A stretch of DNA of 64,000 nt, taken from the NCBI GenBank assembly GCA_013138735.1, contig WTCE01000032.1, forward strand, positions 1-64,000, in the 5' to 3' direction. Every line of letters begins with the position of its first letter. Position 1 is the first letter of the stretch. Below the pieces are notes generated by a model. That model had not been told where the DNA came from, ran no database searches, and saw nothing but the letters and a program-made list of their open reading frames with translations. Source of the DNA: Crocinitomix sp. GTDB lineage: Bacteria; Bacteroidota; Bacteroidia; Flavobacteriales_D; Crocinitomicaceae. A program made the translations under genes and the position numbers. Below, one piece after another: positions 1 through 64,000 of this stretch.

Positions 1-119
1 CCGTGAGCTTCCTTCAGATTCCTGCTCACGCAGGACACCCTTGCTATTGGCTAACACTTCCTGCTATAAAGGCGTGCTCGGGACTTGAACCCTATAATCA
101 TTGCCCATGCTGGGCACAC
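1..119 (-). mobile_element. Group IIC intron, 5' end (cut by the window edge)
   Basis: Read on the minus strand from position 119, the sequence starts with GTGTGCCCAGCATGGGC, continues with a TATAGGGTTCAAGTCCCGA segment, then GTTAGCCAATAGCAAGGGTG and GAATCTGAAGGAAGC. These are the conserved start and domain I blocks of bacterial group IIC introns; from memory the Oceanobacillus iheyensis intron begins almost identically. The rest of the ribozyme and any intron-encoded reverse transcriptase would lie to the left, outside the window. The 5' exon ends in TTTTTTCGTT directly behind the terminator hairpin at 124-158, the insertion preference known for class C introns. Completeness and mobility cannot be judged here. 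Confidence 0.88.
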
Positions 120-123
120 AACG

Positions 124-158
124 AAAAAACGCCCTGACGATAAATGTCAGGGCGTTTT
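124..158 (-). terminator. Rho-independent terminator of the FG-GAP gene; intron target
   Basis: The stem CGCCCTGAC/GTCAGGGCG is extended by A/T pairs and followed on the minus strand by six T. It ends transcription of the gene that stops at 182 and forms the 5' exon of the group IIC intron. Confidence 0.9.
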
Positions 159-181
159 GAAAATTTTATTGGATTCGAATT

Positions 182-3100
182 TTATTCTACAATCAATTTG
201 GTATTGAATAATTGTGCACCATCATCAATTGACGTTATAACTAAAACATACATTCCTTTATTGAAATGACTTGTGTTAATTTGTGCAGAAATAGCATTCA
301 AATTTTGATCTGAATAAACCAATTCACCCAAAATATTGTAAATTTTTATTTGATAATCTCCAGCGTCTTCTGAACCAAAATAAACCGTTGTTTGCTCACT
401 TGCAGGATTCGGATATACCGTAATTTGATCCAATGCACTACTTTCATCTTCTAAGCCAATATTATCAGCAAGTGTATGCACCTTAGTATTTGTGGTGACA
501 GCAGGATTGAAATCAAAATAAATATCAGCTGTATTATAGATACTTGTTCCAACTGGCAAACCTGGATTTAATGCAATTTTGTACTTAACAAAACCTTGAC
601 TCGCTAATATATTAACATTACTATCTGGCAACATTATATTGTCAAATTCAAAAGAAATTACCCCATCCGTATTGACACTCACCTCCATGTCATGACTACT
701 TGTTAAAGGTGTTAACGTAAGCCAATCTAAATTATCATCTAATTGATCTTCGATTACAACATTTGTTGCAGTATCAGTTCCTGTATTTTGGAAACGAATT
801 TTATACTCAATCCATTCTGTTTCATGCGAAATATATCCCATATCGCCTTCGCCAGCTGGAATTGCAGTTTTATCATTTGGATCCCACGCACAACCAAATT
901 CATGTATTAAAGAAGTTGTTGTGGAAAATAATTCATCTCCTAAAGTGTCAATTGTTACTGTAAGAAAGCTCTCAAGAGGTACGCCGACAAATTCATAACC
1001 TGGCATTTCAACCACAATTGGAATGGCATAAGTTTCTAAATAATTCAGATCTTCGTAAGACCAATATATATTATCTCCATCTATTAAATCTGGCGTAATT
1101 TCAGCACTAACAAATGTAATATCTTCGTTTAAGACAAGATGAATTTGACCTTGTGCAATTGTTGAGCCTGTGTTTTGAAATGTCAAAGAATAATTCGTAG
1201 GAACATCACACTTGGGATAACCTGATGTTAATTGTGGGGCTACTTCACGTACAATTTCTGTGGGATGAATTCCAAAATTCAAATCATCTGCTAATACAAA
1301 TAGATCATCTAAAATTATTTCATGTGCTTCTGGTGTTGATGTGATTTCCCAATAGGGAATAGCAGCAGGCGTGATAGAATATGTACCATCAGCAACTTCC
1401 GTCAAATCAATATTATAATTTCCATCCCCATTTGAATAAGAAAAACCAGCAAAAGGGCTCGTTAGAATTTGAATCGTGGACAATCCATATTCTGCTCCGT
1501 CCATTACTCCGTTCATATTATCATCAAAATAAACCGTCCCTGAGGCTTGTTGCTCAGTATAGGATAAATTTTCAAAATAGGAAAGATTCGTAAACTCTTT
1601 TGAACAATTAAAAAAGTCAAGGTCACCATCATCATCCGCATCAATAATTTCTAGATAATGTTGCGACGCAGTGAAAGGATAGTCATGCTCCAAATATGGG
1701 GCACTAAAAGTTAAGTCACCGCTATTTTCATAGGTTTGAACCTTTCCATAAATATCCAAACTTACAATATCATAATCACCATCTAAATCAAAATCCTCCA
1801 CTCCAATTTGATTTAAAGTATCTAGGGCGGTAATTAGGTTGACACCAGCCTCATAAGATCCATCAATATTTTCGAAGTATCGGATTTTTTTATAAAAACG
1901 TGCATTTGTAATTAAATCATTATCGCCGTCATCATCCATGTCGCGCATAATGAGTTGAGTTGGAAAATAATCATCTAGTCCACCAGTTGCTATAATGTGT
2001 TCATCCCCAAAGACGCCGCCAGTATTCTCTACCCAAGCGATATTATCAGGATAATAGGCCGTTAATAAATCTAAATCTCCATCATCATCCATATCAAAAA
2101 AGTTAAGTCTACCAATCGTAGATGCAATTTCCACCTCCTCAAATTCGGCAAAAGTTCCACTGCCTGTATTTTCAATCCATGAAACTGGACTCCCCCCGCG
2201 AATATAGATGTCTAAATCGCCATCTGTATCGGTATCCGCAAGTGTCATGCTCAGTATAAAATCACCCGACATGAGTTCAACTGATTCATCAAATACGCCT
2301 AAGCCCAAGTTTTCACTCCAAGACAAATAAACAAGAGGATAATATCCGTCAGCATAAACAATATCTATATCACCGTCCCCATCAAGATCGCCAACTTCTA
2401 CATGATATATCGTCTCTTCATCTTCTGCAACCACTACGGGCTCATCATATAATTCATCTCCAAGACCAGGGAAATAAATGACACCTTCGCCGCTATTAGA
2501 TGCTGCTACAACATCTAGTATCCCATCTTCATTTATGTCTGCTAAAGCTATATCATTGACATGTGAAATGGTTGGCGCTAATCGAAAATCTTCAAATACC
2601 CCGCCTTCATTACTTAAAAGCACAACAGCATCTTGATACGAATAAAAGTAAGCATCCACGCCCCAAACATCATGCATCCCGAGTAGAATATCATCAGAGC
2701 CACTTCCATCTACATCTGCAACGGTTAAATTTTCGATTAAATGTCCATAAGCGCTGGTAAACGTATAGAATGTAATCTCATCATAGAGACCAATACCTAT
2801 TTTTTCCATCCAATAAATAGCGTTAGGGCAGATAATGAGTAAATCTTGTTCACCATCATCATTAAAATCTGCAATGGCCAAGTGTGATGCCTCCAAAGGG
2901 ACTTCAGTTACGACTTCTTTCGCTGCAAAAACAGCTGTACCGTCATTTTCATACCACGCCACCTCTTCAAGTATTTCGGAACTATTCAATATATCAATAT
3001 CTCCATCTTCGTCAAAATCCAATAATAAAATTTCCGAAATCCCTTCTGCAAGATCAGTCACGATAATGGGCGTCGAGAAAGTTCCACCGCCTAAATTTTC

Positions 3101-3739
3101 AATCCAGATGATTTCACTTTCGGCATCTGCACTTGCAATTATGTCAATATCACCATCTCCGTTTAAGTCGCCTGTTAAAACTGACGTAGTACCTTCTGCC
3201 GCAGTGGTTAAAACATTTTCACTACTGAAAACACCTCCACCTAAATTCTCATACCATGCTATTTTATTGTCGTCCATTGATGCGGATAAAACATCTAGAT
3301 CTCCATCTCCATCAAGATCATTAGCAATGACCGATTGAACATTTAATGATAAATCAGAAATAAGTATTGGTTCATCAAAAACACCTGATCCATCATTTGG
3401 GTAATAAAGAATACTGTTTTCTGAACTTAATGCGACTAATAGATCTTGTGTTCCGTCCGAATCGAGATCTGCAGCGTAAACAGCCGAAACCCCAATCGCT
3501 TCACTGGAAATTCGATTTTCTCGCAAGAACTCATTGTCTCCTTGGTTTTCATACCAACCAATTTTATGGTCGTCAACAGAGGCGGTTATCAAATCCAAAT
3601 CACCGTCGGAATCTAGATCTGCCAAGACATTTGAAATTGGATTTCTAATCCCTTGTTCAATTGGATGTTCTTCGAATACTTGACCTTGAGAATAAAATGT
3701 GCCTGTGAGAAACAATAAACTTAATGTGAAAATTTTCAT
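182..3739 (-). CDS. T9SS-secreted FG-GAP/VCBS repeat protein
   Basis: A large predicted cell-surface or released protein of unknown ligand (1185 aa). It has a Sec signal peptide (core LSLLFLTGTF, residues 1-19). Residues about 25-720 are FG-GAP/VCBS repeats, each with a calcium-loop-like Asp-rich segment (DLDSDGDLD, DINEDGILD) and a W-x-EN-x-G strand, which usually fold as beta propellers. About 735-800 resembles an SdrD B-like domain (VYFDDNMNGVMDGAEYG). About 820-1100 holds beta domains typical of Bacteroidetes T9SS cargo (CAWDPNDK, YKIRFQNTGTD). The last 75 residues form a type A sorting domain (VYPNPASEQTTVYF, then GMYVLVI), which would be removed on export. It is monocistronic with its own terminator at 124-158. 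Adhesion or polymer binding is possible but unproven. Confidence 0.9.
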   Translation of the reverse strand: MKIFTLSLLFLTGTFYSQGQVFEEHPIEQGIRNPISNVLADLDSDGDLDLITASVDDHKIGWYENQGDNEFLRENRISSEAIGVSAVYAADLDSDGTQDLLVALSSENSILYYPNDGSGVFDEPILISDLSLNVQSVIANDLDGDGDLDVLSASMDDNKIAWYENLGGGVFSSENVLTTAAEGTTSVLTGDLNGDGDIDIIASADAESEIIWIENLGGGTFSTPIIVTDLAEGISEILLLDFDEDGDIDILNSSEILEEVAWYENDGTAVFAAKEVVTEVPLEASHLAIADFNDDGEQDLLIICPNAIYWMEKIGIGLYDEITFYTFTSAYGHLIENLTVADVDGSGSDDILLGMHDVWGVDAYFYSYQDAVVLLSNEGGVFEDFRLAPTISHVNDIALADINEDGILDVVAASNSGEGVIYFPGLGDELYDEPVVVAEDEETIYHVEVGDLDGDGDIDIVYADGYYPLVYLSWSENLGLGVFDESVELMSGDFILSMTLADTDTDGDLDIYIRGGSPVSWIENTGSGTFAEFEEVEIASTIGRLNFFDMDDDGDLDLLTAYYPDNIAWVENTGGVFGDEHIIATGGLDDYFPTQLIMRDMDDDGDNDLITNARFYKKIRYFENIDGSYEAGVNLITALDTLNQIGVEDFDLDGDYDIVSLDIYGKVQTYENSGDLTFSAPYLEHDYPFTASQHYLEIIDADDDGDLDFFNCSKEFTNLSYFENLSYTEQQASGTVYFDDNMNGVMDGAEYGLSTIQILTSPFAGFSYSNGDGNYNIDLTEVADGTYSITPAAIPYWEITSTPEAHEIILDDLFVLADDLNFGIHPTEIVREVAPQLTSGYPKCDVPTNYSLTFQNTGSTIAQGQIHLVLNEDITFVSAEITPDLIDGDNIYWSYEDLNYLETYAIPIVVEMPGYEFVGVPLESFLTVTIDTLGDELFSTTTSLIHEFGCAWDPNDKTAIPAGEGDMGYISHETEWIEYKIRFQNTGTDTATNVVIEDQLDDNLDWLTLTPLTSSHDMEVSVNTDGVISFEFDNIMLPDSNVNILASQGFVKYKIALNPGLPVGTSIYNTADIYFDFNPAVTTNTKVHTLADNIGLEDESSALDQITVYPNPASEQTTVYFGSEDAGDYQIKIYNILGELVYSDQNLNAISAQINTSHFNKGMYVLVITSIDDGAQLFNTKLIVE

Positions 3740-3831
3740 TATAAAATAATTTTGGGTGAATAAAAAATTTCCTTGCTTAATAGATACGAATGCAACATCA
3801 AAAAAGTTGTCTGGCTAATATAACTAATAAC

Positions 3832-3866
3832 AAAAACGCCCCGCTCAATGAAGAACGGGGCGTTTT
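3832..3866 (-). terminator. Rho-independent terminator
   Basis: The stem AAAACGCCCCG/CGGGGCGTTTT is followed on the minus strand by a T run. It lies 23 nt past the stop codon at 3889. The gap between stop and stem holds ATTCGAATCGAAT. Confidence 0.9.
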
Positions 3867-3888
3867 AAAAAACTTTATTCGATTCGAA

Positions 3889-5574
3889 TTAGTTCACTAC
3901 ATTTTTGAATGAAGCGTTTTCGAAGAATTTGATAAATTCTCTATCCTTAGCAGCTTTAGCTTTAAGACCTGGATCTTTAGCAATTGCACTTTTAAGGTTA
4001 TTTACAACTAAGTCCAAGTTATCTTGTCTTGATCCGATAATTGCTTTTAAATAGTATCCCATTGCTGATTCAGCATCAATAGAAGCATCTAAAGTAGAAA
4101 GTGCAGCACTGTTGTCTCCATTTAATACTTGCGCTAAAGCTTTGTTGAATGTATTTTCTCCACCAAAGTTCCCAATAGCTTCTGCGTAATCTCCATTTTG
4201 GATGTCAATGATTCCTAAGTTATATTTAACCTCAGAACCTGCACCAATAGCAGACGTTAACAATTCAGTTGCTTTATCTCTGTCGCCATTGATTCTTGCA
4301 ATGATTCCTAAGTTATTTAATGTAACTGGATTCTCGTTTAAATCGTTTGCTTTTTGGAAATTAGCTTTTGCACTTGTTAAATCATTTTGCATGTAGTTTA
4401 CAGCTCCAACATTGTTGTGACCTCTCCAGTCTTCAGGATAGTTCGCAACAGCTAATTTGTAAATTCTCATTTTTTCACTTAAATCTTCATATAAAGTTCC
4501 AGCGAATAAAAGTTCTTCAACAGTTAATGTATCAGCTTTAGTTTTTGATAAGTTTTTCAACTCTTCATCAGACCAACCAATTTTGTCATAAACAACATTC
4601 AATTGCGTTCTTCTTAAAGATGGTAAAATTTCTTTTTCCAACTCTTTATAAGTTTTGGCCATGTTGATAATTTCTTGCTCTCTTTTGTTCTTGTCAGGAG
4701 TCATTTCTAAAACACGGATGATTAAGTTCTTATCTTCCATATCAGATGCTCTAACCGCTTTCTCGAATCCAGTCCAATCTTCCCCTTTAGGGTCTTGATT
4801 GTAAAACCCAGGAGATGTAACGAAACCTGATGCATTAACAATTTTAAGCACTGCCTCTTGTCCAGAATTAGCTCTGTCTCTTGCTAACTGATCATTGTCA
4901 GCAGTTTCACCTTCTGGTGAAGCATAAGCAACTAAGTTCATTTTCTTTGGAGCAACTTTAGGGTTAGACTGCGCAGCAGTTAACCATGCTTGAAGATCTT
5001 TAATGTCTTGATCTTTTGCTTCTTTAGATGTAATGTTATATTTACCTTTCGCATAGTTATACTGTGCGCTGTAAGTTTCCTCTGTTGTTCTAACAAAGTT
5101 GTCTACACCAATTAAGGCTTTATCGTCATTTTGAACTAATAAAGGTGTGATGATTGTTCCATCAGCAATTTTTACAGGCTCAAAAGCTTCTTCTTTTTTT
5201 CCTTTGCTTACTTTACCAGTAATCGTTAAATCAGCATTCTCTAAATCTGGAGAATAAGGAATAACATCTGAATAGCTTACAGTTGCACCTGGTTTAAATG
5301 CAATCGTTTGACCGTTTCCAGTTGCTTTTTCACCTTGAACTGTGATTGTTTTAAAAGCTTTATCTCCTAATTTTGGTGTAATTTCTGCAGACGCTTTTTT
5401 GTTCAATCCCTTTTCTGGAATTTTAACACTTATCGTTACTGCAACACTATCACCGTGCATTTCAACTGGATCTTGTTGCACTGTATACTCAAGGTCGCCA
5501 ATTAACTTACAACCTGTTAGCATAGCTGTAGCTACCACAATGGCTGCTAATCCTCTATAACTTTGCTTTTTCAT
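3889..5574 (-). CDS. Lipoprotein with OmpA-like segment and TPR repeats
   Basis: A 561-aa envelope lipoprotein. The N-terminus has a type II signal peptide with lipobox LTGC at about 19-22. Residues 25-190 look beta-rich. Around 215-245 the sequence ASPEGETADNDQLARDRA resembles the peptidoglycan-binding loop of OmpA-family domains (Asn, Asp and the L-x-x-x-RA helix). Residues about 355-540 form TPR-like helical repeats (NNVGAVNYMQNDLTSAKANF, VTLNNLGIIARINGD). Bacteroidetes carry many such lipoproteins that may tether the envelope to the cell wall. It is a single gene with its own terminator at 3832-3866. Exact function is unknown. Confidence 0.8.
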   Translation of the reverse strand: MKKQSYRGLAAIVVATAMLTGCKLIGDLEYTVQQDPVEMHGDSVAVTISVKIPEKGLNKKASAEITPKLGDKAFKTITVQGEKATGNGQTIAFKPGATVSYSDVIPYSPDLENADLTITGKVSKGKKEEAFEPVKIADGTIITPLLVQNDDKALIGVDNFVRTTEETYSAQYNYAKGKYNITSKEAKDQDIKDLQAWLTAAQSNPKVAPKKMNLVAYASPEGETADNDQLARDRANSGQEAVLKIVNASGFVTSPGFYNQDPKGEDWTGFEKAVRASDMEDKNLIIRVLEMTPDKNKREQEIINMAKTYKELEKEILPSLRRTQLNVVYDKIGWSDEELKNLSKTKADTLTVEELLFAGTLYEDLSEKMRIYKLAVANYPEDWRGHNNVGAVNYMQNDLTSAKANFQKANDLNENPVTLNNLGIIARINGDRDKATELLTSAIGAGSEVKYNLGIIDIQNGDYAEAIGNFGGENTFNKALAQVLNGDNSAALSTLDASIDAESAMGYYLKAIIGSRQDNLDLVVNNLKSAIAKDPGLKAKAAKDREFIKFFENASFKNVVN

Positions 5575-5693
5575 TCTATCTGATTTTAATATCTTAGTTT
5601 GGTTTACTTTAGTTATCTAAAAACAGTGCAATAATAAGGATTTTTTTTGACCTAGGAAAAACTTATTGTGCTTATTCAAGATAATTGACCGTT

Positions 5694-6197
5694 TCAATCG
5701 TTTAAACGCTCTATCTTATCGATAGAATGATCATTTATCATAGGCTCTTTGAGAGTTTCAACGTCTATTTTTAAGCTAGGATGAATCCAATTAGGTGCAA
5801 TTTCTTCTAGCGGAAATATGACAAAATTTCTTAAATGTAAACGCTCGTGAGGAACCGTAATTAAATCACTTGAAAAAACTAAACCGTCATAGTCGATAAT
5901 GTCTAAATCTATCAAACGATCTTGATAACCAGTTTTTGAATCTTTTTTTTTGCGTCCTAACTCTTGTTCAATTTCTTTTAATTGAACAAGCAATGCTTCT
6001 AATTCTAATTCAGTGCTAACACGTATGAGTGAGTTGACAAATGCCTCTTTCGATTGAAATCCCCAGGGCGGAGTTTTATAAAAACTTGACGCCAATTCAA
6101 TTACACCGATTGTTGATTCAATTGCTATGTATGCTTTTTCTATATTATCAATTCTATTGCCTAGGTTACTGCCAAGACTTATGAATACTGTTTTCAT
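5694..6197 (-). CDS. folK: 2-amino-4-hydroxy-6-hydroxymethyldihydropteridine diphosphokinase
   Basis: This folate-pathway enzyme transfers pyrophosphate from ATP to 6-hydroxymethyl-7,8-dihydropterin before dihydropteroate synthesis. At 167 aa it has the usual length. It opens with the family motif SLGSNLGNR, has the substrate region SSFYKTPPWGF, and the metal-binding and nucleotide segment DRLIDLDIIDYDG, followed by VPHERLHLRNFVIFPL. Other fol genes are not adjacent. It diverges from the response regulator starting at 6290, with about 90 nt between them. No terminator is obvious before the next gene on the same strand (start 5574). Confidence 0.95.
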   Translation of the reverse strand: MKTVFISLGSNLGNRIDNIEKAYIAIESTIGVIELASSFYKTPPWGFQSKEAFVNSLIRVSTELELEALLVQLKEIEQELGRKKKDSKTGYQDRLIDLDIIDYDGLVFSSDLITVPHERLHLRNFVIFPLEEIAPNWIHPSLKIDVETLKEPMINDHSIDKIERLND

Positions 6198-6254
6198 ATT
6201 GTTAGATTATCAATCAAAAACTGAACCGAACCAATTCTTAAGAGCTAAATTTAC

Positions 6255-6262
6255 TACTTTTG
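6255..6262 (+). promoter_or_regulatory. Bacteroidetes -7 box for the response regulator gene
   Basis: TACTTTTG matches TAnnTTTG exactly, 28 nt before the ATG at 6290. No convincing -33 TTTG was seen. The box overlaps the longer ORF start at 6260, which argues for the start at 6290. Confidence 0.55.
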
Positions 6263-6289
6263 CAGAGTCTATTACTTTATCGAACAAAA

Positions 6290-6967
6290 ATGAAACGAAT
6301 TCTTCTTGTTGAAGACGAAGAGAGCTTAGTGAATGTACTCACGCTCAATTTGGAAATGGAAAACTATCATGTTGACGTGGCGCTTAATGGTACCGAGGCA
6401 TTGGAATCATTCAACGCCAGTTATGATTTAGTTATTTTAGATGTGATGATACCTGAAATAAACGGATTTGATGTTTGTAAGGAAATTCGTAAAATTAGCT
6501 TAACTCCAATTTTATTTATTTCTGCAAAGGGAACTTCTTTGGATCGTATCACTGGTTTAAAGATGGGTGCGGACGATTACTTGGTTAAACCATTCAATTT
6601 AGAAGAATTGCTTTTGCGAATCGTAATCCTAATTAACAGACCTAAAGCGACGATTGAAATTGCGAATTTTAATTTTGGTGAGAATCATATCAATTTTAAA
6701 ACGTATGAAGTTCAGGCTAAGGGCAAAACTTTAACGCTATCGAAAAGGGAGTTGGCTTTGTTGCGTTTATTGATATCCAAAAAAAATGAAGTCATTTCAA
6801 GAGATGTAATATTGGATGAAATTTGGGGTAAAGATAAGTTCCCAACCAGTCGAACTATTGATAATTACATATTAAATTTCAGAAAATATTTCGAGCCTAA
6901 TCCAAGTAACCCGATCTTTTTCAAGAGTTTACGAGGAGTGGGTTATAAGTTCGAAATAAAAGATTGA
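6290..6967 (+). CDS. OmpR/PhoB-family response regulator (orphan)
   Basis: A two-component transcription regulator of 226 aa. The receiver domain (residues 1-115) has the acidic pair in VEDEE, the phosphoacceptor Asp51 in VILDVMIPEINGF, the switch Ser/Thr in FISAKG and conserved Lys100 in YLVKPF. The C-terminal winged helix (about 130-224) ends in the family signature SRTIDNYILNFRKYFE and LRGVGYKF. The chosen start is the second Met of the open frame because it begins at MKRILLVEDEE and sits behind a -7 box. No histidine kinase gene lies next to it, so its partner is encoded elsewhere. Confidence 0.93.
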   Translation: MKRILLVEDEESLVNVLTLNLEMENYHVDVALNGTEALESFNASYDLVILDVMIPEINGFDVCKEIRKISLTPILFISAKGTSLDRITGLKMGADDYLVKPFNLEELLLRIVILINRPKATIEIANFNFGENHINFKTYEVQAKGKTLTLSKRELALLRLLISKKNEVISRDVILDEIWGKDKFPTSRTIDNYILNFRKYFEPNPSNPIFFKSLRGVGYKFEIKD

Positions 6968-7055
6968 TTCACGACACAACCCTTTCAAACATTCTTACGT
7001 CTATACATACAGAAAGCAATTAATTTTGCTTCTGGTTTTAATTTCCTTGCACGGT

Positions 7056-7112
7056 AACCTGAAAAGAGATATGCTACCAAGACTATCAGTAAGCTCTTTT
7101 CAGGTTTTTTTA
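7056..7112 (+). terminator. Rho-independent terminator, possibly of a small RNA
   Basis: AACCTGAAAAGAG (7056-7068) pairs with CTCTTTTCAGGTT (7094-7106), followed by a T run. It lies about 90 nt after the response regulator stop. A TAATTTTG -7-like box at 7021-7028 precedes it, so a short independent transcript of about 80 nt is possible. Confidence 0.7.
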
Positions 7113-7131
7113 TGCCCGATATTTTCCTCAT

Positions 7132-7163
7132 TAGTATTTAGTATTTAGTATTTAGTATTTAGA
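7132..7163. repeat. Heptanucleotide tandem repeat (TTTAGTA)n
   Basis: About four and a half head-to-tail copies of the 7-mer AGTATTT lie in the intergenic stretch between two convergent terminators. No ORF covers it. Its length could vary by slippage. Confidence 0.85.
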
Positions 7164-7202
7164 GGCTAGCAAAATTTATTCTGCAGAAATCTATTGCATA
7201 AA

Positions 7203-7238
7203 AAAATCCCCATCCGTCAGCTGACGGATGGGGATTTT
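7203..7238 (-). terminator. Terminator of the frr transcript
   Basis: A perfect inverted repeat, AATCCCCATCCGTCAG with its complement, has A/T flanks and lies 26 nt past the frr stop. It may work in both directions. Confidence 0.9.
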
Positions 7239-7263
7239 AAGAATGTGGTATATCTATAAAATA

Positions 7264-7827
7264 TTAGATCGTCATGATATCCGCTTCTTTTCTTACAATA
7301 AGCGCATCAATCTTTGTAATTGTATCATTTGTCATCTCTTGAACAACAGCCTCTAAATTTTTTAAACGATCTTCGGACAATCCTTCTTCCTTCAATTTCT
7401 TTAAATAATCATTTGCTTCTTTTCTGTTGTTACGCACACTTACCTTAGCCGCTTCTCCTTCACTTTTCGATTTCTTCACGAATTCACGTCTGCGCTCTTC
7501 TGTTAACACAGGCACATTAATCAAAATGCTTTCTCCATTACTTTGCGGATTCAGTCCTAAGTTTGCATTGATAATTCCAGTCGCTATTGCGTCTAAATTT
7601 GATTTATCCCAAGGCTGAACTGTAATTGTTCTAGCATCCAACGTATTTACGTTTGCAACTTGATTTAGTGGGGAAGTTGCGCCGTAAGCCTCAACTTTTA
7701 CACTATCAAGCATTGATGGGGTTGCTTTCCCCGCTCGAATTTTTTCTAGGTTATTCATTAAATGATTAACCGTTCCGTCATTACTGTCCTTCGCTTCTTC
7801 AAGAAGCATATCAATTTCTTCTTCCAT
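7264..7827 (-). CDS. frr: Ribosome recycling factor
   Basis: It splits post-termination ribosomes together with EF-G. The 187 aa match the family length. Diagnostic segments include LEKIRAGKATPSMLD near residues 27-41 and ITVQPWDKSNLDAI at about 69-82, then the LTEERRREFVKKSK helix and VSVRNNRKEANDYLKKL. It follows pyrH by 12 nt, and the pair lies downstream of tsf, a common bacterial order for this cluster. The transcript ends at 7203-7238. Confidence 0.97.
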   Translation of the reverse strand: MEEEIDMLLEEAKDSNDGTVNHLMNNLEKIRAGKATPSMLDSVKVEAYGATSPLNQVANVNTLDARTITVQPWDKSNLDAIATGIINANLGLNPQSNGESILINVPVLTEERRREFVKKSKSEGEAAKVSVRNNRKEANDYLKKLKEEGLSEDRLKNLEAVVQEMTNDTITKIDALIVRKEADIMTI

Positions 7828-7839
7828 AATTTGAATTAA

Positions 7840-8547
7840 TTAAACAGTCACTAAAGTACCAATTTTTTCTCCTGATACAACTTTCTTTAAGTTTCCACCC
7901 TTATTCATATCAAAAACAATGATCGGCACATTATTTTCTTTGCACAATGTAAAAGCTGTCATATCCATGACATTCAGTCCTTTATTATAGGCATCATCAA
8001 AAGTTAATGAACCAAATTTTTCTGCATCCGGATTTTTTTCAGGATCAGATGTATAAATCCCATCTACACGTGTTCCTTTTAGAATGACATCCACCCCCAT
8101 TTCAATTGCACGCAAAGCGGCAGCTGAATCAGTTGTGAAATATGGATTACCTGTTCCAGCTCCAAAAATCACTACACGACCTTTTTCCAAATGACGCACG
8201 GCTCTTCTTTTAACATAAGGTTCTGCAATTTCTTTCATTTCAATTGCAGATTGAAGGCGTGTGTGGATCCCTAGTTTTTCTAAAGCTGCTTGCAGCGCCA
8301 TACTATTGATCATTGTTGCCAACATTCCCATATAATCTCCTTGGGTTCTATCCATTCCACCGGCTTCTGCTTGAACCCCTCGAAAAATATTTCCTCCACC
8401 TACAACAATCGCAATTTCAACTCTCTCATCATGCAGTTCTTTAATTTGTGCCGCATAATCATCTAATCGATTATTGTCAATTCCAAATTGCTTATCGCCC
8501 ATCAAGGCTTCACCGCTTAATTTTAAAAGTATCCGTTTGTATTTCAT
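7840..8547 (-). CDS. pyrH: UMP kinase
   Basis: An amino-acid-kinase fold enzyme that phosphorylates UMP to UDP with ATP. The product is 235 aa from [15 protein letters not shown]. The glycine-rich loop [10 protein letters not shown], the segment THRLQ-like [10 protein letters not shown] and the [20 protein letters not shown] nucleotide/substrate loop are all present. The open frame extends 20 codons further upstream to 8607, but that extension starts within the terminator hairpin region after tsf and has no family counterpart, so the start at 8547 is preferred. It lies 12 nt before frr. Confidence 0.96.
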
Positions 8548-8610
8548 TATTTGCCGAGTTTGTTTTTTTGTAATGAACTGTTTATCAATAATTAATTTTT
8601 TTGCCAAAAA

Positions 8611-8635
8611 AAATCCTGACTAAAAGTCAGGATTT
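8611..8635 (-). terminator. Hairpin terminator between tsf and pyrH
   Basis: AAATCCTGAC/GTCAGGATTT with a loop of five bases and a T run on the minus strand lies just past the tsf stop. It probably attenuates rather than fully blocks transcription into pyrH-frr. Confidence 0.8.
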
Positions 8636-8648
8636 AAATTATTTTTTT

Positions 8649-9614
8649 TTAACCTAGTGAAACACGTTTGAAACCTGTCACTTCAGCTCCGTCTCCGTTA
8701 GAAGTTACATAATCGGCAACGCTTATTTTTTCATCTTTGATGAATTTTTGATCCAACAGACATTTTTCTTGATCCAATGTAGTATTATCAGATTTGAATC
8801 GATCCATTTTACCAGGTAAAATTTTATCCCAGATTTTCTCTGGCTTACCTTCAGAAGCTAATTGCTCTTTCGCCTCTATTTCAGCAGCAGCTAAAACATC
8901 AGAAGTCAATTGAGCCATAGAAATATACTTAGGTACATTTTTAAGTGTCTTACCTAAACGTCCTAATTCAATATTCTCTTTTTCGATTACTGCAATTCTT
9001 GCTTCCGTTTCAGAAGCAACAAACTCAGCAGTAAATTCTTTATAAGATAATTGAGTTGCTCCCATTGAAGCTACCTGCATAGAAACATCTTTTCCTATCT
9101 CGGTTGCATTCTTAACAGAATCAGACAAACCAACTAAAGCAGCAATCTTATTGTCGTGTACATAAGTACCAACATAAGATGCTTCAAGTTTTTCGAAAGC
9201 TTTAATTTCTAATTTCTCTCCAATAACGCCTGTTTGTTCAACTAATTTTTCTGCAACAGTGATACCACCAAAATCAGCAGCTAAGAAATCCTCTTTAGAA
9301 TTATGATTCATTGCAATCGCTGCAAATTCATCAGCCAACTTTAAGAATCCTTCGTTTTTACCTACGAAATCAGTCTCGCAACCTAAAACAATAGCAACAC
9401 CTTCAGTGTTATCATCATTTATTTTAGTTACTGCAGCACCTTCGCTTGAATCACGATCTGCTCTTTTTTCAGCAACACGTTGTCCTTTTTTTCTTAGAAC
9501 GTTGATTGCATCTTGCATTTCTCCTTCTGCTTCAACCAATGCGTTCTTGCAGTCCATCATTCCTGCACCAGTTTTTTGTCTTAGCTCATTTACGAGTGAA
9601 GCTGTAATTTTCAT
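8649..9614 (-). CDS. tsf: Translation elongation factor Ts
   Basis: The nucleotide exchange factor for EF-Tu, 321 aa. The N-terminal UBA-like helix and EF-Tu binding signature TGAGMMDCKNALVEAEGE (about 15-32) is clear, as is the core segment ETDFVGKNEGF with the TDFV motif. The C-terminus has LLDQKFIKDEKISVADYV. It is longer than the 283 aa of E. coli, with duplicated core subdomains. It follows rpsB by 42 nt, the near-universal rpsB-tsf pairing. Confidence 0.97.
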   Translation of the reverse strand: MKITASLVNELRQKTGAGMMDCKNALVEAEGEMQDAINVLRKKGQRVAEKRADRDSSEGAAVTKINDDNTEGVAIVLGCETDFVGKNEGFLKLADEFAAIAMNHNSKEDFLAADFGGITVAEKLVEQTGVIGEKLEIKAFEKLEASYVGTYVHDNKIAALVGLSDSVKNATEIGKDVSMQVASMGATQLSYKEFTAEFVASETEARIAVIEKENIELGRLGKTLKNVPKYISMAQLTSDVLAAAEIEAKEQLASEGKPEKIWDKILPGKMDRFKSDNTTLDQEKCLLDQKFIKDEKISVADYVTSNGDGAEVTGFKRVSLG

Positions 9615-9656
9615 TTTATATACTTTTTTACCCGATTGAAATCGGAGTTTTTAATC

Positions 9657-10538
9657 TTATTTTTTTTCTTCAGTAGGTGCAGATGCAGCTTCAGTCTCTG
9701 CCGCTTCAGCCTTTGCAGATGCAGCTTCAGCCTTTGCAGCCTCAACCTTTGCAGCTTTCGCAGCTTTTGCATCACTTTCAGCTTTTGCATCAGATGCTTC
9801 CTTTGCAGCTGCAGCAGCTTCTTTACTTGCTTTTGCTTTATCTCTAGAAATTTTTCTTTCTTCTAAACCTTCCATAATTGCAGCAGAAACTTTCGATAAA
9901 ATAGTATCGATAGATTTAGTTGCATCATCATTTGAAGGGATGATAAAATCAATATCACGCGGATCTGAATTTGTATCAACCATTGCAAAAGTTGGGATGT
10001 TCAACTTGTTTGCTTCTTTTACTGCAATGTGTTCTTTTAACACATCAATTACAAATACAGCAGCAGGTACTCTTGTCATATCAGAGATAGTGCCGTAATT
10101 TTTATCCAATTTAGCTCTTGTACGAGACAATTGTAAACGCTCTCTTTTTGAAAGTGTTTTCATTGTTCCATCCTCACCCATTTTGTCAATTAATGACATT
10201 TTACGGATTGCTTTTCTGATTGTTCCGAAGTTAGTTAACATTCCTCCAGACCATCTTTCAACCACGTAAGGCATCTTAGTAGGTTTGATATGCATTTCTA
10301 GAATATCCTTAGCTTGTTTTTTTGTTGCTACAAAAAGAATTTTCTTTCCTGATTTCGCGATTTGTTTTAACGCTGCACAAGCTTGATCCAAGTGTGCAAT
10401 CGTTTTGTTTAAATCTATAATGTGGATACCTTTTTTCTCAGTAAAGATATATGGAGCCATGTATGGATTCCATTTTCTTTTTAAGTGTCCGAAATGAACA
10501 CCAGCTTCTAACAATTCTTCAAATGTTGCTCTAGCCAT
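9657..10538 (-). CDS. rpsB: 30S ribosomal protein S2
   Basis: A small-subunit protein that binds late near S1. Family motifs are present throughout: MARATFEELLEAGVHFGHLK at the start, RKWNPYMAPYIF, LFVATKKQAKDI, PYVVERWSGGMLTNFGT and FAMVDTNSDPRDIDFIIPSN. The body ends near residue 225, followed by a 65-residue tail of Ala, Lys and Glu repeats (AKAEAASAKAEAAE-like) encoded by reiterated codons. This charged tail is longer than in the E. coli protein and is likely a lineage-specific disordered extension. A 212-nt gap separates it from rpsI. Confidence 0.97.
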   Translation of the reverse strand: MARATFEELLEAGVHFGHLKRKWNPYMAPYIFTEKKGIHIIDLNKTIAHLDQACAALKQIAKSGKKILFVATKKQAKDILEMHIKPTKMPYVVERWSGGMLTNFGTIRKAIRKMSLIDKMGEDGTMKTLSKRERLQLSRTRAKLDKNYGTISDMTRVPAAVFVIDVLKEHIAVKEANKLNIPTFAMVDTNSDPRDIDFIIPSNDDATKSIDTILSKVSAAIMEGLEERKISRDKAKASKEAAAAAKEASDAKAESDAKAAKAAKVEAAKAEAASAKAEAAETEAASAPTEEKK

Positions 10539-10750
10539 TTTTTTTGCTTTTTAAAATTTTGTTTACTTTCTTTTAACTTTTTTATTCTATTCCATAACAC
10601 CTCGCTTAGCTTGGCGCATATGAAAACTTCATTACAAAGCAATTATCGAGTAGTCAGTCTATGACTGAATCTAAATAATTTAGATACTAAATCGCGACCA
10701 TCTCTTGGAAGGCCGTCTTTGGTAGTTCCCCAATAAATTGGAGAAACAGA
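10539..10750 (-). promoter_or_regulatory. Possible structured leader upstream of rpsB
   Basis: This 212-nt gap is long for a ribosomal protein cluster and contains no ORF. On the minus strand it holds several local hairpins, for example TCTAAATTATTTAGA and AGTCATAGACT, and a GC-richer segment GCGCCAAGCTAAGCGAGGTG close to the rpsB start. It could carry a promoter and an autoregulatory S2 leader. No named Rfam leader was identified by eye. Confidence 0.4.
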
Positions 10751-11137
10751 TTAACGTTTCGAGAATTGGAATTTCTTTCTCGCTTTTTTCTGTCCTGGTT
10801 TTTTACGTTCAACCATTCTAGAATCTCTAGTCATTAATCCTTCTGCTTTCAATAAAGGCTTGTTATCCTCTGAAATTTCAACCAATGCACGTGAGATCCC
10901 TAATCGAAGCGCTTCCGCTTGACCATTTACTCCACCACCATCAATGTTTGCTACTACGTCGTATTTATCGACAGTATCAGTCAAAGCAAATGGTTGCTTG
11001 ATTTTCTCCAGTAAAACAGGAGTTTTGAAATAGTCCCCTACGTCTCTCTTGTTAATGGTAACTTTACCCGTACCCTCAGAAATATATACTCTGGCTACAG
11101 CTGTTTTTCTTCTACCCAATGTGTTAACTACACTCAT
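10751..11137 (-). CDS. rpsI: 30S ribosomal protein S9
   Basis: A small-subunit protein whose C-terminal tail reaches the P-site tRNA. At 128 aa it is the usual size. It starts with NTLGRRKTAVARVYISEGTG, has the GGGVNGQAEALRLGISRAL block and ends in the basic tail KPGQKKARKKFQFSKR, with the invariant terminal KR. It follows rplM by 4 nt, the conserved rplM-rpsI operon. Confidence 0.98.
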   Translation of the reverse strand: MSVVNTLGRRKTAVARVYISEGTGKVTINKRDVGDYFKTPVLLEKIKQPFALTDTVDKYDVVANIDGGGVNGQAEALRLGISRALVEISEDNKPLLKAEGLMTRDSRMVERKKPGQKKARKKFQFSKR

Positions 11138-11141
11138 ATTC

Positions 11142-11597
11142 TTATTTAATTGAATCTAATTTAATCGCTTCAGGTTTCTGTGCGTCGTGATTATGTTCAC
11201 TTCCGACAACAACCTTCAAGTTTCTGTACAAAGCACTCCCTAATTTATTTTTAGGTAACATTCCCTTCACGGCCTTTTCGATCAATCTTTCTGGATGTGA
11301 CTCCATGATCTGTCTTGCTGTTAAAATTCTTTGTCCACCTGGATAACCTGTGTGACGAATATATTTTTTCGTCTCCATTTTGTTTCCAGTCATGGTGATT
11401 TTTTCTGCGTTGATAACAATTACGTTATCACCACAGTCAGCGTGAGGTGTGAAATTAGGCTTATGTTTCCCTCTAATAAGGAATGCTACTTTACTCGCTA
11501 ATCTCCCTAGCGTTGCTCCTTCAGCGTCAACTAATAACCACTTTTTGTTAGCAGTTTCTTTGTTGCCTGAAATCGTTCTGTAGCTTAATGTATCCAC
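11142..11597 (-). CDS. rplM: 50S ribosomal protein L13
   Basis: An early-assembling large-subunit protein of 151 aa. Typical blocks are WLLVDAEGATLGRLAS, IRGKHKPNFTPHADCGDNVI, YIRHTGYPGG and VKGMLPKNKLG. It is the first gene of the cluster and is preceded by a consensus promoter at 11645-11675. No leader structure was recognised in its short 5' region. Confidence 0.98.
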   Translation of the reverse strand: MDTLSYRTISGNKETANKKWLLVDAEGATLGRLASKVAFLIRGKHKPNFTPHADCGDNVIVINAEKITMTGNKMETKKYIRHTGYPGGQRILTARQIMESHPERLIEKAVKGMLPKNKLGSALYRNLKVVVGSEHNHDAQKPEAIKLDSIK

Positions 11598-11644
11598 AAT
11601 AATCTAATTTTTAATTTATAAACAATTCTCCCAAAATCGGGCTG

Positions 11645-11675
11645 CAAATGTACAAGGTTTAATTTTATTAACAAA
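11645..11675 (-). promoter_or_regulatory. Consensus Bacteroidetes promoter of the rplM operon
   Basis: On the minus strand TTTG at 11675-11672 and TACATTTG at 11652-11645 are separated by exactly 19 nt, the published -33/-7 layout for Bacteroidetes sigma-A promoters. Transcription should start shortly below 11640, giving a leader of roughly 40 nt before rplM. Confidence 0.85.
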
Positions 11676-11735
11676 GAATCTGTTGAAAAATATTAATTTA
11701 TAACGATAAACAGCACTTATTACAAATGACTTTCC

Positions 11736-11743
11736 TATTTTTG
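11736..11743 (+). promoter_or_regulatory. -7 box upstream of the amidophosphoribosyltransferase gene
   Basis: TATTTTTG matches TAnnTTTG and lies 28 nt before the ATG at 11772. No clear -33 box is visible. It diverges from the rplM promoter. Confidence 0.55.
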
Positions 11744-11771
11744 CATTCTAAATAATTCAGTTTTTCGCTTC

Positions 11772-13673
11772 ATGAGTGACGCTATCAAACACGAGTGTGG
11801 AATTGCCTTACTAAGGTTAAAAAAACCACTAGAATTCTACCTTAAAAAATACGGTACGGCTTTTTACGGATTAAACAAAATGTATCTCCTGATGGAGAAG
11901 CAGCATAATCGGGGTCAAGACGGCGCTGGTTTAGCTAACATTAAGTTTGACGTTGAACCTGGACAACGTTATATTAGTAGAGTTCGATCAATCGATCAAA
12001 AACCGATTCAGGACATTTTCAAGAAAGTAAACGCACGTTTTACTGAGATTGAAGAACAGGATCCGGCACTATTAAAAGACATTGACTATTTAAAAGCGAA
12101 CGCCGGTTTTACGGGCGAACTCTTTTTAGGTCATTTAAGGTACGGTACTTTTGGTCGAAACTCCATTGAGAGTTGTCATCCGTTTTTACGACAAAACAAT
12201 TGGCAAACACGGAGTTTAATTGTTGCAGGTAATTTTAACCTCACCAATAATGACGAGTTGTTCAATAACCTTTTAAAACTAGGACAGCACCCTAAAGCAA
12301 TGGCTGATACGGTGACAGTTTTGGAAAAAATTGGTCATTTTTTAGATGAAGAAAACACAACCCTATACAATTCATATAAGCCGCAAGGTTATTCAAATAG
12401 AGATGTCTATAATCTCATTGGAAAAGAATTAGATATCGCAAATATCCTTCAAAGATCATCCGAATCATGGGATGGTGGATATGCTATGTGCGGATTAATG
12501 GGCCATGGTGATGCTTTTGTCTTAAGAGATCCTTCAGGAATTCGACCGGCCTTTTGGTACGAGGATGATGAAGTTTGTGTTGTTACATCTGAAAGAGCTG
12601 TTATTCAAACAGCGTTTAATGTTGATATTGATTCAGTAAAAGAATTAACTCCTGGACATGCATTAATCATCAAAAAGAATGGACATATTGCTGAACACAT
12701 GATTAACCAGCCAAGGGAATTGAAACAATGTTCATTTGAACGGATTTATTTTTCACGACCTGGAGACAAGGATATTTACCGTGAGCGAAAAGATTTAGGG
12801 AAATTAATTGTCCCACAACTTGTTGAAGCGATTGATGGTGAGGTTGATGATTCTGTATTTTCCTTTATTCCTAATACTGCCGAAACTTCATTCTTTGGCT
12901 TAGTAAAAGGATTAGAAAAATACCAAAACAAGATAAAGTATAATTTGATCCGAGAAAAAGGGAATGATATCACGGATGATGAGCTTAAGAAAATTTTAGC
13001 AAAACGAACGCGCGTTGAAAAAATAGCGATTAAAGATACGAAACTAAGAACCTTTATCTCTCAAGATGACGGCAGAGACGATCTAGTGGCACACGTTTAT
13101 GACATTACTTACGGAACTGTTCGTGAGCACAAAGATAACCTTGTGGTAGTTGATGATTCTATCGTGCGTGGAACGACCTTAAAAAAGAGTATTCTACGAA
13201 TTTTGGATCGATTAAATCCAAAGCGAATTGTAGTTGTCTCAAGTGCTCCGCAAATACGCTATCCGGATTGTTATGGTATTGACATGGCAAAAATGGGTGA
13301 TTTCATTGCTTTTGTTGCTGCCATTGCTTTATTAAAAGAAACTGGGCAAGAGCACATCATAACGGAAACGTATGAGAAGTGCAAGGCGCAAGAAGAACTT
13401 AAAAAAGAACAAATTGAGAATTATGTAAAGGATATTTATAGACCCTTTACCGCTCAAACAATTTCGGATAAGGTGGCTGAATTATTAACACCTCCAGGTA
13501 TTAAGGCCGAAGTGAAAATAATATATCAATCAATTGAAAATTTACATATTGCTTGCCCTAACCATACAGGTGATTGGTACTTTACAGGCGATTACCCAAC
13601 CCCCGGAGGGAATAAAGTTGTAAATAAATCTTTCATTAATTATATTGAAGGAAGTAGCGAGCGTGCTTACTAA
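11772..13673 (+). CDS. purF: Amidophosphoribosyltransferase (long Bacteroidetes form)
   Basis: The expected reaction is the first step of purine synthesis: glutamine-derived ammonia is added to PRPP to give phosphoribosylamine. The N-terminal Ntn-type glutaminase domain starts around Cys9 (HECGIALLRL), followed by KQHNRGQDGAGLA and the GHLRYGTFG segment. The PRTase domain has the PRPP loop LVVVDDSIVRGTT at about 456-468 and SSAPQIRYPDCYGIDM. At 633 aa it is longer than the classical 470-500 aa enzyme, a form I recall as common in Bacteroidetes. The nucleophilic Cys is preceded by eight residues, so a propeptide must be removed or the Cys works internally. A second purF elsewhere cannot be excluded. 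Confidence 0.85.
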   Translation: MSDAIKHECGIALLRLKKPLEFYLKKYGTAFYGLNKMYLLMEKQHNRGQDGAGLANIKFDVEPGQRYISRVRSIDQKPIQDIFKKVNARFTEIEEQDPALLKDIDYLKANAGFTGELFLGHLRYGTFGRNSIESCHPFLRQNNWQTRSLIVAGNFNLTNNDELFNNLLKLGQHPKAMADTVTVLEKIGHFLDEENTTLYNSYKPQGYSNRDVYNLIGKELDIANILQRSSESWDGGYAMCGLMGHGDAFVLRDPSGIRPAFWYEDDEVCVVTSERAVIQTAFNVDIDSVKELTPGHALIIKKNGHIAEHMINQPRELKQCSFERIYFSRPGDKDIYRERKDLGKLIVPQLVEAIDGEVDDSVFSFIPNTAETSFFGLVKGLEKYQNKIKYNLIREKGNDITDDELKKILAKRTRVEKIAIKDTKLRTFISQDDGRDDLVAHVYDITYGTVREHKDNLVVVDDSIVRGTTLKKSILRILDRLNPKRIVVVSSAPQIRYPDCYGIDMAKMGDFIAFVAAIALLKETGQEHIITETYEKCKAQEELKKEQIENYVKDIYRPFTAQTISDKVAELLTPPGIKAEVKIIYQSIENLHIACPNHTGDWYFTGDYPTPGGNKVVNKSFINYIEGSSERAY

Positions 13674-13696
13674 ATAGAATTATTTATTAAAAAATT

Positions 13697-13727
13697 GAGC
13701 CCGTTAATGCTATGCATTAACGGGCTC
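13697..13727 (+). terminator. Terminator of the purF-like gene
   Basis: GAGCCCGTTAATGC pairs perfectly with GCATTAACGGGCTC over a 3-nt loop and is followed by GTTTGTT. It starts 24 nt after the stop codon. Confidence 0.8.
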
Positions 13728-13786
13728 GTTTGTTACGTCCTGCTCCCACATAGGACGCAACAGTATTTATAAAGTATCGTATTTTA

Positions 13787-13915
13787 TTAAGAGGTTAATC
13801 TTAACGCTAAACTATCGATTGTTTTAGGATGAAGACGAATTTTCTCGCCGAACTGCGTAGTTTTATCGTTTAACGACAGGTAGTATTCTTTATTCGGTTT
13901 TAAGTCTTGAAATTT
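13787..13915 (-). pseudogene. Decayed coding fragment without a usable start
   Basis: On the minus strand an open frame of 42 codons reads KFQDLKPNKEYYLSLNDKTT and continues QFGEKIRLHPKTIDSLALRL before TS and a TAA stop. It looks protein-like. An in-frame TGA lies immediately upstream, after ATG CTT TTT TAT TGG, so either the gene is broken by a nonsense codon or this is a C-terminal remnant. It lies directly after the membrane protein gene ending at 13977. No family was recognised. Confidence 0.45.
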
Positions 13916-13976
13916 TCACCAATAAAAAAGCATTTTAAGGCTAGTAAACTGCAGTTAATTTAAATGAGCTCAATTT

Positions 13977-14600
13977 CTAATCTATCAATGACTGTTTAGA
14001 ATTAAATCGTTTTACAGTTAAATCGAATCCAATTTTAAGCCCGATAAAAATGAAAATAATTGCGGCATTATGAATGGAGAATTTCATCCAAAGTAAACCG
14101 ACAATTGCAATTAAAATTAGAATGATGAGACTATTTACGCCCTCCCACAAAACATAGCGTTTATAGTTCAATTTTAAATATTGTCGGCGTGCATAAAATG
14201 TGAACTGATCTTTTAAATGATAGACAAAAAGAACGAGTGGAAATAAAATCCATAATTCAGAAATTGTGAAGTCGTAAAAACCTTCAAGAACAGCTTTTTG
14301 AGTCATTTCTTGTGTTTCCATCACCAAATAATTAAACGCAATAATTTCTGCTAATAAAAATGTAAGAAATGCAAAAATAGCGCTCAATAAGAAGCGATTT
14401 TTTAGAGGCTTAGGCCCTTTAACATTCACCCAATGCGCCCTTCTAAAAAATAGAATTTGTGAGCATAAATGATCAATCAAATAATAAACGCCAATGATTA
14501 AAATGTCCCAATCAAAAAAGAAATACCCCGCCAAGGGAAAAACAATTTCAATTGCATATTGCTGAATAAACGGATTCCTCAATTTCTGAGTCCAACTCAT
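13977..14600 (-). CDS. Integral membrane protein, unknown function
   Basis: A 207-aa protein with about five hydrophobic helices (around 17-35, 67-90, 115-135, 160-178 and 180-197) and basic loops such as RRAHWVNVKGPKPLKNR, but no signal peptide. No family was recognised. It overlaps the stop codon of the TPR lipoprotein gene at 14600 (TAATG), so the two are translationally coupled and form an operon. The last residues (KRFNSKQSLID) are hydrophilic. Confidence 0.75.
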   Translation of the reverse strand: MSWTQKLRNPFIQQYAIEIVFPLAGYFFFDWDILIIGVYYLIDHLCSQILFFRRAHWVNVKGPKPLKNRFLLSAIFAFLTFLLAEIIAFNYLVMETQEMTQKAVLEGFYDFTISELWILFPLVLFVYHLKDQFTFYARRQYLKLNYKRYVLWEGVNSLIILILIAIVGLLWMKFSIHNAAIIFIFIGLKIGFDLTVKRFNSKQSLID

Positions 14601-15643
14601 TACTGCAGTCTGTTCAGATTATCTTTTGCCAATTGAAAATTAGGATTTGCTTCAATAGCTCTTTGATAGGACTTTTTTGCATTATCCATATCGCCTTTAG
14701 TTTCATATGCTAAACCCAAATTGTTATATGCCTGAAAATAGTCGGGATCGCATTCTGTAGCCTTCGTAAAATAAAAGATAGAACTATCCAATTCCTTCGT
14801 CATTAATAAATGAATATAACCTTGATTATAATAGGGATCAGCCCAAACTGAATCTAAATCATTCAATGTACGGTAAGCCAATAAAGCTTCGTCAACATTA
14901 CCTCTTGTTTGGTGATACATTCCAATATTGTACCAAGCTTCTTGGCTTTCGGGAAAGATATCAAGGGCCGAATTATAATACTCAAGTGACAATTCAGATC
15001 CTGCTTGGTCGTACATTACACCCATTTCTATAAAAGCCGAATAATATTCTGGATCTTGCTCCACGCAAGTTTGAAAAGATGAAACTGCAATATCCCAACT
15101 TTCTTGACGGGCGGTTTCATAATAATCTGATCTGTAAACAATGCCGCGCATAAAGTATGCCTCAGCCAAGTAAGGATCAACTGCTATTGCAGAGCTGAGA
15201 TAAATATCGGCCATTGCTGAGTTATTGAGCAAAGCATATAATTTACTCATGCCAATTAAGGCCCCAGTATTGGTACTATCGCGCATTAAGATATATTCAT
15301 AATGAAACTTACTGGTATCCAAATGTGTCATTGACAACTGGAGATTCCCATATAACAAACGCGCATCTGCATTGGTTGAATCGACCTGAATTGCCAATTC
15401 TAAATCTGCTTTAGATTTGGCTATGTCACCCTTTGCTAAAACATATACGGCGCGTTTAAATAACCAGTCAGAATCTCCAGGATTAGCAATTATTTGATCG
15501 TTAAAAAACTTTAACGAATCAAATGCAACCGCGGTTGTATCATCCTTTTCGTTGAGGGCATTCGTTAAATCTTTAGGTTGATCTGAGTCACCACCGCAGG
15601 CAGCTAAAACTAAAAGACAAAAAGTAATATATAGATATTTCAC
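14600..15643 (-). CDS. TPR-repeat lipoprotein
   Basis: A 347-aa predicted lipoprotein with lipobox LAAC at about 13-16, followed by an Asp-rich linker. From residue 50 to the end it consists of about eight TPR units (EAYFMRGIVYRSDYYETA, EAWYNIGMYHQTRGNVDEAL, QAYNNLGLAYETKGDMDNA). Such scaffolds mediate protein-protein contacts at the membrane; the partner is not known. It is the first gene of a two-gene operon with the membrane protein downstream, and diverges from sdaA at 15840. Confidence 0.85.
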   Translation of the reverse strand: MKYLYITFCLLVLAACGGDSDQPKDLTNALNEKDDTTAVAFDSLKFFNDQIIANPGDSDWLFKRAVYVLAKGDIAKSKADLELAIQVDSTNADARLLYGNLQLSMTHLDTSKFHYEYILMRDSTNTGALIGMSKLYALLNNSAMADIYLSSAIAVDPYLAEAYFMRGIVYRSDYYETARQESWDIAVSSFQTCVEQDPEYYSAFIEMGVMYDQAGSELSLEYYNSALDIFPESQEAWYNIGMYHQTRGNVDEALLAYRTLNDLDSVWADPYYNQGYIHLLMTKELDSSIFYFTKATECDPDYFQAYNNLGLAYETKGDMDNAKKSYQRAIEANPNFQLAKDNLNRLQ

Positions 15644-15839
15644 AGTTCGATTTTTTGTAAAAATAGCACTTTAAGTGAATTTTGTCTCGGCTATTTATTA
15701 AATGGTAGTTAAAATCTAGCCTTGTGGAAAAACCACTCTTGATTTTAGGCGTTTTAGGATTACTAGATGATATAAAAATTAAACCGTCATGATTCCTTAA
15801 ATTTAAACTAAATTTACCCACTTATTTCTACGTCGAATT

Positions 15840-17264
15840 ATGGATTACATCAGTGTTTTTGACATGCTCAAAATTGGAGTTGGACCTTCCAGTTCACACA
15901 CCCTTGGGCCGTGGCGTGCAGCCGAATTATGGTTAGCAACGCTTGAAGAAAATAACTGGCTGGAAATTACAGATACCATTCGTATTGATTTGTATGGTTC
16001 ACTTTCAATGACGGGCAAGGGACATGCTACTGACATGGCCTTGGTTTTGGGACTTTCGGGCAAAGATCCGGAACGCATGCCTATTGCAGAAATAGAAACT
16101 ACGATTGAAAAGGTAAGAGATGAAGGTCGTTTATTACTTGGAAGTAAAAAACGAATTGCATTTGAAATTTTAGATGACATTCATTTTAATAACGAATTTC
16201 TGCCTTTTCATTCAAACGGAATGAAATTCACAGCATATCGCACGGGAGAAATTCTTTCTCAAGAAATTTTCTATTCAATTGGCGGAGGATTTGTGGTGCA
16301 AGAGAAGAATGATCAACATGCCGTGGAAATTGTCAACGCAGGAACTTACCCCTACCCGATTGAAAAAGCGGTTCAATTGGGCGAGTATTGCGCCAAAACT
16401 GGTCTTGAAATTTCGGACATTGTATTAGAAAATGAGAAAACACTGCGCAGCGGTGAAGAAATCGATTTTGAATTGCACCGCATTTGGGACACCATGTTGG
16501 AATGCATGTATTTGGGTTGCCACACAGAAGGACGCTTGCCAGGTGGATTAAATGTGAAACGAAGAGCTTTTGATTTACACCACACCTTAAATGGAGAATC
16601 CCAATATTCCAATCCACAAGAGTGGATTGCTGAGATCCGAAGCACTGAGGTTAAATTCAGACAAATTTTAAAATGGGTAAGTTGCTTTGCGTTAGCGGTG
16701 AATGAAGTAAACGCGTCATTTGGAAGAGTTGTTACGGCACCAACCAATGGAAGCGCCGGGGTAATTCCATCCGTTTTAATGTATTATTTAGTGATTGAAA
16801 ATCACGACGCAGGTTTTGCCGAGATTAAGAAGTTTTTATTAGTTGCTGGAGAAATAGGAAGTATTTTCAAAAAAGGCGCAACCATTTCAGCCGCAATGGG
16901 CGGATGCCAGGCCGAGATTGGAGTTTCATCTGCAATGGCTGCTGCGGCTTTGACAGAGTTGCTAGGCGGAAGTCCTGAACAGGTAATGATAGCTGCTGAA
17001 ATAGCCATGGAGCATCATCTAGGTTTGACATGTGATCCAATTGGCGGTTTGGTACAAATACCATGTATCGAAAGGAATGCAATGGGTGCCATAAAAGCAA
17101 TAAATGCCGCAGAATTAGCTTTAGATACAGATCCGAAAGAAGTAAAAGTACCTTTGGATGAAGTGGTCAACACTATGCGCGAAACGGCGAAAGATATGCA
17201 TACTAATTATAAAGAAACCTCTCAAGGTGGATTAGCCATTCGTGTGGCATTGGCAGATTGTTAA
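15840..17264 (+). CDS. sdaA: L-serine ammonia-lyase, iron-sulfur dependent
   Basis: It deaminates L-serine to pyruvate and ammonia with a [4Fe-4S] cluster. The 474-aa single-chain form carries the beta domain first (SVFDMLKIGVGPSSSHTLGP, residues 4-23) and the catalytic alpha domain from about 190. The three cluster cysteines are visible in GGCQAEIGVSSAMAA and in TCDPIGGLVQIPCIERN. The substrate loop APTNGSAGVIPSVL is intact. It is monocistronic; the region after the stop holds dispersed intergenic repeats rather than a clear terminator. Confidence 0.96.
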   Translation: MDYISVFDMLKIGVGPSSSHTLGPWRAAELWLATLEENNWLEITDTIRIDLYGSLSMTGKGHATDMALVLGLSGKDPERMPIAEIETTIEKVRDEGRLLLGSKKRIAFEILDDIHFNNEFLPFHSNGMKFTAYRTGEILSQEIFYSIGGGFVVQEKNDQHAVEIVNAGTYPYPIEKAVQLGEYCAKTGLEISDIVLENEKTLRSGEEIDFELHRIWDTMLECMYLGCHTEGRLPGGLNVKRRAFDLHHTLNGESQYSNPQEWIAEIRSTEVKFRQILKWVSCFALAVNEVNASFGRVVTAPTNGSAGVIPSVLMYYLVIENHDAGFAEIKKFLLVAGEIGSIFKKGATISAAMGGCQAEIGVSSAMAAAALTELLGGSPEQVMIAAEIAMEHHLGLTCDPIGGLVQIPCIERNAMGAIKAINAAELALDTDPKEVKVPLDEVVNTMRETAKDMHTNYKETSQGGLAIRVALADC

Positions 17265-17309
17265 AAAGAGCAAAGATGAGAGAGCAAAGAGTAAAGATTG
17301 TTAGGAAGG

Positions 17310-17400
17310 CGATTTGACGGGGTTTTAATGATTTAATGTGTGAATGATTTAATGCAAGTTGACGGGTTTGCATGATATAATCTTAAATCTAACAGCGCAG
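17310..17400. repeat. Dispersed intergenic repeat, copy 1
   Basis: GATTTGACGGGGTTTT, ATGATTTAATG and the end motif AATCTAACAGCGCAG recur, in the same order, at 29771-29935. The stretch 17265-17496 has no gene. Confidence 0.7.
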
Positions 17401-17496
17401 GAATCTATTGTCTTTTTATACATTGACTTATGGGGTTTGGATCAATTACTTCAGGACCATACTTAGTAAAATTAATACGTGTTTTTGAATTTGATT

Positions 17497-18288
17497 ATGG
17501 TTTTACGTTTATCCGTCCTATTTCTATGTATTATTTGCGCTAATTGTTCAGTACCTGTTACGGAAAAACCACATACGACTTCAATTGAAGTCAACGAGCC
17601 AACGGATGCAAACGCTCTAGTAAATCGAGAAGTTAATGATCTATCCAATGAAAAAATGTGGATTAACAACGGAATTAAAGTTTACAATGATACCCTATCT
17701 GAAATATGGTATGAAGAAACCTTAACATCTTCTAATTTTTTAAAATATTTGCATCCATGGGAATCACAATTTTCAACTAATTGGATTGATGAATCTGGCC
17801 CAATTTATTTTCGTGGACTCTATAGTGAACTAGATCAGGTAGTGAATTTCACAGAGGACAATGTGGATACATATATCGCCAAAATAGACAGTGCTCATGA
17901 CTACTTCATGAAGAACTATTTGGAACGCGGTGATGTTGATTCGGGAATGGCAACACTAAAATCTATTGTCATTATAAAATCATACCTCTTCGCAAAAGTC
18001 AAAAATTGGGACAAAGCAGAGGAACTTGTCATTGCCGAAAGTAAATTAGAATCGAGCCAATATATCAACCTTCATTCAATCGCCATTCCAATCCTATACG
18101 AAAAATATGGTGAATCCAAAATAATGGAGGAAGTCGCAATAATTCCTTCGTCTGAAACGACCCAATATATCCATGGAATTCTATTTGATTTAAATGTTAT
18201 CCGTAAACGTTTCAGAGACAAAAAAATGACATGGAAAGCCTATTTTGAAATGGCCTTTGAACATTATGAAATGTACGGTATAGATTGA
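17497..18288 (+). CDS. Hypothetical exported or lipid-anchored protein
   Basis: A 263-aa protein with an N-terminal hydrophobic segment (LRLSVLFLCIICANC) ending in Cys; the residue before that Cys is Asn, so lipidation is uncertain. The body is largely helical and charged, with no recognised family. An ATG start at 17497 was chosen over an upstream GTG at 17479 because it leads directly into the signal segment. It stands alone between the sdaA 3' repeats and the moxR-bat promoter region. Confidence 0.7.
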   Translation: MVLRLSVLFLCIICANCSVPVTEKPHTTSIEVNEPTDANALVNREVNDLSNEKMWINNGIKVYNDTLSEIWYEETLTSSNFLKYLHPWESQFSTNWIDESGPIYFRGLYSELDQVVNFTEDNVDTYIAKIDSAHDYFMKNYLERGDVDSGMATLKSIVIIKSYLFAKVKNWDKAEELVIAESKLESSQYINLHSIAIPILYEKYGESKIMEEVAIIPSSETTQYIHGILFDLNVIRKRFRDKKMTWKAYFEMAFEHYEMYGID

Positions 18289-18352
18289 AAAATTTGCTAT
18301 TGACAAGATTTTCAATCAATTGTTACTTCGAAACCCTAGTTGTTAATAATCC

Positions 18353-18411
18353 TTAACATTTTTTAACACCCCTTTAACGACCATCCCTGCACGCACTACG
18401 TAACTTTACAC
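18353..18411 (+). promoter_or_regulatory. Promoter region of the moxR-bat operon with phased TTAAC boxes
   Basis: TTAAC occurs at 18353, 18363 and 18374, spaced 10-11 bp, so all face one side of the helix. A -7-like TAACTTTA lies at 18401-18408 (seven of eight to TAnnTTTG). The downstream leader before the ATG at 18573 is about 160 nt and has no ORF. Confidence 0.5.
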
Positions 18412-18572
18412 GTTAGTGTTTGTCTATAAAGTCCGATTTCGGCGTTACGCTTGTCCAAAATTTGCTCCTTTACGAAAGTAAACTCACAAATTGGGGACTT
18501 TGCAAGTCTTGATTTCGAACTTTTTAGTTCAAACAAACGGCTCTAATTGACAGACACTAGTTAGAATGGTAA

Positions 18573-19598
18573 ATGAATATTATGGAAGAATTGGATCAAA
18601 ATAATTCGGTGCAAACAATCGAAGAAATCAATGCTAAAATTCAGCAAGAAAGCAGTTTTTTAGATGTGATGAATGCTGAGATTAGCAAAGTGATTATTGG
18701 TCAACAATATATGATCGATCGCTTAATGATTGGACTTTTGGCAAACGGACACGTTTTATTGGAAGGTGTTCCGGGATTAGCAAAAACCCTGGCAATTAAA
18801 ACGCTATCTGATACAATTGGCGGAAACTTTAATCGGGTTCAATTTACACCAGACCTTTTACCAGCGGATATTGTAGGAACAATGATCTACAATCAAAAAA
18901 AGGAAGAATTTACGGTTAAAAAGGGACCTGTTTTTGCCAACTTTATTTTGGCTGATGAGATTAACCGTGCCCCTGCAAAGGTGCAGAGCGCCCTGTTAGA
19001 GGCTATGCAAGAGCGGCAAGTTACTTTAGGCCAAACTACGCATCAATTACCAAAACCATTCTTAGTAATGGCAACTCAGAACCCTGTTGAACAAGAAGGA
19101 ACATATCCTTTACCTGAAGCACAGGTGGATCGTTTTATGTTAAAAGTTTATTTGGATTACCCAAGTAAAGAAGAGGAACAAGAAATCGTTCGAAAAAGTA
19201 TTTCACCTGAAGGTTTTCCACAAGCGAACGCTGTGGTGACAATTGATCAAATTTTAAAAGCGAAAGAACTGGTTAAAGAAATTTATCTCGACGAAAAAAT
19301 AGAAAAATATATAGTGGATTTGGTGTTTGCCACTCGAACGCCAGAAGCGTATGGCTTAGATGATTTGAAACATTTAATAAGTTTTGGAGCATCACCACGT
19401 GCGTCCATTAATATGGCATTAGCGGCTAAAGCGTACGCATTTTTAAATAAACGTGGTTTCGTAATTCCTGAAGATGTTCGCGCAGTTTGTCCAGATGTTT
19501 TACGCCATAGAGTTGGTTTGACTTATGAAGCGGAAGCGGAAGACATTACTCAATCTGACATTGTTAAAAAAATAATGGATTTTGTTGAAGTTCCGTAG
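18573..19598 (+). CDS. moxR: MoxR-family AAA+ ATPase
   Basis: A chaperone-like ATPase thought to act with von Willebrand factor A (VWA) proteins in maturing or protecting envelope complexes. It has 341 aa; Walker A is GVPGLAKT (65-72), Walker B FILADEINR (124-132), followed by sensor 1 in MATQNPVEQEG and the LPEAQVDRFM box. Two in-frame ATGs (18573 and 18582) are possible starts. It heads a co-directional set of eight genes and matches the MoxR Proper subfamily gene order moxR-DUF58-bat. Confidence 0.95.
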   Translation: MNIMEELDQNNSVQTIEEINAKIQQESSFLDVMNAEISKVIIGQQYMIDRLMIGLLANGHVLLEGVPGLAKTLAIKTLSDTIGGNFNRVQFTPDLLPADIVGTMIYNQKKEEFTVKKGPVFANFILADEINRAPAKVQSALLEAMQERQVTLGQTTHQLPKPFLVMATQNPVEQEGTYPLPEAQVDRFMLKVYLDYPSKEEEQEIVRKSISPEGFPQANAVVTIDQILKAKELVKEIYLDEKIEKYIVDLVFATRTPEAYGLDDLKHLISFGASPRASINMALAAKAYAFLNKRGFVIPEDVRAVCPDVLRHRVGLTYEAEAEDITQSDIVKKIMDFVEVP

Positions 19599-19677
19599 TC
19601 GGGCATTTCGCATTTCGAGGGCCTCAATGATCTCAAAATGCCCTCTCATCATATTGACTAACGACTAACGAAAAAAA

Positions 19678-20544
19678 TTGGAAACAAAAGAGCTCATAAA
19701 GAAAGTACGGAAGATTGAGATTAAGACGAAACACTTATCCAATCAAATCTTCTCGGGTGAATATCACTCGGCGTTTAAGGGAAGAGGTATGGCTTTTAGT
19801 GAGGTACGTGAATATGCGGTGGGTGATGAAATAAGAACCATTGATTGGAATGTTACGGCACGATTTAATGAACCATTTGTCAAAGTATTTGAAGAAGAGC
19901 GGCAACTAACAGTTATGCTTTTAGTTGACATTTCTGCTTCGGGGATGTTTGGGACGCGTAATCAATTGAAACGGGAAACAATTACCGAATTATGTGCGGT
20001 TTTAGCATTCTCGGCAGTTTCTAATAGTGATCAAATTGGGCTGGTTTTATTTTCAGATAAAATTGAAAAATTCATTCCGCCTAAAAAAGGGAAAACACAT
20101 ATTCTCAGAATTATTCGAGAACTCATCAATTTTGAACCGACCGGAAAGGCGACAGATATTTCAATGGCGTTGAAGTACTTCACGCAAATGATTAAGAAAA
20201 AAAGTATTGCTTTTGTGTTGAGCGATTTTATGGATAAAGATTTTGAAGATGCGCTTAAGATATCTTCTAGAAAACATGATGTTGTGGCGCTTAAAGTGTT
20301 GGATAAAGCGGAGAACGAATTACCAAAAATTGGATTGGCAAAGTTCAAAGACTTAGAAACCGGCGAAACGAAATGGGTAAATACCTCCTCTAAAAAAACA
20401 CGCCGCAAATATAAAGAACAGGCAGATGAACGGGATGAAGCATTGCGCAAACTCTTTCGAAAATCTAAGACTGACTTTGCTGAAATATTTACAGATGAAG
20501 GCTATATCAAACCTTTAATGAACTTGTTCAAAAAACGCGGATGA
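19678..20544 (+). CDS. DUF58 protein (TTG start)
   Basis: A 288-aa cytoplasmic protein with the DUF58 signature (SGEYHSAFKGRGMAFSEVRE, YAVGDEIRTIDWNVTAR) and a VWA-like domain with the metal-site motif DISASG around residue 85. The frame opens with TTG GAA ACA AAA GAG and no ATG lies nearby; homologues I recall begin METKELLKKV, so TTG is the likely start. It lies 79 nt after moxR and overlaps the next gene by ATGA. Its role with MoxR is inferred from gene order. Confidence 0.92.
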   Translation: METKELIKKVRKIEIKTKHLSNQIFSGEYHSAFKGRGMAFSEVREYAVGDEIRTIDWNVTARFNEPFVKVFEEERQLTVMLLVDISASGMFGTRNQLKRETITELCAVLAFSAVSNSDQIGLVLFSDKIEKFIPPKKGKTHILRIIRELINFEPTGKATDISMALKYFTQMIKKKSIAFVLSDFMDKDFEDALKISSRKHDVVALKVLDKAENELPKIGLAKFKDLETGETKWVNTSSKKTRRKYKEQADERDEALRKLFRKSKTDFAEIFTDEGYIKPLMNLFKKRG

Positions 20545-21479
20545 AGCAATTGAGCTACATATTGTTTTTCTTTTTATCGCTTGGCGCTTATGGTCAAAGG
20601 GCTACAATTGAATTGGATACTGCTCAACTAAGAATTGGCGAACAAACTGTACTGCATCTTTATTTTGAATATCAAAATCCAAAGGGTGAAGCTTTAATCA
20701 TTTGGCCAGAATTTGATGAAGCCTTAACAAAGGATGTTGATATTGTAGACAAAACGGTTGATCGTGATTATCTATTGGATTCAGCAAGTGCGACTTATTT
20801 ACGTGAACAGCAATTATTAATTACAGCATTTGAAAAAGGCAGATTCACCATTCCGCAGCAAGAAATTCGGTTGGGAGATTCTATTTATTATACGAATACC
20901 GCTCAATTACTTGTAGAAACGGTTGCAGTAGATACCAGCAAGGGAATTGCAGATATTAAACCTATTTATTCGGTTGACTATCCGTTTTCTGAACGGAGTA
21001 AAGATTGGTTAAACGTCAATTGGTATTGGTTAGCGATAATAGGCGTCCTCATTCTAATTTTCTTCATTTGGAGATATGTGAAAAGTAGAAAACCAGAGGA
21101 AGAAGAAGAAATTGTGGAAGTCATTATTCCGGCACATATTATTGCCTTGGATGCTTTGGGAAAATTATTAAAACAAGAAGATTGGAAATCTCCAGAGAAA
21201 AAGGAATACTATTCTGAACTAACAGAAACGGTGAGAACCTATTTAGAGAATCGATTCGACATTCACGCAATGGAACAAACAACACGTGAAATTATTCGCG
21301 ATTTGAAATTTTCATCCATCAGTGATGAGGATAAAGTGTATTTAAGAAAGATTTTGCGTGAAGCCGATATGGTGAAATTCGCCAAGTTTAGCCCGAGTGA
21401 TGATGACGCTTTTACATACTTGAATAAATCAATCGATTTTGTAAAACGCACCAAAGAAAATACAAGCAGTGGAAATTGA
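20541..21479 (+). CDS. BatD-like membrane protein of the bat operon
   Basis: A 312-aa protein with a signal peptide (1-18, ending AYGQ), an extracytoplasmic beta domain (20-150), one transmembrane helix (about 158-178, WYWLAIIGVLILIFFIW) and a cytoplasmic helical domain containing RTYLENRFDIHAMEQTTREI, which resembles the C-terminus of DUF4381/BatD-type proteins. It overlaps its upstream neighbour by 4 nt and the next gene by 11 nt, so it is certainly co-translated with the bat genes. It probably links the periplasm to the MoxR/DUF58 pair. Confidence 0.85.
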   Translation: MKQLSYILFFFLSLGAYGQRATIELDTAQLRIGEQTVLHLYFEYQNPKGEALIIWPEFDEALTKDVDIVDKTVDRDYLLDSASATYLREQQLLITAFEKGRFTIPQQEIRLGDSIYYTNTAQLLVETVAVDTSKGIADIKPIYSVDYPFSERSKDWLNVNWYWLAIIGVLILIFFIWRYVKSRKPEEEEEIVEVIIPAHIIALDALGKLLKQEDWKSPEKKEYYSELTETVRTYLENRFDIHAMEQTTREIIRDLKFSSISDEDKVYLRKILREADMVKFAKFSPSDDDAFTYLNKSIDFVKRTKENTSSGN

Positions 21480-22506
21480 TCTATTCGACATAGCGATCTT
21501 CGATTATACTTATGTGTATAAGTCCATGTTTTGGTTGTACTTGATCATTCCTGTACTTATTATTTGGTATTTAAGAAGAGAAAATTTAGTTGGTAGTTTT
21601 GAACGCATCAATCTATCAACACTCGATTTATTTGAAAAAAAATCATTCAATTTAATTGCCTTCATTCGGCACCTTAATTTTTTAGTTTTTTTAGTCGGAT
21701 TAAGTTTGGTGATTTTAGCTTTAGCACGTCCACATGACGACAGTGACATTGAAGAATACAAGAAAAAAAATATTGAAGGAATTGATATCATTTTAGCCAT
21801 GGATGTTTCTGGCAGTATGCTGGCAGAAGACTTTAAACCGAATCGTTTAGAAGCTGCGAAAAAAGTAGGGATGGATTTTATTGCAGAACGCCCAACTGAC
21901 AGAATTGGGCTGGTATTATATGAAGGGGAAGCTTATACAAAAGTACCACTAACCACTGACCATAATTTATTATTGAATGCCTTTGATGATGTTAAAACAG
22001 GAATGGTTACGCAAGGCACAGCAATTGGTGTTGGCTTAGTTACGGCCATTAATCGCTTAGAGTCGAGTGATGCTAAAAGCAAAGTCATTATTTTATTGAC
22101 AGATGGCGTGAATAATTCGGGTGATGTTGATCCAATTACTGCAGCTCAAATCGCCAAAGAATATGGCATTCGAGTTTATACAGTTGGAATTGGACAAGAA
22201 GGCATGGCTCCTTTTCCTGTACAAACACTTTTTGGAACGCAAATTCAAAATATGCCTGTAGAAATTGATGAAGAACTATTGCAGGACATTGCAGACATTA
22301 CGGGTACAAAATATTTTAGAGCAAAAAACCAAGCTGAATTGGAGGGGATTTATGATGAAATAGATGCACTCGAAAAATCAAAAGTGCGGGTTTTAGAATT
22401 TAAAACAGATCCGCCAGAAAAATATTATGCCATTTTAATTTGGGCACTCATTTTTATTGCAGTCTCAAAAATAACGTCAAACACCTTATTAAAAAGTATT
22501 CCATAA
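21469..22506 (+). CDS. batA: Aerotolerance protein BatA (VWA domain)
   Basis: A membrane-anchored VWA protein, 345 aa. Two N-terminal helices (about 18-35 and 67-86) precede a VWA domain with the metal-ion-dependent adhesion site D112-x-S114-x-S116 (MDVSGSM), then LTDGVNNSGD. One C-terminal helix follows (about 325-343). The start is a GTG at 21469 inside the end of the preceding gene; the first ATG would be Met20, already inside the first helix. In Bacteroides the Bat proteins were linked to oxygen tolerance; the molecular role is unsettled. Confidence 0.93.
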   Translation: MEIDLFDIAIFDYTYVYKSMFWLYLIIPVLIIWYLRRENLVGSFERINLSTLDLFEKKSFNLIAFIRHLNFLVFLVGLSLVILALARPHDDSDIEEYKKKNIEGIDIILAMDVSGSMLAEDFKPNRLEAAKKVGMDFIAERPTDRIGLVLYEGEAYTKVPLTTDHNLLLNAFDDVKTGMVTQGTAIGVGLVTAINRLESSDAKSKVIILLTDGVNNSGDVDPITAAQIAKEYGIRVYTVGIGQEGMAPFPVQTLFGTQIQNMPVEIDEELLQDIADITGTKYFRAKNQAELEGIYDEIDALEKSKVRVLEFKTDPPEKYYAILIWALIFIAVSKITSNTLLKSIP

Positions 22507-22508
22507 GC

Positions 22509-23660
22509 ATGGAAGAGCAAGTACATAAATATAATTTGAAAACAATCATTTTTTCCATCTTACTTTGGGAAGTGATTTTTTGGATGGCTTTTTTCGGGCT
22601 GTACTTTTACTTGATTGATCAAGTTGAGGCATTTCGTTTTGAACATTCTCAATTTTTATGGTGGCTCCTTGCAATCCCTGCTTTCGTTGGTGGCTACTTT
22701 TTATTGATCAATTGGAAAAACAAGGTATTGGGGAACTTAGCCGATCAACGTTTATTACAATACTTAACACAACCTGTTTCTTCTGTAAAATCATTTTGGA
22801 AATTTTTCTTTTTCAGAAATGGCTTGGCCTTTTTAATCATTGCACTATCGAATCCACAATATGGAAAAGGCACTACCAAAGCCATATCTGAAGGAATTGA
22901 AATCATGATTGCTTTGGATATTTCAAATTCAATGCGTGCTTTGGATTTAGATCCAAATAGAGACCGATTAAAAGTGTCAAAAATGGCCATTGAGCAATTG
23001 TTCAACAACTTGCATGGCGACAAAGTGGGTGTGGTTGTTTTTGCAGGAGATGCTTATGTCTACTTACCACTTACGGTAGATTATGGCGCTGCAAAAATAT
23101 TCCTAAATTCAGTACGTCCAGAATTAATGACCAACCAAGGAACGGCGATTGGTTTAGCCATTGAAAAATGCATGGAATCTTTTGATTTTGAAAACGGCGT
23201 TAACAAATCCATTATTGTACTGTCGGACGGTGAAGACCACGAAGGCAATGCAATTGCTGCGGCCCAATCTGCAAGAGAACAGAATGTTATTGTTAGTACA
23301 GTAGGTATGGGACAAGCCAACGGCACACCAATTCCAGATTATAAGAATGGGCGTATAGTCGGCATGAAAAAAGATGACAACGGCAATACAGTTACTACAC
23401 GCTTGAACGAACAAATGCTGAAAGATGTTGCTACTGCAGGTGGTGGCGGATATACTGCCGCCCAAGGAACTTATGTTAATTTAGCTGGATTGCTAGAATC
23501 AATTCGGGCGATTGACAAGACCGAAATGGACTCGAAATTATACACCGATTATAAAGATCATTTTCAATGGTTTTTAGCATTGGGACTATTGTGTTTAGTC
23601 ATAGAAAGTTTCTTTAGTGCAAGGCGCTCAGGAATCATTCATAAACTGCAAGAATTATGA
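22509..23660 (+). CDS. batB: Aerotolerance protein BatB (VWA domain)
   Basis: A second VWA membrane protein, 383 aa from MEEQVHKYN. The open frame extends upstream into batA to 22440, but the ATG at 22509 lies 2 nt after the batA stop and is preferred. Helices are at about 12-35, 50-66 and 100-115, and again near 360-375. The VWA metal site is D137-x-S139-x-S141 (LDISNSM), with VVFAGDAYVYLPLT and VLSDGEDHEG further on. It likely pairs with BatA. Confidence 0.93.
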   Translation: MEEQVHKYNLKTIIFSILLWEVIFWMAFFGLYFYLIDQVEAFRFEHSQFLWWLLAIPAFVGGYFLLINWKNKVLGNLADQRLLQYLTQPVSSVKSFWKFFFFRNGLAFLIIALSNPQYGKGTTKAISEGIEIMIALDISNSMRALDLDPNRDRLKVSKMAIEQLFNNLHGDKVGVVVFAGDAYVYLPLTVDYGAAKIFLNSVRPELMTNQGTAIGLAIEKCMESFDFENGVNKSIIVLSDGEDHEGNAIAAAQSAREQNVIVSTVGMGQANGTPIPDYKNGRIVGMKKDDNGNTVTTRLNEQMLKDVATAGGGGYTAAQGTYVNLAGLLESIRAIDKTEMDSKLYTDYKDHFQWFLALGLLCLVIESFFSARRSGIIHKLQEL

Positions 23661-24460
23661 TCCGAATTATATACATAGTAATTTTTCTAGGTACTTCGTT
23701 TAGCGGATTAACGCAAAACGAATTGAAGAAAAACTGGTACAAAGGCAATATTTTTTATGAAAATGCTGAATTTGAAGATGCGCTCTATTATTATCAAAAA
23801 GCCGTAGATGATTCTCCCCTTAATTTCAAGTCAAACTTTAATTTGGGCAATGCCCATTTTAGAATGGAAGACTATGAAAAAGCAGTAGAACAATTTCAAA
23901 AAATCGTTGACATTGCTCCAGAGAAAATTGATCAAGCATGGGCTTATCACAATTTAGGAAACGCACACTTTCTGAATCAAAAATTAGATGATGCCATTGA
24001 TGCTTATAAAGAAGCCTTAAAAATTAATCCACGAGATGAGGCCACACGGTATAACCTAGCTTATGCCCAATTCTTAAAAGAAGAACAGCAAAAGCAAGAA
24101 AATAAAGACCAAGAAAGCGAAGAAGGAGATGAAGGAGATGAAGGTGATGAGGGAGACAAGGGCGACCAAGACGGTGAAAAAGAAGAGGGAGATGAAAATG
24201 AAGATGGACAAGAAGGCGATCAGGGCGACGAAGGTGATGAAAATGAGGGCGAAGGCAATGAGCAACAAGACGGTGAGAACGGTGATAAAGAAGAAGAAGA
24301 AGGAGATCCTTCAGATGGCGACCCTAAACATCAACCTATCTCGAAGGAGCAGGCCAAGCGAATATTAGAAGCCGCGAGTAGAAAAGAAAAGAAAGTACAA
24401 GAGGCAATAGATAAAGGCAAAGTAGTTGGAACAGGAACGTCTGGTAAAATAGATTGGTAA
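23657..24460 (+). CDS. batC: BatC, TPR protein with acidic repeat region
   Basis: A 267-aa protein with a signal peptide (1-19) and three TPR units (about 28-140, for example AWAYHNLGNAHFLNQKLDDA). Residues about 148-225 are almost entirely Glu, Asp, Gly, Gln and Asn (EGDEGDEGDEGDKGD), then a basic helix KRILEAASRKEKKVQEAI. The acid tract is encoded by reiterated GAAGGAGAT-type units and could bind divalent cations or cationic partners. The start overlaps batB by ATGA. Confidence 0.9.
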   Translation: MIRIIYIVIFLGTSFSGLTQNELKKNWYKGNIFYENAEFEDALYYYQKAVDDSPLNFKSNFNLGNAHFRMEDYEKAVEQFQKIVDIAPEKIDQAWAYHNLGNAHFLNQKLDDAIDAYKEALKINPRDEATRYNLAYAQFLKEEQQKQENKDQESEEGDEGDEGDEGDKGDQDGEKEEGDENEDGQEGDQGDEGDENEGEGNEQQDGENGDKEEEEGDPSDGDPKHQPISKEQAKRILEAASRKEKKVQEAIDKGKVVGTGTSGKIDW

Positions 24461-24466
24461 CAAGCA

Positions 24467-26164
24467 ATGAAAAGAATTGGTGTTTTCATATTATTTATTT
24501 GCTTAATCCAGATTGGATTTGGGCAAAAAACGGTGCAATCGGTTGTTAGTTCAAACCGCGTTGCAGCATTTGAGCGCTTTAATTTTGAAATCCTTATCAA
24601 CAATTTTGATTGTGAGGTTTTACAGCCTGATTTTGGTGGATTAGAAGTGGTTGGGGGCCCCTTTCAGTCGCAATCTAATCAAACGCTCATAGATAATGGG
24701 AAACGTACACAAATCACCGAATTAAAATGGACGTATCAATTGCGTGCAAAAGAAGAAGGTAGTTATATCATTTCTGGAGTTACTATGAATTGTGACGGAG
24801 AACCAATAGAATCTGATCCGATTGAGATTACGGTTTCTGAAAAAACTGAAGACTCGCCTGTTGACAAGGATTATTATATGCGTTTAACGTCAAATAAGAG
24901 CAACGTATACCAAGGTGAACCATTTACTGTGACCCTCAAATACTATTCAAAAGCAAGGCCAGATCAGTTTGAAGCGCTGGATTTAGGAGACGCAGTAGGC
25001 ATCTACCGCCAAGATTTAAAACCCGACCGTAAAAGTTTTCAAACAGTTGTGGAATCGATAAACGGTGTGCGTTATCACACGATTGTATTGCGAGAAGAAG
25101 TTTGTTTTGCGCAGCGTAATGGAGAAGTTTCACTAGAACCTTATTACGCCTCAATATTGTTTCGCCGCGATTTCTTTAGCCAATTCCGTAAAGAAACTTA
25201 TTCAAATACATTATCAATTAATGTAAAACCAATACCGGGCAGTAGCTCAGCTGATTTTAACGGATTAGTCGGTGATTTTTCTATTGAAAGTGAAATCAGT
25301 AATACGCATGTAAAAATGGGAGATGCCATTGATATAAAAATTACGATTAAGGGTAAAGGAAATATGCAAGATTTAGGGACAATCGACTTAGAATTCCCGC
25401 AAGAGTTTGATCAATATGAACCTGAAATTGAAGATAAAACAAGCGTTTCTGGTGCTGGGTTTAAAGGGGAAATAGAATATAATTTCGTTATCATTCCAAA
25501 ACACTATGGAGAGTATACAGTTCCGGGTTATTCTTTTCAATATTTCGATTTGAAAAATAAAAAAATGAAAACTGCCAAGGTTGATGATTTCATTATTCAG
25601 GTGGACAAACGGGAAGGCTTAATTGTTGATCCACCAAAAACAGCTTTAACAAATACGCATATCCAATACATTGAAGAACAGTCGGACGGATTTTTTGAAC
25701 AGGATGATTTTGTTTTTGGAACTTGGACCTATTATGGTCTCGTTTCGGCCCCGTTATTCTTATCGTTTTTCTTTATCTTTTTTAAACGCAAGAAAGAAAA
25801 CATTTCTGAAGAAGATCTCTTAGTTATTCAGCAGAAAAAAGCTGTTAAAAATGCGCAATTGGCATTAAAAGAAGTGCATGAAAAATTAGATCAAGGGGAT
25901 GATGCTGCGGCACTAAAAGGATTACAAACCACAGTGAATAATTTCTTTATGCAAAAGTTCAATGTAGGACTCTCTGACCTCTCGCAACGCAAAATTGCAG
26001 CGCGCTTAACTTCTGAAAATATTGACACAGCAAACCTTGAAAAGTTTAATAAAATTTGGAACACTATTGAAATGGGACAATTTGCGCCCATTGCACATGA
26101 AAACATTGTACAAACAGTGAAAGACACTGAGAGTTTATTAATTGAATTGGATAAAAAACTATAA
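24467..26164 (+). CDS. batD: BatD, exported beta-domain membrane protein
   Basis: A 565-aa protein with a signal peptide (1-20, GFGQ), multiple immunoglobulin-like beta domains in the periplasm (signatures SSNRVAAFERFNFEI, KSNVYQGEPFTVTLKYYS), one transmembrane helix near 425-443 (GLVSAPLFLSFFFIFF) and a cytoplasmic helical tail resembling that of the 312-aa protein upstream in the operon. It fits the Bacteroidetes BatD oxygen-tolerance family. It starts 6 nt after batC. Confidence 0.92.
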   Translation: MKRIGVFILFICLIQIGFGQKTVQSVVSSNRVAAFERFNFEILINNFDCEVLQPDFGGLEVVGGPFQSQSNQTLIDNGKRTQITELKWTYQLRAKEEGSYIISGVTMNCDGEPIESDPIEITVSEKTEDSPVDKDYYMRLTSNKSNVYQGEPFTVTLKYYSKARPDQFEALDLGDAVGIYRQDLKPDRKSFQTVVESINGVRYHTIVLREEVCFAQRNGEVSLEPYYASILFRRDFFSQFRKETYSNTLSINVKPIPGSSSADFNGLVGDFSIESEISNTHVKMGDAIDIKITIKGKGNMQDLGTIDLEFPQEFDQYEPEIEDKTSVSGAGFKGEIEYNFVIIPKHYGEYTVPGYSFQYFDLKNKKMKTAKVDDFIIQVDKREGLIVDPPKTALTNTHIQYIEEQSDGFFEQDDFVFGTWTYYGLVSAPLFLSFFFIFFKRKKENISEEDLLVIQQKKAVKNAQLALKEVHEKLDQGDDAAALKGLQTTVNNFFMQKFNVGLSDLSQRKIAARLTSENIDTANLEKFNKIWNTIEMGQFAPIAHENIVQTVKDTESLLIELDKKL

Positions 26165-26165
26165 T

Positions 26166-26906
26166 ATGAAGGTTCTTTTAAGCATCCTTTCAATCTTTAT
26201 AATGTGCTGCACTTATGCACAGGACAGCAGTTTTGTTCGTGGAAACGAAGCCTATGCTAATGCTGATTATGAAACGGCATTGGTAGAATATTCTAAGGTG
26301 GTGAGTAGTGAACAAATATCAACGGCTTTGTATTATAATTTAGGAAATACTTATTATAAATTAGAGCAGCTTGGTGAAGCGATTTGGGCTTACGAAAAAG
26401 CGCTTAAAATTGACCCGAGTAATGAAAACGCTCAATTCAATTTAAAGTTTGCCAATGCAAAAACATATGATGATTTGGACACATCAGAATCTGGCATTGT
26501 TGCTTGGTTGAAAATAAATTTCTTTAGTTTCTCGATTAATTTTTGGGCCTACGGCAGCATTTTATTTGCATTTATTTTGGCTATAACACTCTATTTCTTT
26601 TTCACAACAAAAAAACAAAAGGTTAAAAATAGAAGTCTGACACTAAGTTTTGGCGCACTTTTTTTATTGGCACTTCTGATTGTTTTAGCTTATCTCAATC
26701 AATCCAACATTATTGATCGTGACCAAGCTGTAATCATTACAGAATTTGTTGAAGTGCGCTCCTCCCCTTCTGACACCGCAGCATCAAGCTTTAAATTGCA
26801 TGAAGGCACAAAAGTTGATTTGCTGCGTTCAAGCGACGGTTGGACAGAAATTGGCGTCAATGGGAATACGGGTTGGATAGAAAAAACGGCTATTTGGGAG
26901 ATTTAA
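26166..26906 (+). CDS. batE: BatE, TPR and SH3 protein
   Basis: A 246-aa protein with a signal peptide (1-17, MCCTYAQD), two to three TPR units (about 20-105), two transmembrane helices (about 122-142 and 157-176) and a C-terminal bacterial SH3 domain (EVRSSPSDTAASSFKLHEGT to TGWIEKTAIW). The upstream extension to 26142 lies within batD, so the ATG at 26166, 1 nt after the batD stop, is chosen. It closes the moxR-bat operon; no strong terminator follows. Confidence 0.9.
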   Translation: MKVLLSILSIFIMCCTYAQDSSFVRGNEAYANADYETALVEYSKVVSSEQISTALYYNLGNTYYKLEQLGEAIWAYEKALKIDPSNENAQFNLKFANAKTYDDLDTSESGIVAWLKINFFSFSINFWAYGSILFAFILAITLYFFFTTKKQKVKNRSLTLSFGALFLLALLIVLAYLNQSNIIDRDQAVIITEFVEVRSSPSDTAASSFKLHEGTKVDLLRSSDGWTEIGVNGNTGWIEKTAIWEI

Positions 26907-26981
26907 ATCATCTCAGATTTTCTTCGATCTAAGCGTAATCCAACACTTCAGAAATTTGTGTATCTTTACTCTACTCAGAAA

Positions 26982-28673
26982 ATGTTTGATCGTATCATTA
27001 ATATTTTAGTTGTAGAAAGCAATGAAGAAGATCGCTCTTCTCTTCTTGACATACTCAGAAGTCCCGGTCATAATATTTTTGTTAGCACCAACAGTGTTGA
27101 TGCCTTAACGCTCTTAGAAGAGAAAAAATTTACGATAATCTTTTGCAGTTTAGATCTGCCTGGCGTCACTTCTAAAAAATTACTTGCAGACATCCACAAA
27201 AAAGTTGGCGTACAAAATGCCACTATCATTGTGACATCATCAGAGACTGAGAAACTTTATGCCTCAGTAAACGGGACTAAACAAGGTGCAATGGATTATT
27301 TGCCCAAGCCTTTTTTACCTAATTTGGTGAATGCGAAAATGGCGGTTTATAAAAAATTGTTTTTTAAGCATAAAAGAATCAACCGATTGCTTGAGAGCAT
27401 TTTACCTTCTCAAACCTTAAAGGAATTTAGACTTTACGGGAAATCGAGTCCAAAAAAACGTCAAAATTGTGCGGTCTTATTTACGGACTTTGTCAATTTT
27501 ACGCAGTTAACCAAAAACAGTGATCCGCAAGAATTAGTTAAAAAATTGGATTTCTATTTTAGCAAGTTCGACGAAATCATATTAAAATATAAGTTAGAAA
27601 AAATAAAGACTATAGGTGATGCCTATATGGCGGTTGGCGGTGTTACAGAGAAAGATCCACACCCAGCATTAAGAATGGCATTAGCAGCAAATGAAATTAG
27701 AAATTTCATGCTAAACGACATGGAAACGTTAAAGGCTTTTCAAAAAGATTATTGGGAAATCCGAATTGGAATTCATATTGGTGACTTAGTTGCGGGTGTT
27801 GTTGGCAAACATAAATTTAGTTTTGATGTTTGGGGAGACACCGTTAATATTGCTGCACGTTGTGAACAAAATTCAACGCCAGGAAACATCAATATTTCGG
27901 GAGACTTTGCGAATGCAATTAAACCCTATTTCGATCTCAGTACTCGCGGCAAAATAATCCTTAAAAATTCTGGTGAAATTGACATGTTCTACCTCGAAGG
28001 AATTAAACCGGAATATTCCTTGTATAATGAAGGTCGCGTGCCCAATGTTGAGTTAAGAAAATCTTCAGGACTACCATTGGCAGATTTTATTGGCTTACGC
28101 AGTTTTATATTAACCAAATTAAAAGCTGAACTAAACGAAAACTTGCTTTATCATTCCTATAAACATACAGAAACCGTTGAGGCAGCTGTGGTTAAATATG
28201 GCGAATTGGAAAAACTCGACGAACATGAATTGTTTTTAGTGCGCACGGCAGCCCTATTTCATGATTGCGGTTTCTTGTTTCGCTATGACAACAATGAGGA
28301 ATTGGGCGTTGAATTACTTCACTATTATGGACCACGTTTTGGTTATCAAACCGGAGACTTAAAAACTGTCGAACAAATAATAATGGCTACCGGCTACGGT
28401 GCTGTTCCCAACAACTTGATGCAATCTGTGATGTGTGATGCCGATTTGGACTATTTAGGCCGTGCCGATTATCATGTTACGGCGGCAAAACTCTTTGATG
28501 AAATGGCACTAAATGGAATGAATTTCTCTGCTCAAAAAAGAATCGAAGTACAAATTGACTATTTAGAGAATCATCACGAGTACTATACCAATTCAGCTAA
28601 AAACTTGCGAGCACCTGGAAAAATAAAACGCATTGCTGAATTAAAAACGAAACTATCTCAATTTAAGGCATAA
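26982..28673 (+). CDS. Pseudo-receiver/adenylate cyclase/HD phosphohydrolase fusion
   Basis: A 563-aa cytoplasmic three-domain protein. Residues about 6-125 form a CheY-like fold, but the phosphoacceptor position is Ser56 (IIFCSLDLPG) instead of Asp; the conserved Lys in YLPKPF is kept. Residues about 155-330 are a class III cyclase with metal Asp169 (LFTDFVNFT) and Asp213 (KTIGDAYM), adenine-specifying Lys209 and Asp282 (FDVWG), and transition-state Asn289 and Arg293 (TVNIAARCE), so ATP is the expected substrate. Residues about 370-560 are an HD domain (LLYHSYKHTE, FHDCGF, CDADLDYLG). The ATG at 26982 is preferred over a GTG at 26958, which overlaps a TATCTTTA -7-like box. Whether the HD part degrades cAMP or another nucleotide is unknown. 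Confidence 0.9.
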   Translation: MFDRIINILVVESNEEDRSSLLDILRSPGHNIFVSTNSVDALTLLEEKKFTIIFCSLDLPGVTSKKLLADIHKKVGVQNATIIVTSSETEKLYASVNGTKQGAMDYLPKPFLPNLVNAKMAVYKKLFFKHKRINRLLESILPSQTLKEFRLYGKSSPKKRQNCAVLFTDFVNFTQLTKNSDPQELVKKLDFYFSKFDEIILKYKLEKIKTIGDAYMAVGGVTEKDPHPALRMALAANEIRNFMLNDMETLKAFQKDYWEIRIGIHIGDLVAGVVGKHKFSFDVWGDTVNIAARCEQNSTPGNINISGDFANAIKPYFDLSTRGKIILKNSGEIDMFYLEGIKPEYSLYNEGRVPNVELRKSSGLPLADFIGLRSFILTKLKAELNENLLYHSYKHTETVEAAVVKYGELEKLDEHELFLVRTAALFHDCGFLFRYDNNEELGVELLHYYGPRFGYQTGDLKTVEQIIMATGYGAVPNNLMQSVMCDADLDYLGRADYHVTAAKLFDEMALNGMNFSAQKRIEVQIDYLENHHEYYTNSAKNLRAPGKIKRIAELKTKLSQFKA

Positions 28674-28676
28674 AAA

Positions 28677-28708
28677 AATCCCTTTGCACATATATGCACA
28701 AAGGGATT
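28677..28708. terminator. Bidirectional terminator between convergent genes
   Basis: AATCCCTTTG/CAAAGGGATT closes a hairpin, with A-rich sequence on the left and T-rich on the right. It lies between the cyclase gene stop and the stop of the lipoprotein gene at 28731. Confidence 0.8.
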
Positions 28709-28730
28709 AATATTTTTATTAAAGCAATAT

Positions 28731-29159
28731 CTATTGCTTCTCTAAAACGATTTCAGTCTTAGCTCCGTCAACATCAGTCTCAGAAATTTTAAGCGTTGAA
28801 TTCGTTAACTCATCAATAGTAATAGCATTGATAGTAGTTGAAGACGCATCATCTTTAGTTTGTAAAGTTTCTCCGTCGTTTGTTACGTTATACAAATCAG
28901 ACTCAGTATTTGTTCCGAAACTAGAAACGATTGTAGTTGTTAAGTTACAAAATTCGTCGTTTTTCAATTTACATCCGTCAAAAACATAAGTTGCAGACGT
29001 GATAAATCCTAATTCTAACCAATTTGCCGTTACACCATCTTCAGTATAGTTAATAGCGGTCGCTTTCCATGTTCCGTCTAATTTTTTTACTGCTGCTTGG
29101 TTCTTGTTACATGCAACTGCGATTAACGCAATCGCTGCAATCATAAAAAATTTTTTCAT
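28731..29159 (-). CDS. Lipocalin-like lipoprotein
   Basis: A 142-aa lipoprotein from MKKFFMIAAIALIAVAC; the upstream extension to 29195 carries no signal logic and is not used. Lipobox AVAC is at about 14-17. The mature part starts with a LDGTWKATAI strand, typical of the lipocalin-like beta-barrel lipoproteins of Bacteroidetes, and ends in KTEIVLEKQ. Two cysteines (DGCKL, EFCNL) may form a disulfide. Ligand unknown. Confidence 0.75.
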   Translation of the reverse strand: MKKFFMIAAIALIAVACNKNQAAVKKLDGTWKATAINYTEDGVTANWLELGFITSATYVFDGCKLKNDEFCNLTTTIVSSFGTNTESDLYNVTNDGETLQTKDDASSTTINAITIDELTNSTLKISETDVDGAKTEIVLEKQ

Positions 29160-29354
29160 TGTTCGTTTTTTTTTAAAGTTGGTGCAAATATACAATTATT
29201 AGAGAATTTAATTGTCCCTAACTGTTAATTGATACGGTATTACGTGAAAAACAGCATTCAGTTACACCTATTTATAAACAACATGTAACTAAACATAGAT
29301 TTAAGCTCATCTGTTGTCTCTGAAACATGGGTTTTGAAAGGTGCATATATTTAA

Positions 29355-29687
29355 CTAACCCGCAAATATTTGTAATTGGGTTAAATCAATACACGGGGCG
29401 GCTATTATTAGGATAATTAAACCTATGGCTAGGGATCTTTTTAGAATCGAATGTTTTTTGATCGCTAACTCTCTTTCATCCGTATGTAGAATTTCTGAAT
29501 TAGGAAATAATTGGTCATTTTGAATGATTGGTTTTTCGACTGAAATTTTCACAATTAACCTGCGTCTCCACAAAAGCAATAAAACCGATACAGTAAGACT
29601 AGCAATTGCAAAACCGAGCATTTCCATTCCTGTTGGTCCAGCAGGTCCCAAATCAAAGCACAAAAGTCCAACTAAAATAATATTCAT
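29355..29687 (-). CDS. Small membrane protein, unknown function
   Basis: A 110-aa protein with hydrophobic segments at about 1-12, 22-40 (MLGFAIASLTVSVLLLLW) and 85-100 (SLAIGLIILIIAAPCI), with a basic RRR after the second helix. No family was recognised and no operon partner lies within 190 nt. Confidence 0.55.
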   Translation of the reverse strand: MNIILVGLLCFDLGPAGPTGMEMLGFAIASLTVSVLLLLWRRRLIVKISVEKPIIQNDQLFPNSEILHTDERELAIKKHSILKRSLAIGLIILIIAAPCIDLTQLQIFAG

Positions 29688-29738
29688 ACTTTAAAAATAG
29701 CACTTTTGTTTGAATAGTTACAGTTTTCAAGACACAAT

Positions 29739-29901
29739 GCGTTTCAATGTGCAATGTGCAATGTGCAATACGATTTGACGGGGTTTTCAATGATTTAATG
29801 TTGGAATGCTTTAATGGCGATATGACGTGGGCGTTTCAATGTGCAATGTGCAATACGATTTGAAGGGGTTTTCAATGATTTAATGTTGGAATGCTTTAAT
29901 G
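29739..29901. repeat. Tandem copies of a dispersed intergenic repeat
   Basis: Two direct copies of 70-78 nt (29739-29816 and 29831-29901) each begin GCGTTTCAATGTGCAATGTG and end ATGTTGGAATGCTTTAATG. Related sequence is found at 17310-17400. The gap 29688-29958 contains no gene. Confidence 0.85.
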
Positions 29902-29907
29902 CGAAAT

Positions 29908-29935
29908 CTAACAGCGAAGCGACCTAAGTACTAGT
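29908..29935 (-). repeat. Inverted copy of the 23-nt GATCGCTGCGCTGTTAG repeat
   Basis: CTAACAGCGAAGCGACCTAA followed by GTACTA is the reverse complement of the unit tandemly repeated at 38586-38654, with few differences. Confidence 0.65.
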
Positions 29936-29958
29936 AGCGCAGCGTTCTAATCTCTTTT

Positions 29959-31065
29959 TCACCCATTCACTTTTGCCTTTTCTGCCTCTTGCCTAGCAAC
30001 CAACTTTGCTCTTTCAGCCTTCGAAAGGTATTGCCGAGCAATGCTATTTTCAGGATTCCGTTGCGTAGTATACAAGACCAACCAAAAAACCAGCTCCAAA
30101 GGCTTCATTAAAATGTAAATAACATCCGACAAATATTTATTCTCAAAAACGTGATAATGTTTATGAATTTTGTCCCCCACTTTATTATAATTCCGCCGAA
30201 TAAACCTATGCAGTTTTGGGGTTTTAGTTTCCAAAACTTCTTCAAAAGCATTTGAAATAAGCAGTTGACGGTTGCAAACAATTGTTCCGCCATTCCGCTC
30301 CCCTAACCTTACCGGTTTTACAATTTTTTGATGCCCATTTGCTGCAACGGAGCATAAATAATGCCCACCACAAACAACATTATCACACATATAATCCCAT
30401 TGCGATAAACCGTGTGAGTACGTATCCGTAAATGCACGAATAACTGAATCTGCCTTTTGACCAAAAAGCATTAAAATCGCAGTTGCCATTGCAATAATGG
30501 GCGCGCATAAAATGGTCAACAAAGGAAATTTTGACAAAGGCTTTGCGGTTAAGACTTTTAGTGCCCAAGACTTAACATGGCCATCAGCTTCATAATAACC
30601 TTCGGCGGCTAAAGCTTGCACTTTACGCTGATTCGTAGCAAGCGCAATTAGGAAAAGCAAAATGATTGGGAGATTGCCAGCGATAAAAAACATGTCCTCT
30701 AAATGAAAACCAAGCACCACATTCAAAGCGATTCCAGCAATTAAAAGACAGTTTACAATTACCTCAATAATTGGTGGCGCCAATTTTGTACGCCATTCCG
30801 AATAAAAATAGGCGATTGTGATCAACCCAATCCAAAAGTACATGGTGAAACTATGCTCAGGCGAAAAAACAGCACTATCGTTGCAGCAATCATTATCTAA
30901 ACCAATATCAAACATGCTTAGAAAAATCCAAGGAGAACCTATTACCACAACCAGACTGACGAAGCCTGTTATAATTTTCCCCATAATGCGTCTTTCGGCA
31001 ACGCAATAAACAATAAAATCAATCCCTGCTAATGCCGCAAATAAAAATATAATGATGATTATCAT
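29959..31065 (-). CDS. Multi-pass membrane protein (DUF6688-like)
   Basis: A 368-aa protein. Residues 1-150 contain about five membrane helices, and another lies near 190-208. The loop and C-terminal part have conserved-looking soluble blocks: TDTYSHGLSQWDYMCDNVVC, GGHYLCSVAANGHQKIVKP, ERNGGTIVCNRQLLISNAFE and TPKLHRFIRRNYNKVG. I recall this pattern under DUF6688; the function is unknown. The dense Cys, His and Asn residues suggest a catalytic or metal site. It lies 12 nt after rmuC and is probably co-transcribed. Confidence 0.7.
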   Translation of the reverse strand: MIIIIIFLFAALAGIDFIVYCVAERRIMGKIITGFVSLVVVIGSPWIFLSMFDIGLDNDCCNDSAVFSPEHSFTMYFWIGLITIAYFYSEWRTKLAPPIIEVIVNCLLIAGIALNVVLGFHLEDMFFIAGNLPIILLFLIALATNQRKVQALAAEGYYEADGHVKSWALKVLTAKPLSKFPLLTILCAPIIAMATAILMLFGQKADSVIRAFTDTYSHGLSQWDYMCDNVVCGGHYLCSVAANGHQKIVKPVRLGERNGGTIVCNRQLLISNAFEEVLETKTPKLHRFIRRNYNKVGDKIHKHYHVFENKYLSDVIYILMKPLELVFWLVLYTTQRNPENSIARQYLSKAERAKLVARQEAEKAKVNG

Positions 31066-31077
31066 AAGTCTATACTA

Positions 31078-32400
31078 TTATTGGTCTGATCGTTCAATCA
31101 ATTTATCATTGATATTCTTAGATGGATTGACACCTAACTTTTTCAAATCTTCAATTCGTTTGGTGAGGTTGCCCGAACCATCCGTTAATTTATTCATGGC
31201 TTCGCCGTATGTTTTTGTAGCGGTATTCATTTGATTACCCAGCTTCACCAAATCATCTGTAAACCCAACAAACTTATCGTATAAATTACCAGCTTGTCTC
31301 GCAATTTCTTCTGCGTTTTTATTTTGTAAATCCTGCTTCCAAATATAAGAAATGGTGCGCAGTGTTGCCAATAAAGTTGAAGTAGAAACTATAACGATAT
31401 TTTTATCCAATGCCTTTTCAAACATAGTTTGATCCTCTTGCAAGGCCAAAGTGAGTGCAGGTTCATTGGCAATAAACATCAAAACATAATCGGGTGTATT
31501 AATACCGTGCAGTTTTTGATAATCTTTACCACCCAATAATTTAATATGGGCATTCACACTTTCTAAATGTTGCTTCAAATAAGTAACACGGAGTTTTTCA
31601 TCATCTGTGTCGTTATAATTGCTGTAGGCTGTTAATGAAACTTTCGAATCTAGAATTAGATTTTTTCCATCCGGCAGGTTAATGATATAATCTAAGCGTT
31701 GATTGCTACCATCCTCCGTTTTCAAATTGGTTTCTTTGGTATAGTGGATTTCTTTTTGCAAGCCGGCTTTCGCCAAAATTGCTTCTAAGTGCATCTCACC
31801 CCAATTCCCTTGTGTTTTAGTATCGCCTCGCAAGGCCTGGGTTAAACTTCTAGTTTCTTGGGTAATTTCTTTGTTCAAGGTGTGTAGCATTTTTAAATGC
31901 TGATCTAAACTTGCCGATCGCTCAATATTCTTTTCGTTATTGTCTTCTACTTTCTTTTGAAATTCTCCAATTTTATCTTTCAGTGGTGTAAGGATGGCGT
32001 CAATGTTCTTTTTATTCGAATCCGTAAATTTATTGGTTTTCTCTTCCAATATTTTATTAGCAATCAGTTCAAAATCTTTGGTGAATTTTTCTTGTAAGGA
32101 TTCGAGTTCTGTTTTTTGATTCGCGAGCTTTTCTTCTAATTCCTGATGCTTAATTTTCCATTCAGTTGCGCTTTGCATCTCATTGAGGTAATTGAAATTG
32201 GTTTTGCTAAGATCGGCTTTTACTTGCACTAGGTCGCTTTGTAGACTCTTGGCAGAATTCTCCATTGTGGCTGCAGTAATTTCTAGTTTTTGTAGTTCGC
32301 CCGCCTTTTCCATTTTTTCTTTAGAAAAGTTGACTTTCGCTATAAGATAGCCTACGATTGCACCTATGATAAGTCCAATGACTAGAAGAATATAATCCAT
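31078..32400 (-). CDS. rmuC: DNA recombination protein RmuC homologue
   Basis: A 440-aa membrane-anchored protein. One N-terminal transmembrane helix (about 4-22) is followed by a long coiled coil (25-190) and the nuclease-like RmuC core: TQGNWGEMHLEAILAKAGL, QRLDYIINLPDGKNLILDSK and VLMFIANEPALTLAL. RmuC limits rearrangements between inverted repeats in E. coli. Length and domain order are typical. Confidence 0.93.
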   Translation of the reverse strand: MDYILLVIGLIIGAIVGYLIAKVNFSKEKMEKAGELQKLEITAATMENSAKSLQSDLVQVKADLSKTNFNYLNEMQSATEWKIKHQELEEKLANQKTELESLQEKFTKDFELIANKILEEKTNKFTDSNKKNIDAILTPLKDKIGEFQKKVEDNNEKNIERSASLDQHLKMLHTLNKEITQETRSLTQALRGDTKTQGNWGEMHLEAILAKAGLQKEIHYTKETNLKTEDGSNQRLDYIINLPDGKNLILDSKVSLTAYSNYNDTDDEKLRVTYLKQHLESVNAHIKLLGGKDYQKLHGINTPDYVLMFIANEPALTLALQEDQTMFEKALDKNIVIVSTSTLLATLRTISYIWKQDLQNKNAEEIARQAGNLYDKFVGFTDDLVKLGNQMNTATKTYGEAMNKLTDGSGNLTKRIEDLKKLGVNPSKNINDKLIERSDQ

Positions 32401-32542
32401 GTTTTAAAGTTAGTTTTTTATTTGGAGAGTGCAGGTTGTAGCGTAAAGATTGGATTTGAGATAAAAGAGCAAAGAATGGTATCCTTTTGATTATCTCTTA
32501 AAAGAACTCTAAAGGACAAAATGTCCCTTCTGATGTCCTTAA

Positions 32543-32872
32543 CTATTCTTTTAGCCTGTATTTAGTCCATCTTTTGTCTCCTTCTTTTATTAAGAGTCCT
32601 TTATTAACGAGATTCGCAAGTCTTCTTTGTGCTGTTTTATCCGTTAAATCAAAGTGCATAGCATAATCTTTTACAGAAATTGGCTCATTTTGTTGAATAA
32701 AATAAAGTCCCTCTCTGTCCTTTTTAGAAATATCAGGGTTATCAAACCCTTTCATTTCTGGAATTAGAGAAGAGTCTCTGCCAAATACGATTTCAACAAT
32801 ATTGCCCTCAGCAAAAGCTGAGAGAAAAATAGCGCTAATGGAATCTACTTCAATAAAGCTAAATGCTAAGAT
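32543..32872 (-). pseudogene. C-terminal fragment with winged-helix domain
   Basis: The first ATG (32755) gives 70 aa with a helix-turn-helix (EGLYFIQQNEPISVKDYAMH, KTAQRRLANLVNKGLL). The same frame stays open and protein-like for 39 codons upstream (FLSAFAEGNIVEIVFGRD, then SSLIPEMKGF), right up to the TAA that ends the 211-aa gene. This looks like the tail of a larger regulator or Fic/AlbA-type protein whose front has been lost. A short functional product from 32755 is also possible. Confidence 0.6.
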
Positions 32873-33508
32873 TTAAGCCCCCGCAGTTGGACGACTTCTA
32901 ACAAGAACACGCACAAATAAAAACAAAAGCAGCGCGAAAACCCCAAATAAGAAAAACAGTAAGAAATCACTATATCCACGTGCTGTGCCGTCGTTAAAAT
33001 TGCTTAAGGGACGATAAGATGGGTTCAATAAATCAGCCAGTTCAGTCTCTAACTCATCTTCAAATTCATCCAAGGTCATTTTTGGTGTGCTGTTATCCTG
33101 CCATTCGCTTCCTTGCACATTTTCTCCAGTGATCAATAAATCAAATTCACCACAGATATCTAGAATCGGCAATTTATCTGTTTCAGGATAATTGTATTGA
33201 AAAAAATATTCACGTCCAATTTTAAAGTGGTCGGCGTATTTGCGGCAAAGCATTCCATTATCTCCTTCAAAGCGCATTTCTAAGCTCGGAATTTGACCTT
33301 TGTATACCTCCAATATTTCTACAACTAATGTAAAAGGTTTATCGGCAATTCCCGTTTTGTCGTAATCCTCATAACCTTGTGCTTTAAATTTTAAAACGAC
33401 ATCTGATTCTGTGCACAATTCAAGAAAATTTCGGGACCAATCGCAAGTGCAGGCATTGGCTGAGAAAGTCCATAGACTCAAAACAAAAAAGAGCGATAAT
33501 ATTTTCAT
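32873..33508 (-). CDS. NTR/TIMP-like domain protein with C-terminal membrane anchor
   Basis: A 211-aa protein with a signal peptide (1-19). Mature residues begin CTCDWSRNF, the Cys-x-Cys start typical of netrin/TIMP-like bacterial domains, with further Cys at ELCTES, MLCRK and DICGEF. A C-terminal transmembrane helix (FLLFFLFGVFALLLFLFV, about 182-200) is followed by basic residues, leaving the domain outside the membrane. It is the last member of the co-directional set starting at 37920. Confidence 0.7.
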   Translation of the reverse strand: MKILSLFFVLSLWTFSANACTCDWSRNFLELCTESDVVLKFKAQGYEDYDKTGIADKPFTLVVEILEVYKGQIPSLEMRFEGDNGMLCRKYADHFKIGREYFFQYNYPETDKLPILDICGEFDLLITGENVQGSEWQDNSTPKMTLDEFEDELETELADLLNPSYRPLSNFNDGTARGYSDFLLFFLFGVFALLLFLFVRVLVRSRPTAGA

Positions 33509-33532
33509 TTATTATTCTAGTTTTATCTATTG

Positions 33533-33991
33533 TTATTCTTTGTGTAAAACACCACCGTCAGCAACATGCATCAAGAAATACGTATTGTTTTTATCCGCAT
33601 AAAAGCTCCTGGTTAATGGACTCGGAACAATTCCCTCTGCAGGATCTTTGCGATCTGCTTTATGAAATGTTTGGGCATCTACCACATCCTTTAACTCTGC
33701 TGTTGTAATCCCTATATGTTTACTCACTAAACTATCTACATATAGATAATCATTAAATACATACATATACCATTTTTCTGGATCTTCAGAATCATCAGAA
33801 ATCGCACTTTTGTCTATGGTTCTGAAATATAAATTCCCTTCACCGTCTTCATATAAATCATCACGAATTAAATCATAGCCTGCTTCCTCATCCAATCGAT
33901 AGGTTATTCCATCCTCTGACGCAACTTGACAGGATAAAAAAATTAGCGCTATCAAAAGCACCAAAATTCTAGATGGATTGATCGTTAGCAT
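33533..33991 (-). CDS. Lipoprotein of unknown function
   Basis: A 152-aa predicted lipoprotein with hydrophobic segment ILVLLIALIFLSC and Cys at about 21. The mature part is rich in Asp and aromatic residues (GYDLIRDDLYEDGEGNLYFR, YADKNNTYFL), similar to DKNYY-type repeats of Bacteroidetes lipoproteins. It lies 8 nt after the redoxin-like gene. Confidence 0.65.
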   Translation of the reverse strand: MLTINPSRILVLLIALIFLSCQVASEDGITYRLDEEAGYDLIRDDLYEDGEGNLYFRTIDKSAISDDSEDPEKWYMYVFNDYLYVDSLVSKHIGITTAELKDVVDAQTFHKADRKDPAEGIVPSPLTRSFYADKNNTYFLMHVADGGVLHKE

Positions 33992-33999
33992 GGCTTCAA

Positions 34000-34692
34000 T
34001 TACATTTTAATTGAGCAACCAATTGCCACTGTTGAAGTAATTGGAGGCTCTTCACCGCTCAATAAAGCATTCACAGCATCTTCTACATATTTCACAGTTA
34101 CGGCAGCTTCATCACCATAATTATCGTCAATTGCGCCAATATATTCCACCTTATTCCCTGTAATATCTTTTTTCAAAATATAAACATGCGGTGTTTTTTT
34201 AGCACCATATTGAGGGAATACTTTTTGACCATCATCTAATAAATAAGGGAAAGTAAATCCTTTCTCGGCAGCTCTAATTTTCATATTCTCAAAGCTATCT
34301 TCTTCCATCACATCTGGATTGTTTGGATTAATAGCAATTACGGGATAACCTTGTGTTTTATATAGGGCATCTAAAGCAACAATTCGATCTTCATAAGCCA
34401 CAGCATAAGGGCAATGGTTACAAGTGAAAATAACGATAAAACCTTTGACCTCATCATAATCTGACAAAGAAACCATTTGATCGTCAATATTCATTAAACT
34501 AAAATCTATCGCATAATCGCCAACTGCATATCCTCTTTCCGCATTGATTTCATTGCTCGTCATATCCACTTCGTCTGTTTGCTCAAGACTGTCAATCACT
34601 TCGGTTACATCTTCAACTGTTTCGCCGCCACCGCAGGAAATAATGAATAAAGGAAAGACTAAAAATAATAGGTGTATCTTTTTCATATTCAA
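34000..34692 (-). CDS. Thioredoxin-fold lipoprotein (AhpC/TSA-like)
   Basis: A 230-aa lipoprotein with Cys at the SCGGG site (about 20). The thioredoxin fold carries a CNHC motif in VIFTCNHCPYAVAYEDR, the cis-Pro segment GAKKTPHVYI and the characteristic end VAIGCSIKM, close to the GCSIKW tail I recall for this redoxin subfamily. It would act as an envelope disulfide reductase or peroxidase. It is adjacent to a second thioredoxin-fold lipoprotein, in the sigma/anti-sigma operon. Confidence 0.88.
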   Translation of the reverse strand: MNMKKIHLLFLVFPLFIISCGGGETVEDVTEVIDSLEQTDEVDMTSNEINAERGYAVGDYAIDFSLMNIDDQMVSLSDYDEVKGFIVIFTCNHCPYAVAYEDRIVALDALYKTQGYPVIAINPNNPDVMEEDSFENMKIRAAEKGFTFPYLLDDGQKVFPQYGAKKTPHVYILKKDITGNKVEYIGAIDDNYGDEAAVTVKYVEDAVNALLSGEEPPITSTVAIGCSIKM

Positions 34693-34695
34693 ATG

Positions 34696-35244
34696 TTAGT
34701 TCTTAAAGGCTGCAATTGCTACCTCCAATTCTACAAAGTTAAACGATTGTTCGTAAAATTGGCTTTTGTCATTCTTATAAATGATTGTAGCAGGTATTGC
34801 ACCCGACCATGTTGAATCAATTTGAGGAATCCATTTATTGGCATCTGGTTCATCTAAGAGAATCACTTCTGATTGCAGGTTGTTTTTTTGAATAAATGGA
34901 ATTAAATTTTCTTTAATCTTTTTTGGGAAATCTAAACTTACTAGTACTACTTCAATTTCCGGATACTCCGCTCCTAACTGTTCAAAATAAGGTAATTCTG
35001 CAACACAAGGGATACACCATGTAGCCCAAAAGTTAATGACATGAATTTTATCGTCATTTTGATGGATAAATGGTTTGAAATTCTCAAAATCAAAGACTTC
35101 AACATCAATCCCAGCATCACTCACAACCTCCTTCGGGTTTCGTTCAAAACTGCTTTCTTTATCACCTATGTTGCTCGCTTCTTCATTTGATCCGCAACTT
35201 GCAATCCCCATTACAAACGCGACTATGACACTAAACGGTTTCAT
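34696..35244 (-). CDS. TlpA/ResA-like thioredoxin lipoprotein
   Basis: A 182-aa protein with a short signal and Cys at about 17 (GIASCGSN). The active site is NFWATWCIPCVAELPYF (CIPC), and the cis-Pro loop is WSGAIPATIIY. TlpA-type proteins reduce disulfides in the envelope. Its ATG overlaps the anti-sigma stop (TAATG), so it is translated from the same transcript as the sigma factor. Confidence 0.9.
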   Translation of the reverse strand: MKPFSVIVAFVMGIASCGSNEEASNIGDKESSFERNPKEVVSDAGIDVEVFDFENFKPFIHQNDDKIHVINFWATWCIPCVAELPYFEQLGAEYPEIEVVLVSLDFPKKIKENLIPFIQKNNLQSEVILLDEPDANKWIPQIDSTWSGAIPATIIYKNDKSQFYEQSFNFVELEVAIAAFKN

Positions 35245-36302
35245 TAATTCTCGATAAAAAACAAGAAATTCAACTCCTTGGTTTTATTAATATGCATGGC
35301 TTTTGGTTTAATCCATTCTTCATTTTCTGCATATCCGCTTGCATTAGTGCTTGTAGGCGCAGTGGTTACAACACCACCCGTTTCTGCCGCACCTGCATCA
35401 CCTGGCTCAGAATCGCTTAACTTGTTTTCTCGTAAAGCCTCTTTCTTTAGCGAAATGCTTCTTAATGCATTGTTTTTCGTCTTATCTCTTCTATTTTCTT
35501 TGGAATCTAAACTCTCTATCGATTTCTCCTCCAGGGCGCTACCATCTTTGTCCATATCCGATTTTACAACGATATCTGCAACATCATCACCCATATAATT
35601 ATCAATAGAAATATCATCCTCCATATCCATAATTTCAATCTCCTCAATCATTGGAGCAGCGAATGCAGGCTCACTTACTGTTTCAAAAACCGCAACTTCA
35701 TCAGCACTTGGTTCTGGCACTGGTCCAAAATCCATTGTTAACTCATTCCCAATTTCAATTCCTTCGTTTTCCTCTCTTTCGGCAGGTGCCAATTCTTGTT
35801 CTTCTAGTTCTTGGTTATTTAAGGATTGATCATCCAAATCTTCAGATACTCGATCTTGCTCAACTGTTTCCGAGGGCTGAATTGTCTCAACTAATCCAAC
35901 TGGCGTCTCATTTACAGGATCCACATAAGCTAGTCCATTATCATCAACACCCGGATTAAGCACAAATACTAAGCCCACCACAAGTGCGGCGGCAATACCT
36001 AATTGAAAAGCTGGTTTTTGATAGAATCTTTTATTGGTTGGCAGCATAAAAAGACCAACTGAGTTCAACCAAAAACCTTTCTTCTTCTTCTCCTCTGTCA
36101 AATGCTCCATGACACCTTTTTTCAAACCAGGAGAAGCTTCAATTTTTGCACCACCAAATGCAGCTGTTGTCCCTGTCAAAAACCACTGCATATTGTTATA
36201 CTCCTCTTCGTTTTGAGCATATTCACCAACACTTTCGCGTTCACCACTTGTGAGCTCGTAATAAGCTTTATTCCTGATGATATCTTCTACTTCCTTTGTC
36301 AT
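35244..36302 (-). CDS. Probable anti-sigma factor
   Basis: A 352-aa single-pass membrane protein. The N-terminal cytoplasmic part (1-90) has the SGERESVGEYAQNEEEYNNM helix region often seen in Bacteroidetes anti-sigma factors. The membrane helix is FQLGIAAALVVGLVFVLN (about 98-115). The external part is long, acidic and rich in Glu, Pro and Asp, without a clear fold. It overlaps the sigma gene by ATGA, which is the main evidence for the role. Confidence 0.75.
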   Translation of the reverse strand: MTKEVEDIIRNKAYYELTSGERESVGEYAQNEEEYNNMQWFLTGTTAAFGGAKIEASPGLKKGVMEHLTEEKKKKGFWLNSVGLFMLPTNKRFYQKPAFQLGIAAALVVGLVFVLNPGVDDNGLAYVDPVNETPVGLVETIQPSETVEQDRVSEDLDDQSLNNQELEEQELAPAEREENEGIEIGNELTMDFGPVPEPSADEVAVFETVSEPAFAAPMIEEIEIMDMEDDISIDNYMGDDVADIVVKSDMDKDGSALEEKSIESLDSKENRRDKTKNNALRSISLKKEALRENKLSDSEPGDAGAAETGGVVTTAPTSTNASGYAENEEWIKPKAMHINKTKELNFLFFIEN

Positions 36303-36886
36303 ATCATTGTTTTTCTGTAAACCTCCAATTTATCCGCCAGGGTTTTAGTGGCTAAGTGCAATCTCGATTTTACTGTTCCCGTATTTATTTCTAATGTTTC
36401 ACCAATTTCGTTGAGCGACAGGCCTTCAAAATGCCGTAACATAAATACTTCTCTATGCTTTTCTCCTAATTTGTTTAATTCAATTTTTAACTGCTCATTA
36501 AAGCTGGCTGCATCCACTCCAACGTCTTGTAGTTTATTGTGGTCTTTCGCATCCACCCCTTCAGGCAAATCATAGCTCGTAGGCTTTCTTATCTCTTGCT
36601 TTTTATATTCATTCTTGCACATATTATTCGCTACTGAAAACAACCATGTTTTAAATGAACGATTGGGGTCAAATGATTCTGGTTTATCAATTATTTTAGT
36701 AAACAAATCGTGTGTAAAATCCTCCGCTTTTATGCGGTCACTCCATAGTTTTCGGTAAAAAAAGTTAATCATGAATGACTCGTATCGATCGTAAATTTGT
36801 TCAAAAGCTTTCTGATCACCCTTTATAAAAAAGCGCATTAAATCCTCGTCATTATATGTTGAATAGTCTTTCTTAAAGAGCTTCAT
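36299..36886 (-). CDS. ECF-family RNA polymerase sigma factor
   Basis: A 195-aa sigma-70 family factor. Region 2 is about residues 20-90 (YDRYESFMINFFYRKL, AEDFTHDLFTKI, FKTWLFSVANNMCKNEYKK). Region 4 is about 130-185 (LGEKHREVFMLRHFEGLSLN, EIGETLEINTGTVKSRLH). It overlaps both the preceding 345-aa gene and the following anti-sigma gene by 4 nt, so the three are strictly coupled. The regulon may include the redox lipoproteins behind it. Confidence 0.94.
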   Translation of the reverse strand: MKLFKKDYSTYNDEDLMRFFIKGDQKAFEQIYDRYESFMINFFYRKLWSDRIKAEDFTHDLFTKIIDKPESFDPNRSFKTWLFSVANNMCKNEYKKQEIRKPTSYDLPEGVDAKDHNKLQDVGVDAASFNEQLKIELNKLGEKHREVFMLRHFEGLSLNEIGETLEINTGTVKSRLHLATKTLADKLEVYRKTMI

Positions 36887-37920
36887 TCAATTTGGTCATA
36901 CGCTTTTAATACTTCCTCAACCTTCTCTTCCTTGCTCACTTTTTTTGCTAATACTATAATGTCTTTCCGCAATGCTAAATCCTTTTCACCATTTGCTATT
37001 TTAATTTTATAGAGTGTTAAAAGCGGTGGTAAAAAATTTGAATACAAACTTTTTTCCGCTCTAGAATTTAGTGTTAGTCCGTTTAAATTTTGTTGGCCAT
37101 CTTTCCAGAATTTCGTCAGTTCCTCTAATTGATTTGGACAATGGTATTGATAATGCAATCCTGTTAAAAAACAAAAGTCTGCCGGTTCGCGAATATAACG
37201 TTGACTTACGGTGGTAGAGATAAAAGCGTCAGCCATTAATGCTGAAAGGGCGGTATTAATAAACATCCTTTCCTGACCTAAGAATTGCACATTGGACATG
37301 CCAATTTTCTTTTGTGCATTCAAGCGATAGGTTTCGTTGACTAAAAAATCAAGATTAACCAAATGAATGTTTCCGCGGACTTTCCCTAAACTCTGCAAAA
37401 CTAATAATGGATAAGCATCTGCCTCTCCACTTAAAAACAAGGTTTTTACTTTTGGATTAGAAGCCAACAGTTTATAATAGTTTAATGTGTTTTTGCTGTA
37501 GGTAGGTTCAATTAATTTTGCAAATTCTTTTTGTTTGATTTTATCGCCCACAAGCGCATAATAGCCAAACATTTCGCGCTCTACCTCACGTTCGTCTGGT
37601 TTTAATTCATAAGCTTTAAAAAGATGTCTTTTTAAGGAAACATCATAATTTCCATTAATGTATTTAACCAAATGGTATTCGTAAGAATTGGGCGCATTGT
37701 CTTCCAATACCTTGACCAAACGGTCTAGTTCTTTTTGCTTATCGTCAGCGATTTTTTTGGTTGAGCTACTTTCATAAGAAGCTCTTTTCTCTAAATAACT
37801 ATCCATCAAATCATACGGAGAGAGACTTGCACCTTGCCCCATAGCACTTTCACCTATCAAAACGATTAGGCAAACCATCACTATTTTCAATATTCTGCTC
37901 ACGCCATTAATTCTATTCAT
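36883..37920 (-). CDS. Exported protein of unknown function, first gene of the sigma operon
   Basis: A 345-aa protein with a signal peptide (about 8-28, MVCLIVLIGESAMGQG). The mature part is helical, with TPR-like stretches at 60-145. A segment around 165-240 looks like an alpha/beta domain (VKTLFLSGEADAYPLLVLQS, GNIHLVNLDFLVNETY). No family was recognised. It overlaps the sigma factor gene by ATGA, suggesting a role in sensing or setting up the same response. Confidence 0.7.
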   Translation of the reverse strand: MNRINGVSRILKIVMVCLIVLIGESAMGQGASLSPYDLMDSYLEKRASYESSSTKKIADDKQKELDRLVKVLEDNAPNSYEYHLVKYINGNYDVSLKRHLFKAYELKPDEREVEREMFGYYALVGDKIKQKEFAKLIEPTYSKNTLNYYKLLASNPKVKTLFLSGEADAYPLLVLQSLGKVRGNIHLVNLDFLVNETYRLNAQKKIGMSNVQFLGQERMFINTALSALMADAFISTTVSQRYIREPADFCFLTGLHYQYHCPNQLEELTKFWKDGQQNLNGLTLNSRAEKSLYSNFLPPLLTLYKIKIANGEKDLALRKDIIVLAKKVSKEEKVEEVLKAYDQIE

Positions 37921-37982
37921 TCAAAATTCAGTACATGTATTTAAAAGAAAGGTTCATTTTATCAATGTCTCCGTACTTTTGT

Positions 37983-38108
37983 ATGTCATTATTCGAATTT
38001 GTTAATTGGTTTGAAGATAAGGTTTTTGAAGGAATTGACAACGAAAGACCCAATAGTTTGATCGAACCATCAAGTAACGGCAATACCAATCAAAACCCAT
38101 TTTCATAA
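37983..38108 (+). CDS. Candidate small protein, 41 aa
   Basis: ATG to TAA encodes MSLFEFVNWFEDKVFEGIDN followed by ERPNSLIEPSSNGNTNQNPF and Ser. The composition is protein-like, with an aromatic amphipathic N-terminal helix. Against it, an exact -7 box TACTTTTG (37974-37981) almost touches the ATG, so transcripts from that box would lack the start. A longer frame from 37935 is possible. Confidence 0.35.
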   Translation: MSLFEFVNWFEDKVFEGIDNERPNSLIEPSSNGNTNQNPFS

Positions 38109-38149
38109 AATTCATTACATTTGAGTATAAACAAACCTTAATCTATCGT

Positions 38150-38572
38150 ATGAAACATTTATTAATTCTTTTTATTGGCCTTAGTACATTGACATTTACA
38201 AGTTGCTCGTCCGGAGCCTCAGAAAAAGTGGCAGACGAATTTCATCAAAAGTTAGATGAAGGAGATACAAAATATATAGTTGATAATTTGGCAGATAGTG
38301 AAAGCGGCGTCTCCGAAGATGAATGGCAAGATTTTTTGGATCTTGTTGTAGGTTGGGGACCTCAAACTGAGAGAACTAAAAAAACGGGCTTTAGTGCCAA
38401 GACCAATAACGGAATCACAACTATGAAATTAAGCTATAGTTTTCAGGTAGAAGAATATGGATTAATCCATGAACGCCTGGTTTTAGTTGATCGTGGTGAA
38501 GGTTATAAAATTATGATTGCTATGATGAATAGTGATGAGAGCGTTGTTGAGAACGGGACTTCGGAGTATTAG
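38150..38572 (+). CDS. Small lipoprotein, DUF4019/DUF4878-like
   Basis: A 140-aa lipoprotein with lipobox FTSC at about 16-19. The mature part (VADEFHQKLDEGDTKYIVDN to GYKIMIAMMNSD) has the helix plus curved-sheet pattern of NTF2-like lipoproteins such as DUF4019. This assignment is by pattern only. It is preceded by the TACTTTTG box at 37974 and followed by a 23-nt tandem repeat. Confidence 0.7.
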   Translation: MKHLLILFIGLSTLTFTSCSSGASEKVADEFHQKLDEGDTKYIVDNLADSESGVSEDEWQDFLDLVVGWGPQTERTKKTGFSAKTNNGITTMKLSYSFQVEEYGLIHERLVLVDRGEGYKIMIAMMNSDESVVENGTSEY

Positions 38573-38585
38573 TTGTTTCTAGATA

Positions 38586-38654
38586 TTAGATCGCTGTGTT
38601 GTTAGTACTTGGACCGCTGCGCTGTTAGTACTTAGATCGCTGCGCTGTTAGATC
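38586..38654. repeat. Three tandem 23-nt repeats
   Basis: Units at 38586-38608, 38609-38631 and 38632-38654 share the core GCTGCGCTGTTAGTAC with one to three differences each. An inverted copy lies at 29908-29935 and a partial one near 17390. Confidence 0.85.
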
Positions 38655-38679
38655 AATTGATTTAGTCTTTAAAAAAAAA

Positions 38680-39285
38680 ATGGTTGTTCGGATTAGTCTC
38701 ATCTTATTCTTTTCATGTTTTATTTTTGCTTGTGAAGAAGATCCGAAGGATGGGTCTTTTGAGGCTGATTCGTCTTTGATTGATGAAAGCCGAGTTTATG
38801 AGCAAGAATCGGAGATAAATCGATCCATTGATACCTATTGGGTAGAAAATCAAATTGATTCTGCCCACATGTATGTTTACAATTCGGAAATAAATAAGAA
38901 TACGGGCCAAAATGGTTATTCTGGTGATGTAGAAATTCTGGATGATAGTATGGTTTTCCACCCCTACGTTTTTACTGATTTGACAAAGGCACTAAACTAC
39001 GCTCAAATTTCGAACCTTCAGCAACGCTTAAAATTCAATACTACTTACGAGGTTATGTATGGAGCTGATTGTTTCAACCCGCATCATGGGGTGGTTATGT
39101 GGAATGAAAAACATGAAATTATTGGCCACATCTCAATTTGCATCATGTGCAGTACTTCCAAATATTTCCCAAAAGCCTTGGGTGAAATTGAAATGGACTA
39201 TTGGGAGGAATTAGCTGCAGAATTAGGTTTGCCATGGCAACGAGAAGAGATTATGGATCTCATAGATTCACGCCCTTGGGAATAG
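38680..39285 (+). CDS. Lipoprotein of unknown function
   Basis: A 201-aa lipoprotein with lipobox IFAC at about 15-18, then an acidic linker. The C-terminal half (MYGADCFNPHHGVVMWNEKH, IGHISICIMC) has three Cys and a His pair that could bind metal or form disulfides. No family was recognised. It is the last ordinary gene before the repeat-bounded island. Confidence 0.7.
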   Translation: MVVRISLILFFSCFIFACEEDPKDGSFEADSSLIDESRVYEQESEINRSIDTYWVENQIDSAHMYVYNSEINKNTGQNGYSGDVEILDDSMVFHPYVFTDLTKALNYAQISNLQQRLKFNTTYEVMYGADCFNPHHGVVMWNEKHEIIGHISICIMCSTSKYFPKALGEIEMDYWEELAAELGLPWQREEIMDLIDSRPWE

Positions 39286-39367
39286 AAATTAAATATTGTT
39301 GATATTGCGCGCTTAGACCATATTTTGGCATGCTCAGGGCAGCGTATTAATGATTGAACATTGTGAA

Positions 39368-39481
39368 TTGACAATTGCCTCTGCTGTTACTGTAATTTCC
39401 TTTTTTTGATTCTCGATATTGGCTTTTATATTTTACAAAATCACCAATTTCTGCGAATAAGCGATTTCATCCTCTATAACG
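39368..39481. repeat. Island repeat A: degenerate copy of the 3' end of the OmpA-like gene
   Basis: From TTGACAATT through GTAATTTCC and TCGATATTGGCTTTTA this matches the 3' end of the gene at 45485 (plus strand as written). It then shares about 50 nt more (CAAAATCACCAATTTCTGCG, CATCCTCTATAACG) with copy B only. It has more differences than B and C, and an in-frame stop where B is open. It marks the left side of the accessory island. Confidence 0.85.
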
Positions 39482-39553
39482 TTTGAATAAATATAAGCAT
39501 TTATGCTGTCGGCGCGTAGCGCTGATATTTATTTTGTGTTATCTGCTTTTTTC

Positions 39554-40366
39554 TTAAAATAACCGTGGGTCGTTTTCAAGTTTCGTCATTAGTTCGTAAA
39601 AAAACTGAGTATACTTTTCTTTTTCAATATATGGGTGATTCGCTAAGTCCGACCATAGCCGATTTTCAAATTCTTTTTTATACAACTGTATAATGTGACT
39701 TTTTATTTTGTAGCGATCGCTTAAATCAGCAATTAACATTGTACTATAATTCTGCTCTAAATTGATGTAGGTTTCTTTCCAATCTTTGTCAGTCTTTTTA
39801 TAGACCTCAAAATTTGGATCAATAAATGTATTAAAGGTATACCAAGCGGCGCTGCTATACAATGAAGGAAAAATTAGATTTAAAATAAGGGATGCGCCAC
39901 ATTTCAGAAATTTTTCATTGGAATAGTTTTCAATTTCCGTTTTGTAAACCTTTTTAGCTAGATATATAATGTCCAGTCTATTTCTTCTGAACTCTTTTAA
40001 GCGTGTATTAAATTTGTTTCTATAATTTACCTCCAATTGCATTACTTTTGATTTCCATATTTCTTTATTGGCTTTTTCTGTCTTTTTCCGTTCATAAGAA
40101 GAATATTTGAATGTGGCAATAGAATAGGATTCTTCTATCCATTCTCCTTCCCAAATGTCCATATCTGTTGATGAAATAATTTCCACAAAAATTTTCTTTC
40201 CAATGGAGCTTTTCATTAAGGTTATTGCGCTCGAATCGGTGGAAATATGGATTTCGTAATAAAAATCGTCATCATGCTGCTGTGGAACTACGTCGAGTAC
40301 ATATGAGGTATCATCTATTTTTTCAAATGAAACTAAACGATCTGGTATAAGGTCTGATTCTATCAT
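39554..40366 (-). CDS. Unknown protein encoded behind the XRE regulator
   Basis: A 270-aa protein with no signal peptide. The N-terminal third is beta-rich (YVLDVVPQQHDDDFYYEIHI, IFVEIISSTDMDIWEGEW). The middle is basic and helical (NKFNTRLKEFRRNRLDIIYL), followed by a hydrophobic stretch (GASLILNLIFPSLYSSAAWY, about 158-177) that may be a hairpin or membrane-inserting segment. It ends in helices. No family was recognised. It starts 26 nt after the XRE gene and is probably controlled by it, in the manner of an effector with its regulator. Confidence 0.65.
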   Translation of the reverse strand: MIESDLIPDRLVSFEKIDDTSYVLDVVPQQHDDDFYYEIHISTDSSAITLMKSSIGKKIFVEIISSTDMDIWEGEWIEESYSIATFKYSSYERKKTEKANKEIWKSKVMQLEVNYRNKFNTRLKEFRRNRLDIIYLAKKVYKTEIENYSNEKFLKCGASLILNLIFPSLYSSAAWYTFNTFIDPNFEVYKKTDKDWKETYINLEQNYSTMLIADLSDRYKIKSHIIQLYKKEFENRLWSDLANHPYIEKEKYTQFFYELMTKLENDPRLF

Positions 40367-40392
40367 TGAAATGAGGCTTGAAGGACTCTTAT

Positions 40393-40614
40393 TTACTTTG
40401 TAAACTCAAAAAACTCCAAAACCTCACATCCAATTCCGTCAGCAATTTTCAACAAAGTCAGTGCAGAAGGATTTTGCCTACCATTTTCAATTGATGATAA
40501 ATAAGAATCTTCCATTTCAATTTTGACACATAAGTCAAGTTGTGTCATTCCTTTACTCTTTCTGATCTTAGAAACGTTGGTTCCAAGCTTTTTCAGGAAT
40601 GTGTTTTCGGTCAT
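40393..40614 (-). CDS. XRE-family (Cro/C1-type) transcription regulator
   Basis: A 73-aa single-domain HTH protein starting MTENTFLKKLG. The HTH runs from about 12 to 65 (NVSKIRKSKGMTQLDLCVKI, YLSSIENGRQNPSALTLLKI). The open frame extends to 40662, but that start lies inside a perfect palindrome likely to be its operator, so the ATG at 40614 is chosen. It is followed after 26 nt by the 270-aa gene. Confidence 0.88.
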   Translation of the reverse strand: MTENTFLKKLGTNVSKIRKSKGMTQLDLCVKIEMEDSYLSSIENGRQNPSALTLLKIADGIGCEVLEFFEFTK

Positions 40615-40645
40615 ATGCCGAAATTCAGAAAATAAAAGGGCTATC

Positions 40646-40667
40646 AACTTATGATATATCATAAGTT
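40646..40667. promoter_or_regulatory. 22-nt perfect palindrome, likely operator of the XRE regulator
   Basis: Half-site AACTTATGATA is followed directly by its reverse complement. It lies 32 nt upstream of the XRE start and just before a plus-strand TAAATTTG -7 box near 40673, so binding would repress both the XRE operon and the divergent 66-aa ORF. Confidence 0.75.
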
Positions 40668-40713
40668 TTGTTTAAATTTGATCTGACCCCAATCATTATT
40701 ATATGAAACAAAA

Positions 40714-40914
40714 ATGGAATCATCAGAATTTACTGACGGAATGGAGTTTGATTACTTAATGAGAGTAATTAAAGAAAATCATGAATTAAAGCAGGTTAAT
40801 ATTGAAGTGTTGCGGTTCTTTTTGTCGGAAGAGCCACAAACAGAGGAAATGAAAAATCATTGTATCGAGCAATTGAAGCGAGTGCTTTATACTCCAGATA
40901 TTTTGTTGTATTGA
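40714..40914 (+). CDS. Small acidic protein divergent from the XRE gene
   Basis: A 66-aa protein without signal or membrane segment. It is mostly helical and acidic (FDYLMRVIKENHELKQVNIE, EEPQTEEMKNHCIEQL). The ATG follows a possible promoter overlapping the palindrome. It converges on the caspase gene with a 49-nt gap. Function unknown; an inhibitor or antitoxin-like role is only a guess from position. Confidence 0.55.
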   Translation: MESSEFTDGMEFDYLMRVIKENHELKQVNIEVLRFFLSEEPQTEEMKNHCIEQLKRVLYTPDILLY

Positions 40915-40963
40915 AAGAAGTTAAAAATTGTTCTCGCAGAGAACTTAAAATTAGCGAAGCAGA

Positions 40964-42700
40964 TTATTCGGTTGAATTTTGACTTTGAATTGTCAGGTTA
41001 TATTTTGTAATATTTTCGTACCCCAAAATTCCAAATTCTAAACCACAATCGTCAGGATCGTAATTTATGAGAATCGAATACATAATGTTTTCTCCATTAC
41101 TATCCATGTCCAATATTTGGTGTTGAATATTTAAGTGCCAAGATCTCCCAGACCAATACCTTTCTGTGAGTATATTGTCGACTTCCCAACCACTCAAATA
41201 ACCGCTGTTAGATTCATCTTTTCCATATATCGAAGATATTTGTCCCACCATATTCGAAAGGTCTTCAATTTGAAAATTTCTTTTTTTTAGGAAAAAATTC
41301 GTATTTATTGATTCATCTTCTTTTGAATGCCTTATTTTAAATTCAACAGTATCGAAAAAACCAAATTCATTATGTGGCAGTTGCATTCTGTAGTTTTTAA
41401 TGACTGCATTTTCATGCTCTTCTTGATCAATAAATTCAGAAATTTCTCTTAATGTATCATAATCATTTTTTAGAAGCTCAAGAATAGTCTTTTTAATTAC
41501 TTTTTTTGTTGGTTTATATTTTATTGTAAACTGCAGTTGTTTTTTAGGCTCTATCAAATATTTTAGCCAAAAACTAGTGTCATCAAAAATCCACCCTGAA
41601 AAACATTCATCTGCATAGTTCTTTGTCTTTCCCTTAGCTATTTTCTTTATTTTTCCATGCTCTCTAAAAGATGAATTCCTTTCGTCATCATAGAGCCCTT
41701 CTCCGAGTTGTAAAAGAAGGTCATTTGAAAAAATGATAACATCTTCGGCATTGTTAGTTGAAGTATAGAGTATATATTCTCTTTCCCCGTTTTTATATAA
41801 TTTATACTCTAAACCTGAAAAGATATTGAATAAATTACAATCATTCTTTATGTAAACTTCAATTACCCCCATTTCTACATCTTCTTTGGCTATTGACAAA
41901 CCACTTTCCGAAATTTTTGTCATACTCCAAATATCGAGATTCAAGTTATTCAAAATTTGGTCTTTATCATTATACATAACAGATTCGCAAAACGTCGCAA
42001 TCGAAAAGTATTTGTTATCATTAAAGTGAAAATCTCCAATTAATGAAGTTGATTCCCATGGAACTTGTTCTTTATTGGATAGGTTAATAACTGTAGATCG
42101 AACATTCTGTAAAACTTGTATAATACTTGATGTAGGAGAAAGAATTTCCTTTAATAACACAGAAGTATATAAACCATTTTCTCCATCTCCATCCGAAGCT
42201 GTTTTATCTGGTGCTGTGGAGTAAGCGATTAAAGTTCCGTATGGAGCGCTCATGTATGAAAGTCCCTGCCTGGAAGGAGACCTAGTCCAAGAACGTTTGA
42301 AAGGATTATTTCTACAAGCATCTAGAATGACAAAGTTTGTTTCATTCAAAGCACCCTCCATTATTGAAAGTATCATATTAGCATTGATGCAATCATACTC
42401 GACTTGTTTTTCAGTTAGAGGGTTAGCATCCTTTGGAATTAGGTAATTGACACCGTCTACTTGCATCCCGTGACCTGCGAAATAGAAAAGACCAATTTTG
42501 TATTGATTTAAGTCTTTACCAAATTGATTAATTGATTGTTTAAATTCTCTATAAGATAAGTCTGTTAATTTGATAACGGTAAAACCTAATTTAGACAACA
42601 CATCACTCATGGAGTGAACATCATTGACAGGGTTTTTTAATTTACTCGCGTAATCATAATCAGAAACTCCAATAAGTAAAGCTAATCTTTTGTCTTCCAT
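40964..42700 (-). CDS. Caspase-like (peptidase C14) protein with uncharacterised C-terminal region
   Basis: A 578-aa cytoplasmic protein. Residues 1-235 are a caspase p20-like peptidase: start RLALLIGVSDYDYASKLKNP, catalytic His77 in FYFAGHGMQ, catalytic Cys129 in VILDACRNNPF, and the substrate-side segment GTLIAYSTAPDKTASDGDGE. The remaining 340 residues have no recognised domain; they are beta-rich and polar, with many aromatic residues. Bacterial caspase-like proteins often act as proteases in cell-death or anti-phage systems, fused or paired with a sensor. Here the C-terminus could be that sensor. The gene ends the module between repeats A and B. Confidence 0.88.
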   Translation of the reverse strand: MEDKRLALLIGVSDYDYASKLKNPVNDVHSMSDVLSKLGFTVIKLTDLSYREFKQSINQFGKDLNQYKIGLFYFAGHGMQVDGVNYLIPKDANPLTEKQVEYDCINANMILSIMEGALNETNFVILDACRNNPFKRSWTRSPSRQGLSYMSAPYGTLIAYSTAPDKTASDGDGENGLYTSVLLKEILSPTSSIIQVLQNVRSTVINLSNKEQVPWESTSLIGDFHFNDNKYFSIATFCESVMYNDKDQILNNLNLDIWSMTKISESGLSIAKEDVEMGVIEVYIKNDCNLFNIFSGLEYKLYKNGEREYILYTSTNNAEDVIIFSNDLLLQLGEGLYDDERNSSFREHGKIKKIAKGKTKNYADECFSGWIFDDTSFWLKYLIEPKKQLQFTIKYKPTKKVIKKTILELLKNDYDTLREISEFIDQEEHENAVIKNYRMQLPHNEFGFFDTVEFKIRHSKEDESINTNFFLKKRNFQIEDLSNMVGQISSIYGKDESNSGYLSGWEVDNILTERYWSGRSWHLNIQHQILDMDSNGENIMYSILINYDPDDCGLEFGILGYENITKYNLTIQSQNSTE

Positions 42701-42733
42701 TATAAGTTTTGGGTTAAATCGTCAATTGCAGAT

Positions 42734-43053
42734 AACAACCGAATAAAAGCAACCTCCATTTGTAAACGTTTGTAAATGCTTGTTCCGGGTTAATTAATAG
42801 CTACTAAAGATACATAAATATGGCGTATTAATTGACTTCCTCAGATTAAAAATTTCGATTGATTCTAGGTTGAAGTCGATAAGAATAACGGACTTACAAA
42901 GCCCATAGCAATTGCTTTTTGCCCCATTGACAATTACGCATTACTCCTTAACCTCAGCCGTAACAGTAATTTCCTTTTTTTGATTTTCGATATTGGCTTT
43001 TATATTATACAAAATCACCAATTTCTGCGAATAAACGATTTCATCCTCTATAA
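42734..43053. repeat. Island repeat B: duplicate of the OmpA-like gene 3' end
   Basis: Positions 42734-43002 match 45277-45546 almost throughout, in direct orientation (TAACAACCGAATAAAAGC, GATTCTAGGTTGAAGTCGAT, CCCATTGACAATTACGC). From 43003 to 43053 it matches copy A instead. On the minus strand it encodes YSQKLVILYNIKANIENQKK followed by EITVTAEVKE and a stop, the same last 19 residues as the OmpA-like protein. Confidence 0.92.
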
Positions 43054-43220
43054 CGGTTAGTATATGGACAGTAGGGCAGTAGAAAGCACTAAAATTTCAA
43101 ACTACCACTTAGCCAAGTTAAACATTTTTATATTTAATTTTCTTTTTAATATCATAAATTTTAGCTTGGTGGACTTTATTAAAAGCACCAAACCTTGATT
43201 AAACTCTAAACGCCCTATTG

Positions 43221-43350
43221 GCTATATACAGTGTTACCAACTGGCTTTTTTTCGTTCTGTTTGTAGCGTTGGCAAAGGCATACTCTTTGACAAGTTTTGT
43301 CTCGTGCGGTTGGCTTTTCGAGCGACTTGGCAATGTGTATGACTTTATGT
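43221..43350. repeat. Left GTTGGC-rich end of the HEPN gene cassette
   Basis: GTTACCAAC at 43233-43241 is followed by repeated GTTGGC/CTTGGC words (GCGTTGGCAAAGG, CGGTTGGCTTTTCG, GACTTGGCAATG, TGTTGGCTTTTC). The stretch 43054-43363 contains no gene. Confidence 0.7.
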
Positions 43351-43363
43351 GTTGGCTTTTCAT

Positions 43364-45133
43364 TTAAAGTTCTTTTTCTTTCGTTTCAAGTTTATAATTT
43401 CCAAGTCTTAGTAATGCAACAATTAGTAAAAGCATAACTGCTGATGTGTAGTTTTTAGTCGTAAAAAAGCAATGAGCAACATTGTTTCTCAAATTCATTC
43501 CTTTTGACGTGAACAAAAATTTAAAAAACGCAATATCGTCTTCTGGAATTAATGATTTTAGCTTTTCATTATCCAATAATTTGTCGAAACCAATCCTTTC
43601 TTCTGTACTGTTTTCTTTAATTTCTATTGTCTGAGCACCAATCATTCTTGATAACTCACGTAATAAACCTTCAAATTTTAATACCAAACTGTCTATTGCC
43701 AAAATATAGCCTTGAGGATTATGGTTGTTTGTTTTTATGTCAATTTCTGTTTGAACGAAAAAACTTTGTATAGATGGTGAAAGCAATTCAATCCAATTGA
43801 AACCTTGTGTTTCGTTGTTTGTGTCCAAATAAGTATAGTCTTGACCGTACCAAGAATTATTTTTCAAGTAATTAATTAAACTGTCATAGGAAACTTTACC
43901 GTTTTTAATTCCTTTCGAAACAACAAGCCAAATGTGATTGATAGAAAAATTATTAATATGTATTGAGTATGGGTTTATTCCGCCTGATTTGTTTTTACTG
44001 ACGTTTTTATTAATGTCAAACGTAATTGTAGAAACTAAATCGAGCATAACTGGCTTAATTTCTTCATTTAAGGTGGCAGCTTTAGGGAATAAATTTTCTA
44101 AAACTAAATACTCGTAGATATCTTTATAGTTCCCTTTTTCAATTAGCTGTGTGGTTTTTTCCTTAGTGAAATCCCACCATTGGTTTAAAACCTTATTGAA
44201 TTTTTCGTCTTCCAATTCAAAAGAAACTTTTTTAAGGTCAATTGTCTTTTTCGCTTGTTCTAATAAAACCGCAGTCTGCTCAATTTTTTCTTTATTGTTA
44301 GCCTTTTTATACTCTTCTAATGCGTTTGTATAATAATGGTGAGCAATAAAGCCTTGATTTTTTTCGGTTTTGAGTTGTGCAATATGATAATCTCCTAATT
44401 TTTCGTGAAATTCATTTGTTGGTTTATTTAGCTTTTGACTTAGTATTACAAGCAGATTTAAGTAACTTTCTAAAACCCTTGAATCTAATTTTTTAATTGA
44501 TATTTCTGAATATTCGTAAAATGTTTGAGTAATCGAAGAATCTATTTTCTTACCATTTTCAACTATAAATTCCATCAAGGAATATTTAGTAAAATCATTT
44601 AGTTTATCACTTTCCAAAAGCGAAACAAAATAGGTGATAATTTCATCTTTTTTGTAGCTTACCGTTTGACTCACTACAAAAAGATTTTTGAAATATTTTG
44701 CAAAGGAAAAGCATTGTAAATTATCGTCAACTGAGAAAGAAGAATTTTGCAATAGGAACAAATAACTTTCAATTGCTTTTTTAGCAAAATCAATGTGTTT
44801 TTGCGGACTTAACCAAAGTAAATGATTGTATTTTGCTTTATATTTTTGGTTTTTCACCTCTTCTGCTCGGACTTTGATGTAATCAAAATTATCATCAAAT
44901 AACTCTAATGTTGGATAAGCGTTTGAACCACTTTGGAATTTTGGAATATGTAATCCTGTCTCTATTGAGAAGTCAGCAAAAAATAGTTCATAAGAACACA
45001 ATTTCTTAGTGTTTTCGTCTACTGTTTTATCTCGTAAAGCGGTGATGTATTTATAGGTGTTTAAATCTAAATACTGAAAATTAGTATCGTTTTCAAGGTA
45101 TTCGTAATATTCATCTAAATTATTAAAATCCAT
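43364..45133 (-). CDS. HEPN-domain protein, DUF4209-like
   Basis: A 589-aa cytoplasmic helical protein. The first 330 residues are charged helices without a named fold. The C-terminal part has the DUF4209-like pattern AIDSLVLKFEGLLRELSRMI (about 478-497) and then LRNNVAHC, with Arg549 and His554 forming the Rx4H motif of HEPN ribonucleases, followed by a hydrophobic helix (SAVMLLLIVALLRLG). HEPN proteins of this type are frequent toxins or RNases in defence systems. It is the only gene between repeats B and C and has GTTGGC-rich sequence on both sides. Confidence 0.8.
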   Translation of the reverse strand: MDFNNLDEYYEYLENDTNFQYLDLNTYKYITALRDKTVDENTKKLCSYELFFADFSIETGLHIPKFQSGSNAYPTLELFDDNFDYIKVRAEEVKNQKYKAKYNHLLWLSPQKHIDFAKKAIESYLFLLQNSSFSVDDNLQCFSFAKYFKNLFVVSQTVSYKKDEIITYFVSLLESDKLNDFTKYSLMEFIVENGKKIDSSITQTFYEYSEISIKKLDSRVLESYLNLLVILSQKLNKPTNEFHEKLGDYHIAQLKTEKNQGFIAHHYYTNALEEYKKANNKEKIEQTAVLLEQAKKTIDLKKVSFELEDEKFNKVLNQWWDFTKEKTTQLIEKGNYKDIYEYLVLENLFPKAATLNEEIKPVMLDLVSTITFDINKNVSKNKSGGINPYSIHINNFSINHIWLVVSKGIKNGKVSYDSLINYLKNNSWYGQDYTYLDTNNETQGFNWIELLSPSIQSFFVQTEIDIKTNNHNPQGYILAIDSLVLKFEGLLRELSRMIGAQTIEIKENSTEERIGFDKLLDNEKLKSLIPEDDIAFFKFLFTSKGMNLRNNVAHCFFTTKNYTSAVMLLLIVALLRLGNYKLETKEKEL

Positions 45134-45159
45134 TTGGCTTAGTATTTACTCAATCTCAT

Positions 45160-45280
45160 TATTCTCAGTGAGCGTTGGCAAAAAAAATAGCTCTTTTGAT
45201 TTTTCCTGCGTTGGCTTTCGTGTCGGCAAAAAACAAATGTGCTATTTGTGAGGTTGGCTCATTTTTCGCTTGTTGGTAAC
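45160..45280. repeat. Right GTTGGC-rich end of the HEPN gene cassette
   Basis: GCGTTGGCAAAAAAAATAGC, GCGTTGGCTTTCGTG, GAGGTTGGCTCATTT and the terminal GTTGGTAAC (45272-45280) mirror the left end; the last 9-mer is the exact reverse complement of GTTACCAAC at 43233-43241. It abuts repeat C. Confidence 0.7.
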
Positions 45281-45546
45281 AACCGAATAAAAGCAACTTC
45301 CATTTGTAAACGTTTGTAAATGCTTGATTCGGGTTAATTAATAGCTATTAAAGATACATAAATATGGCGAATTAATTGACTTTCTCAGCTTAAAAATTTC
45401 GATTGATTCTAGGTTGAAGTCGATAAGAATAACGGGCTTACAAAGCCCATAGCAATTGCTTTTTGCCCCATTGACAATTACGCATTACTCCTTAACCTCA
45501 GCCGTAACAGTAATTTCCTTTTTTTGATTTTCGATATTGGCTTTTA
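45277..45546. repeat. Island repeat C: native 3' end and downstream region of the OmpA-like gene
   Basis: This is the copy still joined to the complete gene (45485-47758). The duplicated 270 nt cover the last 62 coding bases and about 208 nt of 3' flank. Direct repeats B and C enclose the HEPN module. Confidence 0.92.
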
Positions 45547-47758
45547 CGATCAATTTTCGAACAGATAAGCCGCTTAAACTTTTGGTGTCTAGCGTTAAAA
45601 CTAGCTTTCCTTCTTCGCCAGGTGCGAGTTCTGTTTTATCTAATTCGTAAGACAAACAGCCACATTCTAGCTCAACTTCTTCAATAATTAGTTTTTGTTC
45701 GCCTGTATTTTTGAACGTAAATGTATGTTTTAATGTATCTCCTTTTTTCGCATCACCGAAGTCATATATTTGACTGTTAAACACCATTTCTGCATAGGTT
45801 GTGTCTTGTTTGGCAAAACTCACACTTTGAATTTCAATTTTTCTTTCTAAAGCGGCTTTACGGCTGTAGACGGAATTCTTTTTATCATTGACATTATCAC
45901 TAATTAAGGTATTTGCGGTGTATTCACCAAACGGAATTTGCACAAAGGTTAAATCACCTCCATTATCTGCTTTATGGTCTAGATATGGCGCAAAAACACC
46001 ATCATCATATTTATAGAGGTAATTTATTAAACTTGAAATTCTCCGCTTCGTCAGATTGACATTATAATCGGTTTTAGCCAAGGGACTTGCAAAACCTTTT
46101 ACGGTTACTTCAATGGCATATCCTTTATCCAATTCAATTCTAAGCAAACGCGTAAACTCCTCTAAATCGACGACACCCTGGCGCACAAACTCTAAAAAGA
46201 AGTCATTAATATCCTCTTTAGATTCCTCGGCTAAATCGCCTATTAAGCCTTTCGAATATTCCTTTTTATACTTATCCTCCATGTCCACATAATCATCATA
46301 GGATTCAAGATAGGTTAGCTTTGTCAATGTATCTTTCGTACGTGGATTTGGTTCATCATTATGAAAATATAAGGTAACTGGTAGTTTCTTATTGAGATCT
46401 GTTAAGGATTCAAAACGTGTAGGTGGTTCTAAAATTGGTAAGTGAGCAGTAAAAATATCATTACAGCAAGTTGGATTTTTCGCATAACTTACCCCTTCTC
46501 TGTTCGTGGAATAATAGAATCGTTCTCGGGCTTGATCAATCACAAAATAAGTGTCATTTTGAGATGAATTAACTGGAATCCCCATATTTCGCGGATTCAT
46601 AAAACGCATTTCTTTATTCTCAGCATAAAAAATATCTTGGCCACCAAATCCTTCAAACCAGGCTGAGCTGAAATACAATCTATTTTGAAGTGTATCGTAA
46701 AAAGGCGAAATATCATCATCTAAACTATTTACTCCTCTGCCGGCATTCCGTGGTTTACCATATTTATTTCCAGCGGTAACTGTGCTATACCAAATATCCA
46801 ATCCACCTACCGATTTTTCTCGATTTGAAACGAAGAACAAATACTCTTTACCCGCAATTGTAGTACTATGCGGCATTGTAGTTACAACACCTGGCGTATT
46901 GATGATTTCACCCAAACTATCCACGTCTGTAATTTTACCATTCTTGACTTTACCCACATATATTTTACAATCAAAATTTTGATCGCAACGGGAAAAATAA
47001 AAGCGCTTTTTATCAGGACTAAATGATCCATTTGCGCCATTCGTCCCTTTTTCCTTTACGCCTTTTAAAAGGCCTACATTACTAAAAATGCTGTCTTGCT
47101 GGTCGGCTGTGTAAATTTGTAGGGAATATTCTTTTGTTAAAACCTCTTCATGATTATTAATCGAATCTGCTTTTAAGGATGTGAACCAAAGTTGGTTGTC
47201 ATAAATGATTGGAGCAAGCTCGGCGTCTTTTGAATTAACTGGTGCAGGCAAAGCTTTTGTTAAATAATCGCTGGTATCATTTACGGCTTTAATGGCCCAT
47301 AAACAGCTCTTGATACTTTGTTGTGATTTTTTATATTCGTAGGCTTTCTTTTGCTTTTTAAAGACTTTTTTTGTGAGCTTCCAATGCTCTAAGGATGCTT
47401 CATATTTTCCATTATACTGTTCCATTGTTGCCAACCAAAAAACACTGCGTTGGTAGATGAGCGCATTTTCTTTGGCGTATACTCTGGCATAATAATATTC
47501 TGCTTTTCTATAGTCTTTGTATTTGCGCTGCGCTTCGGCATATTCCCATAAAACTTCAACAGAATTTGAATCGATTCCCATGGCGCGTTCGTAGTAATTG
47601 ATCGCGTAATAATAATCCCCTTCAACCATTTTTTCATCTGCAAATTCCATCATTTGCGTAAACGATTGTGCCGCGCTCCATTGCGGTGCCATGCTCGTTA
47701 AAAAAACGACCAATAAGATTTTAAACAAGAAGTTTTTACTTGGTTTGATAATGGCCAT
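45485..47758 (-). CDS. TPR-PD40-OmpA-DUF1573 envelope protein (T9SS associated)
   Basis: A 757-aa exported protein. The ATG at 47758 lies 2 nt after the PorP/SprF stop and is preferred to the frame start at 47779. The signal peptide is about 8-31. TPR helices run about 30-170, WD40-like PD40 blades about 180-430 (FSPDKKRFYFSRCDQNFDCK, FFVSNREKSVGGLDIWYS), an OmpA-like domain about 525-650 (VTVKGFASPLAKTDYNVNLT, KRRISSLINYL) and a DUF1573 domain 660-757 (YDFGDAKKGDTLKHTFTFKN). Proteins of this plan (PorE-like) anchor T9SS or gliding complexes to peptidoglycan. Its 3' end is the duplicated insertion site of the island. Confidence 0.9.
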   Translation of the reverse strand: MAIIKPSKNFLFKILLVVFLTSMAPQWSAAQSFTQMMEFADEKMVEGDYYYAINYYERAMGIDSNSVEVLWEYAEAQRKYKDYRKAEYYYARVYAKENALIYQRSVFWLATMEQYNGKYEASLEHWKLTKKVFKKQKKAYEYKKSQQSIKSCLWAIKAVNDTSDYLTKALPAPVNSKDAELAPIIYDNQLWFTSLKADSINNHEEVLTKEYSLQIYTADQQDSIFSNVGLLKGVKEKGTNGANGSFSPDKKRFYFSRCDQNFDCKIYVGKVKNGKITDVDSLGEIINTPGVVTTMPHSTTIAGKEYLFFVSNREKSVGGLDIWYSTVTAGNKYGKPRNAGRGVNSLDDDISPFYDTLQNRLYFSSAWFEGFGGQDIFYAENKEMRFMNPRNMGIPVNSSQNDTYFVIDQARERFYYSTNREGVSYAKNPTCCNDIFTAHLPILEPPTRFESLTDLNKKLPVTLYFHNDEPNPRTKDTLTKLTYLESYDDYVDMEDKYKKEYSKGLIGDLAEESKEDINDFFLEFVRQGVVDLEEFTRLLRIELDKGYAIEVTVKGFASPLAKTDYNVNLTKRRISSLINYLYKYDDGVFAPYLDHKADNGGDLTFVQIPFGEYTANTLISDNVNDKKNSVYSRKAALERKIEIQSVSFAKQDTTYAEMVFNSQIYDFGDAKKGDTLKHTFTFKNTGEQKLIIEEVELECGCLSYELDKTELAPGEEGKLVLTLDTKSLSGLSVRKLIVKANIENQKKEITVTAEVKE

Positions 47759-47760
47759 AT

Positions 47761-48765
47761 TTACAAATAGTCGGGACAAATTCTATGTTGAATTTCCTTT
47801 GGTTTAAAGAGATGTAAGATATATTGTAATGAGAATTCAAGTCCGCCACGAACATTACTTGCTGGTGCTAATTGAGACACATTTACGTCATAACTAATAC
47901 CTGCCGTCCATTCATTATAATAAGCACCCGCTGTCAAATAAACCGCATCTTTATTTCTGAACCAAAGACCAGCATATGGAGCGATAAATTCTCCTTTTTT
48001 ATCTTTATACAAATAACGGACATTTGAGCCAATCACAAGTTCTTTATACTTTCCTTGAAATTGCATAAAAATACCCGGTTGTAAATCCCATTCAAAATTT
48101 AATTCATAGATGGCTTTCGCATGAATTACGACCCGTTTATCTCGTTTAATCAATTCATTGCCATAAAAACTTTGTTTGGCTTGCGGTAGGTTAAACCAAG
48201 CAATGCCTGCGGTAATCTTTTTCCGCGCCTCAGGTTGAAACGTATAGATTGCGCCAATAGAAAAATTAAGCCCCGTTCTACTTGTGGTTGATAAGCTTTC
48301 AAGTGTTGGCAAATCAGGATCATAATAAAAGCCATTAAATTGATTATCGAAACTAAGCTGCGAAAAATCAATCCGTTTATGATTAAAACCCAATTGTAAA
48401 CCAGGCGTTACTGAATGCGTTGAGTCTAAATCTAAAAAACGTTGATAGCTTGAGGATAGATTCATTTCAATGGTACGATAATTCCCATCACCTGCAGCGT
48501 CATGAAAAATATTTACCGCATGATACAGTCCCGGCAATAATAGCCCTTCTCTATTTTCGGCAGAAAGTGCCAACGTATTAAACGGACGAGAAACTGCTCG
48601 CCATTGACTGCGTTGATTCGCTGTAAAGCGCCAATCACCATCAAAATTTCCAGTAAGTGCAGGGTTTAAATAAACCGGATTCATATAAAACTGCGAAAAA
48701 TGAATATCCTGCGCCTTTGAAAAAAGCCCAATACTAATAAACACTATGAATAAAATTCCTTTCAC
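47761..48765 (-). CDS. PorP/SprF family T9SS outer-membrane protein
   Basis: A 334-aa outer-membrane beta-barrel protein. The signal peptide (1-18, SKAQD) is followed by the family start IHFSQFYMNPVYLNPALTGN, QRSQWRAVSRPF and GLWFRNKDAVYLTAGAYY. PorP/SprF proteins escort individual type B T9SS cargoes; the cargo gene lies just upstream (4 nt gap) and the TPR-PD40-OmpA gene follows after 2 nt. The three form a typical cargo-partner-anchor operon. Confidence 0.94.
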   Translation of the reverse strand: MKGILFIVFISIGLFSKAQDIHFSQFYMNPVYLNPALTGNFDGDWRFTANQRSQWRAVSRPFNTLALSAENREGLLLPGLYHAVNIFHDAAGDGNYRTIEMNLSSSYQRFLDLDSTHSVTPGLQLGFNHKRIDFSQLSFDNQFNGFYYDPDLPTLESLSTTSRTGLNFSIGAIYTFQPEARKKITAGIAWFNLPQAKQSFYGNELIKRDKRVVIHAKAIYELNFEWDLQPGIFMQFQGKYKELVIGSNVRYLYKDKKGEFIAPYAGLWFRNKDAVYLTAGAYYNEWTAGISYDVNVSQLAPASNVRGGLEFSLQYILHLFKPKEIQHRICPDYL

Positions 48766-48769
48766 GCTC

Positions 48770-51700
48770 TTATTTCAATACGGTTACATTTCCTTTAATC
48801 AAATTCTCTTGCCCATCAAAACAAGTGACTTGCAAGTGATACACATACACATCTGGATCGACAGGCTTCCCTTTAAATGTTCCATCCCAACCTACTGTTT
48901 GATCAGTCGATTCGAAAACCAATTCTCCCCAACGGTCAAATATTTTAAACTGTATTTCTTCTAAATTTAAGCCGCGCACATACAATATATCATTGTTATT
49001 ATCGCCGTTTGGAGAAAATGCATTTGGCACAAAAATGTAAACCTCACCACAGATATATTCATAGGTAGTGACAGTCACTTCAGCATTCGTTTGACAAACT
49101 CCATCTGTCATTATAACTGTATAGGTGCGCGTATTACTAACGGTCGCATCAGTGGTTCTATTTGTTGGGCTCTCTACTCCCGTTGGAGGAATCCAAAGGT
49201 AATCGTAACCTAAAGGGAAAGCTTCCAATGTTGTTGTTCCTCCTTCAGGCACAATATCAGGTGTTGCGGTGGCATAAACCGAACTCGGATCAATTACAAC
49301 CACTTCTACCCAAACAGAATCATAAATTACACAACCCGACTCCGTGATGGCAGTTAAGTAAAAGTACATTGAACTTGGTGGAATTGCAGAAGCATAACCT
49401 GCCGATTCAGCAATTATAAAGGCATCTGGTGACCAATCAAAATCAATATCGAATTCTGGAAATAGGTTTTCTGCATATAATTGAATTGTATCTCCTAAAC
49501 AAATTGTGGTGTCACCTAATACTTCAATTGCACCACTGGCAAAAGTAACCGTTACCGAATCAATCAAATCGCAGAGTTCCCATCCATTAGAAACTTTAAC
49601 GTAATAAGTTGTGGTGGTGGTTGGACTCACTGTAATAGTTGAATCCAAATCATCATCATTGAGCATGGTTCCAAAATCTGGATCTTCAGACCAAATAAAT
49701 GAAGTTGCAGCACCAAAAGCATTGGCCCAGATATCATAAGCCGTTTCTTCACAAACAACTGTATCGTTTGACACTTCCAATTCTAATTCAGGATAGACAG
49801 TAATCACTTTGACCGCAGTATCTGTTAAACCACAAATGGTATCTTCAATTGTTAAAATCACTTCATAGGTTCCAGGTTCAGTAAAAAGAACAACTGGACT
49901 TGCACCATCAACTAGAATTTCACTTCCAGGTCCAAAAACCCAATCAAAATTAACGGTGTCGTTACTTTCATTTTCAAAGGTTAAAGTTAGTGGGGCACAT
50001 CCTTCTAGCAAGGCTACTTCGAAATTAGCAACAGGCACAATTTCAAAATCAAATTTGTATAGAATATTATTGCAATTCGAACTTAGGTTCTCAGCCGACC
50101 AAGCTCCGTCGCTTGTTGGGAAATCACTAAAACCGCCACAACCTCCACAAACCGATTGGTAAACCACGCCATATTTATCAAAACGAGATGTTCCACCATC
50201 TACATGTTCATCTGCCGACGTTCCGCCCATATAAGTTCCGTATAAAATGTCTTCAACATCACGTTCTAAAACAATCATATAAAAGTCAAATCCATTTGGA
50301 GAATCCTCTAAAAAAGCGCCAGGTGTTGTTGGCATTCCAGTGGTTGCTGTTCCGCCAGGCAATATATTTCCGCCCCAACCAGAGACATAAACATTTCCAC
50401 AAAAATCAACCAAAAAGGCCGAAGGTGAAATATCTGTAGTACTAGAACCGTTTCCAAAAACTGTTGTGTATTCGGTGTCATCCAAATCTGGATTTAATTT
50501 CCAAATGAACTGCGAACTTCCTGGATTTGAGTATGCACCCGGGCTTGTCGGCATTACTCCTAAGCTTTGTCCTACTATGTAAACATTATCCCAACGATCT
50601 ACCTCAACAAAAAAGACTTGATCATATAATGACGTTCCAACATACGTCGCTTGAAGGATGGCATCACCGTCTTCATTAACTTTTGCAATAAACCCATCAG
50701 CTTTACCTCCACTTGCCGCTGGCTGAATTCCACCAGCAGTACCAGATAGGTCATTCGAAGTTGTTCCCCCCGCAAAAACCACATTATAACTGGAATCAAT
50801 TTTTACCGAATATCCAGCATCATTGCTTGAACCACCGTAGTAACTTGACCAAATTAAAGTAGAAAAATCTGCTGAAATTTTAAAAACCACCGCATCTTGA
50901 TATCCAGCATTGGTCATTTGAAAGCCACTTTCAACAGGGAAATCATCTGACCAAGTACTTGAGGTAACAATAATATTGTCTAAAGAATCAATCATGATTT
51001 CTCCACGAAATTGATCCCCATAATTGGTTGTTAAAGAATCATAAGCTGCCGCTGAGGAATAGTTTCCAGATGATATTTTATAATTAACACCATCATTTTT
51101 ACTTCCACCAACATAAGTAGAGCCCATCAAATCTAATCCATTTGAACTAAACTTGGCCACATAAATATCTGTTCCAGTTGTTCCGAAATTTGTACCATTA
51201 TATAATACGCTAAAAGGATCTCCACCACCAAATACGGGCTGAAAACCTTCTTCAATCGGGAAATCTGTACTGGAAGTAGCGCCATATAAATACACGTTAT
51301 TGTCTCTATCGCAAATTAGACTATGCACTGTTTCCGTTCCTTGCGTATTGTCTCCGCCTCCAATAAAGTTGGTCCATAACATGGTTGTTCCATCCTCGCT
51401 ATATTTAGATACAAACACATCTGTTGTAGGAGAGCCCACTAAAATCATTGTAATATTTGGGGTTGTATTCCAAGCAGGTCCGGGAGTTGGGTATGTATTC
51501 CCATAGATCGTCCCTGCGCTATATCCCTTGCCATCATAGGCGTAGGTCGCTGTCATTCCAAAATTATCTGTAGTGGAACCACTATAGGTTGCAAAGATTA
51601 ACTCAGGATCAATAATCAATTCCAAATCTGAATCATAAGCACCAATTGCATAAGTTAGCACGGCTTGATTCAAAACAAATTCGCATTCAATTTCTATAAT

Positions 51701-52351
51701 TTTACCATTTTTAATTTGATAAGCATAAGGCTTTTTCTCATGCACCTCTCCTAGGTCAGATTCAATAATTAGGTTGCCGTATTTATTGAGTTTAATTTTC
51801 TCATGGCCTTCATACTCAATTTGAATTTGATTAGGATTAACATTTGGCGCCACGTGGAATTCATATTTTAAAGCGCCCTCTTGTTCCAAGAATAATAAAT
51901 CAATCCCATCATAGAGTTCATTGTAAGTGATATGATGATAGCCATACACTTCACTAGCCCAATGCTGTTCATTATTACCTAAGAAGTAGTTATTGTAATA
52001 AGGCGTTGGATATTTTTTTGTTGTTGAAACGTCTAAATTTGCTCTTAAAAAAGTCGCGGCAACAAGATCTTGCTTAAAAGTAAGTGAATCGCCATTCTTA
52101 TGGGTGTGATCCGGATTGGCGTGTGAATGTTGCAATTCTGCATAATCCATAAAATGGTAGAGGATTCTGCCTTGTTCTAGCCAAATACTACCAGATGGTA
52201 ATTTAGCGCGGTACAAAACACCAGTTGGCCATTGTCCTTTATTCTCAAAAAACTCGTATTCACCTTCCGGCACATCTACCTCTTGTCCCCAACTAACCTG
52301 GGCTATAAAGATAATGAAAATTAAAATCAATCGTTGTAAACGCACCATCAC
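48770..52351 (-). CDS. Secreted SBBP/PKD protein with type B T9SS sorting domain
   Basis: A 1193-aa surface protein. The signal peptide is about 2-22 (IFIAQVSWGQ). After an N-terminal domain (FFENKGQWPTGVLYRAKLPS) residues about 260-740 hold SBBP beta-propeller repeats (DIYVAKFSSNGLDLMGSTYV, GGSKNDGV). A PKD domain lies near 775-850 (FENESNDTVNFDWVFGPGSE) and Ig-like modules follow. The end is the gliding-motility-type CTD (VPNAFSPNGDNNNDILYVRG, FDRWGELVFES, YVYHLQVTCFDG). Type B cargo depends on a PorP/SprF partner, present next door. Either of two adjacent ATGs may be the start. Adhesion is plausible. Confidence 0.93.
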   Translation of the reverse strand: MMVRLQRLILIFIIFIAQVSWGQEVDVPEGEYEFFENKGQWPTGVLYRAKLPSGSIWLEQGRILYHFMDYAELQHSHANPDHTHKNGDSLTFKQDLVAATFLRANLDVSTTKKYPTPYYNNYFLGNNEQHWASEVYGYHHITYNELYDGIDLLFLEQEGALKYEFHVAPNVNPNQIQIEYEGHEKIKLNKYGNLIIESDLGEVHEKKPYAYQIKNGKIIEIECEFVLNQAVLTYAIGAYDSDLELIIDPELIFATYSGSTTDNFGMTATYAYDGKGYSAGTIYGNTYPTPGPAWNTTPNITMILVGSPTTDVFVSKYSEDGTTMLWTNFIGGGDNTQGTETVHSLICDRDNNVYLYGATSSTDFPIEEGFQPVFGGGDPFSVLYNGTNFGTTGTDIYVAKFSSNGLDLMGSTYVGGSKNDGVNYKISSGNYSSAAAYDSLTTNYGDQFRGEIMIDSLDNIIVTSSTWSDDFPVESGFQMTNAGYQDAVVFKISADFSTLIWSSYYGGSSNDAGYSVKIDSSYNVVFAGGTTSNDLSGTAGGIQPAASGGKADGFIAKVNEDGDAILQATYVGTSLYDQVFFVEVDRWDNVYIVGQSLGVMPTSPGAYSNPGSSQFIWKLNPDLDDTEYTTVFGNGSSTTDISPSAFLVDFCGNVYVSGWGGNILPGGTATTGMPTTPGAFLEDSPNGFDFYMIVLERDVEDILYGTYMGGTSADEHVDGGTSRFDKYGVVYQSVCGGCGGFSDFPTSDGAWSAENLSSNCNNILYKFDFEIVPVANFEVALLEGCAPLTLTFENESNDTVNFDWVFGPGSEILVDGASPVVLFTEPGTYEVILTIEDTICGLTDTAVKVITVYPELELEVSNDTVVCEETAYDIWANAFGAATSFIWSEDPDFGTMLNDDDLDSTITVSPTTTTTYYVKVSNGWELCDLIDSVTVTFASGAIEVLGDTTICLGDTIQLYAENLFPEFDIDFDWSPDAFIIAESAGYASAIPPSSMYFYLTAITESGCVIYDSVWVEVVVIDPSSVYATATPDIVPEGGTTTLEAFPLGYDYLWIPPTGVESPTNRTTDATVSNTRTYTVIMTDGVCQTNAEVTVTTYEYICGEVYIFVPNAFSPNGDNNNDILYVRGLNLEEIQFKIFDRWGELVFESTDQTVGWDGTFKGKPVDPDVYVYHLQVTCFDGQENLIKGNVTVLK

Positions 52352-52446
52352 TGCAATTTAAGAAAAAAATTAAACTGAACCTATTTAACTTTAAACGAAA
52401 TAAGAGGCTAGATGGTTGATGCAATAAACCCGATTACTTTAAAATT

Positions 52447-53049
52447 TTATATGAAAGCGGAAATTATCTTAAGCAAATTCTGAATTTTTTGATGTTGAGA
52501 TTTGCTGACACTTAGTGTCTTTTCATTTGACATTAGCAATTCTCCACCGTTGCTTTTTAAATAGGCCTGCACCTCAGTCAAATTCGCAATATAAGTGCGG
52601 TGAATTCTAGTAAAACATGGTTCTATCAGGACTTTTTCAAATGATTTTATGGTTCTGGAAACTAAAATTGGTCTTGCCGTTCTTAAATAAATTTTTGTAT
52701 AATTACTAGTAGCCTCCAAGTAGACGATCTCTTTTTTATATATAAACTGGGTTCCATTGCTTATTGGAATAGCAATTTTATCAGACTCTTTTACCTCTTT
52801 AAAATCTAACAACCTATCCTCTCGAGCAAACTCATTGACTCTTCTTCTTCCTAGAATCTTTTTAATTAGCTCTCCAAAATCTTCTGAATAGATAGGCCCT
52901 AACAAATAACTGAAAAGTTTCTTTTCTATCCCTTCCAATTCAAGTGGACTATCTGAGGCGGCAAACATTGTTCTAAAATTGTTGACCACTAGCTCTTGAT
53001 CAATTTTCGTAAGTCCGTTCAGTTGATTGTTATGTTCTAGCTGATTCAT
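52447..53049 (-). CDS. LytTR-type DNA-binding regulator without receiver domain
   Basis: A 200-aa cytoplasmic regulator. Residues 1-85 have no recognised domain (no CheY-like Asp pocket). Residues about 95-195 are LytTR: KKEIVYLEATSNYTKIYLRT, ILVSRTIKSFEKVLI, FTRIHRTYIANLTEVQAYLK and TLSVSKSQHQKI. LytTR proteins bind direct repeats about 21 bp apart; two such repeats stand before the lipoprotein genes upstream on the same strand (55129-55162 and 57261-57294), making those the likely targets. It is probably transcribed separately because terminators lie at 53229 and 53318. Confidence 0.9.
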   Translation of the reverse strand: MNQLEHNNQLNGLTKIDQELVVNNFRTMFAASDSPLELEGIEKKLFSYLLGPIYSEDFGELIKKILGRRRVNEFAREDRLLDFKEVKESDKIAIPISNGTQFIYKKEIVYLEATSNYTKIYLRTARPILVSRTIKSFEKVLIEPCFTRIHRTYIANLTEVQAYLKSNGGELLMSNEKTLSVSKSQHQKIQNLLKIISAFI

Positions 53050-53228
53050 AAGTTTGTGTTTTAGGTTACCACAAATTTAACCCTGACAAAGGATACCTAA
53101 CTGAACGTCAATCATTTTTGGTTCTGACTTAAGTCTCCTTGCCCTTTGAGTTATATCATTTCTATATCTGACGAAAGTCAGGTAGTTAAAATGAGAAGGA
53201 TATGCATCATACCTCATAACATAACACC

Positions 53229-53261
53229 AAAAAAGGGTCTCGATTGCTCGGACCCTTTTTT
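53229..53261. terminator. Hairpin terminator between the LytTR gene and the lipoprotein cluster
   Basis: AAAAAAGGGTC pairs with GACCCTTTTTT and carries T-rich tails in both directions. No gene reads into it directly; 53050-53228 contains a small hairpin CTGACGAAAGTCAG (53168-53181) but no convincing ORF. Confidence 0.75.
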
Positions 53262-53317
53262 TTGAGATATGTCTATTCCTGAAATAGCCTTACATAAATA
53301 GAAGGTTATGGAAGAAC

Positions 53318-53358
53318 AAAAAAAAGAGAGTATCTGGAATACAGACCTCTCTTTTTTT
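53318..53358 (-). terminator. Terminator of the lipoprotein B1 gene
   Basis: AAAAAAAGAGAG pairs with CTCTCTTTTTTT, about 70 nt past the stop at 53429. Between them lies ATTCGAATCGAAT. Confidence 0.8.
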
Positions 53359-53428
53359 GATAGTGCTAATTATATAACTATTTATACAAAAGAGCAATAG
53401 CTATTTATTCGAATCGAATTACAAATTA

Positions 53429-54190
53429 TTACGAATGGTTTGCAATAATAGAGAATGCAGCTCCGTAAACAATTGATCCTACAGGTCCCAAAAGTAATCC
53501 GTAAAGTGCTCCTCCAGCATCTGCAAGAATTACCTTATCTGTATCATCCATTGCTGTCGCAAGTTGATCAGGTGTTAAAAGATCCAAAGTCTCAGGAGAA
53601 TGCCAAAACACAGTTGACTCATTGAAGACATCTACAAAAGTATTGGCGTACCATACATCTGATCCAGTCCAAGACATTCCTGCAATATTATTAACAGATG
53701 CCAATATTTCTTCGCTTGCTACTTCAGACATAACTAGATCATTGATATTCAATAATTCCGTTGTTAAATCTGGACTTATTTCGCCTGTAATCTCCAAATC
53801 TGTAATAAGAATTTCAAAATTATAGGTTTCTGGATCCAACTCTGTTCTGTCCTCGCTACGATTGAAGAATGCTAATTCTGATGCAACTTTATCCAATTTA
53901 TCAAAATCAAGTGCTTGCATATCATCCGCAATGAACACCTCTGGTTTAGCCTCTGTTAGCAAGTCCATTAGTTGATTTCTCACTTCTTGAAGATCAGTAG
54001 TCTTTTTTAAATCTTTTTCGTTCACGAGATATAAATTAAGTGCAAAATTGTGATATTCTCCAATACGTTCTTCAATTGGTTTTTCAGCAGCTGGTTCTAC
54101 ATTTATTTCTTCTTTCAAATCTTTCTCACAGGCGATTAAAGCCATTCCGATAAGAGCTATTGAAAGCCCTGCGTATATTTTACGTTTCAT
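53429..54190 (-). CDS. Lipoprotein B1 with glycine-rich hydrophobic C-terminus
   Basis: A 253-aa lipoprotein with lipobox LIAC at about 18-21. The helical, acidic body (about 40-215) ends in DTDKVILADAGGALYGLLLG, then PVGSIVYGAAFSIIANHS, a glycine-spaced hydrophobic tail. The product of 55634-56338 has the same plan, and the two share 5' leaders, so they are paralogues from a tandem duplication. The tail could insert into or span a membrane; resemblance to pore-forming bacteriocin tails is only a pattern. It is the last gene of the cluster. Confidence 0.75.
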   Translation of the reverse strand: MKRKIYAGLSIALIGMALIACEKDLKEEINVEPAAEKPIEERIGEYHNFALNLYLVNEKDLKKTTDLQEVRNQLMDLLTEAKPEVFIADDMQALDFDKLDKVASELAFFNRSEDRTELDPETYNFEILITDLEITGEISPDLTTELLNINDLVMSEVASEEILASVNNIAGMSWTGSDVWYANTFVDVFNESTVFWHSPETLDLLTPDQLATAMDDTDKVILADAGGALYGLLLGPVGSIVYGAAFSIIANHS

Positions 54191-54260
54191 TTTAATTTGT
54201 TTTAGGTAAATTTTTATAGTTCTTACTTTGTTATAGGAGTGTTCAGTTTATTCTCCCGTT
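54191..54260 (-). promoter_or_regulatory. Conserved leader of B1
   Basis: On the minus strand ACGGGAGAATAAACTGAACA, CTCCTATAACAAAGTAAG and CTAAAACAAATTAAAATG recur before B2 (56339-56408) with few changes. The rest of the gap to A1 (54261-54405) shows nothing further. Confidence 0.65.
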
Positions 54261-54405
54261 AGTGCCATTCTTTTTACAGCGAAAATTCCTTTTATTTATT
54301 TACCATTTAGTGGCTGACTTTGGATAGTTCGTACTCGTCGATTGGACTAACGATTGTTTATTTGATTGTGTTAAATTTTGTATGTAATATTCTTGTGGCT
54401 ACTGA

Positions 54406-55032
54406 CTAGTACATTAAATCCAAGGTAACAGAGGTGTATTCTCCCGCTTCAATGTCAAAATTAGCCATGTACACTCCTGCTGGAACAACTGTTCCGTGTG
54501 GCAATTCAAAAATATCACAAGCTGTTTCCGTTAAAGCAATTTCTTCTTCGATTGGGAAAAGCCCATCTTCAGTAATCGCACATTCAAGTACTTCTGGTCG
54601 TGGATAAAGTTGCAGTTTCAGTTCTCCTGTTCCTACATCTAATAACCCAGCTACAACGTTTTGTGTAATTTCTCCCCATGGGAAAGGAAAACTTGTTGGA
54701 TCCCCAAATGGATCAGAAGGGTCGGAACACCAACCAAAGCATCCTACGCAACCTGTCCCAAAGCCAATTTCCCAAGGAAATTTTGGGTAAAGCAATCTAT
54801 CTCCACCATTACCTATAGCTCTTTCAGTTAATTCTGTGTTGTCAACAGGTACAATCGTCAGTAAGAAGTCACTTGCTTCCTGATCACCTCTTGCATCAAG
54901 AAATTCTTCTAAAGTCATTCTTGAATTGATCTCCTCAAGTTGATTTGATTCTTGTACATCTTCTTTTGTACATGAAGAAAAGGCAGCCATTAAAACCGTA
55001 AGGCTTCCTAATACTAATTGTGTTACTTTCAT
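54406..55032 (-). CDS. Lipoprotein A1 with CxxCxGxC motif
   Basis: A 208-aa lipoprotein (lipobox FSSC at about 18-21). A shared N-terminal segment (TLEEFLDARGDQEASDFLL) is followed by the cysteine motif CVGCFGWC (about 94-101) and a Phe-Pro stretch SFPFPWGEI. The C-terminal beta domain ends VYMANFDIEAGEYTSVTLDL. Its paralogue A2 (56535) keeps the Cys spacing and overall length. The motif may hold a metal or disulfides. It lies upstream of B1 and downstream of a 21-bp-phased operator. Confidence 0.75.
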   Translation of the reverse strand: MKVTQLVLGSLTVLMAAFSSCTKEDVQESNQLEEINSRMTLEEFLDARGDQEASDFLLTIVPVDNTELTERAIGNGGDRLLYPKFPWEIGFGTGCVGCFGWCSDPSDPFGDPTSFPFPWGEITQNVVAGLLDVGTGELKLQLYPRPEVLECAITEDGLFPIEEEIALTETACDIFELPHGTVVPAGVYMANFDIEAGEYTSVTLDLMY

Positions 55033-55128
55033 TATTATTTGTTTTTAGATTAATACTCGTTGTTATTTGAAACCAATCTAGCGACCTTCTTCGGATAAAA
55101 AGAAGCCTAAACAGCGGGTGAAAGGTTT

Positions 55129-55162
55129 GAATGCGTGAATACACATTTTGAATGAGCGAATG
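55129..55162 (-). promoter_or_regulatory. Phased direct repeats upstream of A1 (LytTR-like operator)
   Basis: GAATGCGTGAATA (55129) and GAATGAGCGAATG (55150) start 21 bp apart, 97 nt before the A1 start. The same arrangement stands before A2. Confidence 0.65.
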
Positions 55163-55401
55163 ATTTTTAAAAAAAATAGTTTCCGTTGGTTGATGGATCA
55201 TTATGCGGTTAACACAGTAGAAGAAATACTTCAATTTTCTAATACCAGAAATCAACAATAGCAAGACAGTATAAATAAACTGCCTTAACTTGACTCTAAA
55301 TAAAACCAGACCTGAATATCTCCTTATACAATAAGAACCTTTGTCAGTCAAATGAATGTGAAAACAATATTTACCATTCACTCCATTTTATTAAGGGACA
55401 A

Positions 55402-55524
55402 GAACTTGTGGTAAATGGAGGTTTTGAAGATTTCATTGCGTGTCCGGATTGAACCAGGCAGATGGAAACCTTGGAGCACTGGTTAAACATTGATGCAACA
55501 CCTCGCTTATTACAATGTATTTGA
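55402..55524 (+). pseudogene. Remnant of an NGxFE-type secreted protein gene
   Basis: The plus-strand frame reads ELVVNGGFEDFIACPD, a stop codon (TGA at 55450), then TRQMETLEHWLNIDATPRLL. This matches the start of a common Bacteroidetes T9SS cargo family that I recall beginning LVPNGSFEEYxxCP and continuing with a HW-x-NxDxTPD pattern. No upstream signal peptide and no long continuation are present, so only a broken piece remains in the gap 55033-55633. Confidence 0.55.
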
Positions 55525-55556
55525 GTGATTCTAGATAAACAAGGTTTTATTAATCG

Positions 55557-55586
55557 AAAAAGGCTGCCAAAATTTGGCAGCCTTTT
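55557..55586 (-). terminator. Terminator after lipoprotein B2
   Basis: AAAAGGCTGCCAAA pairs with TTTGGCAGCCTTTT around a 1-nt apex, with a T run on the minus strand, about 50 nt past the stop at 55634. It separates the two lipoprotein pairs. Confidence 0.85.
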
Positions 55587-55633
55587 CATTAACCCTGAGA
55601 ATTAAACCTCAGTAAGTGTTAGTCATAATTAAA

Positions 55634-56338
55634 TTACGATTGCATTACAACTGATATTGCTGATGCAGTTGCTGCTCCACCAGGGCCTCCAAAAACAGCT
55701 CCAATAAGATCACAAGCCACTACTTTATCCCAATCAATTGCAGCCACATCTAATCCAAGATCTGTTCCTACATAAGAATAACCATTTAAACCACCTTCTG
55801 CTATTGGAGCCCAAAATGTTGCTGACGCTCTTGCTACAGCAAAGTGAGCATAATAAATGTTCAACTCATCTCCAGAGAATAGGCCTTCTGCTTCCATTTC
55901 TCTTGTATTAACTGCATCAATAAAGCTAGAAAGATCTGGACTAGCAGCAAGTTCATCCACTGTAATCATAACCTGATCTTGCAATTCTGTTGAAACAGGC
56001 GCTAAACTTAGCCATTCAGACAAATTTATAGCCTCAAAGGTAGTTCCATACTCAGGAAGAGTCGCTAAAGTCACAGCACCACCATATTCTACATTTAAAA
56101 TATCCATCACCAATTCTCGTTGTGCCATCTCACCATAAGGAGGCGTTTCTGTGATATTTTCTAGAATATACTGTAAGTCACTATTGTGAACAATACCTTC
56201 CTCTTCCATTGGATTCACAAATCCACTTCTTGTAGGTGCTTCATCATTTGATGGAACTTCAATTTCTTCTTTATTGCAACTTCCTAATAAAAGTGCAAAA
56301 CTCATAATTCCGGATAATACTAATGTTTTCTTTTTCAT
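55634..56338 (-). CDS. Lipoprotein B2 with glycine-rich hydrophobic C-terminus
   Basis: A 234-aa lipoprotein (lipobox LGSC at about 18-21), followed by an acidic linker. The body is helical. The C-terminus reads DWDKVVACDLIGAVFGGPGG and then AATASAISVVMQS, paralleling the DTDKVILADAGGALYG tail of B1; shared features are DKV, a Gly-Ala run and a GP turn. Sequence between the tails is divergent, so the duplication is old or the body evolves fast. It follows A2 by about 200 nt. Confidence 0.75.
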   Translation of the reverse strand: MKKKTLVLSGIMSFALLLGSCNKEEIEVPSNDEAPTRSGFVNPMEEEGIVHNSDLQYILENITETPPYGEMAQRELVMDILNVEYGGAVTLATLPEYGTTFEAINLSEWLSLAPVSTELQDQVMITVDELAASPDLSSFIDAVNTREMEAEGLFSGDELNIYYAHFAVARASATFWAPIAEGGLNGYSYVGTDLGLDVAAIDWDKVVACDLIGAVFGGPGGAATASAISVVMQS

Positions 56339-56408
56339 TTTAATTTGTTTTAGATAAAAATTTATACTACTTACTTTGTTGTAGGAGTGTTCAGTTTATT
56401 CTCCCGTT
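56339..56408 (-). promoter_or_regulatory. Conserved leader of B2
   Basis: It carries the same blocks as the B1 leader: ACGGGAGAATAAACTGAACA, CTCCTACAACAAAGTAAG and CTAAAACAAATTAAAATG. Conservation of untranslated sequence alongside diverged proteins suggests a regulatory role. Confidence 0.65.
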
Positions 56409-56534
56409 ATCTTCATATCTGCTTGGGCCGAAAAATTCTTTTACTTATTTGCCATAGTCGCGTTTACTGATTTTGGATAACGATTGTTTATTTTAATGCG
56501 TTAACTTTTATTGTGATATTCTTGATGTCTCCAA

Positions 56535-57164
56535 TTAATAGAGTAGATCGACTGTAACAGAACTATAGGCTCCTTCGATATCAGTACTGGCCGTGTAGAC
56601 CCCGGCTTGAATAGAACTACCATGCGGAAGGCCTACCAAATCACAATACTCGTTGTCTAAAAATATGTCGCTGTAGATTGGGAAAAATCCGTCCGCAGTA
56701 AAAGCACTCTCCAGCTCTTCTGGTGCTGGATGGATAACCAGTTTTAAACCTGTTGGTCCTGCATCAAAGACTCCTGAAACGGAAGTCGTTTCAATGGTTG
56801 GCCAAGGGAAAGGGAATGGAAAAGGATCTCCAGGAAATGGAAAAGGATCTCCTACGGAACAAGCTCCATTACAAATCATGCAATCCCAACGAAAATTTGT
56901 ATTTGTTGGAATCCAAATAATTGCGCGATCTCCAGAATCAAAAACAAATCGTTTTGTAAGTTCTCTATTATCTATAGGATCATGCGAGTTTAAAAAGTCA
57001 CGTTCGTCCTGCGTTTCTCTTGCGTCAATAAACTCATCAAGCGTAAGTTGTGTAGTGTTACTTTCTTCTGATTGATTTGTTTCTGCGACTTCCTCTTTCG
57101 AGCAAGAAGAAAAGGTAACCATTAAAGCTGTAAGGCTGCCTAATATTATTTTAGTTGCTTTCAT
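56535..57164 (-). CDS. Lipoprotein A2 with CxxCxGxC motif
   Basis: A 209-aa lipoprotein paralogous to A1 along its length: start MKATKIILGSLTALMVTFSS with a Cys following, LTLDEFIDARETQDERDFL, the motif CMICNGAC (about 97-104), a Pro-Phe repeat DPFPFPGDPFPFPFPWP, and the end VYTASTDIEGAYSSVTVDLL. The Pro-Phe repeat is expanded compared with A1. It is the first gene of the duplicated cluster, with an operator-like repeat pair 97 nt upstream. Confidence 0.78.
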   Translation of the reverse strand: MKATKIILGSLTALMVTFSSCSKEEVAETNQSEESNTTQLTLDEFIDARETQDERDFLNSHDPIDNRELTKRFVFDSGDRAIIWIPTNTNFRWDCMICNGACSVGDPFPFPGDPFPFPFPWPTIETTSVSGVFDAGPTGLKLVIHPAPEELESAFTADGFFPIYSDIFLDNEYCDLVGLPHGSSIQAGVYTASTDIEGAYSSVTVDLLY

Positions 57165-57260
57165 TTTGTGTTTATTTTAGATTAATATTCGTTGTTGTCT
57201 GGTACCAATCTAGTGACCTCTCTTGGATAAAAAGGAGTCAAATCAGTGGCTGAAAGGTTT

Positions 57261-57294
57261 GAATGCGCGAATGCACATTTTGAATGAGCGAATG
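57261..57294 (-). promoter_or_regulatory. Phased direct repeats upstream of A2 (LytTR-like operator)
   Basis: GAATGCGCGAATG (57261) and GAATGAGCGAATG (57282) are 13-bp direct repeats exactly 21 bp apart, 97 nt before the A2 start. The rest of 57165-57509 is a leader and promoter region without genes. Confidence 0.7.
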
Positions 57295-57468
57295 AATTTT
57301 AAAGAATGGGAATTAAGTCGATCAGGTGACTAATTATGCGGTTAGCGCAGTAGGAAAAATGCATTAATTCACCAATGTTGGAAACCTACAATGGAAAGAC
57401 TGTTTAAATAATCTGAATTAATTGTCTATAAATAAAACCAAAGTTTCAGTTTCTAATCAAAATTTATC

Positions 57469-57476
57469 TAAATTTG
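57469..57476 (+). promoter_or_regulatory. -7 box of gdhA
   Basis: TAAATTTG matches TAnnTTTG exactly, 33 nt before the gdhA ATG. A weak TTTC lies near the -33 position. Confidence 0.6.
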
Positions 57477-57509
57477 TCATCCTAATATAAAGAATTTAAA
57501 CTATTCACC

Positions 57510-58868
57510 ATGTCAGAAAAATATAGCGCTCAGATAGCTGAGTTCATGGAAAAAGTAAAAATTTTAAACGGTCACGAGACTGAATTTTTACAGGCTGTTG
57601 AGGAAGTAGCAGAAGCTATTATCCCATTCATTGATGAAAACCCTAAGTACGCAGGAATCAACATTTTAGAAAGAATGGTTGAACCGGAAAGAACGTTAAT
57701 GTTCAGAGTACCTTGGCTTGATGACGCAGGTAACTTCCAAGTAAACAGAGGATTTAGAATTGAATTCAACTCTGCAATTGGACCTTATAAAGGCGGATTA
57801 AGATTTCACCCTTCAGTGAATTTATCTATTCTTAAATTTTTAGGATTTGAGCAAGTATTTAAGAATTCATTAACGACATTGCCAATGGGCGGTGGAAAAG
57901 GTGGTTCTGACTTTGATCCAAAAGGGAAATCAGATAATGAAGTGATGAAATTTTGTCAATCTTTCATGTCGGAATTACAAAGACATATTGGACCTGATAC
58001 AGATGTACCAGCTGGAGATATTGGAGTTGGTGGACGTGAGATTGGCTATATGTTTGGACAATACAAACGTTTAAGAAACGAATTTACAGGTGTTTTAACT
58101 GGAAAAGGAAGAAACTGGGGAGGATCATTGATCAGACCAGAAGCAACTGGATATGGTACTGTATATTTTGCTGAGGAAATGTTTAAAGCAAATAAAGATT
58201 CTATTCACGGAAAAACTGTGGCTGTTTCAGGATCAGGAAACGTTGCACAATATGCGATTGAAAAGATTCTTCAATTAGGCGGAAAAGTAGTTACTGCATC
58301 TGATTCTTCGGGATATGTATACTGTGAAAACGGTATTCATACTGAGAAATTAGACTTTTTGAAAGATTTGAAAAACGTCAGAAGAGGTCGTATTAAAGAA
58401 ATGGCTGACAAATATGATGATGTTCAATTCTTTGCGGGAGAACGTGTTTGGAATGCGCCATGTGAAATTCATGTTGCACTTCCTTGTGCTACTCAAAATG
58501 AATTGGATGCCAATGATGCGCAAAAATTATTAGATAAAGGTTTAGTACTAGTTGCAGAAGGAGCAAATATGCCTTCTACACCTGAAGCGATTGAAGCTTT
58601 CCACAATGCAAGGATTCCTTTTGCTCCAGGAAAAGCATCTAACGCAGGCGGTGTTGCAACTTCTGGTTTAGAGATGTCACAAAATTCTTTACGTCTTTCT
58701 TGGACAAGAGAAGAGGTTGATGAGAAGTTACACAACATTATGGTCTCTATTCACGAAGCTTGTGTTGAGTTTGGTACAGATGGTGATTATGTTGACTACG
58801 TAAAAGGAGCAAACATTGCTGGTTTTGTAAAAGTAGCAGATTCAATGATTGATCAAGGATTAGTTTAA
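57510..58868 (+). CDS. gdhA: Glutamate dehydrogenase, NADP-type hexameric family
   Basis: It interconverts 2-oxoglutarate plus ammonia and glutamate. The 452 aa match the small hexameric GDH class. The substrate region contains KGGLRFHPSVNLSILKFLGF, catalytic Lys in LPMGGGKGGSDFDPKG, DVPAGDIGVGGREIGYMFG, the Rossmann motif VAVSGSGNVAQYA and VAEGANMPSTPEA. Ser and polar residues after the second cofactor strand (ASDSSGY) fit NADPH preference. It is monocistronic. Confidence 0.96.
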   Translation: MSEKYSAQIAEFMEKVKILNGHETEFLQAVEEVAEAIIPFIDENPKYAGINILERMVEPERTLMFRVPWLDDAGNFQVNRGFRIEFNSAIGPYKGGLRFHPSVNLSILKFLGFEQVFKNSLTTLPMGGGKGGSDFDPKGKSDNEVMKFCQSFMSELQRHIGPDTDVPAGDIGVGGREIGYMFGQYKRLRNEFTGVLTGKGRNWGGSLIRPEATGYGTVYFAEEMFKANKDSIHGKTVAVSGSGNVAQYAIEKILQLGGKVVTASDSSGYVYCENGIHTEKLDFLKDLKNVRRGRIKEMADKYDDVQFFAGERVWNAPCEIHVALPCATQNELDANDAQKLLDKGLVLVAEGANMPSTPEAIEAFHNARIPFAPGKASNAGGVATSGLEMSQNSLRLSWTREEVDEKLHNIMVSIHEACVEFGTDGDYVDYVKGANIAGFVKVADSMIDQGLV

Positions 58869-58931
58869 TCCTTCGCCAAGGCTGCGGATTATGAATTTTT
58901 CTTGAAGATTTAAGAGAAAATAGAATATATT

Positions 58932-58965
58932 AAAAAACGGGAAGATGAAAGTCTTCCCGTTTTTT
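58932..58965. terminator. Terminator of gdhA
   Basis: AAAAAACGGGAAGA pairs with TCTTCCCGTTTTTT over a short loop, 63 nt after the stop. It could also serve the convergent gene ending at 58985. Confidence 0.88.
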
Positions 58966-58984
58966 TGTTTTGGTTGAACTGAAT

Positions 58985-59338
58985 TTAATAAATTTCGACA
59001 TAGCTGGGCCCCATCCAAACAATAAAATTCGGAATGTCATTCAAGTCTTCACAAGTAGTCGGTACACTCCATTCTGTTTCAGAAGCTATAAGGGTTGTTA
59101 CCGAATACAAGATGACACGCATACCAACATTCCCCATAACTGACATTGGAATTGGTACTGAAGTAAGTGCGGGAATAAGAAATGATCCTTCAGGGATTGT
59201 CGAAGCACAATTTATTCCATCCCAAGCATAAACATATACGGTTATTGACGAAGCCGAATTATTGTGAACGGTTAATTGGCTAAATCCGAAATTTGCCGTT
59301 ACTGCTAATAAAGCAGTTAAAAGTAATTTTTTAAACAT
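58985..59338 (-). CDS. Small secreted protein of unknown function
   Basis: A 117-aa protein with a clear signal peptide (1-20, NFGFSQ). The mature chain is a beta-rich domain with an inner Cys pair (GINCAST, PTTCEDL). No lipobox and no sorting domain. No family was recognised. Confidence 0.65.
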   Translation of the reverse strand: MFKKLLLTALLAVTANFGFSQLTVHNNSASSITVYVYAWDGINCASTIPEGSFLIPALTSVPIPMSVMGNVGMRVILYSVTTLIASETEWSVPTTCEDLNDIPNFIVWMGPSYVEIY

Positions 59339-59670
59339 AAATATAGTTTTTAGGTTAATAATGGAAAAGATAAAACAATGATCTATATAAACTCTACGTA
59401 TTTAATCGTATTTATTTGATAAATAATAAGTTATAGTGTCACCCGTTAAAGACTTACGCTCATCTGCTCAACAAAGCATTTCTTTTAAAAAACTCTTCCT
59501 TTTGATTTATAGCGGTTAGCATAATTCCAATCGACTATATATTGGACGGGCTTATCCCGTAAAAGGGAATATTGCTGTATTTCCGACCAAGCACTATGTA
59601 ATGAATTTTGGCTTAAATTACTGTTTGAATTTTAAGAAGTAGGTTGGCAGTTCTAACAAGGAATGATTCA
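59339..59670. other. Intergenic stretch without recognised genes
   Basis: About 330 nt of AT-rich sequence. I see no RNA gene, repeat or protein-like ORF beyond the presumed promoter of the gene starting at 59338; the minus-strand frame 59613-59867 is a shadow of the following gene. Confidence 0.6.
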
Positions 59671-60117
59671 TCAATTGATCTTAATTCCATTGAAAGTGTA
59701 TCGTTTGACCGTAGCATAAGGTCCGCCTGAATTTGTTCCGTTAGTCCAATACAAACTGTCTCCTTTGTAAAATTTAACCCACCAATAAGTTGTGGGATCT
59801 GAACTTCCTTCATACATTCCTCCAGGATTCGCAGGAGATGAGAACCATTCATTATATTTGATTTCACTTAATTCGACACTTGCTGTACCCCCATTTAGAA
59901 TAGCGGCAGCCTCATTACGGACAACGGTGAACTCTCCTACTACTGTATCTCTTATTGTATAAAGGACCAAAGAAGAATCCTCAATTTCATATTTTTGCTC
60001 AAAATATTCCCAATTCCCCGTGTAGGCTCCTACAAAACGTTTTTCATTTCTATTTTTTTTGCAAGAAACGACTGAAACTAAAATAAGTGTAAAGGTTATT
60101 ATGGTTTTAAGTTTCAT
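59671..60117 (-). CDS. Lipoprotein of unknown function
   Basis: A 148-aa lipoprotein with lipobox VVSC at about 16-19 followed by KKNRNEKR. The mature part starts VGAYTGNWEYFEQ and ends with beta strands (YWWVKFYKGDSLYWTNGT), reminiscent of small lipocalin-like domains. It lies 68 nt after the MORN-repeat gene and may be co-transcribed. Confidence 0.7.
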   Translation of the reverse strand: MKLKTIITFTLILVSVVSCKKNRNEKRFVGAYTGNWEYFEQKYEIEDSSLVLYTIRDTVVGEFTVVRNEAAAILNGGTASVELSEIKYNEWFSSPANPGGMYEGSSDPTTYWWVKFYKGDSLYWTNGTNSGGPYATVKRYTFNGIKIN

Positions 60118-60185
60118 ATTAGAATTAACGTAACAAAAATCAAAACAGTTGGAAAAACATGCTGTATCAACCTCAATAAACTGAG

Positions 60186-61193
60186 TTATTCCCCTTGATA
60201 ATCATCTTCAAACCAAGTACCGTACTTGAAGGTATCCGTACCTGAATAATACCACTTTCCTTTTCCTTGGAAGTATCCATTGACAAATTCGCCTTCATAA
60301 TAATCGCCGCTTGCAAATAGATACTTGCCCTCCCCATGTAATTCGCCATTTACGAAATCACCTTCATAAATATCATCATTATAATAGTATTGAGTGCCAG
60401 TGCCCTCCTTTTCATCTGCCGCCCATTCTCCTTGATAGGTTGTGCCATCTGGATACTGATAAAAACCTTGACCTGATCGTTCGTCGTTTTCATATTCACC
60501 TTCATACCAATCAGATTCATCATAGATTAACTTACCCTCACCCTCAAATTTAGCATTAACATGATCACCTTCGTAATAACTTGTTGGCGAAAAATAAAAT
60601 TTACCTACACCATTCGGTATTCCATTTACCACAGGTCCATCATACAAATAATAGGTATCCCAATATTCTGATGTGATATATTGTAGTTCATATTTCACAT
60701 AAGTTCGAGAGGAGCTTTCTTCGACTGATAAATATTCAGGTGAAGGCGAAAACAAATAGTCAATCTCATCCCCATGTAATGCAAATATCGAATGAGGCTG
60801 CACAGCAAACATGATGTTAATCAACTCTTGCGATTCATCAGTAAGATCATCTGAATAATCCGCACGAATTATGACACATGTATCAACGGAATTATTAATA
60901 ATGAGGTCTCCTCTTTCAAGTTTAGGTATGGTTTCTTTTGTCCCATCTTTGAATTCAAATTCTACGGAGCCTAACATAGAATATTGTGAAGCTACCTCAT
61001 CTTCAATCACAATAATGGTTGTTCTTAGACTGAAAAAGATCACTCCCACAACCACTGCTGCAATAGCACCTGAACCAGCACTAATATTGAAGGCTACTTT
61101 CTTTTTTTCATGCAAAAACCAATAAATCGATCCTCCGATTACAATTACACTTATTCCGATTAATATAAGAAAGCCGTTTGAACTGAATAACAT
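60186..61193 (-). CDS. MORN-repeat membrane protein
   Basis: A 335-aa protein with two N-terminal transmembrane helices (about 8-26 and 36-56). A middle domain (60-175) is of unknown fold. Residues about 180-335 carry six to seven MORN repeats (YEGEYENDERSGQGFYQYPD, YEGDFVNGELHGEGKYLFA). MORN arrays bind lipids or proteins in eukaryotes; in Bacteroidetes their role is unclear. The repeats begin after a linker and probably face one side of the membrane. Confidence 0.85.
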   Translation of the reverse strand: MLFSSNGFLILIGISVIVIGGSIYWFLHEKKKVAFNISAGSGAIAAVVVGVIFFSLRTTIIVIEDEVASQYSMLGSVEFEFKDGTKETIPKLERGDLIINNSVDTCVIIRADYSDDLTDESQELINIMFAVQPHSIFALHGDEIDYLFSPSPEYLSVEESSSRTYVKYELQYITSEYWDTYYLYDGPVVNGIPNGVGKFYFSPTSYYEGDHVNAKFEGEGKLIYDESDWYEGEYENDERSGQGFYQYPDGTTYQGEWAADEKEGTGTQYYYNDDIYEGDFVNGELHGEGKYLFASGDYYEGEFVNGYFQGKGKWYYSGTDTFKYGTWFEDDYQGE

Positions 61194-61250
61194 AGCGAAT
61201 TATTTTAGAGACAAACCTACTAAAATTTATAAAATAAGTCAACAAAAAAA

Positions 61251-61282
61251 AAGGTTGTTATGCAAATGCATAACAACCTTTT
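61251..61282 (-). terminator. Terminator of the susC-susD transcript
   Basis: AAAGGTTGTTATGC pairs with GCATAACAACCTTT around a 4-nt loop, followed on the minus strand by a long T run, 22 nt past the susD stop. Confidence 0.9.
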
Positions 61283-61303
61283 AATTAATTTTTATTCTTA
61301 CTC

Positions 61304-62596
61304 TTAATCCCAATCAACTGAATTGAAAATCGTCGCACTTGGCGTGTTCGAATTTAAGTTCAACTCTTCTTGCGGATACGGGTATCTACGAGGAATTGCA
61401 GTTCCAGTATTTGGTGTCAAAGCAGGAAGTCCTGTTCTTCTCCAATCGTTAAACACTTCCGGATCTTGAAACAAAGCAATATACTTTTGTGTCATGATAT
61501 GGTCCAATGTTAAAGAACCTGCTCCTGGATCAATCTCTGGTTGAGCAATATAAGCTGCAGCACTATCTGCATAACCTACCATACCAAAAGACAAATTGAT
61601 TGCCTCAATGTATAAAGGATGTGCAGCAGCAGCTCCAAACTCATGGAAAGTACACTCAGCTTCAATGAATTTTTGTTCTGTCACTGTTCCTAAGAATACT
61701 GAACGATCACCAGTCATGAATGGATGTGCATCATCAAAAGCATGATCATACAAGTGTCTACGTGGATCATTTAGATCGTTGATTAACTCTTGTAATTTAC
61801 TCCCAATTGCGCAATCTCCACGTTGCTCATTAAACTGAAACGCTGGGTTAGCATTACCACCACCTGCAAAAGGGAATCCGCAATCGGCAGTTAAACCACC
61901 TGCAGCAATCGCATTCAATGCGCTTGAATAATTACCTGCATCCATTTTCGCTCTGTGTAAATATGCTCTAGCTTCGATAAAATTAGCAAAGCCAATCCAA
62001 CTTGCAGCATCACCAGCGAAGAGAGCATCTTCTGCTCCTGGAACAACTGGTCCACCATCTACCAAGTTTAGATTTGTTTTAGCCGAAGCTAACAACGTAA
62101 AAACAGTCGAATAGATGTCTGCCTGTGAATCATAAACAGGTTGCAAATTCTCAGCACCCTGAAACGCTTCTGCATATGGAGCGGCATTCCAATTATCAGT
62201 GACAACTAATAATGTATAAGCTTGCAACACTTCTGCTACGCCTTGATAATGTAGCCAGCCATCTGCTTCAGCAGCTGCTTTTAATTGTTTTAGCTCCATT
62301 AATACACCTGCATAAAGGTTATCTCCCCAAACAGTATTTACATCTTCACTTACAATACCGTAGTTTTGTAATACTGCCCATTGTCTTGACACACCAGTTA
62401 AATGTTGTGTAAAAATAGAAGAGTGTCTAGAAAGGTCACCACCATAAGCATATGCTAGTGTTCCTTCAACACCACCCAAAATTACATTTGGTGGTGCGGT
62501 TAATGGTTGATCTGGATCTGTGTTAATGTCTTCAAAGTGCTTTTTACACGAAGTAAAGATTAGCGCTAATCCAACGATAAATAATAAATTTCTCAT
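61304..62596 (-). CDS. SusD/RagB-like nutrient-binding lipoprotein
   Basis: A 430-aa outer-membrane lipoprotein (lipobox FTSC at about 14-17) of the SusD-like_2 type: start FEDINTDPDQPLTAPPNVIL, the TPR-like helical core YQGVAEVLQAYTLLVVTDNW, and the end VFNDWRRTGLPALTPNTG with IPRRYPYPQEELNLN. It forms the lid of the SusC transporter encoded 11 nt upstream. The absence of nearby glycosidases leaves the substrate open; peptides or siderophore-like ligands are as possible as sugars. Confidence 0.94.
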   Translation of the reverse strand: MRNLLFIVGLALIFTSCKKHFEDINTDPDQPLTAPPNVILGGVEGTLAYAYGGDLSRHSSIFTQHLTGVSRQWAVLQNYGIVSEDVNTVWGDNLYAGVLMELKQLKAAAEADGWLHYQGVAEVLQAYTLLVVTDNWNAAPYAEAFQGAENLQPVYDSQADIYSTVFTLLASAKTNLNLVDGGPVVPGAEDALFAGDAASWIGFANFIEARAYLHRAKMDAGNYSSALNAIAAGGLTADCGFPFAGGGNANPAFQFNEQRGDCAIGSKLQELINDLNDPRRHLYDHAFDDAHPFMTGDRSVFLGTVTEQKFIEAECTFHEFGAAAAHPLYIEAINLSFGMVGYADSAAAYIAQPEIDPGAGSLTLDHIMTQKYIALFQDPEVFNDWRRTGLPALTPNTGTAIPRRYPYPQEELNLNSNTPSATIFNSVDWD

Positions 62597-62607
62597 TTTA
62601 TTTCGTT

Positions 62608-64000
62608 TTAAAATTTAACATTAATCCCAAACGTTACTGAACGTGTGTTTGGCATATTAAAATAATCTAATCCCTGTCCGTTACTTGAACTACCTAGTAA
62701 ACTTGTTTCTGGATCAATTCCTTCATAAGGAGTGAATAATAACAAGTTATTACCTGATAAAGTGAAACGTACTTCGCTTAATGCGTTTCCAACTAATTTT
62801 TTAGCAGGAACAGCATATGAAAGTGAAGCATTTCTTAAACGGTAAGTACTAGCATCTTGAATAAAGTGTTCAGCAACTGATCCGAATCCTCCTCCGTTGT
62901 CAGTATACCAATCTTCATTCAATCCAACAAGTACGTCATTTGTACCTGAAGTAACAACGTTACCGTCAGCATCAACATGACCAGCAATACCTTCAAATAC
63001 AGTTGTCTCAGCTCCTGGGATATCTCTATTTTCTGTGTTTGCACTTGTTCCGAAGAATGTCATAGCACCTTGTGTACCATTCCACATTTCTCCACCAACT
63101 TTCATATCGAATAAGAAAGATAATGTGAAATCTGCTACTCTTAATCTATTCGTGATTCCTAATAAGAAATCAGGATTTGGATTACCAATCACTTCTAATT
63201 CAGAGCTAGCTAATGGATAACCATAAAGAAAGCTAGTAGGATCATCATTAATAATCATGTTTCCTGCGTCATCTCTTAAGAAAACACCACCATAAATTTG
63301 ACCGAATTCTTGACCAGGAATGTGATAAACACCAGTTCCTGTAAATCCTCCTAAGAACAATTGATCTAAACCGTCACTTAGTTCATTTACGATAGTTTTA
63401 TACTTTGAGAAATTTGCTCCGATCGTCCATTTAACATTTTTAGTTTGAATTGGTGTTCCAGAAATTGCAACATCCAATCCATTTGTAGTTAAACTACCCG
63501 TATTTAAGAAAATAACAGTATATCCTGTAGCTCCTGATACCGTCGCTGGTACAATTGCACTTTCAGTTTGTCTGTTGTAGTAAGATACATCAATTGACAA
63601 TCTTCTATTCCAGAAATTCAAAGCGGTTCCAATCTCAAACTCATCAGAAATTTCAGGTAGCAACAATGGATTTCCAGCTACGTTATCTAATAGATAACCT
63701 GTAGTTGAGATACCATTTGTCCATCCATCAGCAATATTGTTAACACCAACTACTGGCGCATATGTAGTACTCGTTGCATAAACAGAAGAAGGCGCTTTCG
63801 CCACTCTTGCCCATGAAGCTCTAATTTTTCCGAAAGAAAACGCTGAATTATTTTTCAACCCTAACAATTCAGAAAACACAAAACTAGTAGACACTGATGG
63901 GTAGAAGAATCCAATATCTGACATGGCAACTTCTTCACCTGGTACAAGGAATCTAGAATCGTAATCCTGACGACCTGTTACTGTTAAGTATAAGAATTTC
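62608..64000 (-). CDS. SusC/RagA TonB-dependent transporter, C-terminal part
   Basis: The frame runs to the window edge, so the plug, signal peptide and N-terminal barrel are missing. The visible 463 codons are the end of the barrel: LYLTVTGRQDYDSRF, the SusC signature KIRASWARVAKAPS, ISDEFEIGTALNFWNRRLSI, DVSYYNRQTESAIVPATVSG and the terminal strand MPNTRSVTFGINVKF ending in an aromatic residue, as outer-membrane barrels do. It pairs with the SusD-like gene. Confidence 0.94.
   Translation of the reverse strand, partial: KFLYLTVTGRQDYDSRFLVPGEEVAMSDIGFFYPSVSTSFVFSELLGLKNNSAFSFGKIRASWARVAKAPSSVYATSTTYAPVVGVNNIADGWTNGISTTGYLLDNVAGNPLLLPEISDEFEIGTALNFWNRRLSIDVSYYNRQTESAIVPATVSGATGYTVIFLNTGSLTTNGLDVAISGTPIQTKNVKWTIGANFSKYKTIVNELSDGLDQLFLGGFTGTGVYHIPGQEFGQIYGGVFLRDDAGNMIINDDPTSFLYGYPLASSELEVIGNPNPDFLLGITNRLRVADFTLSFLFDMKVGGEMWNGTQGAMTFFGTSANTENRDIPGAETTVFEGIAGHVDADGNVVTSGTNDVLVGLNEDWYTDNGGGFGSVAEHFIQDASTYRLRNASLSYAVPAKKLVGNALSEVRFTLSGNNLLLFTPYEGIDPETSLLGSSSNGQGLDYFNMPNTRSVTFGINVKF

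What the first reader, a model, noticed from the sequence alone, without database searches (positions are those of the whole stretch)
52447..57294. LytTR regulator beside a tandem duplication of a two-lipoprotein unit
The order A2-B2-A1-B1 repeats a lipoprotein pair together with its leaders and operators, next to a receiver-less LytTR protein. LytTR regulators often control secreted peptides, bacteriocins or quorum responses. A dedicated lipoprotein pair under such control is not a system I can name.
Basis: partly seen in the sequence, partly recalled or inferred. Interest (0 to 1): 0.7.

Follow-up and report, generated by a model that had tools for sequence, protein, structure and literature searches.

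The report
Duplicated surface lipoprotein pair, probable weapon
A bacterium carries an extra block with two copies of a surface-protein pair plus a gene switch; one partner belongs to a widespread, undescribed family that looks like membrane-damaging weapons used between bacteria.

Summary
Observation confirmed: minus-strand genes A1-B1-A2-B2, then LytTR. A1/A2 are 50% identical; B1/B2 have no significant BLASTP match (E 1.2) although the leader DNA just before them is 89% identical. The block (about 52366-57420) is an insertion: its neighbours are adjacent in 6 of 6 same-genus genomes in which gdhA was found. A was found only in this genome. B belongs to an unnamed family: a profile from 15 foreign homologues finds B1 and B2 at E 7e-20 and 1e-20; no Pfam or NCBIfam model covers the 23 members scanned. 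Marks: G..HN, S..FW, glycine-zipper stretch. Elsewhere 9 of 20 homologues are followed by a small multi-TM gene (controls 2 of 105), and tandem copies in one genome share a 96% identical constant part, then different glycine-zipper ends, each followed by a different TM gene: a polymorphic toxin/immunity layout. Best reading: B are membrane-active surface toxins; A is partner or immunity (unproven); LytTR, with a decayed receiver remnant, switches them through a 21-bp-spaced repeat found only before A1 and A2. Against: the window's B genes lack the TM gene, and LytTR is not a regular neighbour of B outside this genome. Toxicity and regulation are inferred.

The parts
56535..57164 (-). A1, 209 aa lipoprotein, orphan family A (C-S-K-E-E after the lipobox: surface-export-like signal)
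55634..56338 (-). B1, 234 aa lipoprotein of the G..HN / S..FW / glycine-zipper family
54406..55032 (-). A2, 208 aa lipoprotein, 50% identical to A1
53429..54190 (-). B2, 253 aa lipoprotein of the same family as B1, closest to a homologue in genome G741
52447..53049 (-). LytTR DNA-binding protein, 200 aa, with the C-terminal third of a decayed receiver (YLLGP for YLLKP; the part with acidic pocket and acceptor Asp is missing)
57258..57294 (-). direct repeat CATTCGCTCATTCAAA / CATTCGCGCATTCAAA at period 21: candidate LytTR operator before A1
55126..55162 (-). the same repeat, less perfect, before A2
57205..57212 (-). candidate -7 box TAGATTGG (one mismatch to TAnnTTTG), starting 48 nt before the A1 ATG; same at 55073-55080 before A2
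   Evidence: consensus from PMC9723704 passages
56323..56409 (-). conserved leader before B1 (89% identical to the one before B2; includes the first codons)
54175..54261 (-). conserved leader before B2
55557..55587 (-). inverted repeat with T run after B1, read by eye as a terminator (not listed by the scan)
   Evidence: sequence
53228..53358 (-). two hairpins with T runs between B2 and the LytTR gene, read by eye as terminators (not listed)
   Evidence: sequence
52366..57420 (.). approximate extent of the inserted block; its flanks (1193-aa protein gene and gdhA) are adjacent in 6 same-genus genomes

Best explanation
The block is a genome-specific island for antagonism between bacteria. B1 and B2 are two variants of a class-wide family of membrane-active toxins, often lipidated, whose glycine-zipper stretch inserts into membranes of neighbouring cells (shown: family membership, motifs, polymorphic toxin/immunity layout in relatives; inferred: toxicity and delivery). 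A1 and A2 are their dedicated surface lipoprotein partners, either co-component or lipoprotein immunity, standing where many relatives have a small TM gene (inferred). Each unit starts at a promoter region with a 21-bp-spaced direct repeat that the neighbouring LytTR protein binds to switch expression; the protein lacks the phospho-acceptor part of its receiver and so cannot be controlled by phosphorylation there (shown: repeat, its uniqueness, decayed receiver; inferred: binding and activation).
For: A profile of 15 foreign homologues finds B2 at E 1.1e-20 and B1 at 7.2e-20 among 3842 ORFs. The next gene encodes a 50-200 aa protein with 2 or more hydrophobic segments for 9 of 20 foreign homologues against 2 of 105 control genes, p 5e-7; counting related copies once, 7 of 17, p 9e-6. 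G451 tandem copies: held constant part 79 of 81 residues identical (267 nt at 96%), ends 20 of 57, a different TM gene after each, plus a truncated third cassette. The best match of B1 (G082a) and of B2 (G741) each sits before a small hydrophobic gene. B coding DNA has diverged to 0.35-0.57 identity, mostly near 0.4, while the leader before it holds 0.82-0.90. Export-signal match C-X-K-(D/E)2 in A1, A2 and B1 (rule from PMC5080379 passages). Operator geometry fits LytTR sites, 9-11 nt repeats with 11-13 nt spacer (PMC4847170 passages); sites unique in the genome. Both B loci found in this genome adjoin a LytTR gene.
Against: None of the three own-genome B genes has the small TM gene, and 11 of 20 foreign homologues lack one by the count used. 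A has no homologue, so its role rests on position alone; A1/A2 show ordinary constraint (NG86 dN 0.42, dS 1.46; the second method gave no value). B1's glycine-rich stretch is only mildly hydrophobic (best 19-residue mean 1.39, under the 1.6 used as TM threshold; B2 1.88). Some homologues (G572, G513, G451a) show no signal peptide by eye, so export is not general. The small TM proteins are not demonstrably one family (two weak pairs below E 0.01). LytTR is directly beside B only in this genome. Structure predictions failed.
Confidence: 0.5

Rival explanations
1. B and A are surface lipoproteins for adhesion, decoy or phage-receptor masking; the glycine-rich stretch is a structural helix pair, and diversity comes from antigenic or phage pressure. 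The small TM neighbours elsewhere are assembly partners, not immunity.
For: Surface-export-like signals; strong divergence of B; 11 of 20 foreign homologues without a small TM gene by the count used; G117 and G159 share another partner, a 354-aa exported protein; one homologue (G770) carries a stretch that matches a concanavalin-like or fimbrial lectin-type model.
Against: A constant part with exchanged glycine-zipper ends, each with its own small TM gene, and a truncated extra cassette is the layout of toxin/immunity pairs and has no ready adhesin counterpart.
Confidence: 0.25
2. B is a signal or quorum-type precursor: the LytTR protein and its sister at C149 sense a processed fragment of B, so B is regulator input rather than output.
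For: LytTR beside both B loci found in this genome, at C149 with a sensor-kinase-like gene upstream; LytTR regulators govern cell-density-linked circuits (PMC6193735 passages).
Against: No LytTR gene in the flanks held for 16 of 17 other genomes; the proteins are large (216-333 aa for most full-length members) with motifs spread over the whole length; the window LytTR lacks a working receiver.
Confidence: 0.1
3. LytTR adjacency is chance: this genome has 33 LytTR genes, and the island merely carries one or landed by one. A-B are controlled otherwise.
For: 33 LytTR genes; no LytTR beside most B homologues; two hairpins, read by eye, separate LytTR from B2.
Against: LytTR lies inside the inserted block; rough chance of adjacency within 400 bp at both loci 1.5e-5, computed after the fact; operator geometry.
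Confidence: 0.25
4. After duplication one B gene was replaced by recombination with a foreign allele while promoter, leader and A stayed (cassette swap).
For: B2 matches G741 at 59 bits and B1 matches G082a at 47 bits, B1-B2 only 22.7 bits; sharp drop of identity at the B start codon.
Against: Tree test does not reject B1+B2 as sisters, p 0.444; only 1 of 14 inner branches is well supported.
Confidence: 0.35

Closest known systems
Polymorphic toxin/immunity systems, in particular CDI ionophore toxins with 72-100 residue two-helix CdiI (PMC11630599, passages)
   Same: Variable membrane-active C-terminus with a putative glycine zipper, small very hydrophobic cognate neighbour, constant part (seen in G451/G633)
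   Different: No CdiA/CdiB; small proteins of 208-333 aa, many lipidated (one of 551 aa with a lectin-like stretch; the G451/G633 copies are shorter, two of them cut by contig ends); window copies have A instead of a TM neighbour
Cdz system of Caulobacter: CdzC, CdzD, CdzI (PMC5380434, passages)
   Same: Surface-attached glycine-zipper proteins with a small transmembrane immunity protein; two toxin-like proteins
   Different: CdzC/D are 86 and 84 aa and use type I secretion genes encoded beside them; none seen here; B is lipidated
BcpT/BcpI of Bacteroidales (PMC9308784, passages)
   Same: Outer-surface lipoprotein toxin with a lipoprotein immunity partner just downstream
   Different: No sequence relation claimed or tested; BcpT is 499 aa and BcpI 57 aa without the surface-export residues
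Two-component CDC-like toxins of Bacteroidota with a surface lipoprotein immunity (PMC11169675, abstract and outline only)
   Same: Two-protein antibacterial pore former; immunity by a surface lipoprotein, a precedent for A
   Different: A and B show no Pfam match to such folds
LytTR Regulatory Systems, HdrRM/BrsRM type (PMC6193735, passages)
   Same: LytTR protein and 9-nt repeats with about 12 nt spacer before bacteriocin-type genes
   Different: No membrane inhibitor gene beside the window's LytTR

Membership tests
LytTR DNA-binding proteins (PF04397) | LytTR domain above the curated cut-off | tested here: met
   54.5 bits, cut-off 22.6
LytTR-type response regulator | receiver with acidic pocket, acceptor Asp and KP lysine | tested here: not met
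   only the last third remains, YLLGP (alignment with ten regulators)
LytTR Regulatory System (LRS) | membrane inhibitor gene in operon with LytTR | tested here: not met
   neighbours are B2 and the 1193-aa protein gene; in the non-overlapping ORF list the only small TM-like ORFs are 29 and 32 aa on the other strand
B family (G..HN / S..FW / glycine zipper) | match to a profile built without the window's genome | tested here: met
   E 1.1e-20 and 7.2e-20
Polymorphic toxin system | constant N part with exchanged C-terminal ends | tested here: inconclusive
   met in G451/G633 homologues; B1/B2 differ along the whole coding part
Polymorphic toxin system | immunity-like small gene directly downstream | tested here: not met
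   absent for B1, B2 and C149; present for 9 of 20 foreign homologues
Polymorphic toxin system | toxicity relieved by cognate immunity protein | not testable with these tools
   bench work needed
Cdz-type glycine-zipper bacteriocin | type I secretion genes beside the toxin genes | tested here: not met
   none recognised by eye in the ORF lists of the window; no family scan of those ORFs
Surface-exported lipoprotein (LES, C-X-K-(D/E)2) | signal after the lipidated Cys | tested here: inconclusive
   A1, A2, B1 match, B2 (CEKDLKEE) only nearly; the rule is from Capnocytophaga and the paper gives other consensus letters for Flavobacterium

The most novel reading that the evidence does not exclude
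B founds an undescribed, class-wide family of polymorphic glycine-zipper toxins, many of them lipidated. In this island the usual small TM immunity gene has been replaced by an orphan surface lipoprotein (A), the toxin-partner unit was duplicated into two specificities under unchanged regulatory DNA, and a LytTR protein freed from phosphorylation serves as its private switch.
Probability: 0.3. Interest if true: 0.8.

Novelty: new variant of a known kind. Interest (0 to 1): 0.62.

Why it matters
Bacteroidota are abundant in seas and guts (general knowledge), yet few of their weapons are known. A compact signature (G..HN, S..FW, glycine zipper) now links 23 genes in 18 genomes that no Pfam or NCBIfam model covers as a family, and points to a ready test: each variable end with its neighbouring small membrane protein. 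If toxic, this is a new class of surface-borne toxin; the window shows a duplicated form with its own candidate regulator and a different candidate immunity protein.

Tried and rejected
Structure prediction of A (pLDDT 34.9) and B1 (30.6) from two-row alignments was useless, so no fold search was run. Pfam, NCBIfam, PADLOC and PHROGs gave nothing convincing for A, B1 or B2. Of 23 B-family members scanned, Pfam and NCBIfam each gave three families, each hit by one member: among them a lectin-like model (PF13385; member not named by the call) and the fimbrial model TafC (in G770, residues 98-274), DUF6861 (in G093a, below its cut-off); the rest I take for chance. PDB gave nothing for A2 and one E 0.79 hit for a four-row B profile. 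Plasmid records: no match to B1 or to the G741 homologue. Viral contigs: no A. Genome contigs by exact peptide words: no A; the second scan, with the G093 homologue, returned only a record holding that same protein, titled Crocinitomicaceae MAG.

A 135-aa protein before the G513 homologue looks like A by eye, but profile comparison gives no support: dropped. Of the weak A-profile hits in six other genomes I looked closely at one (L007) and at none of the rest beyond coordinates and scores. A weak hit of the first full-length B profile (L011) was also rejected.

Weak B-profile hits were dropped unless the ORF showed the motifs: one search listed 98 of 395 genomes at E 1 or less, and beside the own genome I kept 7 (G741, G572, G770, G633, G598, G513, G451); loci were given for the best matches only. 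One search listed 27 of 399 at E 0.1 or less, and I kept 10 beside the own genome. G082b, counted among the 20 foreign homologues, lacks the G..HN motif and is included for its glycine-zipper end and place; without it the count is 8 of 19. The TM count is a simple hydropathy rule.

RNA structure in the B leaders: no better than shuffles (z 1.12 and -0.62); Rfam: two hits far below their gathering scores. Cassette replacement of B: suggestive scores, not supported by the tree test. Circular permutation in C149 and G598: the order of motifs is plainly different, but rotating the sequence gains only about 6 bits for C149 and 2 for G598, so it stays a suggestion.

Literature: searches showed no paper on this family among the titles and abstract starts listed (capped lists; one search found no paper at all); most subscription papers are not held.

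Full report
WHAT IS THERE. Five genes lie on the minus strand between a gene for a 1193-aa secreted protein and gdhA (gene names of neighbours by eye): A1 57164-56535, B1 56338-55634, A2 55032-54406, B2 54190-53429, LytTR 53049-52447. A1 and A2 are 50% identical over their length. B1 and B2 do not match significantly in BLASTP (E 1.2). The DNA repeats are 235 nt at 80% and 87 nt at 89%, at offsets of 2132 and 2148, so a unit of about 2.13 kb (upstream region, A, leader, B) was duplicated. Along the two units identity in 60-nt windows is 0.68-0.85 upstream of A, 0.77-0.82 at the start of A, 0.40-0.68 further into A, up to 0.90 just before B, and 0.35-0.57, mostly near 0.4, inside B. In A, dN is 0.42 and dS 1.46, and third codon positions are 0.49 identical (NG86; a second method gave no value): the leader before B is more conserved than synonymous sites in A, which argues for function of the leader. 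The alignment of the two regions upstream of A runs on towards the start of gdhA, which suggests that the duplication took place at this site.

AN INSERTION. Nine genomes of the genus were searched, this one included; seven have gdhA. In all six others gdhA and the 1193-aa protein gene are direct neighbours, about 170-300 bp apart. In the window the match to that empty site ends on the left near 52366, about 15 bp beyond the start of the 1193-aa gene, and resumes on the right at about 57416-57430, 80-95 bp before gdhA. The five-gene block is therefore an insertion of about 5 kb in this genome. Misassembly was not tested.

A. Searches found A in this genome only: 1 of 59 genomes, itself included; 399 genomes of the order, where six other genomes gave only weak partial hits between 6e-4 and 0.0099; no viral contig; no genome contig by exact peptide words. 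No convincing Pfam, NCBIfam or PDB match.

B IS A FAMILY. A profile of the last 80 residues or so of B1 and B2 found two distant proteins (G062, E 0.003; G093, E 0.037). Both show, outside the searched part, a G..HN motif that B1 (GIVHN) and B2 (GEYHN) share. Two wider rounds (395 genomes of the class; 399 of the order), keeping only ORFs with the motifs, gave 20 genes in 17 genomes besides the three in this genome (one of the 20, G082b, is kept without the G..HN motif). A profile built from 15 of the foreign ones finds B2 at E 1.1e-20 and B1 at 7.2e-20 among 3842 ORFs. Common marks: G..HN, then S..[FYL]W, then D..GA..G, the start of a glycine-rich stretch (consensus of 23 rows). Nine of the 20 have a lipobox by the pattern used and three more by eye; G572, G513 and G451a show no signal peptide by eye. 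In the own-genome gene on contig C149 and in G598 the glycine-rich stretch precedes the other two motifs. No Pfam or NCBIfam model is hit by more than one of 23 members.

WHY A TOXIN FAMILY. (1) The next gene on the same strand encodes a protein of 50-200 aa with two or more hydrophobic segments for 9 of 20 foreign homologues, against 2 of 105 other genes of the same loci and 1 of 48 in the window (p 5e-7, or 9e-6 with related copies counted once). Two more (G062, 73 aa; G082a, 62 aa) look two-segment by eye but count one. (2) In G451 two tandem copies are 79 of 81 residues identical in the held constant part (267 nt, 96%), then differ (20 of 57), each followed by a different small TM gene; a third, truncated cassette carries about 100 nt of the constant part; G633 has the same constant part with another end and another TM gene. 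Exchange of ends together with a small neighbour is how toxin and immunity genes are arranged; immunity proteins of CDI ionophores are 72-100 residues and form two-helix hairpins (PMC11630599, passages), and CdzI of the glycine-zipper Cdz system is found mainly in the inner membrane (PMC5380434, passages). Toxicity itself is inferred. B1's stretch is only mildly hydrophobic (1.39; B2 1.88).

THE WINDOW'S VERSION. None of the three own-genome B genes has the small TM gene. In the window A stands before each B instead. Lipoproteins as immunity have precedents: BcpI (PMC9308784, passages) and the surface lipoprotein that blocks CDC-like pores (PMC11169675, abstract); the latter is also a two-component weapon. 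A1, A2 and B1 match the C-X-K-(D/E)2 surface-export signal, B2 nearly, so both partners may be on the surface. Whether A is immunity or co-toxin cannot be told. B2 is closest to the G741 protein (59 bits) and B1 to that of G082 (47 bits), each more than to the other (22.7 bits), but a tree cannot reject B1 and B2 as sisters (p 0.444).

REGULATION. The LytTR protein matches PF04397 well. It is not simply receiver-less: residues about 13-70 align with the last third of the receivers of ten response regulators, with YLLGP in place of YLLKP and without the part that holds the acidic pocket and acceptor Asp. Phosphorylation at that site is therefore excluded. Before A1 a 16-nt direct repeat recurs at 21 bp, 15 of 16 identical (0 of 2000 shuffles); it is conserved before A2 and, with up to three mismatches, occurs nowhere else in this genome or in 58 others. 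LytTR regulators bind two repeats of 9-11 nt with 11-13 nt between (PMC4847170, passages), which fits. A candidate -7 box starting 48 nt before the A start codons is conserved in both units. Two hairpins read by eye separate B2 from the LytTR gene, so it probably has its own promoter. This genome has 33 LytTR genes, which makes one neighbour unremarkable; but the third B-family gene of this genome, on C149, starts 180 bp after a complete LytTR response regulator gene with a sensor-kinase-like gene before it. Among the 18 foreign loci only one holds a LytTR gene (G117, 1.8 kb from B, opposite strand), and none an A gene by profile; some of those flanks are under 1 kb. The link of LytTR and B thus belongs to this genome, not to the family.

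VERDICT. Observation confirmed and sharpened; the proposed LytTR-A-B system is not conserved as such. B opens an unnamed family with the layout of polymorphic glycine-zipper toxins. The kind is known; the family and the lipoprotein-partner, LytTR-linked arrangement are new as far as the listings of searches show.

Noticed in passing
window 55395-55540, + strand: Between B1 and A2 lies a short broken reading frame (ELVVNGGFEDFIACPD then a stop), which looks like the remnant of the start of another secreted-protein gene.
   Followed up: partly
G000:C149 (L211 1501-6163): Own-genome locus with sensor-kinase-like gene, LytTR response regulator and a B-family lipoprotein whose motif order is changed (glycine zipper first), followed by genes that look like feoA and feoB by eye.
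   Followed up: partly
L178 5714-7806: Tandem array of B homologues with one constant part and exchanged ends, the two longer ones each followed by a different small TM gene, and a truncated extra cassette.
   Followed up: yes
L218 5625-7545 and L221 4801-6697: In G117 and G159 the B homologue is followed by a similar-looking 354-aa exported protein instead of a small TM protein, and its glycine-zipper end is replaced by another sequence: another possible effector type.
   Followed up: partly
L212 5448-8243: Two lipoproteins in tandem (G082), each followed by a small hydrophobic protein; the second lacks the G..HN motif.
   Followed up: partly
own genus, whole genomes: LytTR genes are very numerous in the three largest genomes of the genus (33, 41, 41) and few in the other six (7-16).
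   Followed up: no
window 40964-42700: Protein that looks by eye like a caspase-like peptidase (GVSDYDYA..., FYFAGHGMQ, LDACRNNPF), not searched.
   Followed up: no
window 60186-61193: Membrane-anchored protein with MORN-like YEGEF repeats by eye; in the three of six same-genus stretches where a match was found it is 49-65% identical while neighbours are over 80%.
   Followed up: no
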